Source: Atriophallophorus winterbourni (Eukaryota > Platyhelminthes > Trematoda > Plagiorchiida > Microphallidae). From it: 64,000 nt of DNA. Numbering within the stretch: position 1 is the first letter of the stretch; every line of letters begins with the position of its first letter. A model generated the notes under the pieces. The model ran no database searches and had not been told where the DNA came from. It saw nothing but the letters and a program-made list of their open reading frames with translations. Of this stretch, positions 1-64,000 are shown one piece after another. The stretch spans positions 62,001-126,000 of the forward strand of contig JACCGJ010020169.1 in NCBI GenBank assembly GCA_013407085.1, read 5' to 3'. The position numbers and the translations under genes were made by a program.

Positions 1-839
1 TCGTCTAGTGCCTTGGTCCAATCCTCGAACGTTGTAAGAAGGTTAGATAAACAGCAACGACCTCTTCGAAAACCGTGTTGCGCTGCGGTCAAAATATTTT
101 GGTTTTCGAAATGTTCTCTTATGCGCGCAGTCACAATGCGTTCCATTAATTTGGAGATCACCGGAAGTAACGTTACCGGTCTATAGTTTGCTGTATCTGA
201 ACGGCTACCGCCTTTATAAATAGGAGTTATCATCCCTTCTTTCCATTGCGGTGGTATTTTTCCTTCATTTAAGCTGAGATTGAATATGCGAGTGAGAGGA
301 GCAGTCAAAGCAACGCGACACCTGCGAAGTACGGCGGGGGTAATTTTGTCGGCGCCAGGGGACTTCTTTTCGTTTAGTCGACAAAGTTCCCGCCCAACCA
401 TGTATTCGTTGATAGTCATTTCACTTAATAATTCGAAATGTGGTGAACTTGATGAAAGTTGATATGGTATAAAACGCTTGAAATTGAAGACAAATGAGTA
501 AAACGTTGCTAAAGCGTCGGCGTTATCTTGGGCAGTGTGGGTCAATCCATGAGGTGTTAGTACAGATAATACACCTGGTTTGATCTTTGATCGTTCATTT
601 ACTATCTTGTAGAGAAGCTTAGGATTCTTTTCCATTCTCTTAAGCAAGTTCCATTGGAATTGCATGCGATCTTCTCTTACAAGAGTAGTGACTTGATTCC
701 TTATCTTACAGAATCGTTTCCAAGTTTCTTCCGTACCAAACTTCTTATGAGTTACCCAAGACTCTCGCTTAACAGCTAACCATTTCTTCGTTCTACTTCG
801 AATAACAAACTGGTTGTTGTAGCTGCATTTGTGTGGTAC
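1..839 (-). pseudogene. LINE A ORF2, reverse transcriptase N-terminal half
   Basis: Translating the minus strand from 839 down to 1 gives about 279 codons with no stop. In order it shows the RSRTKKW basic motif that follows the endonuclease in this family, NPKLLYKIVNE, KKSPGADKITPAVL, WKEGMITPIYKGG, ANYRPVTLLPVISK and QHGFRRGRCCLSNLL. These are the early RT blocks of CR1-type LINEs. The YLDISKAFD and FADD blocks lie beyond the left edge. It is in a different frame from the upstream endonuclease, so one frameshift near 835-845 separates them. Otherwise this stretch is open. Confidence 0.85.
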
Positions 840-1763
840 AAAAATCGAGTTTTCGTAAATCTTCGAGATTGAGATAATTTGGAAACGAATTGTAATATGA
901 GCCAGGATCCATTGAATCAAACTCATGAGTGTGTGCATCCCGGAGACTGATATTTAAGGATTCAAATTGTATTTTCCTTATGACTTTCGTCTGTTCACAC
1001 AATCGTTCCGCACTACATACATAATCAAACAAAAGCACAACATGATCACTTTTCCCCAGTGGTGCCAGGTATTGTATACTTTCTACTGCGGTTGCCTCAA
1101 GCGTTAAGACAAGGTCAAGGGTTGAAGGTTGGTCAAGACCCTGCCAGCGAGTTGGCTGGTTAACGTGGTTGTGCAGTGAAGCAAATTCTATAACCTCCTT
1201 GAATTTATGTTTAAACGAATGCAGGGAGTGCTCACCTCTCGAAAGCAGATGCGGGAGATTAAAATCGCCAATGATTAGCAATTGCATAGTCTGGCATCTT
1301 GTGATGTGTTGCAATGATTCGATGAGCTTATCATTGTATGAGCTTTCGGATGATGGTGAGCGGTAGATGATGCCGATCGTACATTCATCTCCATTGACTA
1401 GTTTTACTGAACACCATATCGTATCAGGAAGGCTGAGGTCAGGATGATCGATGACGTTACACTGCGCTAAACGTTCGTGATAGTAGACTGCAACTCCACC
1501 ACCGGATCTTCGATCACGATCGCGACGAAGTAGTGACATTTTTGGAATCAAAAGATCAGCATCAGTCATGCAGGGCTGGAAACAAGTCTCTGTAACTGCA
1601 ACCAAATCGGGTGAAAGTCTATCACAAAGCTCACATAGTTCAGCTAATTTGTTTGTTAAACACTGAGCATTTGTATACATGCACCTGATCGTATTTGTCT
1701 TACACAATGTCGAATCGTGTACTGTAGCTATTGGTCCGACTCGCGATGAGCCGGACCATTTTC
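793..1763 (-). pseudogene. LINE A ORF2, APE-type endonuclease
   Basis: The endonuclease nicks target DNA to prime reverse transcription in LINEs. Visible motifs are YTNAQCL (metal-binding Asn), VTETCF (catalytic Glu), GGGVAVYYHERL, GIIYRSPSS, IIGDFNLPHL, STLDLVLT and KSDHVVL. No in-frame ATG is needed at the start, because the frame is open back through the hairpin at 1733-1757, where the N-terminus reads WSGSSRVGP. The other copies have MSxSxRVGP-like residues at that point. This fits entry by -1 frameshifting from ORF1. The frame ends at 793 because of a shift, and the RT continues in another frame. Confidence 0.85.
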
Positions 1764-2505
1764 GTTTTTTGGGGTAACATTTGAACTGTCAATAACAAGA
1801 TTGCAATCAGGTTGTGGTCGCGATGTTTCTCTGGGTTTCAGCGAGGGAACGCGCTTGGGCACACTTAGTCTCACGTCTGGTGGAAGTTTAGAGCGGTTGG
1901 ATTTCCAGTCGGTGTTCATAGCGATAGCCATTTCAGTCGTTAGAAAAGTGATTTTCAGAGGACTGGGCCCATTGCCTTTGTAGTTGGAGGATCTAGGTAT
2001 TCTAAAAGTATCTACGACAATGGAATTACGAGATCCAATAGCATCGGCAATGTATAAGCATTGCTTCAAATCATGTTGCTTTGATTCCGATGTTGATACT
2101 ACATAAACTTTTTCGGGGACACCGAGGAATATTAAACTACGTGAAGTATAGTGGTCTCGACGCGTGGATTGACCTTTCCTTTCCCACCAAGGTTTGTCGG
2201 CTTGTACTCGGCAGGTCAAACCGGGACAAGCATCGAGTAGATACGCATTGAGGATGACTTCTTCCATTTCAGATTTATTTCGCAATGTCACCCTTAATAG
2301 GCGCGGCCGGTCTACGTGAGGGGAGTCTTTATGCCGGGTTAAGCGCGTCATCGATGTAGGTACCAAAGCTTTCAAGCCCATGTGTGTACAGAGCTTAGTC
2401 CATTCATTGATCTCATGTGCTTTTCTTGCTGAGAAAAGTGAATCTGTCGATTCCGGGATATTTGTGCAGATTACACTGAGAGCGATATCTGTCTTAGCGG
2501 TAACA
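1728..2505 (-). pseudogene. LINE A ORF1, C-terminal tandem alpha/beta modules
   Basis: This is the second part of ORF1, in the -1 frame relative to the zinc-finger part. It starts within LSVICTNIPES. A first module runs through RKAHEINEW and PRLLRVTL...EEVILNAYLL, ending near the conserved PWWERK. A second module starts at RSLIFLGVPE and runs through HDLKQCLYIADAIG, DTFRIPRSSNYKG, PLKITFLT and a final DVRLSVPK. The two modules follow the same order of hydrophobic strands and helices. The frame ends at TAG 1728, next to the frameshift hairpin. RNA binding is inferred from the family, since LINE ORF1 proteins coat their RNA. Confidence 0.75.
1733..1770 (-). promoter_or_regulatory. Predicted -1 ribosomal frameshift signal, LINE A
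   Basis: On the minus strand, ORF1 codons read CCA AAA AAC, which gives the slippery heptamer AAAAAAC (GTTTTTT at 1764-1770 on the plus strand). A 7-nt spacer follows, then the stem GTCCGGCTC/GAGTCGGAC with the 5-nt loop ATCGC. The stem has one G.U pair and can extend by one or two pairs. The ORF1 stop TAG is at 1730-1728, just past the stem. ORF2 is in the -1 frame. The layout is the same as in LINEs B, E, G, K and P. Confidence 0.75.
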
Positions 2506-3034
2506 TTGCTTTTTTGGGAGGCTCGGATCTAGCAACTAGACGACGGGGAGTCCTGGACAAAGTGTTCATAATTTTACCAGATGAGGACCTAGGTAAACAG
2601 GGCTCAGTAGGTCCATCTTTATTACTTTCGGATGAGCTATTAACACATTCAGTTAAGGGAGCAGTTATTGGTGTAATTTCCTTTTCGCTTTTGTCTTGAG
2701 CAACATTTATTTCGGGTCGAATTGCGTTGGCAAGTGCATTTACCAAAAGCGGTTTAAATGTTTCCTCAAGTTTTCGATAGCAATTTTCCAAAATCTCTAT
2801 TCGAGATTCCAGCTTTGCCTCGTGGGGAGGATTTGTAGTCGTATCGATAGGCTGTTTACTTCGACATGCACAACATACGTAGCAAACACCGGGTAAATCA
2901 ACGTTGTTAATAAAACATATCACTTCTTTCGTTAGGTCTTTATCACATTTAGTATGTATTTTACTCAAACAGCCAAAACATTTAACAACGTTGGATTTGG
3001 CGCTTACCCCTTTGTTACAAATTTGACACATCAC
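2471..3034 (-). pseudogene. LINE A ORF1, PHD-like zinc finger part
   Basis: The 187 codons begin MMCQICNKGVSAKSN, with Cys pairs at CxIC, CFGC, KIHTKCD, CYVC and CACR. That is the C4HC3-like spacing of the PHD-type finger found in ORF1 of many CR1-clade LINEs. A helical heptad-like stretch (LESRIEILENCYRKLEET) follows, then a basic linker. The frame stops at TAA 2471, where a -1 shift would be needed to enter LSVICTN. LINEs B and G read through this point in frame, so here the break is more likely decay. The first Met chosen lies directly before the finger. Confidence 0.75.
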
Positions 3035-3556
3035 GTGCTGCCTTCTTTATCTGGGTCATCGAGGTCATCCTTCGCGTCATTGTTACAATCCAACGAGTGA
3101 TGATGATGATGAGTCAGTGCACTTAGCGGTGCAGTTGTTTATCGATCGGTCGGTACTGGTGGAGTGAATGCGTTGGCTCGGAGTGATGCGATCCAAGCGG
3201 TAAAATACGAACGAGTTGGATAAAAGTGGTGCGGTTGAACGAGTTTCGATCTGATAGTGTTGAAAAAACTATCAGCCAATTCGAAATGATGTGATCCTCT
3301 CAGCAGTATTCGAACTGGAACAATATTCTGAATCGCCAAGGATATTGCACGCGTCGGTAAAATCGGGTTATAACTTGAAAATTTGAATTTTCAAGAATTC
3401 ACCTTGCTCGAAGTTAAAAAGGGTATATTCCGAAATAGCAAATTGAGACGAGTTCAATTATATATGTACCGTCCAGTTCAGGCAAAAATGTGAGGAAATA
3501 AATCCAAAAGTATGAGAGCACAAATATATGCGTCCGCACACGATGTCAAAACAAAA
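3035..3556. other. LINE A 5' flank, nothing recognised
   Basis: This stretch lies between the ORF1 start of LINE A and the first satellite monomer. The part next to ORF1 is probably the 5' UTR of A (to about 3360). A 66-codon open frame at 3139-3339 on the minus strand has no recognisable motif and is probably chance. The rest (3361-3556) is AT-rich sequence I could not match to anything else in the window. Confidence 0.4.
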
Positions 3557-4937
3557 GAGAGTTGCGTCATTCCAGGCTGCTGCATCTCCAAACTCGCACG
3601 TTTCAGCTTGAAACGTTCAACGGTGAGTTCTTACCTAGATCATCAAAAACGTCAAACGGTTTATTGGCATTGATTTGATGTTGAAGTGTAGTGCATTCCT
3701 AATGTATTATTGCCCATTCAGTTAACATGAAGACTTCATTTTTGTCTAAGTATTTGTTACGCTTTTACCATTCACAGTGCTGGTTGAAATACATAGACTT
3801 GTTTTATAATCATCAAATTACTTGTTTGTAAAACTATCCAAGATTATATTCGAATTGCATAAGAATTTACGAATGGCGATATTATTCAGACATGACGCGT
3901 TTAAACGTTAGGAGTTGCGTCATTTCAGTCTGCTGCATCCTCAAACTCGCGCGATTCAGCTTGAAACATTCAACGGTGAGTTCTTGCTTACATCATCAAA
4001 AACGTCAAACGGTTTATTGGCATTGATTTGATGTTGAAGTATAGTGCATTTCTAATTATTATTGCCCATTCAGTTACCATGAAGACTTTATTTTTGTCTT
4101 GGTATTTGTTATGATTTCGGCATTCATGGTGCTGGTTGAAATGCCTAGACTGGTTTGATAATCATCAGATTACTTGTTTGTAAAACTATCCAAGATTATA
4201 TTCGAATTGCATAAGAATTTACGAATGGCGATATTATTCAGACATGACGCGTTTAAACGTTAGGAGTTGCGTCATTTCAGTCTGTTGCATCCTAAAACTC
4301 GCGCGATTCAGCTTGAAACATTCAACGGTGAGTTCTTGCTCACATCATCAAAAACGTCAAACGCTTTTTTGCATTGATTTGATTTTAATGTATAGTGCAT
4401 TTCTAATGTATTAATGCCTATTCAGTTACCATGAAGACTTTTCCGTCTTGGTATTTGATATGAATTTAACATTCATGGTGTTGGTTGAAATACATAGACT
4501 TTTTTGATAATCATCAGATTACTTGTTTGTAAAACAAACCAAGCTTATTTTCCAATTGCATGGAAATTCACGAATGACGATTTTGTTCGGACATGACGCG
4601 TTAAACGTTATAGTTGCGTAATTCCAGTCTGCTGCATCTTCAAACTCGCGCGTTTTAGCTTGAAACGTTCAACGGTGAGTTCTTGCTTAGATAATCAAAA
4701 ACGTCAAACGGTTTATTGGCATTGATTTGATGTTAATGAATAGTGCATTCCTAATGTAATATTGCCCATTCAGTTAACATGAAGACTTTATTCTTGTTTT
4801 AGTATTTCATATGATTTTAGCATTCATGGTGCTGGTTGAAATACATAGACTTTTTTGATAATCATCAGATTACTTATTTGTAAAACTAACCAAGATTATT
4901 TTCCAATTGCATGGGAATTCACGAATGGCGATATTGT
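3557..4937 (+). repeat. Satellite, left-edge diverged monomers
   Basis: About four copies of the roughly 351-bp satellite monomer, recognisable by GTTGCGTCATTCCAGTCTGC, TTCAACGGTGAGTTC, CGTCAAACGG and TGCCCATTCAGTTA. They differ from each other and from the main array more than neighbouring central copies do, which is usual for array edges. The first copy starts inside a monomer at about 3557. Confidence 0.9.
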
Positions 4938-5392
4938 TTCAACATTCAAGATTCAAGAATTTATGGTCACAAAAAGCAAAAAAACAATTATACGATGTCA
5001 CTGGAGTCAAGTAATATGCTTACTTTGAGTCAATACACAGGCATCATCAATTTGTTATGTAACAAATAAGTGTCCAAGGTTCGAGTGAATGTTCGGATAC
5101 AGGGAGAGGAGATAATTGCTTCAGAAAGGGCATTTCACAGGAAACAGACACGTACCGAATTGAAATATCGACGACAATTAGTACGGGAATAGGGAATTTT
5201 TAGTGCCGCTGAGTGGCTACGTGTAATTCCTGATTCACAGTATTTGAACAAATGTTTGAGTGGTTGATCTGGAGTATTCAATATTTTGTAAGTGAGGATA
5301 ACGTCACTTCGATGTCTACGTTAAAGTGGAGTGGGGAGTTTTAACTTTTCTAACCTTTCCTCGTATGTATGGTTTCGAAAACCACGCACGAG
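4938..5392 (-). mobile_element. LINE fragment F, copy 1 (5'-truncated 3' end)
   Basis: A 455-bp 3' end of a CR1-like LINE on the minus strand. The tail (GAATCTTGAA units after ACCATAAA, in reverse complement) lies at 4938-4960, followed by the last codons of ORF2. The ORF2 end is broken here by a stop. It sits inside a satellite monomer, with TTGTT on both sides as a possible 5-bp target duplication. Nearly the same fragment with the same flanks recurs at 43834-44288, offset by 38,896 bp. Confidence 0.85.
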
Positions 5393-5540
5393 TTTGTTCA
5401 GACATGACTCGTTTAAACGTTAGTAGTTGCGTCATTCCAGTCTGCTGAATCTTCAATTTCGCCCGATTCAGCTTCAAAAATTCAACGGTGAGTACGTGCT
5501 TACATCATCAAAAACGTCAAACGGTTTGTTGCCATTTATC
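5393..5540 (+). repeat. Satellite remnant between fragment F and LINE B
   Basis: The rest of the monomer hit by F copy 1. It carries private changes (AGTAGTTGCGTC, CAATTTCGCCCGATTCAG, GTGAGTACGTGC) that are shared only with the monomer after F copy 2 at 44289-44420. It ends at about 5540, where LINE B begins. Confidence 0.85.
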
Positions 5541-6006
5541 AGACGTATAATTTTGTGATCTTATACTTTTGAACATTACTCGTCACTCGTTGATCGTATT
5601 CGGATTATTCGCTTGAAGAGATCTATTGGACTTCATCAGCTTTAGTGTCCAGTGATCAATATTTCGGAAGTTACTATTTTCCACATCACCGTGGAAATTG
5701 TGTGCGCGAGCAAAGTTTGTTGTCGCAGTTTTGATTCGGTCGGGACCGATATCGTTTGGAAGATCTTCTTCAACTAAATTCAACAAGCCGTGCATCATTT
5801 GTGCAAGATCAAATCTACGATCACCACGACTGTTTTACTTGGTAATTTGCATCCAATACATTGCGATACGTTCCCACGCGAACCTCGCAAATTTCATCTC
5901 TCAACCGTGAACCGATCGATACGCGCCTAGGTGTTTTAGTGGAAGCTATCAACACCCCCATTCAACGATCAGACGACCTTGGCCAGACAACCTCAACAGC
6001 TATCGG
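5541..6006 (+). other. LINE B 5' untranslated region
   Basis: Sequence between the satellite junction and the ORF1 ATG at 6007. It is not satellite and holds no recognisable coding motif. Short open frames on both strands look like chance. By position it should hold the internal promoter of the LINE, but I see no known promoter motif. Confidence 0.55.
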
Positions 6007-7125
6007 ATGTCTAGACCTACGAAAACTACGTGTCAAATTGGCAGAAAGGGGGTAAGTGTGAAATCGAAAGTAGTGATGTGTTATATGTGCTCTACTAAGA
6101 TACACACTAATTGCGATGAACTTTTGACTAACGAGGCAGTAGTCGTTATTAATAATCCTGAAATTCCTAGTGTCTGTTATGTGTGCAGCGTCTGTAGAAC
6201 AAAGTCGTTAAACGGCACCGGGACCAATGCATCACAATCAGGAGACCTGGAAAATCGCGTCAAATACTTAGAGAACAGTTCCCAAAAATTTGAGGAAACA
6301 TTGAAGTCGATAGTAAATGCCCACAATAACTCATTAAAAAGTGAAATCAACCCGAACCCAACGCTACATCCCGTAACTCCACAAGTTACTCCGTTACTTA
6401 AGGAGAATTTGCGGGAAGCTAAACAGCTGAGTAATGCTAATGCAAGCTGCGACTCAGATGTTAATCAGATTAGAAAGTCGAAGGGGCGTGTACTGACTGT
6501 CCACCAGCAGAATTCCTCTACTTCAAAAACTAATAATAAAATGAAAAGAACTTTGATGAATCTCAGTGTAATTTGCACCAATGTGCCTGAGACATCGGGG
6601 ACACTTTTCTCTAGTAGAAGAACTCACGACATTGAACAATGGTACCAATGGTGTTCAATAATGGATATGAGCTCGATACTGCCCGATTCAATAACCCGCC
6701 TAAGTCGGCACCCCAATTCTCCTCATCTCGATGAACCACGTTTACTGAGAATAACTTTCAAAAGCCAAAAAGAGATGGAAGACGTTCTGTTAAACTCTTA
6801 TTTGCTACGTACATTCTCACAGACTAAAAGTCGCATACATGCAGATATTCCGTGGTGAGAGAGAAAAGGTAATTTAAACAATGGGAAAAAATGTGGCCAA
6901 CGCAGTGTTGTTCTTCTTGGTGTTCCCGAACACACTGACACTGCTTTAGGAAGTGAAATACAGCACCACGATTACAAACAGTGGCTCTACGTTGCCAATA
7001 GCATCGGGGCTCACGAGTCAGTGGTGGTGGACACTTTTAGAATACCTCGTTCACCAAACTATAAAGGTGACGGGCCAAAACCTCTGTAAGTAACATTTTT
7101 ACCGAAAGGTATGATGGAATCAGTT

Positions 7126-7371
7126 GGCCAATCAATTTAGCCCGATGTTAGCCGCACAGCACAGAAATACTGCACGATTGCACATCCGTGCTTATTGCAC
7201 ATCCGTAGTGAGCTCCATGCTGAAACACGCTGGAGTCTCACTACCATTTCTATTTCTTTCTATTTCTTTTTTTCATATCTGTCTAGGCCTGGGAAACCTG
7301 ACATTATCTCAGCCCACGTGCACTCTCTGACTGTGCGGCACTTTGCCTGAACCAGGCTTGTGCTTTCACAC
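7126..7371 (-). mobile_element. Short retroposon (family M) with 15-bp target duplication
   Basis: A 246-bp insertion in LINE B ORF1, flanked by the identical direct repeat ATGATGGAATCAGTT (7111-7125 and 7372-7386). Removing it together with one repeat rejoins the ORF1 reading frame. Its reverse complement resembles parts of 58211-58390 and 59520-59700: CCTAGACAGATATG, AATAGAAATGG and GATTGCACATCCGTG in some orientation. I see no clear pol III box, no inverted termini and no coding motif. The long target duplication points to LINE-type priming. The orientation given is that of the match and is not firm. Confidence 0.7.
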
Positions 7372-7523
7372 ATGATGGAATCAGTTAGGGCTAACTGGAA
7401 AACAAACTATAGGAATCTCCCGAAGGATGTCAGAATGAGTGATCACAGACTTTCTGCGCCTTCTAATAAACTACGGCTTCCACAATCAGACGAGACTCCG
7501 ATTAGAAACACTGTGGCAATCCT

Positions 7524-7560
7524 AAAAAACGACACATGTCCGACTCTCGAAGGGTCGGAC
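7524..7560 (+). promoter_or_regulatory. Predicted -1 ribosomal frameshift signal, LINE B
   Basis: ORF1 codons CTA AAA AAC contain the heptamer AAAAAAC (7524-7530). A 7-nt spacer (7531-7537) follows, then stem GTCCGACTC (7538-7546) with GGGTCGGAC (7552-7560) around the loop TCGAA. There are nine pairs with one wobble. The ORF1 stop TAA follows directly at 7561. A -1 slip enters the frame that holds the endonuclease. That frame also contains an ATG at 7536 next to the stem, so reinitiation is an alternative. Confidence 0.8.
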
Positions 7561-9626
7561 TAATAGACGAGCTTTCAGCCCCATCACTGTATACGAAAAC
7601 CACAATCAATTGCCTATATGCAAACGCACAATGCCCGTTAAACAAACTAACTGAACTGAAGGATCTCTGCAATCAGCACTCACTCGACGTCATAGCAATA
7701 ACTGAGACATGGTTCCAACCTCGCGTGAGCGATCGCGAGCTCTCTATTCCAAACATGACCCTGTTTCGGAGAGACCGCTTAAAAACAGGTGGTGGAGTAG
7801 CTGTTTACCACCATGACCGTTTATACTGTACGGTAGTTACAGATACTGAACTCGATCTGGAAGACAGTTTATGGTGCAACTTGAAGCTCAAATCAGGCAA
7901 CAGTTGCATCGTTGGTGTAGTTTACCGTTCACCATCATCATCGGATGCGTATAACGAAAACCTCTTGAAAGCAATGCAGTACGCCGGAAAACAGCGCAAT
8001 TCGCAATTGCCGATTATGGGAGACTTCAAACTGCCTCAACTATATAACCGAGTAGATCATCCACCCCTATCCCTAGACTACAAATTTCGCGAACTGTTCG
8101 ATTACATCCCCTTGTATAATCATGTTTTCGATTATACACGACAACGAAATTTGCAACAGACTCTGTTCTAGACCTAGTCTTAACGTCCGAAGCCACAGCC
8201 GTTGAAGATGTTCAGTATCACCCTCCGCTGGGTCGAAGCGACCACCTCGTTCTGCTATTTCAATACGTGTGCAACGCCAGTAGAATTGTAAAGCAAACAA
8301 AACAAAATAGAAAAGTGAATTACATTGGTTCGATGAAAACAATGGTAGCTTTCGATGAACATAATATAAATTTCAGTGATCCGGACTCGCATTGCACAAC
8401 CCTGACAGATTACATAATCAACATGATACATTTCAATTCTAAAAATGTCCCGAAACATAATAGCAAAGAACCACAATTCAGTATTCGCAGTAGGACTAGA
8501 AAATGGTTGACAAATCGAAATTTGGCATGGGCTATTCACAGGGTCTCCAGAACTGATTCGACGTGGACAAACTTTCGCGAATTGCGGAATCAGGTCACAA
8601 ATCTCATTCGAGAGGACAAACAATATCACCAGCTTCAGCTGGCGGTAAGAATGCAGCGAAATCCCAAACTGCTTTATCGAACTGTTAACAACACTACGAA
8701 GCTGAAACCCGGATCATGACAGATAACGGACTAACTGATTCTGTTCCGGAAACCGCTAACGCTCTAGCCAGTTTTTATTCACGAGTTTTCACCCCCAAGG
8801 ATAAATTACAACCATCAGAATTGTCAGCACCAATTGTGCCGGAGACGATATGTGATATATGCATCAGTTCGGAAATAGTGCAGCACCACCTACGCAAGTT
8901 GAATATCAACAAGTCCCCGGGAGCTGACGGAATCACACCTGCAATCCTAAAGTTATGCGGCAGTCAACTGTGCGAACCACTTTGTGATTTATTTAATCAC
9001 TCCTTGAGGGAGGGTGTTGTACCTAATGACTGGAAGAGAGGAATCATAACACCCATCTACAAAGGTGGAACTCGTTCTGACCCAGCAAATTACCGCCCTG
9101 TTACACTCCTTCCAGTGATCTCAAAAATTATGGAGCGAATTGTGTGCGAAAGAATTGTGAGTCATCTCGAAGCCCAAAACTTGTTGTCCGAGAGCAATAT
9201 GGATTTAGGAAGTCTCGTTCTTGCTTGACTAACCTACTGGACACACTGGATGACTGGACGCAGGCAGTGGATAATGGTGGTTGCGTGCATGCGTGTTACT
9301 TGGACATATCAAAGGCGTTTGATCGCGTGGACCATTCTATACTGCTGCGCAAGTTGCACGATGTTGGTATTAATGGGTGCCTTCTTGTCTGGCTGAGAAG
9401 TTACCTTCTTGATCGCAAAGCAACTGTACGTATCGATGGTGTGATGTCTGGGGAAATCGAGACCACTAGCGGTGTTCCACAAGGTTCGGTACTTGGTCCG
9501 GTTCTCTTTTTGGTCTACATCAACGACCTTTCGAAACTTGTCACAGCCAATATGGTTCTCTTTGCGGATGATGTTAAAATTTGGATGCGAATCGCTTGTT
9601 CCGAAGCAATCGCTTGTTCCGAATGA
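7530..9626 (+). pseudogene. LINE B ORF2, endonuclease and RT up to FADD
   Basis: The endonuclease motifs are CLYANAQC, ITETWF, RDRLKTGGGVAVYHHDRL, VYRSPSSS, IMGDFKLPQL (GDFN has become GDFK) and a frameshifted LDLVLT...RSDHLVLL after 8171. The RT follows: SRTRKWLTNR, a stop at 8717-8719, NINKSPGADGITPAIL, WKRGIITPIYKGG, a frameshift near 9190, GFRKSRSCLTNLL, CYLDISKAFDRVDH, SGVPQGSVLGPVLFLVYINDL and VLFADDVKIW. The catalytic aspartates are present. The sequence breaks just after FADD, where LINE C has inserted, and resumes at about 11827. At least three frame breaks show this is a dead copy. Confidence 0.85.
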
Positions 9627-11826
9627 GGTGGTTCGACGAGTAGATAAATTGGCCCTGAGTAAAACGCTGGTGCAGATTCCGAATTTTCAGATGGACAACA
9701 TAAGTCCTGACGCGCAATGGAACGAACTTGTAGGTTTCCTGAAACTGAAGATAGACGAGAACTCACAGATCGTTCAGAAAAGGTGCGTCCATGAACTTCG
9801 TTTTGTTGTCCGCAGCAGAACAAAAAAGTGGATAGCAATGAAGCGAGCAGCGTGGGTGCAGCACAAAGCCAACAATACTTCTACTTCTTGGCAACAGTTC
9901 CGTATGTTACGCAACAAAGTGACTGCACTTATTCGAGAGGATAAGGAAGCGCACCAATTGATGCTGCTGTCAAAAATGGAACGCAACCCAAAATTACTAT
10001 ACAAAATCATGAACGCGAAAGCGAAAGTCAAACCAGGTATTTTTCCCATCCAGAATGGTGAAAAACTTACTGAAACAGCGTTGGAAACCGCAAATGCTCT
10101 AGCAGTTTACTACTCTAAAGTGTTCGTTCCAAAGGTTTGAGGGGAACGTTTTGAGTATTCAATCGAACCAGGAATCGAAACATTGTGCGATATTTCGATA
10201 ACTCCAATGATTGTTGCAAGTCATTCACTCAAACTAAATGTAAGAAAATCCCCAGGAGCGGATGGCATCACACCGGATGTGCTCAGGTTCTGTCACCGTC
10301 AGCTTTGTGAACCGCTCTCCAGCCTGTTTAACTATTCGTTGCTTAAGGGAGTTGTACCGAAAGATTGGAAGTCCGGCGTAATAACACCTATCTTCAAAGG
10401 CGGTTGCCGATCTGACGCTGGAAATTATCGTCCCGTCACACTTTTACCTGTAATTGCTAAGCTCATGGAACGTATAGTCTCGAAAAGAATGGTTGCACAC
10501 TTTGAATCGCAGAATTTGTTTTCGCCAGCGCAGCATGGATTTCGATCTCATCGCTCGTGTCTAACGAATCTTCTCATAACGCTAGACGACTGGACAAAGG
10601 AGTTGGATATAAGTTCTTGCATCCACGTCTGTTACCTAGACATTTCGAAAGCTTTTGACACAGTCAATCATCATTTGCTTCTTCAAAAACTGATGCGTTT
10701 AGGAATATGTGATCCACTCCTCTCATGGTTGTGCGACTATCTTTCAGATCGCGACGCCCAAGTTAAAGTTAACGGAACGCTATCCCAAACGTTCAAAACC
10801 ACCAGTGGAGTCCCACAGGGATCTGTGCTAGGCCCGCTCCTCTTTCTGCTGTACATAAATGATTTACCCCCCCCCCTCATATCGTCCAAAATAGTCCTGT
10901 TCGCGGATGACATGAAAATTTGGACGCCAATAAGTTCTGCAGAGGATTGTGAGAAACTGCAAATGGATTTGGACAGCGTGTCGAATTGGGCGGTCATGAA
11001 TGACATGTCATTTAACATACAGAAATGTAAGATGCTCCATCTTGGCAAGAATGTTCCTTGGACATATCGATTAGGAACGGAAAACCTAGCATGGAGCTCA
11101 TTGGAGAAAGATCTTGGAGTGTGGATTAGCGGGAACCTGAAGAGCACAGCGCACTGCCAGAACATATATCGACGGGTAAACAGATTGTTGGGTATCTTTC
11201 GAAGAATATTTGGAAGATTCTCTCTGGTAACGTTACCAAGGATAATGAATGTCTACCTTCGCCCTACGATGGAGTATGCGGTAGAGGTCTGGGCTCCTTG
11301 GCTGCGAAAAGATATTGCTCTCTTCGATAAAATCTATCATAGAGCAACAAAGTTAGTGATTGGTCTTCGCAATGTGCCGTACACCGAAAGATTGCAACGT
11401 CTGGGTCTATGCGACTTTACCCAAAGGAGGATACGACGCGATATTATCCTCACATATAGAATTGTGTCTACTGAAGGACATCCACTAAAACACTTGCTCG
11501 ATGTGTGTGATAGGAAAGTGACACGCGGACATACCTTATCCCTCTACGTTCCAAGTTCCCGTATTGATTGTCGGCGCCATTTTTTCGCCGTACGTGCTAT
11601 ATTTCTTTGGAATTCCCTACCCCAACATGTGGTGGACTCTCCTTGCCTGGCGGTGTTTGAAGCTAAATTGGACTTACATATGCAAAAGAATAACATTCGT
11701 GAGCCATACATTTGATATTCACTATTGATTTTATACTATTGTAATTTTCATGTTTTATTCATACCGTAATCCTGTGGTGTTGTATAGTATTAACTTTTTT
11801 AACCATAAATCCTTGAATCCTTGAAA
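9627..11826 (+). mobile_element. LINE C, 5'-truncated, nested in LINE B
   Basis: A second CR1-like copy begins shortly after LINE B's FADD block and starts late in the endonuclease/RT linker, so it is 5'-truncated. It ends at 11826 with AACCATAAATCCTTGAATCC and TTGAA, the typical family tail in a slightly altered unit. LINE B's RT thumb then resumes. A 16-bp direct repeat (AATCGCTTGTTCCGAA at 9590-9605 and 9608-9623) marks the left junction. Confidence 0.85.
9640..11715 (+). pseudogene. LINE C ORF2, reverse transcriptase, one nonsense codon
   Basis: An open frame of about 690 codons broken only by TGA at 10138-10140. Both halves are in the same frame. Motifs: SRTKKWIAMKRAAW, NPKLLYKIMN, VRKSPGADGITPDVL, WKSGVITPIFKGG, NYRPVTLLPVIAK, HGFRSHRSCLTNLL, CYLDISKAFDTVNH, TSGVPQGSVLGPLLFLLYINDL, VLFADDMKIW, then the thumb and C-terminal blocks KDLGVWISG, WAPWLRKDIALFDKIYHRAT and a final CRRHFFAVRAIFLWNSLP. 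All catalytic residues are present. The endonuclease is missing because of 5' truncation, so this copy could not have moved by itself. Confidence 0.88.
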
Positions 11827-12513
11827 GCGTGGAATGTTTGCGCTTACAAAGCGATTTGGATCTATTGAACAGCTGGTCGGAGAGAAATAAACTTCCATTC
11901 AACTTCCGAAAGTGTAAAATGTTGCAAATAGGCAAAGATTTTCCATTCTCATAAACCTTGGACCAAATCAACTGGAATGGACAACCAAAGAAAAAGACCT
12001 CGGCATATGGATTAGTGGAAGTCTGAAGTTTAGCATGCAATGCGAAGCAGTGTACAACCGAGCTAGCCGCATGCTAGGTATGCTTCGGCGTATTTTCGGA
12101 TATTTTTTCCGGTAATCATTCTCCATGCTCATAAATACGTATATTAACCCGGTGATGGATTACTCAGTGCAAGCTTGGGCACCGTGGCTACAAAAGGACA
12201 TCAAGCGGCTCGAGAGGATTTATCACAGAGCAACTAAAATGGTTGGCTGCCTCCGCAACCTACCATATGATAATCGACTTGAGCAGCTTAATTTGGATAT
12301 ACTGCTTCGCAGAAGGGATCGATTCGATCTAATACTAACCTACAAAATAATGAACTCCAAGGCACACCCTCTGAGGCATCTATTTCGCCTCCGGTCAAGC
12401 CATGCCACACGTACTCACCCATTTGCATTTGATATTCCACATTCCCACCGGAAATGCCGTCGGTTCTTCTATTCGGTGCGCGTTTGTTTCTTATGGAACT
12501 CCCTACCGTGAGA
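11827..12513 (+). pseudogene. LINE B ORF2, C-terminal part after nested LINE C
   Basis: Continues LINE B's RT after the LINE C insertion: LRLQSDLDLLNSW, KLPFNFRKCKMLQIGK, a frameshift near 11950, then KEKDLGIWISGSLK, CEAVYNRASRMLGMLRRIFG, a stop near 12113, and a long open stretch from 12125: INPVMDYSVQAWAPWLQKDI, ERIYHRATKMV, LTYKIMN, HPLRHLF, CRRFFYSVRVCFLWNSLP. These are the conserved C-terminal blocks of the family. Joined to 7530-9626 it would complete one ORF2, which supports the nested order. Confidence 0.85.
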
Positions 12514-12808
12514 TGTTGTCCAATCATCTAGTGAGAGGATTTTCAGGAACAAATTGGATTTATTTATGCGTAGTAATTCCACCCTACATCCCGTTTATAT
12601 AACATGATTTTTTTCCAAACGAATATTTTTTACCCATCATACCGCCATAATACATGGTATTTTTTGCAACTACAAAACTGACGATCTTTCTAAAGACTCA
12701 ATATTTTTTGTATGTATATATATATTCATTGTCCTTATACGAACATCCTGTGGTTTACAGCTACGAGCTTTTTATACCATAAATTCTTGAATCTTGAATC
12801 TTGAATCT
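12514..12808 (+). other. LINE B 3' UTR, stem-loop and tail
   Basis: AT-rich 3' UTR. Near its end, TGTGGT and TACCATA can pair around an inner AGCT/AGCT hairpin. ATACCATAAATT and repeated TTGAATC units follow, ending at about 12808. Satellite resumes directly with AGTGTATTATTGC. The same terminal structure is seen in LINEs C, E, G, H and L. Confidence 0.7.
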
Positions 12809-15800
12809 AGTGTATTATTGCACATTCAGTTATAATGAAGACGTTATTTTTGTCTTAGTATTTGATATGATTTTAGCATTCATGGTGCTGGTTGAAATAC
12901 ATAGGCTTGTTTGATAATCATCAGATTACTTGTATGTAAAACTAACCAAGATTATTTTCGAATTGCATGGGAATTTACGAATAGGTATATTGTTCAGACA
13001 TGACTCGTTTAATCGTTAGGAGTTGCGTCATTCCAGTCTGCTGCCTCTGCAAACGCGCGTTAAAGTTTGAAACATTAAACAGTGAGTTTTTTGCTTACAT
13101 AATCAATAACGTCACTCGCTTTATTGACATTGATGTGATGTTAATGTATAGTGCATTCCTAATGTAATATTGCCCATTCAGTTAACATGAAGACTCTATT
13201 CTTGTCTTAGTATTTCATATGATTTTAGCATTCATGGTGCTGGTTAAAATACATAGACTTGTTTGATAATCATCAGATTACTTGTTAGTAAAACTAACCA
13301 AGATTATTTTCGAATTGCATGGGAATTCACGAATGGCGATATTTCTCACACCGGACTCGTTTAAACGTATGAGTTGCGTAATTCCGGTCTGCTGCATCTT
13401 CAAGCTCGCGCGTTTTGGCTTGAAACGTTCAACGGTGAGTTCTTGCTTAGATAATCAAAAACGTCAAACGGTTTATTGGCATTGATTTGATGTTAATGAA
13501 TAGTGCATTCCTAATGTAATATTGCCCATTCAGTTAACATGAAGACTTTATTTTTGTCTTAGTATTTGGTATGCTTTAAGCATTCATGGTGCTGGTTGCA
13601 ATACGTAGACTTGATTGATAATCATCAAATTACTTGCTAGTAAAACTAACCAAGATTATTTTCGAATTGCATGGGAATTCACGAATGGCGATATTGCTCA
13701 CACCGGACTCGTTTAAACGTAAGAGTTGCGTAATTCCAGTCTGCTGCATCTTCAAACTCGCGAGTTTTAGCTTGAAACGTTCAACGGTGAGTTCTTGCTT
13801 AGATAATCAAAAACGTCAAACGGTTTATTGGCATTGATTTGATGTTAATGAATAGTGCATTCTTAATGTAATATTGCCCATTCAGTTAACATGAAGACTT
13901 TATTCTTGTCTTAGTATTTGATATGATATTAGCATTTATGTTGCTGGTTAAAATACATAGACTTGTTTGATAATCATCAGATTACTTGTATGTATAACTA
14001 ACCAAGATTATTTTTGAATTGCATGGGAATTCACGAATAGGGATATTGTTCAGACATGACTCGTTTAACCGGTAGGAGTTGCGTCATTCCAGTCTGCTTC
14101 ATCTTTAAACGCGCGTTTCAGCTTGGAACATTCAACGATGAGTTCTTGCTCACATCATCAAAAACGTCAAATGGTTTATTAGCATTGATTTGATGTTAAA
14201 GTATAGTGCATTCTTAAGGTATTATTGCCCATTCAGTTAACATGAAGACTTTATTTTTGTTTTAATATTTGGTATGCTTTAAGCATTCATGGTGCTGGTT
14301 GCAATACGTAGACTTGATTGATAATCATCAAATTACTTGCTAGTAAAACTAACCAAGATTATTTTCGAATTGCATGGGAATTCACGAATGGCGATATTGC
14401 TCACACCGGACTCGTTTAACCGGTAGGAGTTGCGTCATTCCAGTCTGCTTCATCTTTAAACGCGCGTTTCAGCTTGGAACATTCAACGATGAGTTCTTGC
14501 TCACATCATCAAAAACGTCAAATGGTTTATTAGCATTGATTTGATGTTAAAGTATAGTGCATTCCTAATGTATTATAGCCCATTAAGTTAACATGAAGAC
14601 TTTATTTTTGTCTTAGTATTTGGTATGCTTTAAGCATTCATGTTGCTGGTTAAAATACATAGACTTGTTTGATAATCATCAGATTACTTGTATGTATAGC
14701 TAACCAAGATTATTTTTGAATTGCATGGGAATTCACGAATAGGGATTTTGTTCAGACATGACTCGTTTAATCGGTAGGAGTTGCGTCCTTCCAGTCTGCT
14801 GCATCTTTAAACGCGCGTTTCAGCTTGGAACATCCAACGATGAGTTCTTGCTCACATCATCAAAAACGTCAAATGGTTTATTAGCATTGATTTGATGTTA
14901 AAGTATAGTGCATTCCTAATGTATTATAGCCCATTCAGTTAACATGAAGACTTTATTTTTGTCTTAGTATTTGGTATGCTTTAAGCATTCATGGTGCTGG
15001 TTGCAATACGTAGACTTGTTTGATAATCATCAAATTACTTGTTAGTAAAACTAACCAAGATTATTTTCGAATTGCATGGGAATTCACGAATAGGGATATT
15101 GTTCAGACATGGACTCGTTTAATCGTTAGGAGTTGCGTCATTCCAGTCTGCTGCATCTGCAAACGCGCGTTTCAGCTTGAACGTTCAACGGTGAGTTCTT
15201 GCTTAGATAATCAAAAACGTCAAACGGTTTATTGGCATTGATTTGATGTTAATGAATAGTGCATTCCTAATGTAATATTGCCCATTCAGTTAACATGAAG
15301 ACTTTATTCTTGTCTTAGTATTTCATATGATTTTAGCATTCATGGTGCTGGTTAAAATACATAGACTTGTTTGATAATCATCAGATTACTTGTATGTATA
15401 ACTAACCAAGATTATTTTTGAATTGCATGGGAATTCACGAATAGGGATATTGTTCAGACATGACTCGTTTAATCGGTAGGAGTTGCGTCATTCCAGTCTG
15501 CTGCATCTTTAAACGCGCGTTTCAGCTTGGAACATTCAACGATGAGTTCTTGCTCACATCATCAAAAACGTCAAATGGTTTATTAGCATTGATTTGATGT
15601 TAAAGTATAGTGCATTCTTAATGTATTATTGCCCATTCAGTTAACATGAAGACTTTATTTTCGTCTTAGTATTTGGTATGCTTTAAGCATTCATGGTGCT
15701 GGTTGCAATACGTAGACTTGTTTGATAATCATCAAATTACTTGTTAGTAAAACTAACCAAGATTATTTTCGAATTGCATGGGAATTCACGAATGGCGATA

Positions 15801-18800
15801 TTGCTCACACCGGACTCGTTTAAACGTAAGAGTTGCGTAATTCCAGTCTGCTGCATCTTCAAACTCGCGAGTTTTAGCTTGAAACGTTCAACGGTGAGTT
15901 CTTGCTTAGATAATCAAAAACGTCAAACGGTTTATTGGCATTGATTTGATGTTAATGAATAGTGCATTCCTAATGTAATATTGCCCATTCAGTTAACATG
16001 AAGACTTTATTCTTGTCTTAGTATTTCATATGATTTTAGAATTCATGGTGCTGGTTAAAATACATAGACTTGTTTGTTATTCATCGGATTACTTGTATGT
16101 ATAACTAACCAAGATTATTTTTGAATTGCATGGGAATTCACGAATAGGGATATTGTTCAGACATGACTCGTTTAATCGGTAGGAGTTGCGTCATTCCAGT
16201 CTGCTGCATCTTTAAACGCGCGTTTCAGCTTGGAACTTTCAACGATGAGTTCTTGCTCACATCATCAAAAACGTCAAATGGTTTATTAGCATTGATTTGA
16301 TTTTAAAGTATAGTGCATTCCTGATGTATTATTGCCCATTCAGTTAACATGAAGACTTTATTTTTGTCTTAGTATTTGGTATGATTTAAGCATTCATGGT
16401 GCTGGTTGCAATACGTAGACTTGTTTGATAATCATCAAATTACTTGTTAGTAAAACTAACCAAGATTATTTTCGAATTGCATGGGAATTCACGAATAGGG
16501 ATATTGTTCAGACATGACTCGTTTAATCGGTAGGAGTTGCGTCATTCCAGTCTGCTGCATCTTTAAACGCGCGTTTCAGCTTGGAACATTCAACGATGAG
16601 TTCTTGCTCACATCATCAAAAACGTCAAATGGTTTATTAGCATTGATTTGATGTTAAAGTATAGTGCATTCCTAATGTATTATAGCCCATTAAGTTAACA
16701 TGAAGACTTTATTTTTGTCTTAGTATTTGGTATGCTTTAAGCATTCATGTTGCTGGTTAAAATACATAGACTTGTTTGATAATCATCAGATTACTTGTAT
16801 GTATAGCTAACCAAGATTATTTTTGAATTGCATGGGAATTCACGAATAGGGATTTTGTTCAGACATGACTCGTTTAATCGGTAGGAGTTGCGTCCTTCCA
16901 GTCTGCTGCATCTTTAAACGCGCGTTTCAGCTTGGAACATCCAACGATGAGTTCTTGCTCACATCATCAAAAACGTCAAATGGTTTATTAGCATTGATTT
17001 GATGTTAAAGTATAGTGCATTCCTAATGTATTATTGCCCATTCAGTTAACATGAAGACTATTTTTTTTGTCTTAGTATTTGGTATGATTTAGGCATTCAT
17101 GGTGCTGGTTGCAATACGTAGACTTGTTTGATAATCATCAAATTACTTGTTAGTAAAACTAACCAAGATTATTTTTGAATTGCATGTGAATTTACGAATA
17201 GGGATATTGTTCAGACATGACTCGTTTAATCGGTAGGAGTTGCGTCATTCCAGTCTGCTGCATCTTTAAACGCGCGTTTCAGCTTGGAACATCCAACGAT
17301 GAGTTCTTGCTCACATCATCAAAAACGTCAAATGGTTTATTAGCATTGATTTGATGGTAAAGTATAGTGCATTCCTAATGTATTATTGCCCATTCAGTTA
17401 ACATGAAGACTATTTTTTTGTCTTAGTATTTGGTATGATTTAGGCATCCATGGTGCTGGTTGCAATACGTAGACTTGTTTGATAATCATCAAATTACTTG
17501 TTAGTAAAACTAACCAAGATTATTTTTGAATTGCATGTGAATTTACGAATAGGGATATTGTTCAGACATGGCTCGTTTAATCGGTAGGAGTTGCGTCATT
17601 CCAGTCTGCTGCATCTTTAAACGCGCGTTTCAGCTTGGAACATTCAACGATGAGTTCTTGCTCACATCATCAAAAACGTCAAATGGTTTATTAGCATTGA
17701 TTTGATGTTAAAGTATAGTGCATTCCTAATGTATTATAGCCCATTCAGTTAACATGAAGACTTTATTTTTGTCTTAGTATTTGGTATGCTTTAAGCATTC
17801 ATGGTGCTGGTTGCAATACGTAGACTTGATTGATAATCATCAAATTACTTGTTAGTAAAACTAACCAAGATTATTTTCGAATTGCATGGGAATTCACGAA
17901 TGACGATATTGCTCACACCGGACTCGTTTAAACGTAAGAGTTGCGTAATTCCAGTCTGCTGCATCGTCAAACTCGCGCGTTTTAGCTTGAAACGTTCAAC
18001 GGTGAGTTCTTGCTTAGATAATCAAAAACGTCAAACGGTTTATTGGCATTGATTTGATGTTAATGAATATTGCATTCCTAATGTAATATTGCCCATTAAG
18101 TTAACATGAAGACTTTATTTTTGTCTTAGTATTTGGTATGCTTTAAGCATTCATGGTGCTGGTTGCAATACGTAGACTTGATTGATAATCATCAAATTAC
18201 TTGCTAGTAAAACTAACCAAGATTATTTTCGAATTGCATGGGAATTCACGAATGGCGATATTGCTCACACCGGACTCGTTTAAACGTAAGAGTTGCGTAA
18301 TTCCAGTCTGCTGCATCGTCAAACTCGCGCGTTTTAGCTTGAAACGTTCAACGGTGAGTTCTTGCTTAGATAATCAAAAACGTCAAACGGTTTATTGGCA
18401 TTGATTTGATGTTAATGAATATTGCATTCCTAATGTAATATTGCCCATTCAGTTAACATGAAGACTTTATTTTTGTCTTAGTATTTCATATGATTTTAGC
18501 ATTCATGGTGCTGGTTAAAATACATAGACTTGTTTGATAATCATCAGATTACTTGTATGTATCACTAACCAAGATTATTTTTGAATTGCATGGGAATTCA
18601 CGAATAGGGATATTGTTCAGACATGACTCGTTTAATCGGTAGGAGTTGCGTCATTCCAGTCTGCTTCATCTTTAAACGCGCGTTTCAGCTTGGAACATTC
18701 AACGATGAGTTCTTGCTCACATCATCAAAAACGTCAAATGGTTTATTAGCATTGATTTGATGTTAAAGTATAGTGCATTCTTAATGTATTATTGCCCATT

Positions 18801-21800
18801 CAGTTAACATGAAGACTTTATTTTTGTCTTAGTATTTGGTATGCTTTAGGCATTCATGGTGCTGGTTGCAATACGTAGACTTGTTTGATAATCATCAAAT
18901 TACTTGTTAGTAAAACTAACCAAGATTATTTTCGAATTGCATGGGAATTCACGAATGGCGATATTGCTCACACTGGACTCGTTTAAACGTAAGAGTTGCG
19001 TAATTCCAGTCTGCTGCATCTTCAAACTCGCGCGATTTAGCTTGAAACGTTCAACGGTGAGTTCTTGCTTAGATAATCAAAAACGTCAAACGGTTTATTG
19101 GTTTGATTTGATGTTAATGAATATTGCATTCCTAATGTAATATTGCCCATTCAGTTAACATGAAGACTTTATTCTTGTCTTAGTATTTCATATGATTTTA
19201 GCATTCATGGTGCTGGTTGCAATACGTAGACTTGATTGATAATCATCAAATTACTTGCTAGTAAAACTAACCAAGATTATTTTCGAATTGCATGGGAATT
19301 CACGAATGGCGATATTGCTCACACCGGACTCGTTTAAACGTAAGAGTTGCGTAATTCCAGTCTGCTGCATCTTCAAACTCGCGCGTTTTCGCTTGAAACG
19401 TTCAACGGTGAGTTCTTGCTTAGATAATCAAAAACGTCAAACGGTTTATTAGCATTGATTTGATGTTAATGAATATTGCATTCCTAATGTATTATTGCCC
19501 ATTCAGTTAACATGAATACTTTATTTTTGTCTAGGTATTTGGTATGCTTTAAGCATTCATGGTGCTGGTTGCAATACGTAGACTTGTTTGATAATCATCA
19601 AATTACTTGTTAGTAAAACTAACCAAGATTATTTTTGAATTGCATGTGAATTTACGAATAGGGATATTGTTCAGACATGACTCGTTTAATCGGTAGGAGT
19701 TGCGTCATTCCAGTCTGCTGCATCTTTAAACGCGCGTTTCAGCTTGGAACATTCAACGGTGAGTTCTTGCTCACATCATCAAAAACGTCAAATGGTTTAT
19801 TAGCATTGATTTGATGTTAAAGTATAGTGCATTCCTAATGTATTATTGCCCGTTCAGTTAACATGAAGACTTTATTTTTGTCTTAATATTTGGTATGCTT
19901 TAAGCATTCATGGTGCTAGTTGCAATACGTAAACTTGATTGATAATCATCAAATTACTTGCTAGTCAAACTAACCAAGATTATTTTCGAATTGCATGGGA
20001 ATTCACGAATGGCGATATTGCTCACACCGGACTCGTTTAAACGTAATAGTTGCGTAATTCCAGTCTGCTGCATCTTCAAACTCGCGCGTTTTAGCTTGAA
20101 ACGTTCAACGGTGAGTTCTTGCTTAGATAATCAAAAACGTCAAACGGTTTATTGGTTTGATTTGATGTTAATGAATATTGCATTCCTAATGTAATATTGC
20201 CCATTCAGTTAACATGAAGACTTTATTCTTGTCTTAGTATTTCATATGATTTTAGCATTCATGTTGCTGGTTAAAATACATAGACTTGTTTGATAATCAT
20301 CAGATTACTTGTATGTATAACTAACCAAGATTATTTTTGAATTGAATGGGAATTCACGAATAGGGATATTGTTCAGACATGACTCGTTTAATCGGTAGGA
20401 GTTGCGTCATTCCAGTCTGCTGCATCTTTAAACGCGCGTTTCAGCTTGGAACATTCAACGATGAGTTCTTGCTCACATCATCAAAAACGTCAAATGGTTT
20501 ATTAGCATTGATTTGATGTTAAAGTATAGTGCATTCTTAATGTATTATTGCCCATTCAGTTACCATGAAGACTTTATTTTCGTCTTAGTATTTGGTATGC
20601 TTTAGGCATTCATGGTGCTGGTTGCAATACGTAGACTTGTTTGATAATCATCAAATTACTTGTTTGTAAAACTAACCAAGATTATTTTCGAATTGCATGG
20701 GAATTCACGAATGGCGATATTGCTCACACCGGACTCGTTTAAACGTAAGAGTTGCGTAATTCCAGTCTGCTGTATCTTCAAACTCGCGCGTTTTAGCTTG
20801 AAACGTTCAACGGTGAGTTCTTGCTTAGATAATCGAAAACGTCAAACGGTTTATTGGCATTGATTTGATGTTAATGAATATTGCATTCCTAATGTTATTT
20901 TGCCCTTTCAGTTAACATGAAGACTTTATTTTTGTCTTAGTATTTGGTATGCTTTAAGCATTCATGGTGCTGGTTGCAATACGTAGACTTGATTGATAAT
21001 CATCAAATTACTTGTTAGTAAAACTAACCAAGATTATTTTTGAATTGCATGGGAATTCACGAATGGCGATATTGCTCACACTGGACTCGTTTAAACGTAA
21101 GAGTTGCGTAATTCCAGTCTGCTGCATCTTCAAACTCGCGCGTTTTAGCTTGAAACGTTCAACGGTGAGTTCTTGCTTAGATAATCAAAAACGTCAAACG
21201 GTTTATTGGCATTGACTTGATGTTAATGAATAGTGCATTCCTAATGTAATATTGCCCATTCAGTTAACATGAAGACTTTATTCTTGTTTTAGTATTTCAT
21301 ATGATTTTAGAATTCATGGTGCTGGTTAAAATACATAGACTTGTTTGATAATCATCGGATTACTTGTATGTATAACTAACCAAGATTATTTTTGAATTGC
21401 ATGGGAATTCACGAATAGGGATATTGTTCAGACATGACTCGTTTAATCGGTAGGAGTTGCGTCATTCCAGTCTGCTGCATCTTTAAACGCGCGTTTCAGC
21501 TTGGAACATTCAACGATGAGTTCTTGCTCACATTATCAAAAACATCAAATGGTTTATTAGCATTGATTTGATGTTAAAGTATAGTGCATTCTTAATGTAT
21601 TATTGCCCATTCAGTTAACATGAAGACTTTATTTTTGTCTTAGTATTTGGTATGCTTTAAGCATTCATGGTGCAGGTTGCAATAGGTAGACTTGATTGAT
21701 AATCATCAAATTACTTGCTAGTAAAACTAACCAAGATTATTTTCGAATTGCATGGGAATTCACGAATGGCGATATTGCTCACACCGGACTCGTTCAATCG

Positions 21801-24382
21801 TTGGGATTTGCGTCATTCCAGTCTGCTGCCTCTGCAAACGCGCGTTAAAGCTTGAAACATTAAACAGTGAGTTTTTGCTTACATTATCAATAACGTCACG
21901 CGCTTTATTGACTTTGATGTGATGTTAATGTATAGTGCATTCCTAATGTATTATTGCCCATTCAGTAAAAATGGAGGCCTTTTCTTGTCTTAGTATTTGA
22001 TATGATTTTAGCATTCATGTTGCTGGTTGAAATACATAGACTTGTTTGATAATCATCAGATTACTTGTATGTAAAACTAACCAAGATTATTTTCGAATTG
22101 CATGGGAATTCACGAATAGGGATATTGTTCAGACATGACTCGTTTAATCGGTAGGAGTTGCGTCATTCCAGTCTGCTGCATCTTTAAACGCGCGTTTCAG
22201 CTTGGAACATTCAACGGTGAGTTCTTGCTCACATCATCAAAAACGTCAAATGGTTTATTAGCATTGATTTGATGTTAAAGTATAGTGCATTCCTAATGTA
22301 TTATTGCCCGTTCAGTTAACATGAAGACTTTATTTTTGTCTTAATATTTGGTATGCTTTAAGCATTCATGGTGCTAGTTGCAATACGTAAACTTGATTGA
22401 TAATCATCAAATTACTTGCTAGTCAAACTAACCAAGATTATTTTCGAATTGCATGGGAATTCACGAATGGCGATATTGCTCACACCGGACTCGTTTAAAC
22501 GTAATAGTTGCGTAATTCCAGTCTGCTGCATCTTCAAACTCGCGCGTTTTAGCTTGAAACGTTCAACGGTGAGTTCTTGCTTAGATAATCAAAAACGTCA
22601 AACAGTTTATTGGCATTAATTTGATGTTAATGAATATTGCATTCCTAATGTAATATTTCCCATTCAGTTAACATGAAGACTTTATTCTTGTTTTAGTATT
22701 TCATATGATTTTAGCATTCATGTTGCTGGTTAAAATACATAGACTTGTTTGATAATCATCAGATTACTTGTATGTATAACTAACCAAGATTATTTTCGAA
22801 TTGCATGGGAATTCACGAATGGCGATATTGCTCACACCGGACTCGTTTAAACGTAAGAGTTGCGTAATTCCAGTCTGCTGCATCTTCAAACTCGCGCGTT
22901 TTCGCTTGAAACGTTCAACGGTGAGTTCTTGCTTAGATAATCAAAAACGTCAAACGGTTTATTAGCATTGATTTGATGTTAATGAATATTGCATTCCTAA
23001 TGTATTATTGCCCATTCAGTTAACATGAATACTTTATTTTTGTCTAGGTATTTGGTATGCTTTAAGCATTCATGGTGCTGGTTGCAATACGTAGACTTGT
23101 TTGATAATCATCAAATTACTTGTTAGTAAAACTAACCAAGATTATTTTCGAATTGCATGGGAATTCACGAATGGCGATATTGCTCACACCGGACTCGTTT
23201 AAACGTGAGAGTTGCGTAATTCCAGTCTGCTGCATCTTCAAACTCGCGCGTTTTAGCTTGAAACGTTCAACGGTGAGTTCTTGCTTAGATAATCAAAAAC
23301 GTCAAACAGTTTATTGGCATTAATTTGATGTTAATGAATATTGCATTCCTAATGTAATATTTCCCATTCAGTTAACATGAAGACTTTATTCTTGTTTTAG
23401 TATTTCATATGATTTTAGCATTCATGTTGCTGGTTAAAATACATAGACTTGTTTGATAATCATCAGATTACTTGTATGTATAACTAACCAAGATTATTTT
23501 TGAATTGCATGGGAATTCACGAATAGGGATATTGTTCAGACATGACTCGTTTAATCGGTAGGAGTTGCGTCATTCCAGTCTGCTGCATCTTCAAACGCGC
23601 GTTTCAGCTTGGAACATTCAACGATGAGTTCTTGCTCACATCATCAAAAACGTCAAATGGTTTATTAGCATTGATTTGATGTTAAAGTATAGTGCATTCT
23701 TAATGTATTATTGCCCATTCAGTTAACATGAAGACGTTATTTTCGTCTTAGTATTTGGTATGCTTTAGGCATTCATGGTGCTGGTTGCAATACGTAGACT
23801 TGTTTGATAATCATCAAATTACTTGTTTGTAAAACTAACCAAGATTATTTTCGAATTGCATGGGAATTCACGAATGGCGATATTGCTCACACCGGACTCG
23901 TTTAAACGTAAGAGTTGCGTAATTCCAGTCTGCTGCATCGTCAAACTCGCGCGTTTTAGCTTGAAACGTTCAACGGTGAGTTCTTGCTCACGTCATCAAA
24001 AACGTCAAACGGTTTATTGGCATTGATTTGATGTTAATGAATATTGCATTCCTAATGTAATATTGCCCATTCAGTTAACATGAAGACTTTATTTTTGTTT
24101 TAGTATTTCATATGATTTTAGCATTCATGGTGCTGGTTAAAATACATAGACTTGTTTGATAATCATCAGATTACTTGTATGTATCACTAACCAAGATTAT
24201 TTTTGAATTGCATGGGAATTCACGAATAGGGATATTGTTCAGACATGACTCGTTTAATCGGTAGGAGTTGGGTCATTCCAGTCTGCTGCATCTTTAAACG
24301 CGCGTTTAGGCTTGGAACATTCAACGATGAGTTCTTGCTCACATCACCAAAAACGTCAAATGGTTTATTAGCATTGATTTGA
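12809..24382 (+). repeat. Satellite array, central block 1 (about 33 monomers)
   Basis: Tandem monomers of about 351-352 bp. Two main types mostly alternate, giving a repeat of about 703 bp. Type A has GCTCACACCGGACTCGTTT, AAACGTAAGAGTTGCGTAA, CTCGCGCGTTTTAGC and GCTTAGATAATC. Type B has GTTCAGACATGACTCG, TTTAATCGGTAGG, AACGCGCGTTTCAGC, CAACGATGAG and GCTCACATCATC. A third type with CTGCCTCTGCAAACGCGCG and AATGGAGGCC occurs near 13010-13190 (partly) and 21793-21990. Runs of two A copies occur, for example at 13282 and 13634, or 17849 and 18201. Most monomers keep one GAATTC. The recurrent 67-codon frame in A copies is not a gene. Confidence 0.95.
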
Positions 24383-24859
24383 ACACGTGCATTGTATGTA
24401 TTGAACGGACGTATATTTCGACGCTCCTACGATTTTGAATCTACTTCACTTCCGGTTTGTCGTATCTGGATATTTTATACCTTTTCGGATTCCTCTCATA
24501 ACAAGCATTGTGAACACAATATTCCTGGAGAGAAAACACGCAATTTCTAAAGAAATTCATCATTTACCTTCTGAACCAAACTGAACGCACGCGTGCATTT
24601 TTGAGTAAACTACGGAATATTCGACTGATTTTACGACTGTTCGAAAGAGCTCGAACTTCTACTTCGCTTGTCACCTTGGACCGAAAAATCGGATCCAATT
24701 TTGAGGAGCTACGCGGCTTTTTACCCATACTACACTAGGCGCGATTTTTCACTCACCTAGTTCGTTTCATCCGCTACGAAACCCGTCTACACCATACGGA
24801 CCTACACGAACACACCCACTTACCCGAACCATCGATCGATAATTTTTCGCTCCGGTGCC
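24383..24859 (+). other. LINE E 5' untranslated region
   Basis: About 477 bp before the ORF1 ATG. It aligns by eye with the 5' UTRs of K (51637-52120) and the K-like copy (59965-60442). Shared words include GAATCTACTTCA, CGTATCTGGATA, TTCGAAAGAGCTCG, ACTTCGCTTG, AAAATCGGATCCAAT and GATCGAT shortly before the ATG. Stops in all frames argue for UTR and not coding. Confidence 0.7.
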
Positions 24860-25441
24860 ATGACCTCAAAAACGAAGCCCATTGACAGCGGTCACGTGTG
24901 CAAACTTTGTCGAAAGGCCGTAAGCCGCAAAGCCCGACAGGCTAATTGTTTTGTTTGTCGTGAGAAGGTTCATATGAAGTGCGATGCTACTTTGACCGTC
25001 GATGCCCTTACTGTTATCAATGCTGACGAAATTCCAGGAGTTTGCTACATCTGTCAGACATGCAGATCTCAATCGAGAAATTTTACGAAGACAACTGTGA
25101 GCACACAGACCGACGCGGATACGAAAATTTTATGTTTAGAGAGTAGTGTACAAAGAATCGAAGGTCTGCTAAACGAGCTACTGATTGGTAAACTTGGATC
25201 TAGAGCAGATTGTGAACATCATGTCTCTTCCGCTGTTATAAAAAGGCAGCAAACCGAAAAAGATGATGACCAACCTGTACACAAGCGCCCACATAATTCG
25301 AAACACTTTTCTGACGCGAACTCCTCTGTCACTAAAACGGTTACGAAGACCAAGATGCTGGCTCATCGGGTGGTTCCGCTCAAACAATCGGTTTTAACAC
25401 CTAATGTTGCCGCCCCAAAGATCGCAAAAATCTCTCTGTAA
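24860..25441 (+). pseudogene. LINE E ORF1, PHD-like zinc finger part
   Basis: The 193 codons start at the ATG that lies just before the finger, in the same place as in LINE K. The finger reads VCKLCRKAVSRKARQANCF (Cys at residues about 14 and 17, then CFVC), KVHMKCD, CYICQTC. A short amphipathic helix (LESSVQRIEGLLNELL) may act as a coiled coil. A basic linker follows and the frame ends at TAA 25439-25441, in the sequence that encodes SVICTN in another frame. The zinc finger is standard for CR1-clade ORF1. Its binding partner is not known from sequence. Confidence 0.8.
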
Positions 25442-26187
25442 TCTGTACCAACATACAGGAGTCCAGCGAGACACTTCTGGTGAATAGACAACGATACGAC
25501 CTAGAACAATGGTCCAAACTTTTTACGTTGATGGGGTTGGATACGATAAAACCTTCAGCTGTTACACGTTTGGTTCGCCACCAAAGCTCCCCACACTCTG
25601 GCGAAGCCCGGCTACTAAAAGTAACACTAAACAGTGAGAGGGATATGGAGATTATTCTTTTGAATTCTTACTTGTTACGTGACATACCTACGTGCAATAC
25701 TCGAATCTACGCCGAGATACCCTGGTGGGAAAGAAAAGGAGGCGGAGACGTTCGTAAGAAAATCAATGAGCGCAGTCTGATCCTTCTAGGCGTTCCAGAG
25801 GCTACCAGTACAACAGAGGCCGCAAAACAACAACAACACGACTATAAACAGTGGTTATACGTTGCAGAAGCGATTGGAGCACGCGAAAGTGTTGTCGCGA
25901 ATACCTTCAGGATACCGAGGTCATCAAACTACAAAGGCGATGGACCACCCCCTTTAAAACTCACTTTCCTAACTTCTGCTATGACATCCTTTGTCAGACA
26001 AAATTGGAAAATACACAGAAAAAATATACCAAATGAGCTCAGGCTCAGCATACCGAAGGTTGCCTCCGAAACACAAGCTGCAGCGACGCCGTGCGAAGAC
26101 ACGGACAGACTGAACTCGGAATTTGTTTCAAAAAACTGCAATGGTCCGGCTCTCAGGGGGTCGGACATACAAACATCATCCGCGTAG
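25442..26187 (+). pseudogene. LINE E ORF1, two tandem alpha/beta modules
   Basis: Open from SVICTNIQES in the -1 frame relative to the zinc-finger part. Module 1: VICTNIQES, RYDLEQWSKLFTLMGL, TRLVRHQSSPHS, ARLLKVTL, RDMEIILLNSYLL, TRIYAEIPWWERK. Module 2: SLILLGVPE, QHDYKQWLYVAEAIG, ANTFRIPRSSNYKG, PPLKLTFLT, MTSFVRQNWKIHRKN, LRLSIPK. The two share the same order and several residues at matching places (V/I-PE, D-x-x-QW, R-x-x-R, PxLK/R-x-T-x). This suggests an internal duplication of an RRM-like fold, as known in other LINE ORF1 proteins. It ends past the frameshift hairpin at 26187. Confidence 0.75.
26129..26165 (+). promoter_or_regulatory. Predicted -1 ribosomal frameshift signal, LINE E
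   Basis: ORF1 codons TCA AAA AAC give AAAAAAC at 26129-26135. A 7-nt spacer TGCAATG follows, then stem GTCCGGCTC (26143-26151) with GGGTCGGAC (26157-26165) around the loop TCAGG. There are nine pairs, two of them wobbles. ORF2 is in the -1 frame and has no ATG at the start of its conserved region, so ORF2 would depend on frameshifting from ORF1. Confidence 0.8.
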
Positions 26188-28995
26188 GCTCGCTACACAC
26201 GAAAACCACTGTTAAATGCCTATACACAAATGCACAGTGCTTGCGGGACAAAATCGCTGAATTATCCCATTTTAACGCTCAGTTTTCTGCTGACATCATT
26301 GCTATTACCGAAACATGGTTCTACTATCAGGTGAATGATTGCGAGCTGTCACTTCCCAACATGATCCTACTTCGACGAGACCGTTCAAGATCAGGTGGTG
26401 GAGTTGCTTTGTATTACAACGAGCGTCTTCAATGCACAGCTGTACCTGACACAACGTTTGAGCTAGAGGACACCATGTGGTGTAGCCTTCGCTTGGAAAC
26501 TGGAGAGAACTGTATACTTGGTGTGATCTACCGCTCGCCAACTCTTCCGATGCCCACAATGAAACGTTGTTACAAATGATGCGCAACGCTGGAAACCTTA
26601 GAGGATGCCAATTGTTAATAATGGGTGATTTTAACCTCCCACATCTCTACACCAAAAGTGTGCATACCCAGCAATCCCTTGAGTACAAATTCCGTGAGAT
26701 TATCACTTTCACTCCCCTATACAACCATGTCCGTTCATTCACTCGACAAAGGGGACTCAATGAACCATCAATTCTGGATCTGGTTTTAACCTCCGAAGCA
26801 ACAGCAGTGGAGTCAGTGCAGTATCATAGTCCTTTGGGGCTAAGTGACCATCTTGTGTTGTCCTTCGAATTCGGGTGCAACGCCCGAAGGGCGTCGGGCG
26901 ACGTTAAGTTCATCAGGAGAGTCGATTACTTCGGCCTTCGCGGTGCCATTACGATTATGGAGGAAAAACATCTCGATCTTACGAATGCAGATACTCATTG
27001 TTCTAGTCTGTTAAGTTATATCGGTACAAAACTAGACGAAAATTCTACCTGTGTTCCCAAAAGGAAATCAAGAACATGTTGCTTCAAACTCCGAAGCCGC
27101 ACTCGGAAGTGGATAGCCATGCGAAATTCCGCATGGGCTGCACATAAAATAACACCAACAGACGCATCTTGGGAACACTTTCGTAGTTTTCGTAACAAGG
27201 TGACGTCCCTAATTCGAGAAGACAAGCAATATCACCATTGTAAGCTGATCGACCAGATGGAACGACATCCTAAGTTGCTGTACACCATCGTAAACACCGC
27301 GACCAAGGTTAAACCAGGTGTATTTCCTATCGAGACAGAGAACGGACTGACTGATAATGTCAAGGATACAGCTGATGCCCTAATATCATTCTATGCGCAA
27401 GTATTTTGTCCAAAGAACGTGTCAACGCTGACGTCTTTGCCGCACCCACTACAAGTCGGATGCCTTAGCAACATCGAGGTAAATCCTACGGTTGTGCGAA
27501 AGCATCTACGCCGGCTGAACGTTCGCAAATCACCAGGAGAGGATGGAATAACACCCGCTGTTCTGGAGTCATGCGAGCTGGAGCTCTGTGGCCCACTAAG
27601 TGGTCTATTCAGGCACTCATTGAATACGGGAACCGTACCAACTCAATGGAAAACCGGTGTTATCACACCAATCTACAAAGGGGGCAATCGTTCTGATCCG
27701 GCGAATTACCGCCCCGTGACGCTTCTTTCAGCGGTTTCTAAAATTTTGGAACGCCTGGTGTGTGAACGACTTGTTGAACATCTCGAAAACCATCAGCTAA
27801 TAACTTTCACACAACACGGATTTAGGAAAACATATTCATGCCTGTCTAACTTGCTCACGACTCTAAATGACTGGACGCAAGCACTAGACCAAGGGTGTTC
27901 CGTCCATGCCGGTTACTTAGATATATCTAAAGCATTCGACAGAGTGAATCACTCCTTACTGCTTCAGAAGCTGCAGAATGTTGGCGTCATCGGAAACCTA
28001 CTAACATGGTTCACAAGTTACCTGTCTGGACGCAAAGTAAAAGTCAGAATAGATGGTGAAACTTCTCGAACAATTGAAGCCACGAGCGGAGTCCCTCAGG
28101 TTTCGGTTCTCGGTCCGATACTGTTTCTCTTATTTATAAACGATCTACCGAACTTACTAGCATGTAAGCTTGTTTTATTCGCAGACGACGTAAAAATCTG
28201 GACGAAGGTCAACTCTATCGAGGACTGTCAAGTTCTGCAAGGAGATTTGAATAAACTGCACCAGTGGTCAATCCAAAACAAACTGCCATTTAATTTCCGC
28301 AAGTGCAAAATGTTGCAAGTCGGAAAACCTTTTCCCTTTCCCTATACACTTGGCAGCCACCCGCTTGAATGGAGTACATCACAAAAAGATCTCGTAATCT
28401 TGGTGTCTGGCACTTTGAAGAACAGCCTACAGTGCGAAGCCGTCTACAAGCGTGCGTGCAGCTTGCTAGGTTTACTGAACACTGCATTTTCTGGACGTTT
28501 CCCACCACACTCACTCGTGAAATTACTAACCTTACTCATCCTGTCGTCTATGACTACGCTGTACAAGCTTGGACCCCATGGATGGAAAAAAAAATCTCGC
28601 TCCTCGAACGAATTTATCACAAGGCAACCAAAATTGTTACCGGATTGAATAATTTACCCTTTGAGCAGCGACTGACCAGACTTGAACTGTGCACCCTCGA
28701 GCGCAGACGTATCCTACACGACCTCACTCTGACATATCGAATCATCTACGCGAAATCCCACCCTCTCAAACACCTCTTAAAGTTTCGTTCCGTTGTTCCC
28801 ACACGCAGCCACCCTTTGACCCTTCAAATCCCTCACTCACGATTGAATTGTCGTCGTCACTTCTTCGCTGTTCGTGTATGCTTCCTGTGGAATAGCTTGC
28901 CGATAGATATTGTTACCTCATCGAACGAGCACATCTTTAAACAAAGGTTACGAAAACTTATGTTGAGAACTACTGCGTTGGCCCCTACCTATTGA
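26136..28995 (+). pseudogene. LINE E ORF2, endonuclease-RT, two frameshifts
   Basis: The endonuclease (to about 26575) has CLYTNAQCL, ITETWF, RSGGGVALYYNERL and GVIYRSP. After a frameshift near 26567-26579 come LLIMGDFNLPHL, SILDLVLT, GLSDHLVL, SRTRKWIAMRNSAW, RKSPGEDGITPAVL, WKTGVITPIYKGG, HGFRKTYSCLSNLL, GYLDISKAFDRVNH, TSGVPQVSVLGPILFLLFINDL and VLFADDVKIW. The invariant Gly of PQGS is Val here (28099-28101), which should harm RT activity. A second frameshift at about 28520 leads to YAVQAWTPWMEKKISLLERIYHKAT and CRRHFFAVRVCFLWNSLP, ending at 28995. Confidence 0.88.
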
Positions 28996-29216
28996 TGTCT
29001 ATAAAATTTTAACGCAGGGAACTACCGTCCATCCAAAGATTCTTTTCCCTCAGTCTGTGTTGCCATTGAGGATTATTTTTGCTCCACCTATGAAGAACAT
29101 GGAGACGATCATACAAGTAACGATTTTTTTTATATATTTTTTTATACGTATATACTATGGTATTGTACAGCAATTTGCTTTTTTAACCATAAATCTTGAA
29201 TCTTGAATCTTGAATC
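28996..29216 (+). other. LINE E 3' UTR with terminal stem-loop and tail
   Basis: The last 60 bp hold TATGGT (29156-29161) pairing with ACCATA (29186-29191), with an inner AGC/GCT hairpin. AATCTTGAATCTTGAATCTT and GAATC follow at the exact 3' boundary. Related LINEs are known to use a 3' stem-loop plus short repeats for recognition by their RT, so this is probably the binding site. The rest of the UTR shows nothing recognisable. Confidence 0.7.
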
Positions 29217-32200
29217 ATGTTAAAGTATAGTGCATTCCTAATGTATTATAGCCCATTCAGTTAACATGAATACTTTATTTTTGTCTTAATATTTGGTATG
29301 CTTTAAGCATTCATGGTGCTGGTTGCAATACGTAGACTTGTTTGATAATCATCAGATTACTTGTATGTATCACTAACCAAGATTATTTTTGAATTGCATG
29401 GGAATTCACGAATAGGGATATTGTTCAGACATGACTCGTTTAATCGGTAGGAGTTGCGTCATTCCAGTCTGCTGCATCTTTAAACGCGCGTTTCAGCTTG
29501 GAACATTCAACGATGAGTTCTTGCTCACATCATCAAAAACGTCAAATGGTTTATTAGCATTGATTTGATGTTAAAGTATAGTGCATTCTTAATGTATTAT
29601 TGCCCATTCAGTTAACATGAAGACTTTATTTTTGTCTTAGTATTTGGTATGCTTTAAGCATTCATGGTGCTGGTTGCAATACGTAGACTTGATTGATAAT
29701 CATCAAATTACTTGCTAGTAAAACTAACCAAGATTATTTTCGAATTGCATGGGAATTCACGAATGGCGATATTGCTCACACCGGACTCGTTTAAACGTAA
29801 GAGTTGCGTAATTCCAGTCTGCTGCATCGTAAAACTCGCGTGTTTTAGCTTGGAACGTTCAACGGTGAGTTCTTGCTTAGATAATCAAAAACGTCAAACG
29901 GTTTATTGGCATTGACTTGATGTTAATGAATAGTGCATTCCTAATGTAATATTGCCCATTCAGTTAACATGAAGACTTTATTCTTGCCTTAGTATTTCAT
30001 ATGATTTTAGCATTCATGGTGCTGGTTAAAATACATAGACTTGTTTGATAATCATCAGATTACTTGTATGTATCACTAACCAAGATTATTTTTGAATTGC
30101 ATGGGAATTCACGAATAGGGATATTGTTCAGACATGACTCGTTTAATCGGTAGGAGTTGCGTCATTCCAGTCTGCTGCATCTTTAAACGCGCGTTTCAGC
30201 TTGGAACATTCAACGATGAGTTCTTGCTCACATCATCAAAAACGTCAAATGGTTTATTAGCATTGATTTGATGTTAAAGTATAGTGCATTCCTAATGTAT
30301 TATTGCCCATTCAGTTAACATGAAGACTTTATTTTTGTCTTAATATTTGGTATGCTTTAAGCATTCATGGTGCTGGTTGCAATACGTAGACTTGATTGAT
30401 AATCATCAAATTACTTGCTAGTAAAACTAACCAAGATTATTTTCGAATTGCATGGGAATTCACGAATGGCGATATTGCTCACACCGGACTCGTTTAAACG
30501 TAAGAGTTGCGTAATTCCAGTCTGCTGCATCTTCAAACTCGCGCGTTTTAGCTTGAAACGTTCAACGGTGAGTTCTTGCTTAGATAATCAAAAACGTCAA
30601 ACGGTTTATTGGCATTGATTTGATGTTAATGAATATTGCATTCCTAATGTAATATTGCCCATTCAGTTAACATGAAGACTTTATTCTTGTCTTAGTATTT
30701 CATATGATTTTAGCATTCATGTTGCTGGTTAAAATACATAGACTTGTTTGATAATCATCAGATTACTTGTATGTATAACTAACCAAGATTATTTTTGAAT
30801 TGAATGGGAATTCACGAATAGGGATATTGTTCAGACATGACTCGTTTAATCGGTAGGAGTTGCGTCATTCCAGTCTGCTGCATCTTTAAACGCGCGTTTC
30901 AGCTTGGAACATTCAACGGTGAGTTTCCCTTGCTTAGATATCAAAAACGTCACACGGTTTATTTGGCATGACTTGATGTTACTAGATATTGGCATTCCTA
31001 ATGTAATAGCCCAGTCAGTTAACATGAAGACTTTAGGCTTGTCTTAGTTTTCATATGATTTTTAGTCATCATGTTGCTGGTTAAAATACATAGACTTGTT
31101 TGATAATCATCAGATTACTTGTATGTATAACTAACCAAGATTATTTTTGAATTGCATGGGAATTCACGAATAGGGATATTGTTCAGACATGACTCGTTTA
31201 ATCGGTAGGAGTTGCGTCATTCCAGTCTGCTTCATCTTTAAACGCGCGTTTCAGCTTGGAACATTCAACGATGAGATCTTGCTCACATCATCAAAAACGT
31301 CAAATGGTTTATTAGCATTGATTTGATGTTAATGTATAGTGCATTCCTAATGTATTATAGCCCATTCAGTTAACATGAAGACTTTATTTTTGTCTTAGTA
31401 TTTGGTATGCTTTAAGCATTCATGGTGCTGGTTGCAATACGTAGACTTGTTTGATAATCATCAAATTACTTGTTAGTAAAACTAACCAAGATTATTTTCG
31501 AATTGCATGGGAATTCACGAATGGCGATATTGCTCACACTGGACTCGTTTAAACGTAAGAGTTGCGTAATTCCAGTCTGCTGCATCTTCAAACTCGCGCG
31601 ATTTAGCTTGAAACGTTCAACGGTGAGTTCTTGCTTAGATAATCAAAAACGTCAAACGGTTTATTGGTTTGATTTGATGTTAATGAATATTGCATTCCTA
31701 ATGTAATATTGCCCATTCGGTTAACATGAAGACTTTATTCTTGTCTTAGTATTTCATATGATTTTAGCATTCATGGTGCTGGTTAAAATACAAAGACTTG
31801 TTTGATAATCATCAGATTACTTGTATGTATCACTAACCAAGATTATTTTTGAATTGCATGGGAATTCACGAATAGGGATATTGTTCAGACATGACTCGTT
31901 TAATCGGTAGGAGTTGCGTCATTCCAGTCTGCTGCATCTTCAAACGCGCGTTTCAGCTTGGAACATTCAACGATGAGATCTTGCTCACATCATCAAAAAC
32001 GTCAAATGGTTTATTAGCATTGATTTGATGTTAAAGTATAGTGCATTCCTAATGTATTATAGCCCATTCAGTTAACATGAAGACTTTATTTTTGTCTTAG
32101 TATTTTGTATGCTTTAAGCATTCATGGTGCTGGTTGCAATACGTAGACTTGTTTGATAATCATCAAATTACTTGTTAGTAAAACTAACCAAGATTATTTT

Positions 32201-35200
32201 CGAATTGCATGGGAATTCACGAATGGCGATATTGCTCACACTGGACTCGTTTAAACGTAAGAGTTGCGTAATTCCAGTCTGCTGCATCTTCAAACTCGCG
32301 CGTTTTAGCTTGAAACGTTCAACGGTGAGTTCTTGCTTAGATAATCAAAAACGTCAAACGGTTTATTGGCATTGATTTGATGTTAATGAATAGTGCATTC
32401 CTAATGTAATATTGCCCATTCAGTTAACATGAAGACTTTATTCTTGTCTTAGTATTTCATATGATTTTAGAATTCATGGTGCTGGTTAAAATACATAGAC
32501 TTGTTTGATAATCATCGGATTACTTGTATGTATAACTAACCAAGATTATTTTTGAATTGCCTGAGAATTCACGAATAGGGATATTGTTCAGACATGACTC
32601 GTTTAATCGGTAGGAGTTGCGTCATTCCAGTCTGCTGCATCTTCAAACGCGCGTTTCAGCTTGGAACATTCAACGATGAGTTCTTGCTCACATCATCAAA
32701 AACGTCAAATGGTTTATTAGCATTGATTTGATGTTAAAGTATAGTGCATTCCTAATGTATTATAGCCCATTCAGTTAACATGAAGACTTTATTTTTGTCT
32801 TAGTATTTGGTATGCTTTAGGCATTCATGGTGCAGGTTGCAATACGTAGACTTGTTTGATAATCATCAAATTACTTGTTAGTAAAACTAACCAAGATTAT
32901 TTTTGAATTGCATGGGAATTCACGAATGGCGATATTGCTCACACTGGACTCGTTTAAACGTAAGAGTTGGGTAATTCCAGTCTGCTGCATCTTCAAACTC
33001 GCGCGTTTTAGCTTGAAACGTTCAACGGTGAGTTCTTGCTTAGATAATCAAAAACGTCAAACGGTTTATTGGCATTGATTTGATGTTAATGAATATTGCA
33101 TTCCTAATGTAATATTGCCCATTCAGTTAACATGAAGACTTTATTTTTGTCTTAGTATTTGGTATGCTTTAAGCATTCATGGTGCTGGTTGCAATACGTA
33201 GACTTGTTTGATAATAATCAAATTACTTGTTAGTAAAACTAACCAAGATTATTTTCGAATTGCATGGGAATTCACGAATGGCGATATTGCTCACACCGGA
33301 CTCGTTTAAACGTAAGAGTTGCGTAATTCCAGTCTGCTGCATCTTTAAACGCGCGTTTCAGCTTGGAACATTCAACGATGAGTTCTTGCTCACATCATCA
33401 AAAACGTCAAATGGTTTATTAGCATTGATTTGATGTTAAAGTATAGTGCATTCTTAAGGTATTATTGCCCATTCAGTTAACATGAAGACTTTATTTTTGT
33501 CTTAATATTTGGTATGCTTTAAGCATTCATGGTGCTGGTTGCAATACGTAGACTTGATTGATAATCATCAAATTACTTGCTAGTAAAACTAACCAAGATT
33601 ATTTTCGAATTGCATGGGAATTCACGAATGGCGATATTGCTCACACCGGACTCGTTTAAACGTAAGAGTTGCGTAATTCCAGTCTGCTGCATCGTCAAAC
33701 ACGCGCGTTTTAGCTTGAAACGTTCAACGGTGAGTTCTTGCTAAGATAATCAAAAACGTCAAACGGTTTATTGGCATTGATTTGATGTTTATGAATATTG
33801 CATTCCTAATGTAATATTGCCCATTCAGTTAACATGAAGACTTTATTCTTGTCTTAGTATTTCATATGATTTTAGCATTCATGTTGCTGGTTAAAATACA
33901 TAGACTTGTTTGATAATCCTCAGATTACTTGTATGTATAACTAACCAAGATTATTTTTGAATTGCATGGGAATTCACGAATAGGGATATTGTTCAGACAT
34001 GACTCGTTTAACCGGTAGGAGTTGCGTCATTCCAGTCTGCTTCATCTTTAAACGCGCGTTTCAGCTTGGAACATTCAACGATGAGTTCTTGCTCACATCA
34101 TAAAAAACGTCAAATGGTTTATTAGCATTGATTTGATGTTAAAGTATAGTGCATTCCTAATGTATTATAGCCCATTCAGTTAACATGAAGACTTTATTTT
34201 TGTATTAGTATTTGGTATGCTTTAAGCATTCATGGTGCTGGTTGCAATACGTAGACTTGTTTGATAATCATCAAATTACTTGTTAGTAAAACTAACCAAG
34301 ATTATTTTCAAATTGCATGGGAATTCACGAATGGCGATATTGCTCACACCGGACTCGTTTAAACGTAAGAGTTGCGTAATTCCAGTCTGCTGCATCTTCA
34401 AACTCGCGCGTTTTAGCTTGAACCGTTCAACGGTGAGTTCTTGCTTAGATAATCAAAAACGTCAAACGGTTTATTGGCATTGATTTGATGTTAATGAATA
34501 TTGCATTCCTAATGTAATATTGCCCATTCAGTTAACATGAAGACTTTATTTTTGTCTTAGTATTTGGTATGCTTTAAGCATTCATGGTGCTGGTTGCAAT
34601 ACGTAGACTTGATTGATAATCATCAAATTACTTGCTAGTAAAACTAACCAAGATTATTTTCGAATTGCATGGGAATTCACGAATGGCGATATTGCTCACA
34701 CCGGACTCGTTCAATCGTTGGGATTTGCGTCATTCCAGTCTGCTGCCTCTGCAAACGCGCGTTAAAGCTTGAAACATTAAACAGTGAGTTTTTGCTTACA
34801 TTATCAATAACGTCACGCGCTTTATTGACTTTGATGTGATGTTAATGTATAGTGCATTCCTAATGTATTATTGCCCATTCAGTAAAAATGGAGGCCTTTT
34901 CTTGTCTTAGTATTTGATATGATTTTAGCATTCATGTTGCTGGTTGAAATACATAGACTTGTTTGATAATCATCAGATTACTTGTATGTAAAACTAACCA
35001 AGATTATTTTCGAATTGCATGGGAATTCATGAATGGCGATATTGCTCACACCGGACTCGTTTAAACGTAATAGTTGCGTAATTCCAGTCTGCTGCATCTT
35101 CAAACTCGCGCGTTTTAGCTTGAAACGTTCAACGGTGAGTTCTTGCTTAGATAATCAAAAACGTCAAACGGTTTATTGGCACTGACTTGATGTTAATGAA

Positions 35201-38200
35201 TAGTGCATTCCAAATGTAATATTGTCCATTCAGTTAACATGAAGACTTTATTCTTGTCTTAGTATTTCATATGATTTTAGAATTCATGGTGCTGGTTAAA
35301 ATACATAGACTTGTTTGTTAATCATCGGATTACTTGTATGTATAACTAACCAAGATTATTTTTGAATTGCATGGGAATTCACGAATAGGGATATTGTTCA
35401 GACATGACTCGTTTAATCGGTAGGAGTTGCGTCATTCCAGTCTGCTGCATCTTCAAACGCGCGTTTCAGCTTGGAACATTCAACGATGAGTTCTTGCTCA
35501 CATCATCAAAAACGTCAAATGGTTTATTAGCATTGATTTGATGTTAAAGTATAGTGCATTCTTAATGTATTATTGCCCATTCAGTTAACATGAAGACTTT
35601 ATTTTTGTCTTAGTATTTGGTATGCTTTAAGCATTCATGGTGCTGGTTGCAATACGTAGACTTGATTGATATTCATCAAATTACTTTCTAGTAAAACTAA
35701 CCAAGATTATTTTCGAATTGCATGGGAATTCACGAATGGCGATATTGCTCACACCGGACTCGTTTAAACGTAAGAGTTGCGTAATTCCAGTCTGCTGCAT
35801 CGTAAAACTCGCGTGTTTTAGCTTGGAACGTTCAACGGTGAGTTCTTGCTTAGATAATCAAAAACGTCAAACGGTTTATTGGCATTGACTTGATGTTAAT
35901 GAATAGTGCATTCCTAATGTAATATTGCCCATTCAGTTAACATGAAGACTTTATTCTTGCCTTAGTATTTCATATGATTTTAGCATTCATGGTGCTGGTT
36001 AAAATACATAGACTTGTTTGATAATCATCAGATTACTTGTATGTATCACTAACCAAGATTATTTTTGAATTGCATGGGAATTCACGAATAGGGATATTGT
36101 TCAGACATGACTCGTTTAATCGGTAGGAGTTGCGTCATTCCAGTCTGCTTCATCTTTAAACGCGCGTTTCAGCTTGGAACATTCAACGATGAGATCTTGC
36201 TCACATCATCAAAAACGTCAAATGGTTTATTAGCATTGATTTGATGTTAATGTATAGTGCATTCCTAATGTATTATAGCCCATTCAGTTAACATGAAGAC
36301 TTTATTTTTGTCTTAGTATTTGGTATGCTTTAAGCATTCATGGTGCTGGTTGCAATACGTAGACTTGTTTGATAATCATCAAATTACTTGTTAGTAAAAC
36401 TAACCAAGATTATTTTTGAATTGCATGGGAATTCACGGATGGCGATATTGCTCACACTGGACTCGTTTAAACGTAAGAGTTGGGTAATTCCAGTCTGCTG
36501 CATCTTCAAACTCGCGCGTTTTAGCTTGAAACGTTCAACGGTGAGTTCTTGCTTAGATAATCAAAAACGTCAAACGGTTTATTAGCATTGATTTGATGTT
36601 AAAGTATAGTGCATTCCTAATGTATTATAGCCCATTCAGTTAACATGAAGACTTTATTTTTGTATTAGTATTTGGTATGCTTTAAGCATTCATGGTGCTG
36701 GTTGCAATACGTAGACTTGATTGATAATCATCAAATTACTTGCTAGTAAAACTAACCAAGATTATTTTCGAATTGCATGGGAATTCACGAATGGCGATAT
36801 TGCTCACACCGGACTCGTTCAATCGTTGGGAGTTGCGTCATTCCAGTCTGCTGCCTCTGCAAACGCGCGTTAAAGCTTGAAAAATTAAACAGTGAGTTTT
36901 TGCTTACATCATCAATAACGTCACGCGCTTTATTGACATTGATGTGATGTTAATGTATAGTGCATTCCTAATGTATTATTGCCCATTCAGTAAAAATGGA
37001 GGCCTTTTCTTGTCTTAGTATTTGATATGATTTTAGCATTCATGTTGCTGGTTGAAATACATAGACTTGTTTGATAATCATCAGATTACTTGTATGTAAA
37101 ACTAACCAAGATTATTTTCGAATTGCATGGGATTTCATGAATGGCGATATTGTTCAGACATGACGCGTTTAAACGTTAGGAGTTGCGTCATTCAAGTCTG
37201 CTGCATCTTCAAACTCGCGTGTTTCAGCTTGGAACATTCAACGATGAGTTCTTGCTCACATCATCAAAAACGTCAAATGGTTTATTAGCATTGATTTGAT
37301 GTTAAAGTATAGTGCATTCTTAATGTATTATTGCCCATTCAGTTAACATGAAGACTTTATTTTTGTCTTAGTATTTGGTATGCTTTAAGCATTCATGGTG
37401 CTGGTTGCAATACGTAGACTTGTTTGATAATCATCAAATTACTTGTTAGTAAAACTAACCAAGATTATTTTTGAATTGCATGGGAATTCACGGATGGCGA
37501 TATTGCTCACACTGGACTCGTTTAAACGTAAGAGTTGGGTAATTCCAGTCTGCTGCATCTTCAAACTCGCGCGTTTTAGCTTGAAACGTTCAACGGTGAG
37601 TTCTTGCTTAGATAATCAAAAACGTCAAACGGTTTATTGGCATTGATTTGATGTTAATGAATATTGCATTCCTAATGTAATATTGCCCATTCAGATAACA
37701 TGAAGACTTTATTCTTGTCTTAGTATTTCATATGATTTTAGCATTCATGGTGCTGGTTAAAATACATAGACTTGTTTGATAATCATCAGATTACTTGTAT
37801 GTATCACTAACCAAGATTATTTTTGAATTGCATGGGAATTCACGAATAGGGATATTGTTCAGACATGACTCGTTTAATCGGTAGGAGTTGCGTCATTCCA
37901 GTCTGCTGCATCTTCAAACGCGCGTTTCAGCTTGGAACATTCAACGATGAGTTCTTGCTCACATCATCAAAAACGTCAAATGGTTTATTAGCATTGATTT
38001 GATGTTAAAGTATAGTGCATTCTTAATGTATTATTGCCCATTCAGTTAACATGAAGACGTTATTTTCGTCTTAGTATTTGGTATGCTTTAGGCATTCATG
38101 GTGCTGGTTGCAATACGTAGACTTGTTTGATAATCATCAAATTACTTGTTTGTAAAACTAACCAAGATTATTTTCGAATTGCATGGGAATTCACGAATGG

Positions 38201-41200
38201 CGATATTGCTCACACCGGACTCGTTTAAACGTAAGAGTTGCGTAATTCCAGTCTGCTGCATCGTCAAACACGCGCGTTTTAGCTTGAAACGTTCAACGGT
38301 GAGTTCTTGCTAAGATAATCAAAAACGTCAAACGGTTTATTGGCATTGATTTGATGTTTATGAATATTGCATTCCTAATGTAATATTGCCCATTCAGTTA
38401 ACATGAAGACTTTATTCTTGTCTTAGTATTTCATATGATTTTAGCATTCATGGTGCTGGTTAAAATACATAGACTTGTTTGATAATCATCAGATTACTTG
38501 TATGTATAACTAACCAAGATTATTTTTGAATTGCATGGGAATTCACGAATAGGGATATTGTTCAGACATGACTCGTTTAACCGGTAGGAGTTGCGTCATT
38601 CCAGTCTGCTGCATCTTTAAACGCGCGTTTCAGCTTGGAACATTCAACGATGAGTTCTTGCTCACATCATCAAAAACGTCAAATGGTTTATAAGCATTGA
38701 TTTGATGTTAAAGTATAGTGCATTCTTAAGGTATTATTGCCCATTCAGTTAACATGAAGACTTTATTTTCGTCTTAGTATTTGGTATGCTTTAGGCATTC
38801 ATGGTGCTGGTTGCAATACGTAGACTTGTTTGATAATCATCAAATTACTTGTTAGTAAAACTAACCAAGATTATTTTCGAATTGCATGGGAATTCACGAA
38901 TGGCGATATTGCTCACACCGGACTCGTTTAAACGTAAGAGTTGCGTAATTCCAGTCTGCTGCATCTTCAAACTCGCGCGTTTTAGCTTGAAACGTTCAAC
39001 GGTGAGTTCTTGCTTAGATAATCAAAAACGTCAAACAGTTTATTGGAATTAATTTGATGTTAATGAATATTGCATTCCTAATGTAATATTGCCCATTCAG
39101 TTAACATGAAGACTTTAATCTTGTTTTAGTATTTCATATGATTTTAGCATTCATGTTGCCGGTTGAAATACATAGACTTGTTTGATAATCATCAGATTAC
39201 TTATTTTTATAACTAACCAAGATTATTTTCGAATTGCATGGGAATTCACGAATGGCGATATTCCTCACACCGGACTCGTTTAAACGTAAGAGTTGCGTAA
39301 TTCCAGTCTGCTGCATCTTCAAACTCGCGCGTTTTAGCTTGAAACGTTCAACGGTGAGTTCTTGCTTAGATAATCAAAAACGTCAAACGGTTTATTGGCA
39401 TTGATTTGATGTTAATGAATATTGCATTCCTAATGTAATATTGCCCATTCAGTTAACATGAAGACTTTATTCTTGTCTTAGTATTTCATATGATTTTAGC
39501 ATTCATGTTGCTGGTTAAAATACATAGACTTGTTTGATAATCATCATATTACTTGTATGTATAACTAACCAAGATTATTTTTGAATTGCATGGGAATTCA
39601 CGAATAGGGATATTGTTCAGACATGACTCGTTTAACCGGTAGGAGTTGCGTCATTCCAGTCTGCTTCATCTTTAAACGCGCGTTTCAGCTTGGAACATTC
39701 AACGATGAGTTCTTGCTCACATCATCAAAAACGTCAAATGGTTTATTAGCATTGATTTGATGTTAAAGTATAGTGCATTCTTAATGTATTATTGCCCATT
39801 CAGTTAACATGAAGACTTTATTTTTGTCTTAGTATTTGGTATGCTTTAAGCATTCATGGTGCTGGTTGCAATACGTAGACTTGATTGATATTCATCAAAT
39901 TACTTTCTAGTAAAACTAACCAAGATTATTTTCGAATTGCATGGGAATTCACGAATGGCGATATTGCTCACACCGGACTCGTTTAAACGTAAGAGTTGCG
40001 TAATTCCAGTCTGCTGCATCGTAAAACTCGCGTGTTTTAGCTTGGAACGTTCAACGGTGAGTTCTTGCTTAGATAATCAAAAACGTCAAACGGTTTATTG
40101 GCATTGACTTGATGTTAATGAATAGTGCATTCCTAATGTAATATTGCCCATTCAGTTAACATGAAGACTTTATTCTTGCCTTAGTATTTCATATGATTTT
40201 AGCATTCATGGTGCTGGTTAAAATACATAGACTTGTTTGATAATCATCAGATTACTTGTATGTATCACTAACCAAGATTATTTTTGAATTGCATGGGAAT
40301 TCACGAATAGGGATATTGTTCAGACATGACTCGTTTAATCGGTAGGAGTTGCGTCATTCCAGTCTGCTTCATCTTTAATCGCGCGTTTCAGCTTGGAACA
40401 TTCAACGATGAGATCTTGCTCACATCATCAAAAACGTCAAATGGTTTATTAGCATTGATTTGATGTTAAAGTATAGTGCATTCTTAAGGTATTATTGCCC
40501 ATTCAGTTAACATGAAGACTTTATTTTTGTCTTAATATTTGGTATGCTTTAAGCATTCATGGTGCTGGTTGCAATACGTAGACTTGTTTGATAATCATCA
40601 AATTACTTGTTTGTAAAACTAACCAAGATTATTTTCAATTGCATGGGAATTCACGAATGGCGATATTGCTCACACCGGACTCGTTTAAACGTAAGAGTTG
40701 CGTAATTCCAGTCTGCTGCATCTTCAAACTCGCGCGTTTTCGCTTGAAACGTTCAACGGTGAGTTCTTGCTTAGATAATCAAAAACGTCAAACAGTTTAT
40801 TGGCATTAATTTGATGTTAATGAATATTGCATTCCTAATGTAATATTTCCCATTCAGTTAACATGAAGACTTTATTCTTGTTTTAGTATTTCATATGATT
40901 TTAGCATTCATGTTGCTGGTTAAAATACATAGACTTGTTTGATAATCATCAGATTACTTGTATGTATAACTAACCAAGATTATTTTCGAATTGCATGGGA
41001 ATTCACGAATGGCGATATTGCTCACACCGGACTCGTTTAAACGTAAGAGTTGCGTAATTCCAGTCTGCTGCATCTTCAAACTCGCGCGTTTTCGCTTGAA
41101 ACGTTCAACGGTGAGTTCTTGCTTAGATAATCAAAAACGTCAAACGGTTTATTAGCATTGATTTGATGTTAATGAATATTGCATTCCTAATGTATTATTG

Positions 41201-43833
41201 CCCATTCAGTTAACATGAATACTTTATTTTTGTCTAGGTATTTGGTATGCTTTAAGCATTCATGGTGCTGGTTGCAATACGTAGACTTGTTTGATAATCA
41301 TCAAATTACTTGTTAGTAAAACTAACCAAGATTATTTTCGAATTGCATGGGAATTCACGAATGGCGATATTGCTCACACTGGACTCGTTTAAACGTAAGA
41401 GTTGCGTAATTCCAGTCTGCTGCATCTTCAAACTCGCGCGTTTTAGCTTGAAACGTTCAACGGTGAGTTCTTGCTTAGATAATCAAAAACGTCAAACAGT
41501 TTATTGGAATTAATTTGATGTTAATGAATATTGCATTCCTAATGTAATATTGCCCATTCAGTTAACATGAAGACTTTAATCTTGTTTTAGTATTTCATAT
41601 GATTTTAGCATTCATGTTGCCGGTTGAAATACATAGACTTGTTTGATAATCATCAGATTACTTATTTTTATAACTAACCAAGATTATTTTCGAATTGCAT
41701 GGGAATTCACGAATGGCGATATTCTCACACCGGACTCGTTTAAACGTAAGAGTTGCGTAATTCCAGTCTGCTGCATCTTCAAACTCGCGCGTTTTAGCTT
41801 GAAACGTTCAACGGTGAGTTCTTGCTTAGATAATCAAAAACGTCAAACGGTTTATTGGCATTGATTTGATGTTAATGAATATTACATTCCTAATGTAATA
41901 TTGCCCATTCAGTTAACATGAAGACTTTATTCTTGTCTTAGTATTTCATATGATTTTAGCATTCATGGTGCTGGTTAAAATACATAGACTTGTTTGATAA
42001 TCATCAGATTACTTGTATGTATCACTAACCAAGATTATTTTTGAATTGCATGGGAATTCACGAATAGGAATATTGTTCAGACATGACTCGTTTAATCGGT
42101 AGGAGTTGCGTCATTCCAGTCTGCTGCATCTTTAAACGCGCGTTTCAGCTTGGAACATTCAACGATGAGTTCTTGCTCACATCATCAGAAACGTCAAATG
42201 GTTTATTAGCATTGATTTGATGTTAAAGTATAGTGCATTCTTAATGTATTATTACCCATTCAGTTAACATGAAGACTTTATTTTTGTCTTAGTATTTGGT
42301 ATGCTTTAAGCATTCATGGTGCTGGTTGCAATACGTAGACTTGATTGATAATCATCAAATTACTTGCTAGTAAAACTAACCAAGATTATTTTCGAATTGC
42401 ATGGGAATTCACGAATGGCGATATTGCTCACACCGGACTCGTTTAAACGTAAGAGTTGCGTAATTCCAGTCTGCTGCATCGTCAAACTCGCGCGTTTTAG
42501 CTTGAAACGTTCAACGGTGAGTTCTTGCTTAGATAATCAAAAACGTCAAACGGTTTATTGGCATTGATTTGATGTTAATGAATATTGCATTCCTAATGTA
42601 ATATTGCCCATTCAGTTAACATGAAGACTTTATTCTTGTCTTAGTATTTCATATGATTTTAGCATTCATGGTGCTGGTTGAAATACATAGACTTGTTTGA
42701 TAATCATCAGATTACTTATAGTATAACTGACCAAGTTTATTTTCGAATTGCATGGGAATTCACGAATGGCGATATTGCTCACACCGGACTCGTTTAAACG
42801 TAAGAGTTGCGTAATTCCAGTCTGCTGCATCTTTCAAACTCGCGCGCTTTAGCTTGAAACGTTCAACGGTGAGTTCTTGCTTAGATAATCAAAAACGTCA
42901 AACGGTTTATTGGCATTGATTTGATGTTAATGAATATGCATTCCTAATGTAATATTGCTCATTCAGTTAACATGAAGACTTTATTCTTGTCTTAGTATTT
43001 CATATGATTTTAGCATTCATGGTGCTGGTTAAAATACATAGACTTGTTTGATAATCATCAGATTACTTGTATGTATCACTAACCAAGATTATTTTTGAAT
43101 TGCATGGGAATTCACGAATAGGGATATTGTTCAGACATGACTCGTTTAATCGGTAGGAGTTGCGTCATTCCAGTCTGCTGCATCTTTAAACGCGCGTTTC
43201 AGCTTGGAACATTCAACGATGAGTTCTTGCTCACATCATCAAAAACGTCAAATGGTTTATTAGCATTGATTTGATGTTAAAGTATAGTGCATTCTTAATG
43301 TATTATTGCCCATTCAGTTAACATGAAGACTTTATTTTCGTCTTAGTATTTGGTATGCTTTAGGCATTCATGGTGCTGGTTGCAATACGTAGACTTGTTT
43401 GATAATCATCAAATTACTTGTTTGTAAAACTAACCAAGATTATTTTCGAATTGCATGGGAATTCACGAATGGCGATATTGCTCACACCGGACTCGTTTAA
43501 ACGTAAGAGTTGCGTAATTCCAGTCTGCTGCATCTTCAAACTCGCGCGTTTTAGCTTGAAACGTTCAACGGTGAGTTCTTGCTTAGATAATCAAAAACGT
43601 CAAACGGTTTATTGGCATTGATTTGATGTTAATGAATAGTGCATTCCTAATGTAATATTGCCCATTCAGTTAACATGAAGACTTTATTCTTGTCTTAGTA
43701 TTTCATATGATTTTAGCATTCATGGTGCTGGTTGAAATACATAGACTTGTTTGATAATCATCAGATTACTTATTTGTATAACTAACCAAGATTATTTTCG
43801 AATTGCATGGGAATTCACGAATGGCGATATTGT
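29217..43833 (+). repeat. Satellite array, central block 2 (about 41-42 monomers)
   Basis: Same monomers as block 1, again mainly A and B in alternation. Third-type (AATGGAGGCC) copies lie at about 34700-34910 and 36820-37020. Derived variants recur at fixed spacing: TGTTGCCGGTTGAAAT near 39153 and 41614 (2,461 bp, seven monomers), and TTGATTGATATTCATC at 35662 and 39881 (4,219 bp, twelve monomers). One copy (30917-31075) has an exceptional cluster of differences. The block ends at fragment F copy 2. Confidence 0.95.
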
Positions 43834-44288
43834 TTCAACATTCAAGATTCAAGAATTTATGGTCACAAAAAGCAAAAAAACAATTATACGATGTCACTGG
43901 AGTCAAGTAATATGCTTACTTTGAGTCAATACACAGGCATCGTCAATTTGTTATGTAACAAATAAGTGTCCAAGGTTCGAGTGAATGTTCGGATACAGGG
44001 AGAGGAGATAATTGCTTCAGAAAGGGCATTCCACAGGAAACTGACACGTACCGAATTGAAATATCGACAACAATTAGTACCGGAATGGGGGATTTTTAGT
44101 GCCGCTGAGTTGCTACGTGTAATTCCTGATTCACGGTATTTGAACAAATGTTTGAGTGGTTGATCTGGAGTATTCAATATTTTGTAAGTGAGGATAACGT
44201 CACTTCGATGTCTACGTTAAAGTGGAGTGGGGAGTTTAAACTTTTCTAACCTTTCCTCGTATGTATGGTTTCGAAAACCACGCACGAG
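43834..44288 (-). mobile_element. LINE fragment F, copy 2
   Basis: The 3' end of a CR1-like LINE, minus strand. An 83-codon frame (44177-43926) encodes the last residues of ORF2: HPLKHLF-like QPLKHLFKYR, ALKIPHSGTNCCRYF, VRVSFLWNAL and the terminal LLHNKLTMPVY. The tail with ACCATAAATTCTTGAATC is at 43838-43865 in reverse complement. The closest relative in the window is LINE G, which ends LLHNDLTTPAY. It has the same insertion point and flanks as copy 1, with only about ten differences seen by eye. Confidence 0.88.
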
Positions 44289-44843
44289 TTTGTTCAGACA
44301 TGACTCGTTTAAACGTTAGTAGTTGCGTCATTCCAGTCTACTGAATCTTCAATTTCGCCCGATTCAGCTTCAAAAATTCAACGGTGAGTACGTGCTTACA
44401 TCATCAAAAACGTCAAACGGTTTATTAGCATTGATTTGATGTTAAAGTATAGTGCATTCCTAATGAATTTTTGCCCATTCAGTTAACATGAAGACTTTAT
44501 TTTTGTCTTAGTATTTAGTATGCTTCAAGCATTCATGGTGCTGGTTGAAATACATACATCTCTTTGATAATTATCAGAATAACTTTTTGTAACAACTGCC
44601 CAAGATTATTTTCGAATTGCATGAGAATTAACCAATGGCGATATTGCTCAAACCGGACTCGTTTAAACGTTAAGAGTTGCGTCATTTCAGTCTGCTGCAT
44701 CTTCAAACTCGCGCGTTTCAGCTTGAAACATTCAACTGTGAGTTCTTGCTTACATCATCAAAAATGTCACATGGTTTATTGGCATTTATTTGATGTTAAT
44801 GTATAGTGCGTTCCTAATGTATTATCACCCATTTAGTTAACAT
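44289..44843 (+). repeat. Satellite, right-edge diverged monomers
   Basis: About one and a half monomers. The first shares its private changes with 5393-5540. The second is clearly diverged (AACTTTTTGTAACAACTGCC, AACCAATGGCG). Satellite stops inside CATTTAGTTAACAT at about 44843, where Penelope-like sequence begins. Confidence 0.88.
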
Positions 44844-44867
44844 CCAAACAGTTTTGTAAAACGCCAA

Positions 44868-45403
44868 TTGATGAAGGTAAAATATCAATCCGAAAAATCT
44901 GAGAAAAATTGGCGAGATACAGTTTCTATACCTTACGTAAAATGTACATCTGAAGCGATACTTAGAATCTTGAACCAGGCGGTCATACGCGTAACTATCC
45001 GTTCGGTTCTGATGCACCTCAAGGATAATACGCCTTTATCTAGCGTTAAAAACAGCAGAACAGAATCAACTGTAAGGACTGTTCGGGTGTTTATATAGGG
45101 CAGACTTCCAGGGAAATTCACACTAGAATCGAAGAACACCGAAAGCGTGTCCGGAGACAGCCTCGGGATGCGAGGGAATATCAATTTCTTTTTCGTTATT
45201 CCGCCTTGGCGGAGCACGTTTTTGATATAGGCCACAGCGTCGATCTAGACAATGTTGTAATATTGAGACGCGGTATTAAACCGTATAGCGAACACTTACA
45301 TGCGGAGGCGGTCGAAATTGCCAGGGCAGGTCGACTGGCGGTCAAAAAGGTGGATGGGGCAGAAATGTCCACAATCTGGCGCTCAGCACTGATGCGAAAT
45401 TAA
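44868..45403 (+). pseudogene. Penelope-like GIY-YIG endonuclease
   Basis: The first frame (44868 to about 45080) gives SIPYVKCTSEAILRILNQ, the typical PLE region between RT and endonuclease. A frameshift at about 45070 then leads to NCKDCSGVYIGQTSREIHTR, with a CxxC pair, the GVY...YIG core and the Arg of the catalytic helix. IEEHRKR, then LAEHVFDIGHSVD and HAEAVEIARAG follow, the last containing the catalytic Glu. The frame ends at TAA 45401-45403. In PLEs this nuclease supplies the nick for target priming. One frameshift makes the copy inactive. Confidence 0.82.
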
Positions 45404-45713
45404 ATAATTTTTATTCACCTTATACCTACTAGTTAATTGGATTTTTATTTTTCTTCAAACACCTTAAACTTAGCCCCGTTAGTGATGTACTTTCACGTAT
45501 GTGGGCCGCTGTGTCAACTGACCTTGACCGTGTTCACTTGTATCAGATTGACGTGGATACACACTGTGTGGAAAATCGGCCACTGATCCTGGTCATTCCC
45601 ACGAGACGATACACTGTAGGCGTACTATAGGCTGTTTAGCGGTAAGGTCAAATAAGTTGTGGTGGGTTTACTACTACTTAATCATGTTCCTTGTCCTGTC
45701 TATCACACTTGGT

Positions 45714-45742
45714 CTGACGAAGCTTCTGTGCCAGAGGTGAAA
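45714..45742 (+). ncRNA. Hammerhead-ribozyme-like core in PLE 3' flank
   Basis: CTGACGA (45714-45720) fits the CUGANGA box and GAAA (45739-45742) the second box. Between them GCTTCTG (45722-45728) can pair with CAGAGGT (45732-45738), seven pairs including two wobbles, as stem II with one unpaired A before it. Hammerhead ribozymes are known from Penelope-like elements, so the context is right. Stems I and III and the cleavage triplet are not evident here, so it may be a remnant. Confidence 0.45.
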
Positions 45743-46005
45743 CGTTACACAAAAACTACCCTAACTGATTGCATCAAATTCGTTTGCATTATGTACATGG
45801 TTCTTTATAAAAATTAGCTCTATAATGAATCTACAAACGATTCTAAACGTGGCCAAAATTATTCAAGTTTCAAGATTCAAGAATTTATGGTCACAAAAAG
45901 CACATATCTTCACAATTACCATATCATAGTAAATATACGTTTAGGAAATAGGTATAAAATAATCATGTAATGTCAGGTATAATCAAGTTGTATAGTTACC
46001 ATGAG

Positions 46006-48562
46006 TCAATACGCAGGTGTCGTCAAATCGTTATGCAACAAATAAATATCTAAATTTCGAATAAACGTTTCGATGCTTGGAGGGATGACAAGAGTTTCGG
46101 GGATTGAATTCCAAACGAAACAGACACGTACACAATAAAATTATCGGCGACAGCTGATACGGGAGTGGGGAATTTGCAGTGTCGCTGAGTGGCTGCGTGT
46201 ATGACGTGAATCACGGTATTCGAATAAATGTTTTAACGGATGATGTGGGGTATTTAATATTTAATATGTTAGTATCACATCGCTTCGAAGGCTTCTTTGG
46301 AGGGGAGTGGGGAGCCTCAGTTTTTGCAATCGTTCCTCGTACGTTAGTTTACGGAAACCTCTTACGAGTTAGGTTGCGCGATGGTATATTTTTTCAAGCA
46401 ATATTATATCCTTTTTTAACCACGGAGTCCAAGCTTGTGTTGCATGTTCCATGGTTGGAATCATATACGCGTTCATGATGGTGTGCAACGTTGCAGGCGA
46501 GAAGGGTCTGAAGATCCGTCGCAGCATACCTAGAAGATTGGAAGCACGCTTGCAGGCTGTTCTTCAGGCTGCCGCATACCCAGACTCCAAGATCCCTTTC
46601 CGATTCTGTCCAGCTCAAAATAGTCTGCCCAAAGTGATACTGGTACTCGAATGGCTTACCAATTTGCAACACCTTGCATTTTTGGATATTGAATGGCAAA
46701 TTATTCCGTACCGATCATTCGTGTAGAGCATCTAGATCACGTTGCAGCTGTACACAGTCCGCAATTGTTTTTATCACTGGTCCAAAGTTTAATGTCATCA
46801 GCAAAAAGAATCACCTTGCATCCGAGCGTCTCTGGTAAGTCGTTGATGTAAGCCAAGAAAAGTACTGGCCCGAGGACTGAACCTTTCGGAACGCCACTAG
46901 AGGCATCAATAGTCTGTGATAGTACCCCGTTGATTCGAACGATCGCCTTACGCCCACTGAGGTAACTTTCAAGCCATATGAGTAGCTGTCCGCTGTCTGC
47001 TTCAGCTTTTGTAATAGTCGAAAGTGATCAACTCGATCGAAAGCTTTAGACATGTCCAGATAACAAGCGTGGATACTAGCTCCTTCGTCAACCGCTTGGG
47101 TCCAGTCATTTAAAACCGTCAACAGGTTTGTCAAGCATGAGCGAGATTTACGAAAACCATGCTGCGCTACAGATAGTATATTTTTTGATTCCAGGTGATG
47201 AACTATATTTTCTGTCACTATCCGCTCTAGAACTTTGGATATCACAGGAAGTAGGGTGACAGGACGGTAGTTTGCCAGATCTGAACGTCTACCGCCTTTG
47301 TAGATAGGTGAAATTACCCCTGTCTTCCACTCTGTTGGCACCATTCCTTCAATTAGAGAATGTTCGATCAATTCACACAAAGGTTCACACAGCTGCTGGT
47401 CACAGGATTTTAGTATAGTCGGAGTGATCCCATCAACTCCAGGGGATTTCCTAGGGTTCATTCGACACAAATGTCGTTGTATAATCGCTGGATTTATCTC
47501 GATCTCAGTCAGCTGTTGCGTCACTGTTGATGGCGGTAATTCTTCAGTTGATCGAATTGCTAACGGAATAAATACTTTAGCATAAAATTGAGCGAGTGCA
47601 TCAGCTGTTTCCATTGCTGAGACTGTTAATCCCTCGTCAGTAAGAACAGGAAACACCCCTAAGTAATGTGTTGCTCACATCCCCATCCCTTACACACCCC
47701 TGTTTTCACGCTCGATCGAGCATTGACAATCCGATAAAGCAATTTAGGATTTCCTTCCATTTTCCAAGATAGAAAGCGATGGTAATTTTGCATGTCTTCT
47801 TTGATGAGATTGTTTACTTTGTTGCCACGACGCATCAGTCTTGGTATTTCTGTGTTGAAACCAAGCAGAGTTCCTTTGCCCGATCCATTTTTTCGTGCGA
47901 CTACGAAGCTTAAAGCGAAAGTCGCTTAACCTTCGTGCATTAAAAAATCGCAAATTTTGATATATGTTTGACTGAAGTCTTTCTGTGATTGCGGTGCAAT
48001 GTGTTTCCGTGTTGTGATAATCAAGCACTCGCCAATTTACTAACCCAAGCGCGTCACGTAAACTCACGTAGTCGATCCTTCTGAATAGTTTTGCGGACTC
48101 ACATACTCTTCTAGCGCTGCATACATATTCAAAACCTAACACAAGATGATCACTTCCACCGAGAGGGGCAATGTAGTCAACACCTTCAACTGCTGTTGCC
48201 TCGGAAGTAAGGATTAAACCCAAAACGGACGGTAACTCTGATCCTCTTTTGTGAGTAAAGTCGGACAAATGGTTATGCAGTGGAATCATGTCGAACAGCT
48301 CACGGAATTTATGATTAGTTGTGTGTAGAGGATGATCTGATCTGTTAAAAAGATGAGGAAGGTTTAAGTCCCCCATGACCAGTAATTGGGAGCTTCGCAT
48401 CTCTCTGGCATATTTTAGAGCCTCTAATACCCTGTCGTTTTGTGCATCCGTCGAAGATGGAGGGCGATATATTATGCCAATGATGCAGTCATCCTGTGAC
48501 TCCTGTGTAAGGCTACACCAGAGAGTATCTTCTGATTCGAGGTTGGGATCGTGAATCTTCAT
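46006..48562 (-). pseudogene. LINE G ORF2, rest of endonuclease plus RT
   Basis: From 48562: ESEDTLWCSL, IGIIYRPPSS, LLVMGDLNLPHL (GDFN changed to GDLN), SVLGLILT, GGSDHLVL, SRTKKWIGQRNSAW, a frameshift and a 41-bp insertion (47653-47701). Then MNPRKSPGVDGITPTIL, WKTGVISPIYKGG, HGFRKSRSCLTNLL, CYLDMSKAFDRVDH, frameshifted SGVPKGSVLGP, and ILFADDIKLW near 46790-46810. Next come LPFNIQKCKVLQIGK, RDLGVWVCGSLK and decayed C-terminal blocks with stops, ending LLHNDLTTPAY at 46006. The RT catalytic aspartates remain but at least six breaks make it dead. Confidence 0.82.
47653..47701. repeat. Small insertion flanked by ACACCCCT repeats
   Basis: The direct repeat ACACCCCT (47653-47660 and 47694-47701) brackets sequence absent from the same place in the other LINE copies, between KPGV and FPVLTDEGL. 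One repeat plus the intervening bases make a 41-bp insertion that breaks ORF2. Confidence 0.6.
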
Positions 48563-48575
48563 GCACAGAAGACGT

Positions 48576-49090
48576 TCAATTCAATTCAATTCAATTCAAT
48601 TTAATGGTCCAAAAAGCACATCGCTTTACAAAAACCACACAATAATATGCGAATTACAAATAACATAGGTAGTAAAACGGGGTTTGTTTTCCTACTGATT
48701 AGTTCAGGAATCACGTGAAAATACATAGAGCAGAAATTGTTTTCAACCGGTTTGATAGGGTAAATATGTATAGTTTACTTGGATGCATTGGTTCAAAGCT
48801 TTATGATGCAGAATATATTGTTTCAATGTTTGGATTGGTCAACATGAAATTGTCCAAATTCGATTTGAATATATCCAAGTTGGGTGAATGTGCAACATTA
48901 CAAGGTAGGCAGTTCCAGGTAAAGCATACACGTACAGAATAAAAGTACCTTCGACAGTTCAGTCTCGAGTCAGGAATATGTACTGTATAGTCGTGACTCC
49001 GGCTGGTTCTGCGTGGTAGTCGCGTGAATAGTTGATTTAGGGGATGGTTGGGGGTATGCAGTATATTGAACATAAATATCAAATCACCTC
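48576..49090 (-). mobile_element. LINE fragment H, nested in LINE G endonuclease
   Basis: A 5'-truncated 3' end of a CR1-like LINE. Its C-terminal frame (49082-48801, open further upstream) reads HPLNQLF, HIPDSRLNCRRYFYSVRVCF and ends with an NLDNFMLTN-like stretch. Its tail differs from the other copies: ACCATTAAATTGAATTGAAT followed by further ATTGA units (a 5-bp repeat), seen as TTCAA repeats at 48576-48600. The LINE G endonuclease resumes on both sides (GGGVALYL before, KIHDPNLESED after). Confidence 0.85.
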
Positions 49091-49405
49091 TAAGACGGCG
49101 GTAGCGAAAGTCGAATAGATTGAGACTTGCAAGTATAAAGCCACACCACCACCATTTCGTTGACGATCGTTCCGTAATAGTATCATGTTTGGGATCGGCA
49201 GTTCCCTTTCATTCATACAAGATTGAAACCAGGTTTCAGTCACAGCGATGAGGTCTGGTGAGTATCGTTTGCACAGCTCGGTTAGTTCAGCCAATTTATT
49301 AAACAAACTTTGGGCATTCGTATAGAGACACTTTATTGAGCTTTTAGCGTGTAACAACGAGTCAGTAACAGTATTTATTGGTCCGACGCTCTCGACGTCG
49401 GACAT
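49079..49405 (-). pseudogene. LINE G ORF2, endonuclease N-terminus
   Basis: Begins ATG at 49405-49403, within the edge of the frameshift hairpin, as MSDVESVGPINT. It continues CLYTNAQSLFNKLAELTELC, DLIAVTETWF, LPIPNMILLRNDR and GGGVALYL, where fragment H interrupts it. The metal-binding Asn and catalytic Glu are present. The ATG lies in the -1 frame relative to ORF1 and overlaps its end, as in LINE B. Confidence 0.83.
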
Positions 49406-49417
49406 TTGTCGTTTTTT
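49381..49417 (-). promoter_or_regulatory. Predicted -1 ribosomal frameshift signal, LINE G
   Basis: Minus strand: ORF1 codons TCA AAA AAC hold AAAAAAC (GTTTTTT at 49411-49417). A 7-nt spacer (49404-49410) follows, then stem GTCCGACG with CGTCGGAC (49381-49388) around a 7-nt loop: eight perfect pairs. The ORF1 frame ends CCAATAA just past the stem. The eighth pair is G-C here but T-A in LINEs A and P, a compensated change. Confidence 0.78.
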
Positions 49418-50424
49418 GATGCAAGTTGAGATATTTTCACTGGCGACTTTCAGTCAGACTCGGATGCCTTTGCAATGGAAGGCTGCAATTTGACTTCAAC
49501 AACTTTGGGATTGCACAATCTAACATTATCGGGTAATCTCTTTCTGTATAGTTTCAGTTCGGATCGGACAGCATCTGCCATACTACTTGACAAAAATGTA
49601 ATCTTGAGTGGATTTGAACATTTTCCTTGATAGTTTGGCGAGCAAGGTATTCGGTATGTGTCGACTACTACAGAATTTGAAGAGCCCATAGTCTCGGCAA
49701 TAAATGACCACTGTTTACGATCGTGCTCTTTTCTTTCGTAAACCGTTGTGGCTCCTGTATTTTCAGGAACGTCGAGCAGAATAATACTCCTTGATGCTGC
49801 TTGATCCCGACCATTGGTAGTTCGTTGCCTTTCCCACCAAGGTACGTCAGCATGTATACGTTGGTGTGAGTCACTTTGTTTTTGGAGCAAATACGAATTG
49901 AGTAGGACATTCTCCATGTCCCTTTCGTTGGTAAAAGTGATTTTAAGCAAACGTGGTTTGTCTTGGTTCGGGGACTTCGGGTGACGAGCGAGCCGAGTTA
50001 CCGATACCGGGTGTATACCATCTAAGCCAATTCGATTGCAAATATCTTACCACTTCTCAAGGTCATGTTTTTGCCTTGCATGAAAGAGCGTGATTTCTGG
50101 GTCAGTAATACTGGTGCAGATTACGCTCAAATTCTTTCCGTGTTTAATAGAGTATATTGGCTCCTTATGATGTGAGACGGTTTTGCTCAGAACTTCCTCT
50201 TTCTCCTGAAGTGTTGGCGTCTGTGCTCCCGTCAAACGCTTACCTGCTTTAGTCACCATATGGGCAAATGTTGAGTTGTTAGTGTGTGATGCAACTAGAC
50301 GTTGGGGAGTCGTAGCAATAGTGTTCGCAATTTTATTCATGATGAGCACGGGAAGCAGGGTTCAATAGGACCATTTTTGTTGCATCCGGATAAGCACTCA
50401 TAACACTCAGTTAAGGGTGCGCTT
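49410..50424 (-). pseudogene. LINE G ORF1, linker and two alpha/beta modules
   Basis: From 50424: the linker (APLTEC, CLSGCNKNGP), a frame break at about 50340, then KIANTIATTPQRLV reading in frame into LSVICTSITDPE and RQKHDLEKW. A TAA (50047-50049) follows, then VTRLARHPKSPN, PRLLKITF, RDMENVLLNSYLL, RIHADVPWWER, RSIILLDVPE, EHDRKQWSFIAETMG, DTYRIPCSPNYQG, PLKITFLS and NVRLCNPK. One frame ends at 49450. The conserved end KNDKCPTSRASDQ is reached in a neighbouring frame after a small shift. Confidence 0.78.
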
Positions 50425-50570
50425 TTTGGTTATGCCGACGATACATTCGTCAGCATAAAACGAGATGTACCAGAAGCACCCCATATTCAGCATAACACTA
50501 TATATCTATAAATCCAATTTACAATGAAAATTGCGTCGATAGTACGGGACATTTCCATTTTGAGAATGTC
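50424..50570 (+). pseudogene. Penelope-like RT scrap
   Basis: Plus-strand translation from about 50425 reads LFGYADDTFVSIKRDVPEA, matching the YxDDxFV core of Penelope-type reverse transcriptases. After a stop, IQFTMKIAS resembles the following IQFTME block. No other PLE blocks are clear. It lies downstream of, and separate from, the PLE endonuclease fragment at 44844-45860, so it is a different copy or a displaced piece. Confidence 0.55.
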
Positions 50571-50944
50571 TCGCGCGCAAAAAGACAGACAAAATAAAAA
50601 TCACGGTCTATCTTAAGACAATCGATAGGCTTGTGGTCTTGAGGTACTCCCTCCTCACTCCGGTGTTTAATCATAATAGACATTTGTGCGCATTTCCATC
50701 GAAATCTCACAAACGATTTCATGTAGCTTGCCCTCATCACGTAGTAATTGTAGGAATTCAGTTGCAAAATGGCTGTTTTACAAATTTTAACACGTACAGC
50801 GATTCTACCGATGCAAAGCAAGCCCATCAAGGAGTTGTTCGTTGTTTTGCTGGTCATTGTTACCCTAAGAGCCTAATTAAGTGCCGATTAAAACAGGTAA
50901 AATATCATGTACGACCATTTAACGTTTTTATTGCTACATCTTAC
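50571..50944. other. Unassigned interval
   Basis: Nothing recognisable. Open frames on both strands (for example 50857-50519 minus and 50633-51022 plus) show no family motif and overlap each other. It may be the rest of the Penelope scrap or old LINE sequence. Confidence 0.4.
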
Positions 50945-51636
50945 ACTGAGCTGACGTGCGGTCGCATTTTTGTTGCTCTGACACTTTTGCCCGTTCCTTC
51001 GCCAAATCTACTCGGATTTTAACAATTCCAAAACCCTTTGTCACACTTGGACCAGAGCTATCGGAATTCATACATTTTGATCTGGTCCATCGATTAACAG
51101 CAAAGTTACCGTTTCAACGTTAATATCTCAGTTTGCTCACGCGTGCAAACTTTCTCCCACAGTTAACTATCGTACGGTTTTTGCTTTCATTGCAAACATC
51201 ACATCGAACTACACATTTTGATACGCCACGCCACGGATTATTAGTAAAATGACCAAATCAAGAATAATAACCCAGCTAAATCGACCAGTCGAACGGACGA
51301 CCATTGTTCAACCGGTCGTCCCAATTCAGCCTACAATGCGTGGTCGAGTCACGAGATCCAACACGCACACGAAAAAATCGATCGATCATTGTGTGCATAT
51401 GACGGTTGTTCCCCCGACAGCGACATCAAACCACCTTGACCTCTGCGCCAAGTGCCTGTACCCGGTAAGCAATGATAGTGCTTTGGTTGAGAATATTTTT
51501 TCTGATATACATGTGCACGTGGCCTGCGATGAGACTTTGACCGATGAGTGTGTAAGGATCGTGAATGATAAAAACCTCCCAACGGTTTGCTATTTGTGTA
51601 TTGACTGTAGAAATTCAATAGTGAATCGTAATCATA
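50945..51636 (+). mobile_element. LINE fragment J, 5' end only
   Basis: It starts near GTGCGGTCGCATTTTTG (50955), which resembles the beginning of LINE K. It contains a 5' UTR and an ORF1 start, and stops where LINE K begins at about 51637. A LINE that keeps its 5' end and loses the rest is the reverse of normal truncation, so K probably inserted into J. Confidence 0.6.
51249..51636 (+). pseudogene. LINE J ORF1, divergent zinc finger
   Basis: ATG at 51249. After about 60 basic residues come DLCAKCLYPVSNDS, DIHVHVACDETLT and VCYLCIDCRN. These keep CxxC, HxxC and the final CxxCxxC of the PHD-like finger, but with a loop unlike the other copies, so J is from a different subfamily. The frame runs into LINE K sequence after NSIVNRNH and the ORF is lost. 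Confidence 0.65.
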
Positions 51637-52120
51637 TTCACATACTGTGCGCTGTGCGGTCGCATTATTCTGTGCTCTTGCGTTTTTGGATCTACTTCAT
51701 TCCCATCTCGTCCTATCTGGATAATTTTTACCTTTTTGGACTCCTCTCAACACAAGCATTGTGTTCATACCATTTTCGGAGGCAGAACAAGCAATTTTAG
51801 AAAAATCAGTTTTCTACATTTTGAACCAAACTAGACCTACTCAGTCAAGTTTGTGTGCAACACTGAATATTGGATTGAGTTTGCTACCATTCGAAAGAGC
51901 TCGCTTTCCCACTTCGCTTGACACATTGGACCGGAAAATCGGATCCAATCTGAAGGAGCTACGACGAATTTCGTTACCCATCTTTCCTGTGGCGAGATTA
52001 TTCACTCACCCACTTCTAACAACCTTAAATCCGCTTCGGACCCGACTTCGTTTCATACGTGCCGACGCACGCACCCATTTACCACACAGATCGATCGATA
52101 AATCTTTTCACCCCGGCGTC
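51637..52120 (+). other. LINE K 5' untranslated region
   Basis: Starts CTGTGCGCTGTGCGGTCGC and matches the second copy at 59965-60442 closely, and the 5' UTR of LINE E more distantly. One frame is open upstream of the ORF1 ATG, but the second copy has a stop in it (TGA in GAGCTACGATGA), so it is taken as UTR. Confidence 0.7.
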
Positions 52121-53171
52121 ATGACCTTACGAGCGAAGCCCAGTGAAGGCGGTCACATGTGCAAAATTTGTCGAAAGGCGGTAAGTCACAATGCCCGACA
52201 CGCTAGTTGTTTTATTTGTCACGATAAAGTTCATATGAAGTGTGATGTTACCCTGACTGCTGATGTTATTGCAATTATCAATAAAGCTGAAATGCCAGGA
52301 GTATGCTATATCTGTCATGTATGCAGAATTGAACCTAGAAAATGTACAAAGACGACTACGAGCTCACAGACTGAAACTAATATGGGGGTGATGAATTTAG
52401 AGGACCGCATACAGAGAATTGAAGGTTTGTTAAATGACTTATTAATTAGCAAACTGAAGCCTAGACTTGAGTGTGAGTCCGTTTCTAAGGAAGCAGGAAG
52501 GCAAAAAATGAGATGATGAACATACGGACATTCGACCTAGCAATTCCGAACAACTGAGCCGTTCCCATGATCTGCGTACCTTGGAAAGGTCTGAATCAAA
52601 TTCAACAAAATCCGAGAATAAAAAGCGAGCCGTTAAACAGCCAACTGATCCCAAAACAGATAATGCTTTGGGGAAACGAAATAACATCTCCACAAATCGT
52701 AAGGCACACTCTGAGTGTCATTTGTACTGACGTTCCTGAGCCTGAATGCACTCTCTTCAATGACCGTCAAAGGCATGATGAAGAAAAATGGAAGGCACTG
52801 TGTGAACTTATGAAACTTGGAACTGTAGTGCCGTTAGCATTGACTCGTTTAACTAGACGGCGTGATACACCTCATCAGGATAAACCCAGATTGTTGAGGG
52901 TTAACTTAGAAAATGAGCGTGACCTGAAAAACGTACTACTAAATTCTTACCTAATTGGGTCTAACAATTCACTGAATATTCGTATTCATGTTGATATTCC
53001 ATGGTCCGAAAGGAAAAACAATACATACGACAAAAGAAAGACATCTAATCGCAATCTCATCATCCTCGGCGTTCCAGAACTGGCAGGCTATTCTGAGGCT
53101 AACGAGCGAGCTGAGTATGACTACAGGCAATGGAGTTTTCTGGCTGATACTATTTTCGTCGAAAAGGCCGT
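52121..53171 (+). pseudogene. LINE K ORF1, zinc finger and first module
   Basis: ATG at 52121, then HMCKICRKAVSHNARHASCF, ICHDKVHMKCD and CYICHVCR (PHD-like finger) and LEDRIQRIEGLLNDLL (heptad-like helix). A shift at the A6 run near 52505 and another just before LSVICTDVPE put the C-terminal part in a different frame (open from 52567). Module 1 reads RQRHDEEKWKALCELMKL, LTRLTRRRDTPHQ, PRLLRVNL, DLKNVLLNSYLI, RIHVDIPWSERK. Module 2 starts NLIILGVPE, EYDYRQWSFLADTI and is cut by an insertion at about 53172. Confidence 0.8.
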
Positions 53172-53643
53172 TGGAGCGGGGCCTTTGAATCGGCCGGGCT
53201 CAAAATTGATGTTTTCATGCGTTTTTATTTTTTCCGTCAACACGGAACCTTTTGTTTTTGAAACGTTTTAACATGACGCGAACATGTAAACAAAGGACGT
53301 TTGATGCCCCGCACGCTTTAAATGCTGCGAAATATTCTTATTTCGAAGGATGGGAAATTTGCTGCGCCGGTCAGAAAAATGCGAGAGAATACTCATACAT
53401 GGGGGTTCAAAAATCGTGCAGCATGACTTTTCACCAACATCCATCACAATCACAAAGCCAAATGCCTGCAGACGAAACCGAAGCTGTTTTGATTTTGAAT
53501 GTGACTGCAATCTCAAATTTTCCCATCAAAGTTTGGCGCCCCTCTTATTCGTATTGAAATTCTGTGTTTAAATTATTTTGATTAACTGAAAATTCGTTTT
53601 AACGAATAAAGTTTTCTTCTTCTTCTTCTTCTTCTTCTTCTTC
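53172..53643 (+). mobile_element. 0.47-kb retroposed insertion with (TTC)n tail
   Basis: The LINE K ORF1 breaks after VEKAV and resumes at DTFRLPSSAKYKG-like codons near 53645. The inserted DNA ends with AACGAATAAAG, a polyadenylation-type signal, and about ten TTC units (53614-53643), so it looks like a retroposed RNA. It holds an open frame of 94 codons from ATG 53273 (101 if counted from 53252) to 53557, which has no motif I recognise (residues such as WEICCAGQKN and SCSMTFHQHPSQ). It could be a small retrogene copy or a non-autonomous element. Confidence 0.6.
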
Positions 53644-54081
53644 TATACTTTTAGACTGCCTTCCTCAGCAAAATACAAAGGTAATGGGCCACGTCCATTA
53701 AAAATAAACTTCCTAATGAGTACTATGGTTGATACTGTACGTTTCAACTGGAGAAGCTGGAAACACAATATCCCAAAAGGTGTAATCCTTAGCGATCACA
53801 TAAACACTGATATAAATGCAGCCCATTCTGCATTAAATACTGTCAGGATCGATGAAGCCCTATCAACTGAACCAAGAAACGAATCTTCAGCTGGGACACA
53901 AAATCAGCAATCGAACGCAAAGCCACCCCAAATGACTCCCGAGAGTGGACTGAAGCCAGATAAAGAAATCTTTTTTGGCCAAAAAGAGGACTCAATTTGC
54001 GCCTCTCAACCTGAAACGACCGATTTGCTACTTAACTTGTCAAAAAACAGAACAGTGCCTACTCTTCCAGAGTCGGCGTGA
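53644..54081 (+). pseudogene. LINE K ORF1, end of second module
   Basis: Continues ORF1 after the insertion: TFRLPSSAKYKGNGPRPLKI, NFLMSTMVDTVRFNWRSWKH, then GVILSDH and a long polar tail to NRTVPTLPESA, with TGA at 54079-54081. The stop overlaps the frameshift hairpin. The tail is longer than in LINEs A, B and E. Confidence 0.78.
54042..54077 (+). promoter_or_regulatory. Predicted -1 ribosomal frameshift signal, LINE K
   Basis: ORF1 codons TCA AAA AAC hold AAAAAAC (54042-54048). An 8-nt spacer follows (7 if the outer U.G pair forms), then GCCTACTC (54057-54064) pairs with GAGTCGGC (54070-54077) around the loop TTCCA: seven pairs and one mismatch. ORF2 is again in the -1 frame. The single mismatch fits decay of a formerly perfect stem. 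Confidence 0.65.
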
Positions 54082-54357
54082 CAAGGACGGTTGTCTCAGA
54101 TTATGCCATCACACGACATCATCAATCTTTGCTTACCAAAACTGTTCTTGGATGCCTCTATACCAATGCCCAATGCTTGATTAACAAATTTGAAGAACTT
54201 GTCGCTCGGTTTGAGACTAAACGACCTCAGCTAATTGCCATTACCGAAACATGGCTGAGCCCGGAAATCCACGATTGTGATTTATAGATTGCTGGCATGT
54301 CACTGCTCCGCCGAGCGTCACGTGGAGGAGGTGTGGCGCTCTATTACAATCAGAGAC
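54078..54357 (+). pseudogene. LINE K ORF2, endonuclease N-terminus
   Basis: Open through the hairpin, then CLYTNAQCLINKFEEL, LIAITETWLSPEIHDCDL, a TAG near 54286, IAGMSLLRRA, RGGGVALYYNQRL, and LINE L at 54358. There is no ATG at the start of the frame (a GTG lies at 54078), in keeping with entry by frameshift. The endonuclease resumes after LINE L at about 57046. Confidence 0.78.
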
Positions 54358-57043
54358 TCAAGATTCAAGATTCAAGATTTTATGGTTGAAAAAGCAATTA
54401 CTTTACAATAACCATGCAGTTGAACTATAGGTACAAGTGTATATGTGTGTAGAAAAATGTCAAAATCAAAATAATTCTGGTAACGATAGATTATAAATAG
54501 TTCGGGGCATAATTTGGATTGGCTCTCAGGAAATCGTCTAGTTTTAATTTAAATATAGAAAAAGTGTTTGAGCTTACCAAATCGGCTGGCAGGGAATTCC
54601 AAGCGAAACAAATACGCACAGAATAAAAATACCTGCGACAGTTCTGATTGGAGTGGGGTATTTCCAACTTGCAGTTGTGACCGCGGTTGTTGCTGGATGT
54701 TCGTCGGTGAAATAGTATATCCAAAGGGTGGGAAACACTGTTAAGGATTTTGAATGTGAGGAGGAGGTCGGCTCGCAGTCTCCTTTGTGCAAACGTCGTC
54801 AGCTTCAGTTTACTTAGCCGGTCAGCGAATGGTAGGTTTTCGAGCCCAATGACCAACTTTGAGGCTCTGTGGTGTATGCGATCCAATAGTGAAATGTCTT
54901 TTTGAAGCCATGGAGTCCAGGCTTGTGAAGCGTAATCAGTAAGCGGGTGTATGTACGTGTTCATCATCAGAGAAAAACATCTCTGGGAAAAACGTCCGAA
55001 TATCCGCCTTAACACACCGAGCATCCGAGACGCGCGTTTGTAAACGGCTTCGCATTGTAGACCATTTTTCAGGCTACCGCAAATCCAGACACCCAGGTCT
55101 TTTTCTTGTTTGGTGTACTCCAGGATATTGTTGCCAAGCTTGTATGAATGAGAAAAGCTTAGCACACGACCAATGTGCATGATTTGAGACTTCTGCATGT
55201 TTAGCGGTAGGTTATTTTCAGATAACCACATTTGCACAGCATCCAAGTCACTTTGAAGCACACTGCAATCCTCGGCAGTGCTGATTTTTTTCCATATTTT
55301 TATGTCATCTGCGAACAGAACCATCTTACTGCCGCGTGGTGTTGGCAGGTCATTCATATAGATCAGAAACAGTATCGGTCCGAGCACGGATCCCTGTGGA
55401 ACACCGCTAGTGACGTCGATTTCCTTCGATAGTATACCGTCAACTCGAACCCGTATATGTCTTTTGCTGAGATAGTCTCGCAGCAAGTCATACAGTCCTC
55501 CAGCAATACCGTGTTTCTTTAGCTTGTTCAGCAGTAAGTTGTGATCAACTCTGTCAAAAGCTTTAGAAATGTCTAAGTAGCATGCATGAATACTGCCTCC
55601 GGCGTCCACTACACTAGTCCAGTCGTCCAAACATGTCAGCAGATTAGTTAGACAAGAGCGGTTTCTGCGAAATCCGTGCTGGGCAATTGTCAAGAGTCCG
55701 TTCGATTCCAGGTGGCGCACTACTTCTGCAGTGATTATGCGCTCAAAAACCTTCGAAACCGAAGACAGCAATGTCACAGGCCTGTAATTTTTTACTTCAG
55801 AACGGCATCCACTTTTGTAAATTGGTGTAATTATTCCCAGCTTCCAATCAATTGGTACCATTCCGACTTGAAGCAATTCGCTAAACAGACGAGATAAAGG
55901 TCCCGAGAGCTGCGCATGACAGCTTTTGAGGAGCTTCGGTGAAATTTCGTCTGGTCCCGGAGATTTCTTTGCGTTTAACTTTCTTAAGTGCTGCGCAACC
56001 ACCATCGGAGTAATTATTATTTCACTCAGAGTGGGACGATCATATCGAATGCTTGGTTCCTGTTCGTGCTCTGCGGATTTCGGTGCAAATACTCCAGCAT
56101 AAAAGTCTGCTAACAAATCAGCGGTTTGTTCAACGGATTCTGTGAAGCCGGACGAAGTTTTCAGGGCAAAGACTCCTGGTTTAATATTTGTTCTATCGTT
56201 TACAAGTCTATACAAGAGCTTCGGATTCTGGTGCATCTGAGTAATCAATTGCGATTGGAACTCTTGTTTATCATCTCGAATTAAGCTGATAACTTTGTTT
56301 CTCAGTCGTGTAAATTGTGCCCAAGAATCAGCTGTGTTGGTAGCCTTGTGAAACTCCCACGCTACTGCCCTTTGTTTCATCCACTTTTTGGTCCTGCTAC
56401 GTAGCTTAAATTTGTTACGTCGAGGATTTTTCTTCGGGACGAGGTTTGAATGTTTCTCTAATATAAGTTTCAGGTGTTGTAGGAGAGAGCGCCAATGACT
56501 GTCTGAATCGGAATAATCCAACTGTATGAGACTAATGCTTTGAAGCTCTGCACAAAGGGTACGGTAGTTTACCTTTCTGAAGCATTTCATTCCGTCAAAT
56601 TTGCGCCTAGCACTACAAACGTAGTAGAATTCTAGGACAACGTGGTCGCTCCGTCCGATCGGCGGTTTATAGATGATAGTTTCTACAGCGGTAGGATCAG
56701 ATGTAAGTATCAAGTCCAAGGTAGACGGCCTGTCAGCTCCCCTCATACGAGTAAATCCTTTAACGTGGTTATAGAGGGGTGTGTAATCCAAGACTGCTCG
56801 AAGTTCGTGTTCAAATGTCTCTGGTGGATGATCATCACGGTTATATAGCTGAGGAAGGTTGAAGTCTCCCATTATCAAAATTTGAGTGTTATATCGCGTT
56901 GTTACATATTGCAAAGCAGTAATCAGTTTATTGTTCAGGTCGAGGTTCGCGGTTGGAGAACGGTAAATCACTCCAATAACGCACTGGTCACCAGAAGTAA
57001 GAGTTATAGAACACCAAAGCGTGTTGGGTATATCCAGATGCAA
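54358..57043 (-). mobile_element. LINE L, 5'-truncated, recent, nested in LINE K
   Basis: Minus strand. The 3' tail (AACCATAAAATCTTGAATC and two more units in reverse complement) starts at 54358, and the 5' truncation point is at about 57043 inside the endonuclease. The terminal stem is ATGGTT/AACCAT (54382-54387 and 54410-54415). LINE K endonuclease residues flank it on both sides. The whole remaining ORF2 is open, so it is the youngest-looking LINE in the window. Confidence 0.9.
54491..57043 (-). CDS. LINE L ORF2, intact RT with part of the endonuclease
   Basis: 850 uninterrupted codons. The endonuclease part lacks the Asn and Glu blocks and starts at IPNTLWCSI, followed by GVIYRSPTA, ILIMGDFNLPQL, STLDLILT, GRSDHVVL. 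The RT is complete: SRTKKWMKQRAVAW, NAKKSPGPDEISPKLL, WKLGIITPIYKSG, NYRPVTLLSSVSK, HGFRRNRSCLTNLL, CYLDISKAFDRVDH, TSGVPQGSVLGPILFLIYMNDL, VLFADDIKIW. The thumb and C-terminal blocks are KDLGVWICGSLKN, WTPWLQKDISLLDRIHHRA, CRRYFYSVRICFAWNSLP. Catalytic aspartates are present. Loss of the nuclease active site by 5' truncation means it cannot move by itself, although the RT may be functional if expressed. Confidence 0.92.
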   Translation of the reverse strand: MHLDIPNTLWCSITLTSGDQCVIGVIYRSPTANLDLNNKLITALQYVTTRYNTQILIMGDFNLPQLYNRDDHPPETFEHELRAVLDYTPLYNHVKGFTRMRGADRPSTLDLILTSDPTAVETIIYKPPIGRSDHVVLEFYYVCSARRKFDGMKCFRKVNYRTLCAELQSISLIQLDYSDSDSHWRSLLQHLKLILEKHSNLVPKKNPRRNKFKLRSRTKKWMKQRAVAWEFHKATNTADSWAQFTRLRNKVISLIRDDKQEFQSQLITQMHQNPKLLYRLVNDRTNIKPGVFALKTSSGFTESVEQTADLLADFYAGVFAPKSAEHEQEPSIRYDRPTLSEIIITPMVVAQHLRKLNAKKSPGPDEISPKLLKSCHAQLSGPLSRLFSELLQVGMVPIDWKLGIITPIYKSGCRSEVKNYRPVTLLSSVSKVFERIITAEVVRHLESNGLLTIAQHGFRRNRSCLTNLLTCLDDWTSVVDAGGSIHACYLDISKAFDRVDHNLLLNKLKKHGIAGGLYDLLRDYLSKRHIRVRVDGILSKEIDVTSGVPQGSVLGPILFLIYMNDLPTPRGSKMVLFADDIKIWKKISTAEDCSVLQSDLDAVQMWLSENNLPLNMQKSQIMHIGRVLSFSHSYKLGNNILEYTKQEKDLGVWICGSLKNGLQCEAVYKRASRMLGVLRRIFGRFSQRCFSLMMNTYIHPLTDYASQAWTPWLQKDISLLDRIHHRASKLVIGLENLPFADRLSKLKLTTFAQRRLRADLLLTFKILNSVSHPLDILFHRRTSSNNRGHNCKLEIPHSNQNCRRYFYSVRICFAWNSLPADLVSSNTFSIFKLKLDDFLRANPNYAPNYL

Positions 57044-58136
57044 AGAACTGACGGATTCCGACTTCAGGACACGCTATGGTGTTTGTTGACAACGACTACA
57101 GGCGATGATTGCACAATCGGCGTAATTTATCGTCCACCAGCAGCCCCGGAAGTGCATAATACGAATCTACTCGACGAGCGACGCTTGATTGCCTCGATAT
57201 ATCATACCAGAATCTTGATCATGCGAGACTTCAATCTGCCTAACTTGCAGAAAACGAACAAAACTTCTCAGACCTCCACTGCTGCCATCTTCCAGCAGCT
57301 GTTTGACGAAATTCCCTTGTATAATCACGTTGAAAGCAATACAAGATACAGAGGGAGAGATATGCCTTCAATGCTCGATCTTATCTTGACAACTGGAGAA
57401 GACTCCGTCGAAAACATTACATACGATAGTCCGCTAGGTTCGAGTGACCATTTGGTCTTGAATTTTGACTACCTATGTCGAGCAGAGCGAAAAAACGATA
57501 CAACAAAATTCATCAGAAAGGTATGCCTATCTAAATTATCAAACGCCCTAAGTTTGATTAACGATTGGCAAATTGAAGGCATAGGTGTAAAAGAGCAGTG
57601 GTGTAGCATTTTGACTAAGCTTAACCGGGAAATCAACTCAAACTCAGCATTCGTACCAAAACAGTGTGGAAAGGCATTCGAATTTAAAATCCGCAGTCGC
57701 ACTCGGAAATGGATTAAACTGTGAAATATGGCTTGGAGAAACCATCGCCGGTTAACCACCGATGCCACATGGGAGTCCTTTAGAAAACTAAGAAACCAGG
57801 TCATTAAACTTATTGCTGAATACAAAATACAGTATCAAGCTGTCTAAATGTCTAAAATGGAACGGAATCCCAAGCTTCTTTACCAGATTGTGAACAAGCA
57901 GTGTTCAGTGAAACCAGGAGATGCGGCCTTGCGGACGCCCACTGGAATGACCACAGATGCAGCTGACACCGCGGATGCTTTGGTAAATTATTATGCTACA
58001 GTATTTTGTCCAAAGTAAAGCGTGGATATACAAATGGATCCAGAAATAACGCATCCTCTACCATTGGACACAATAACCATCAACAAAGAAGAGGTGCTGG
58101 GAACTCTACTATCGTTGAATCCCAGAAAATCTCCAG
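57044..58136 (+). pseudogene. LINE K ORF2 after LINE L: endonuclease end and RT start
   Basis: FRLQDTLWCLLT, GVIYRPPAA, ILIMRDFNLPNL (GDFN changed to RDFN), SMLDLILT, GSSDHLVLNFDY, RSRTRKWIKL, then TGA at 57722-57724. The same frame continues NMAWRNHRRLTTD, has further stops near 57845 and 58015, MERNPKLLYQIVNK, and LLSLNPRKSPG at the end, where LTR-related repeats begin. The Gly-to-Arg change in the nuclease block and several stops mark it as dead. Confidence 0.8.
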
Positions 58137-58210
58137 GTTTTCGTGTCGCCTTTTCGTAGTGCGGGTCGATCGCGTGATCATCATTATCGTAGTCCTACGT
58201 GTTACGGCGT
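58137..58210 (-). repeat. Repeat P, copy 1
   Basis: About 74 bp with CGCCTTTTCGTAGTGCGGGT and GTGATCATCATTATCGTAGT, repeated at about 59065-59138. On the minus strand both copies read MITRSTRTTKRR. The longer open frame around copy 2 (59256-58855) could be gag-like. The family is not known to me. Confidence 0.55.
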
Positions 58211-58657
58211 TAGACTGCACGCGGGCTAAAATACTGTCATCCTGGATTAGCCTAGACATATATGCAAATGAAAATAGAAATGGCAGTGTGACTGCAGCGT
58301 GTTCTAACATGTACATCACTCCCGGTGGCAGATAAATTTATCTCGGTGTAAGCTTCCCAGCCCCCGAATACTGCATGATTGCACATCCGTGTACATCTGA
58401 CACTTCACAATCATTGCTACCCACATATAGCGAATTAGCATTTATGAATTTATACACAGGCTAATATATTTGAATTGTGCTGTAAACCTGAGTAACCAGA
58501 AAATGTAAACCAACATCTGTTGTTTTCCAATCTCTGTTTCCGTCCATCCGATCGGATGAAATGTAACCTGATACTGAATAAATCTGTTGTTATTTTTCAT
58601 GTAAGCGACTATTTATCAGTAGCAGACACTTTGAGAAATTCACAAAGCTCGTCACGA
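58211..58657 (-). repeat. Duplicated block N, copy 1
   Basis: A 447-bp block repeated at 59520-59963 with few differences. It contains a piece related to retroposon M and, at about 58512-58577, sequence that on the minus strand reads DRMDGNRDWKTTDV. The same coding words occur in the gypsy-like frame near 61950-62010. It therefore joins at least two repeat families and was duplicated as a unit. Confidence 0.65.
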
Positions 58658-59519
58658 GGTTCCGCAACGTGTGCACAGGACTGGGTTTTTTTTCCCTATT
58701 TCAGGTCTGCAGTATTAAATGTCGTCCGTCTCCAATGTGTGTTGTACACATGATCATGTTTTTAGTAGTCCCAGGCCAAACAGTCTTGGCTACGAGTCGG
58801 CCGTCTTACGAATCTCGAATGAGTATTTATGAATCTGTCGTCAGACAGCCACATTTAGAAGTCAATTTTACCCGTCCAGCCATTAAACCACCGGCAACAT
58901 CCATTTATTACTTGGCAGCGGTATTCTTTTGCAGCGTGAATAAATGGTTTTCGCGCATACGACGACTCATCAATATGAGAGCTTTCTAAATATACACGAT
59001 CTGGTTTACGACTGCGCACAATGGAAGAATCTGGACGCAAAGTTTCTCTTATTTCGCTTTTCAGGTTTTCGTATCGCCTTTTCGTAGTGCGTGTCGATCG
59101 CGTGATCATCATTATCGTAGTCCCACGTGTTACGGCCTTGGTCACTATCCGAACACGAATTCGCAATGTGAATAATTCTCCAAGTTGTCTCACGCGAGTG
59201 GCGATGTGTGCCCGATTGGTTTTGCAGTTTTCAGATGTCGCTGTTGCTACTTTCATTCAATACTAGGTACGGTGCCTTTGATTAATCCAGGTGTGTGTGG
59301 TTATTTTATAACTTTGCAGAGAAATAGATTTGATCTATATTGTTACTGATCAGTGCTGGACCATGCGACATATCGTACTACGTTCAAGGCAGTCTTCATT
59401 GTAAAAAAAACAATTATCGATCTTATTGTAGCTCATCAGTATTTTAATTCTATATAATGTTTTAGGATCATGCTTGCATGTTACCGTGAGCCTGATCTTT
59501 GAGATGAGCAGCACGGTCA
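58658..59519 (-). repeat. LTR-retrotransposon debris between N copies
   Basis: 58658-58777 matches about 62010-62130, and 59264-59363 matches about 62161-62272 (CTTTGATTAATCCAGGTGTG, ACTTTGCAGAGAAATAG, ATGCGACATATCG). A minus-strand frame of 133 codons (59256-58855) is basic and could be a gag remnant, but no diagnostic motif is seen. 59364-59519 is unassigned. Confidence 0.5.
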
Positions 59520-59963
59520 TAGACTGCACGCGGGCTAAAATACTGTCATCCTGGATCAGCCTAGACATATATGCAAATGAAAATAGAAATGGCAGTGTGA
59601 CTGTAGCGTGTTTAAACATGTACGTCACTCCCGGTGGCAAATAAATTTATCTCGGTGTAAGCTTCACAGCCCCCGAATACTGCATGATTGCACATCCGTG
59701 TACATCTGACGCTTCACACTCATTGCTACCCACATATAGCGAATTAGCATTTATGAATTTAAACATAGGCTAATATTTTGAATTGCGCTGTAAACCTGAG
59801 TAACCAGAAAATGTGAACCAACATCTGTTGTTTTCCAATCTCTGTTTCCGTCCATCCGATCGGATGAAATGTAACCTGATACTGAATAAATCTGTTTTTA
59901 TTTTCCATGTAAGCGACTATTTATCATTAGCAGACACTGAGAAATTCAAAAAGCTCGTCACGA
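59520..59963 (-). repeat. Duplicated block N, copy 2
   Basis: Second copy of the block at 58211-58657, offset about 1,309 bp. It ends at GTCACGA exactly like copy 1 and then passes into the LINE K-like 5' end. Confidence 0.65.
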
Positions 59964-59964
59964 C

Positions 59965-60575
59965 TACTGTGTGCTGTGCGGTCGCGTTATTCTGTGCTCT
60001 TGCGTTTTTGGATCTACTTCATTCCCATCTCGTCCTATCTGGATAAATTTTACCTTTTTGGACTCCTCTTAACACAAGCATTGTGTTCATACCATTTTCG
60101 GAGGCAGAACAATCAATTTTATAAAAATCAGTTTTCTAGATTTTGAGCCAAACTAGACCTACTCGGGCAAGTTTGTGTGCAACACTGAATATGGGATTTA
60201 GTTTGCCACCATTCGAAAGAGCTCGCTTTCCCAATTCGCTTGACACGTTGGACCGGAAAATCGGATCCAATCTGAAGGAGCTACGATGAATTTCGTTACC
60301 CATCTTTCCTGTGGCGAGATTATTCACTCACCCACTTCCAACAACCTTAAATCCGCTTCGGACGCGACTTCGTTTCATACGTGCCGACGCGCGCACCCAT
60401 TTACCACACAGATCGATCGATAAATCTTTTCACCCCGGCGTCATGACCTTACGAGCGAAGCCCAGTGAAGGCGGTCACATGTGCAAAATTTGTCGAAAGC
60501 CGGTAAGTCACAATGCCCGACAGGCTAGTTGTTTTATTTGTCACGATAAAGTTCATATGAAGTGTGATGTTACCC
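59965..60575 (+). mobile_element. LINE K-like 5' fragment (second copy)
   Basis: Matches 51640-52250 almost base for base: the 5' UTR, the ORF1 ATG (60443) and the finger HMCKICRKPVSHNARQASCF, DKVHMKCDVTL. It then diverges abruptly at about 60576, so only 45 codons of ORF1 remain. Loss of the 3' part is unusual for a LINE. It may be the 5' end of LINE P, which picks up in late ORF1 at about 62367, with the sequence between them replaced by LTR-element DNA. Confidence 0.8.
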
Positions 60576-60832
60576 TGTGTAGAAAAGTCAAGATCAGAGC
60601 GACAGATGTGTATTCACTACACGTCAACAAGCATATGAATCATCATGGGAATTACAATACAGAGGTAGACACACTGACAGTTACTGCATTCTGATTGAAC
60701 AATGAGTATTCATGCTGACAGCCACTCCACATCCTTCCGTTTTTCGAATAAACTTACGTACTGTGCGGTTGCGCAAATTTATTTCGTTTGGAGGCTCTGG
60801 ATCTCTTTCACACATCTCGTCTGAATCAATGG
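60576..60832. other. Unassigned, possible second LINE 5' remnant
   Basis: No clear gene. The stretch at about 60748-60825 (GTGCGGTTGCGC, then TGGATCTCTTTCACACATCT) weakly resembles the LINE K 5' UTR start. The rest is unassigned. Confidence 0.35.
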
Positions 60833-62028
60833 GTTCTTACTTTCTTAAATGTACTCTATTTCTTTTCACAGTTCCGTGTTGCGTATTCACCTCGTAAGAT
60901 CTTTCACCCGTACGACCACGGACAGTTCCAAGATCCCATTTCTCAGCTCCCGAACGGTTGTATCCAAACCGTATCTCCATCAGACAATTCGGGAAGCTCC
61001 CGTGCACCCTCATCATATACCTGTTTTTCGCGCTCCATGCGCCGTTTTAATTTCTGATTGATGACGCCCCATGAAACGTCATGTCTGGACAGACGGTTGG
61101 TAACAATAGGTATCCTCGTTCTTGTGCGTCTACCCATGAGTCTTTGGGCTGGTGGATGGAGTATTTCTATGTTCCAGAAGCGCTAAAAACGGATTTTCTT
61201 TAGCCTCCAGGCATTTTTTCATTATTTTTTCGCTTCTTTCACTGCCGATTCTGCTTTACCATTCGATTGGCTATGGTAAGGGCTGGACATTTCATGTTTA
61301 AAACGCCATTTTTCTGTGAAGTCAGCAAACTGCTTTGCAGAAAACTGTGGACCTCCATCGGATCTGACACTTTCTGGGATACCATACCTCGCAAATTGAC
61401 CTTTCATTTTCGCCACGATTTCTTCAGCTGATGTGGTACTCAGTTTCTCTATTTCGAAAAAATCGCTGAAATAATCCACCAAAAGTAAATAATCTTTTGT
61501 CGCATGTGAAAAAAGGTCAGCTGCAATATGTTGCCAAAGGCGCTCTGTTATTTTGCGACAAACCATTGGTTCTTTTATTTGGCGGTTCCCGAACTTGTTA
61601 CATATTGGGCACTTGGAGACGAAATCCTTCACTTGGCAACTGACGCCAGGCCAATATACCGTATCCTTGGCTCTTCTAGTGCAACCGTTGATCTCCAAAT
61701 GAGATCGATGTAAATCCTGTAACATCACCTTTCGGGCTGAACGTGGGATAACCAGTCGCTCGCCCCGGAAGAGCAACCCATCCTCAGTTGATAATTCATC
61801 TCGGATTTTGTAATAAGGTCGAATGAGTTCGTCAACCATCGCGATACTATCTGGCCAGCCACTGATTATCTGTTCCTCGAGCTTTTTCATTTCATCATCC
61901 TCAGCCATAGTTGGTCGGATTCGTGGCAACCTGATATCGCTTTCTGCAACATCTGTTGTTTTCCAATCTCTGTTTCCGTCCAATCGATTAGATGAAATGC
62001 ATCCTGACACAACCCGCAACGTGAGCAC
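60833..62028 (-). pseudogene. Ty3/gypsy-type integrase (pol fragment)
   Basis: The minus-strand frame 62028-61222 shows the integrase zinc-binding His/Cys module (LHRSHLEINGCTRRAKDTVY, CPICNKF) and the DDE core: Asp in IAADLF, Asp in VRSDGGPQF, Glu in GKAESAVKEAK. After a shift in an A6 run near 61222 it continues IMKKCLEAKENPF, ALLEHRNTP and SPKTHG, then a TAG. The C-terminal part is DGDTVWIQPFGS, KWDLGTVRGRTGERSYEV and KRNRVHLRK, ending at about 60833. This fits the metazoan gypsy type. No RT, RNase H or protease is found in the window, and the two breaks make it non-functional. Confidence 0.85.
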
Positions 62029-62273
62029 CGGTCTGATGTTTTTCTTATTTCTGGTCTACAGTATTAAATGTTGTCCGACTCCAATGCGTGTTGTACACAT
62101 GATCATATTTTTATTAGTCCCTATTTTCCGATGTCGCTTTTCCTACTTTCATCCAATACAAGGTAAGATGCCTTTGATTAATCCAGGTGTGTGTGGTTAT
62201 TTTATAACTTTGCAGAGAAATAGATTTGATGTATATTGTTACTGATCAATGCTGGACCGTGCGACATATCGAC
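62029..62273 (-). repeat. LTR-retrotransposon-related repeat beside the integrase
   Basis: Matches 58658-58777 and 59264-59363 in the same order and orientation. Ends at GCGACATATCG, the same end as at about 59363. It may be leader or LTR sequence of the gypsy-like element. No long terminal repeat pair could be delimited by eye. Confidence 0.5.
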
Positions 62274-62363
62274 CAGGATCCGTGGCCGATTTTCCACACA
62301 GTGTGTATCCAATTCAATCTGATACAAGTGATCACGGTCAAGGTCAGTTGACACAGTGGCCTT
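62274..62363 (-). repeat. Inverted copy of Penelope 3' flank piece
   Basis: The reverse complement matches 45504-45594 (GTGTCAACTGACCTTGACCG, ATACACACTGTGTGGAAAAT, CGGCCAC) with a few differences. It is sharply bounded on both sides by other repeats. Confidence 0.75.
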
Positions 62364-62367
62364 TTCA

Positions 62368-62677
62368 ATAAACTATAAAGGAGACGGACCGAAACCTCTC
62401 AGGATTACCTTTTTAACTAGCGACATGGCTGAGTTTGTCAAGTCTGAATGGAAAAAAAGCAAAACGTGCTTTATCGAAAGACATTAGACTTTGTCCACAG
62501 AGACCAAGTACCATGAGTGAGACACACTCGCCACTGGGGTCGGTAGACGGCAGCGTTCCCACCGAAACGGAAGCAATCAATACATCAAAAAACGTAGTGT
62601 GTCCGGCTCAAACCGAGTCGGACCGAGTACATCATACACGGAACAAAATGTTGATTCAAACTGTTGGAGCGCAATAA
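62368..62677 (+). pseudogene. LINE P ORF1, C-terminal end
   Basis: NYKGDGPKPLRITFLTSDMA, EFVKSEWKKK and, after a one-base shift at an A run near 62457, ALSKDIRLCPQRPS. A polar tail leads to INTSKNVVCPAQTESD over the frameshift hairpin. The frame runs on to 62677 and does not stop at the hairpin as LINEs A and B do. Only the end of the second module is present. Confidence 0.75.
62587..62623 (+). promoter_or_regulatory. Predicted -1 ribosomal frameshift signal, LINE P
   Basis: ORF1 codons TCA AAA AAC hold AAAAAAC (62587-62593). A 7-nt spacer GTAGTGT follows, then GTCCGGCTC (62601-62609) pairs with GAGTCGGAC (62615-62623) around the loop AAACC: nine pairs, one wobble. The -1 frame encodes GSNRVGP, which matches the ORF2 start of the other copies. 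Confidence 0.78.
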
Positions 62678-64000
62678 CTAGCCCACAAGTCACACCCTCA
62701 CAAGCACTTACTGTTAAGCCAGATCTGGCATCCCATTGTCCAACCCCTTACCTCATATCACCGATTAATCGCTACACCGAGTCGTATCGATCAAATGTAT
62801 ATATACTAATGCTCATTGTTTAGTCAACAAGCTGGCAGAACTCACTGATATGTGTGTAGAACAGTCCCCTGACCTTATTGCTGTGACGGAAACCTGGTAT
62901 CAGCCCAGTATGACGGTCAGTGAACTCTCAATCCCTAACATGACACTTTTTCGTCATGACCGTGATGGCCCGGGAGGCGGCGTTGCATTGTATTATCACA
63001 AGCGCCTCAATGTTAATATCATTGCAGATACTGATCTTTCACTCACAGACACGCTGTGGCGTTCACTTGACCTGGAATCTGGTGAGAGCTGTACAATTGG
63101 GGTTATATATCGCTCACCAACTTCGACCGTCGATCATAATGATGTGTTAGTTGAAAGACTTCAGCGCATCAGCGCTCGGCCACATGCTCAAATATTGATT
63201 ATGGGGGATTTCAACCTTCCGCAGCTATACTCGAGAAATCAACACCCAATTAACTCACTGGAATACAAATTTCAAGAAGTATTTGATCTAGTCCCCCTGT
63301 ACAATTACGTTTGCAACCACACACGAATGCGAGGGACAGACCGACACTCTGTTCTGGTCCTAGTTTTGACTTCTAACGAATCAGCTATTGAATTATTACA
63401 CTATGAAGCTCCATTGGCACGGAGTGACCATGTGATGCTCGCGTTCGATTATATCTGCGGTGATTCGAGACACAGTGACGAATCTAAAATCATCCGTAGA
63501 GTCGACTTTTGGAGACTCATGGAAGCACTTTGTGAGCTGAATGATGTTCAACTTGATTTTAGTGACTCAAATACACATTATAACTCTCTGATAAACTACC
63601 TTCAGATGCAAATCCAGTCGAACTCTCGATATATTCAGTGGAAAGATGTCCACACCCTCCGTTTCTCTTTTCGCAGCAGAACTAGAAATGGATTTCATTG
63701 AAAATGTGTGCTTGGGTTACACATTGCAATAACGTCACCCCTACATCTTGGTTACAATTTTGCAGAATACGTAACAGAGTCACCACCCCAATTCAGCTGG
63801 ACAAAAAAACAGTACCAGCAACATATGGTGGAACGAATGGAAGCGAATCCGAAGCTATTGTACAAAATTGTGAATGACAGGACCAAAGTTAAACCAGGTG
63901 TTTTTGCGATCATGACAGAAGAAGGTTTGACTGTTACAGTCCAAGAGACGGCGGATGCGCTTGCGTGCTTTTACTCTCAAGTCTACTGCCCCAAAAAGCA
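62594..64000 (+). pseudogene. LINE P ORF2, endonuclease and RT start
   Basis: Open from the hairpin for about 75 codons with a longer N-terminal spacer than other copies. A frameshift near 62820 follows (NAHCLVNKLAELTDMC is readable), then LIAVTETWYQPSM, LSIPNMTLFRHDR, GGGVALYYHKRL, GVIYRSPTS, ILIMGDFNLPQL, HSVLVLVLT, ARSDHVML and FRSRTRN to TGA at 63699. The RT start is frameshifted: MERMEANPKLLYKIVNDRTK, VKPGVFAIMTEEGLTV, ETADALACFYSQVYCPK at the edge. Nuclease residues Asn, Glu, Asp and His are present. Confidence 0.8.

Follow-up and report, generated by a model that had tools for sequence, protein, structure and literature searches.

ORF2 of diverse CR1-like LINEs is very probably expressed as an ORF1-ORF2 fusion through a -1 programmed ribosomal frameshift signal, so that the replication enzyme would most likely be an extension of the first protein and not a separately started one. 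Production of ORF2 as such a fusion had been proposed from six junctions in the 64-kb stretch of DNA analysed here (the window), and the sequence features by which that proposal could be tested here were found: an in-phase heptamer, a fixed spacing, a covarying hairpin, an ORF2 in the -1 frame and no conserved ORF2 AUG. In the predicted mechanism, ribosomes would translate ORF1, with its PHD-type N-terminus and conserved central region, and at A AAA AAC most would continue for another 12-30 codons to the ORF1 stop; a fraction, blocked by the downstream hairpin, would slip back one base, AAA AAC re-pairing as AAA AAA, and would continue through the endonuclease and the reverse transcriptase (RT). 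The resulting fusion may fix the ORF1:ORF2 ratio, as with retroviral Gag-Pol. The occurrence and efficiency of slippage, and the fusion as a functional protein, we infer; the sites, frames, conservation and covariation are observed, in families that all share one ancestry in one genome.

Junction copies in the window

All six junctions (copies A, B, E, G, K and P) carry AAAAAAC in the ORF1 phase AAA AAC on each copy's own strand, with a spacer of 7 nt, or 8 nt in K, between heptamer and hairpin, as the sequence-only reading had described (Table 1). The heptamer starts that it gave hold for five copies, whereas that of copy E is at 26130, one base later than had been given (26129). A hairpin does follow the spacer in all six; in five of them the best stem comprises 9-11 pairs around a loop of 3-5 nt, and that of K contains one internal mismatch. 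ORF2, said to lie in the -1 frame in every copy, does so at the endonuclease in five of the six; in copy P the endonuclease match begins 185 nt past the heptamer, which is not a multiple of 3 (calculated by hand from tblastn coordinates). In copies A and E, ORF1 has no stop in the 230 or more codons that precede the heptamer and ends 13 and 18 codons past it, and the -1 frame opens shortly 5' of the heptamer and continues into the endonuclease; in copy B a Pfam match to the endonuclease lies in the ORF2 frame. In four copies (A, E, K and P) the ORF2 frame lacks an ATG from the heptamer to the endonuclease motif, the number previously counted, and B and G have one inside the spacer.

Table 1. 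Features of the ORF1/ORF2 junction copies in the window.
Copy	Feature	Position	Strand	Remarks
A	Slippery heptamer	1764..1770	-	
A	Hairpin	1734..1756	-	
A	ORF1 3' part	1728..2381	-	open through heptamer; stop just past hairpin
A	ORF2 start	793..1770	-	-1 frame; first in-frame ATG within endonuclease motif
B	Slippery heptamer A AAA AAC	7524..7530	+	
B	Hairpin	7538..7560	+	GTCCGACTC / GGGTCGGAC, 7 nt 3' of heptamer
B	ORF1 region	6007..7560	+	PHD-type N-terminus; broken by stops and an insertion
B	ORF2 start	7524..8171	+	-1 frame, open from heptamer to endonuclease domain
E	Slippery heptamer	26130..26136	+	
E	Hairpin	26144..26166	+	
E	ORF1 3' part	25480..26187	+	open through heptamer
E	ORF2 region	26130..28995	+	-1 frame at start; frame breaks later
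G	Slippery heptamer	49411..49417	-	
G	Hairpin	49381..49403	-	
K	Slippery heptamer	54042..54048	+	
K	Hairpin region	54056..54078	+	one internal mismatch; 8-nt spacer type
P	Slippery heptamer	62587..62593	+	
P	Hairpin	62601..62623	+	
P	ORF2 N-terminal region	62772..63995	+	later indel; off the -1 frame of its own heptamer

Protein identity among the window copies is mostly 41-55%, with extremes of about 32 and 67% (tblastn); the copies thus represent diverged lineages, and recent common descent does not account for the match of their junctions. The window holds 15 AAAAAAC sites on both strands, five of them followed by a strong perfect hairpin 5-9 nt downstream, and all five are ORF1/ORF2 junctions, K failing the perfect-hairpin test through its stem mismatch. 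In 60 dinucleotide shuffles of the window, sites with heptamer and hairpin averaged 0.17 per shuffle and never numbered more than 1. A comparison of the window with Rfam at gathering thresholds yielded no match. The window also contains an ORF2 copy without its 5' part (54491-57043, minus strand; 850 codons open, with endonuclease and RT domains) and an integrase fragment with Integrase_H2C2 and rve (61222-62028, minus strand), of the kind found in LTR elements.

Reading frame and selection on the heptamer genome-wide

The listed coordinates of heptamer places were matched to listed endonuclease starts, a multiple of 3 counted from the first A of the heptamer denoting the -1 frame. The endonuclease started in the -1 frame in 58 of 60 such pairs, at 72-210 nt. 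For sites of the GTCCG type, a listed endonuclease start lay no more than 400 nt from 40 of the 57 heptamer places on contigs C38-C452, at a multiple of 3 in 39 cases (72, 84, 87, 123, 177, 189 or 210 nt; the exception was 130); for the GCCGA type, 20 of 58 places could be paired, 19 of them at multiples of 3 (exception 109). Among 100 endonuclease places listed, 60 had an exact site of either type and 40 did not, the latter having been read where they fell among a set of 30 loci.

Across the host genome, AAAAAAC-N7-GTCCG was found at 2010 places versus 63 for the reversed pattern, and AAAAAAC-N8-GCCGA at 1613 versus 58 for the control pattern. The variant AAAAAAT-N7-GTCCG, which is synonymous in ORF1, stands at background (82 versus 93 for the control) although the ORF1s of these elements favour AAT over AAC by 89 to 48, and this count is less exposed to selection bias than the invariance of the heptamer in the 12 aligned rows described below. 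In the 12 representatives AAA AAC follows a CCA, TCA, GCA or CAA codon, whose third base is the first A of the heptamer; among four-fold codons, only 289 of 1049 end in A (five ORF1s). The exact heptamer was present in 19 of 24 alignable sites selected by their endonuclease, a search of which the heptamer was not part, and was mutated in the other five. Some twenty spacer types recur among the matches listed.

Versions with seven As occur at 149 places genome-wide versus 10 for the control; in one copy with seven As (L004/L036, a single place, G000:C46:46109-46129), ORF2 comes to share the frame of the ORF1 end. Five-A or first-base variants (BAAAAAC-N7-GTCCG) numbered 1446 versus 143 for the control. 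Among 100 of these places listed, 74 have the spacers AAAATCG or AAAAGCG or one-letter variants of them, 14 have LINE spacers and 12 have others. The first group apparently consists of unrelated repeats, and the sole place of this type that was read, L016, has no open LINE frames; abundant repeats with (C/T)AAAAACAAAA(T/G)CGGTCCG, L016 among them, inflate the five-A counts. At first sight the BAAAAAC count speaks against heptamer conservation, but 74 of the 100 listed places look like unrelated repeats; five-A or first-base variants of LINE copies do exist, apparently as a minority. In scans for relatives outside this genome, the DNA pattern gave nothing in viral_contigs and the protein pattern gave 10 matches, none of them a relative.

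Conservation and covariation of the hairpin

The comparison took in twelve representatives: A (L009), B (L015), E (L023), G (window copy), GC (L043), P1 (L011), P2 (L012), P3 (L013), GT (L020), K (L046), X1 (L030) and Z (L055), with L010 standing in for GC in the identity comparison and L053 for X1 in the identity and ATG comparisons. Their junction proteins are 12-60% identical, except for the pairs G-GC, P1-P3, P1-E and P3-A, and the broken copies GT and P2 depress some of these values. In their alignment (A3) spacer and loop vary and the heptamer is invariant, the latter partly by selection, as eight families were chosen via the AAAAAAC-GTCCG pattern, which also fixes GTCCG of the 5' arm; the 3' arm was in no search pattern. 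In addition, one row came from the copies of the sequence-only reading and undamaged copies were preferred.

Pairing holds in 96.3% of the cells of the 9-bp stem, and four of the nine pairs show two-sided changes: the outer pair goes from T-A to G-C in K, X1 and Z, a U-A near the loop is replaced by G-C or C-G, a C-G by U-A and, once, a G-C by U-G. The covariation score was reached by none of 500 shuffles, the number of two-sided pairs by 8 and the number of pair types by 28; slid partners paired in only 21-48% of cells, and RNAalifold recovered the identical helix. Pair 1 is broken in three and pair 9 in one of the 12 rows, in all of which the CCG/CGG core is invariant, and the stem region is double-coding. 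In seven of the 12 no 40-nt fold within about 1.4 kb is more stable than the hairpin, whereas the remaining five (E, G, GT, X1 and Z) have a more stable one elsewhere in that range. One pattern-selected site, L025, is without the hairpin. As a test for a pseudoknot, the loop was matched to the 60 nt that follow, and in none of the 12 did its complementarity to them exceed that of shuffles (lowest shuffle fraction 0.17); on the simplest reading, the stimulator of the frameshift would be a simple hairpin.

Start codons, open frames and element class

Between the upstream -1 stop and the endonuclease, five of the 12 representatives (A, E, GC, P1 and P2) have no in-frame ATG. The first in-frame ATG is codon 4 in B, G and P3, codon 14 in K, 25 in Z and 34 in X1, and no position was assigned in GT, where the endonuclease motif was not found. 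An ORF2 AUG adjoining or overlapping the ORF1 stop, as in SART1, was therefore not seen, there being none in five representatives and no fixed position in six; the ORF1 stop lies 12-30 codons past the heptamer. AUG starts could operate in some families (X1, K, Z, B, G and P3). Family X1 (L029, L030, L041, L053 and L058) has, besides the frameshift signal, an in-frame ATG two codons before the endonuclease, a possible second start.

Among 21 pattern-selected sites, ORF1 is open for 200 codons or more before the heptamer in seven and the -1 frame for 100 or more past it in 12; six sites combine the two. From the ORF1 ATG to the heptamer there are 520 codons in P1, 525 in P3, 453 in K and 441 in A. 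L013 is open for 525 codons upstream and 574 downstream, and L015 for 956 codons from the heptamer with only 186 open in the upstream ORF1; no copy with both ORFs complete was found among those examined. The 956-codon frame contains Exo_endo_phos, Exo_endo_phos_2 and RVT_1 and matches nothing else in Pfam at E values up to 0.1. A profile of five ORF1s (A4) matches the third PHD finger of MLL1 (PHD3; E 1.7e-4), while single-protein Pfam PHD matches of ORF1 fall below cut-off; when four long ORF1s were compared with Pfam, two matched only C1_1, below cut-off, and two had no match. This domain content, with endonuclease and RT in ORF2 and a PHD-type ORF1, fits a putative assignment to the CR1 clade, in which the PHD type is one of several ORF1 types. 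The dN/dS signal from 10 pairs of close copies is weak and mixed: some pairs gave a mild purifying signal, such as window A versus L009 in the upstream 0 frame (dS 0.080, dN 0.027), and others gave none, such as L021 versus L023 upstream (dS 0.015, dN 0.020).

Alternative explanations

Termination-reinitiation, in which ribosomes would finish ORF1 just past the hairpin and begin anew at an ORF2 start codon close by, helped by the hairpin as by the downstream structure in SART1, is improbable here: A, E, GC, P1 and P2 offer no in-frame ATG before the endonuclease, the ORF1 stop is 12 to 30 codons further on, and such a mechanism leaves unexplained why the heptamer is in phase and why it has AAC rather than AAT. 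Slightly less probable again is slippage of the transcribing polymerase or of the reverse transcriptase on the A6 run, whereby one A added in some RNAs would bring ORF2 into the ORF1 frame. Seven-A versions do exist (149 places versus 10), and the extra A of L004/L036 unites the frames of the ORF1 end and ORF2; however, ordinary homopolymer mutation is also expected to add As, and A6 is a short run for polymerase slippage. Moreover, a ribosome needs for its slippage what is observed here, a covarying hairpin at a constant distance of 7-8 nt, a C at the end of the heptamer and the codon phase, whereas a polymerase does not.

Without any frameshift, the junction might also have been kept only for the protein that it encodes in two overlapping frames, or for a hairpin that serves RNA binding or packaging. 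The double-coding stem and its CCG/CGG core, invariant in the 12 rows, agree with this, but the paired columns covary through amino-acid changes (T-A becoming G-C at the outer pair), both spacer and loop are variable, and the synonymous heptamer variant is at background, so that it is given very little weight. The chance that the -1 offset is mere decay, left by old frame-disrupting mutations in dead copies, is negligible: many copies are indeed damaged (window P; the mutated heptamer in five of the 24 alignable endonuclease-selected sites), yet the identical offset recurs in 58 of 60 pairs and in copies open on both sides (at least 200 codons up and 100 down in six of the 21 pattern-selected sites), and these frame counts already contradict it. 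Programmed -1 ribosomal frameshifting is therefore preferred.

Relation to known systems

Retroviral gag-pro and gag-pol -1 frameshift signals use A AAA AAC, as in MMTV gag-pro. The LINE junctions share with them the heptamer and its phase, a similar spacer, a downstream RNA structure and an enzyme that would be the C-terminal extension of the first protein; they differ in belonging to a non-LTR element, where a LINE ORF1 is joined to an endonuclease-RT, and in having a simple hairpin with no pseudoknot signal. Among non-LTR retrotransposons, ORF2 of TRE5-A and TRE3-A of Dictyostelium, a distant host, is stated to need a -1 frameshift; the passage concerned gives neither slippery site nor structure, and the likeness is one of description only (PMC5911963). 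The suggestion that such a signal could be new for the family is narrowed accordingly: among the matches listed from the open-licence literature, neither titles nor abstract openings describe a CR1-like LINE with ribosomal frameshifting, but a -1 frameshift had already been stated for the TRE elements in that passage (PMC5911963), and what is new would be a retrovirus-style signal in CR1-like LINEs. HeT-A of Drosophila is likewise a non-LTR element described as needing frameshifting, but there it serves gag, and HeT-A has no reverse transcriptase of its own (passage in PMC5009743).

PHD-type ORF1s together with endonuclease and RT in ORF2 are described in passages on CR1/L2 elements, including fluke CR1 (PMC4120745; PMC8392823, citing Kapitonov and Jurka 2003). 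The word 'frameshift' is absent from PMC4120745 and counted zero times in PMC8392823. The frameshifts of butterfly CR1 in the relevant part of PMC1925062 are mutations, and the passage seen of PMC12857005 uses the term only in the sense of intactness.

The translation of the second ORF in two-ORF LINEs is a long-standing open question, and the passages on L1, SART1 and Zorro3 favour some form of initiation over frameshifting (PMC5009743, PMC5972666, PMC1965478). Some unusual initiation is there thought likelier for mammalian LINE ORF2 (PMC5009743), reinitiation is given for SART1 and L1 (PMC5972666), and Zorro3 is said to require its own ORF2 ATG (PMC1965478). SART1 of Bombyx mori resembles the present elements as a two-ORF LINE with translational coupling and a downstream RNA structure, but, as described, it uses an overlapping stop-restart site and reinitiation and makes no fusion protein (PMC5972666). 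If ORF2 is indeed reached by frameshifting in CR1-like LINEs, non-LTR elements can arrive at the Gag-Pol solution, the ORF1 part of the predicted fusion enzyme could tether the RT to its own RNA, and this LINE group supplies thousands of natural variants for the study of frameshift signals.

Chimeric elements joined at the probable frameshift site

P1 is 97% identical to P0 (L040) until about 48 nt past the heptamer start and, beyond about +48, 98% identical to E from E position +11; P3 is P-like until about +113, where a stretch with 98% identity to A takes over, starting from A position +20. In both swaps the foreign ORF2 starts just behind its own heptamer, the frame is kept and the donor heptamer is lost. 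Three places (C45, C89 and C617) were read for the P1 joint, all of them with a P-type followed by an E-type hairpin, and two (C143 and C397) for that of P3. These swaps fit a modular joint at the frameshift site. The wider proposal, that the whole CR1-like lineage expresses its enzyme only as a Gag-Pol-like fusion via one ancient cassette which is also the joint for ORF1/ORF2 exchange, is somewhat favoured. Chimeras with a P-type ORF1 and an E-type ORF2 (P1) are L011 (also L003 and L035), L048 and L026, and those with a P-type ORF1 and an A-type ORF2 (P3) are L013 and L014; window copy P is of the P type.
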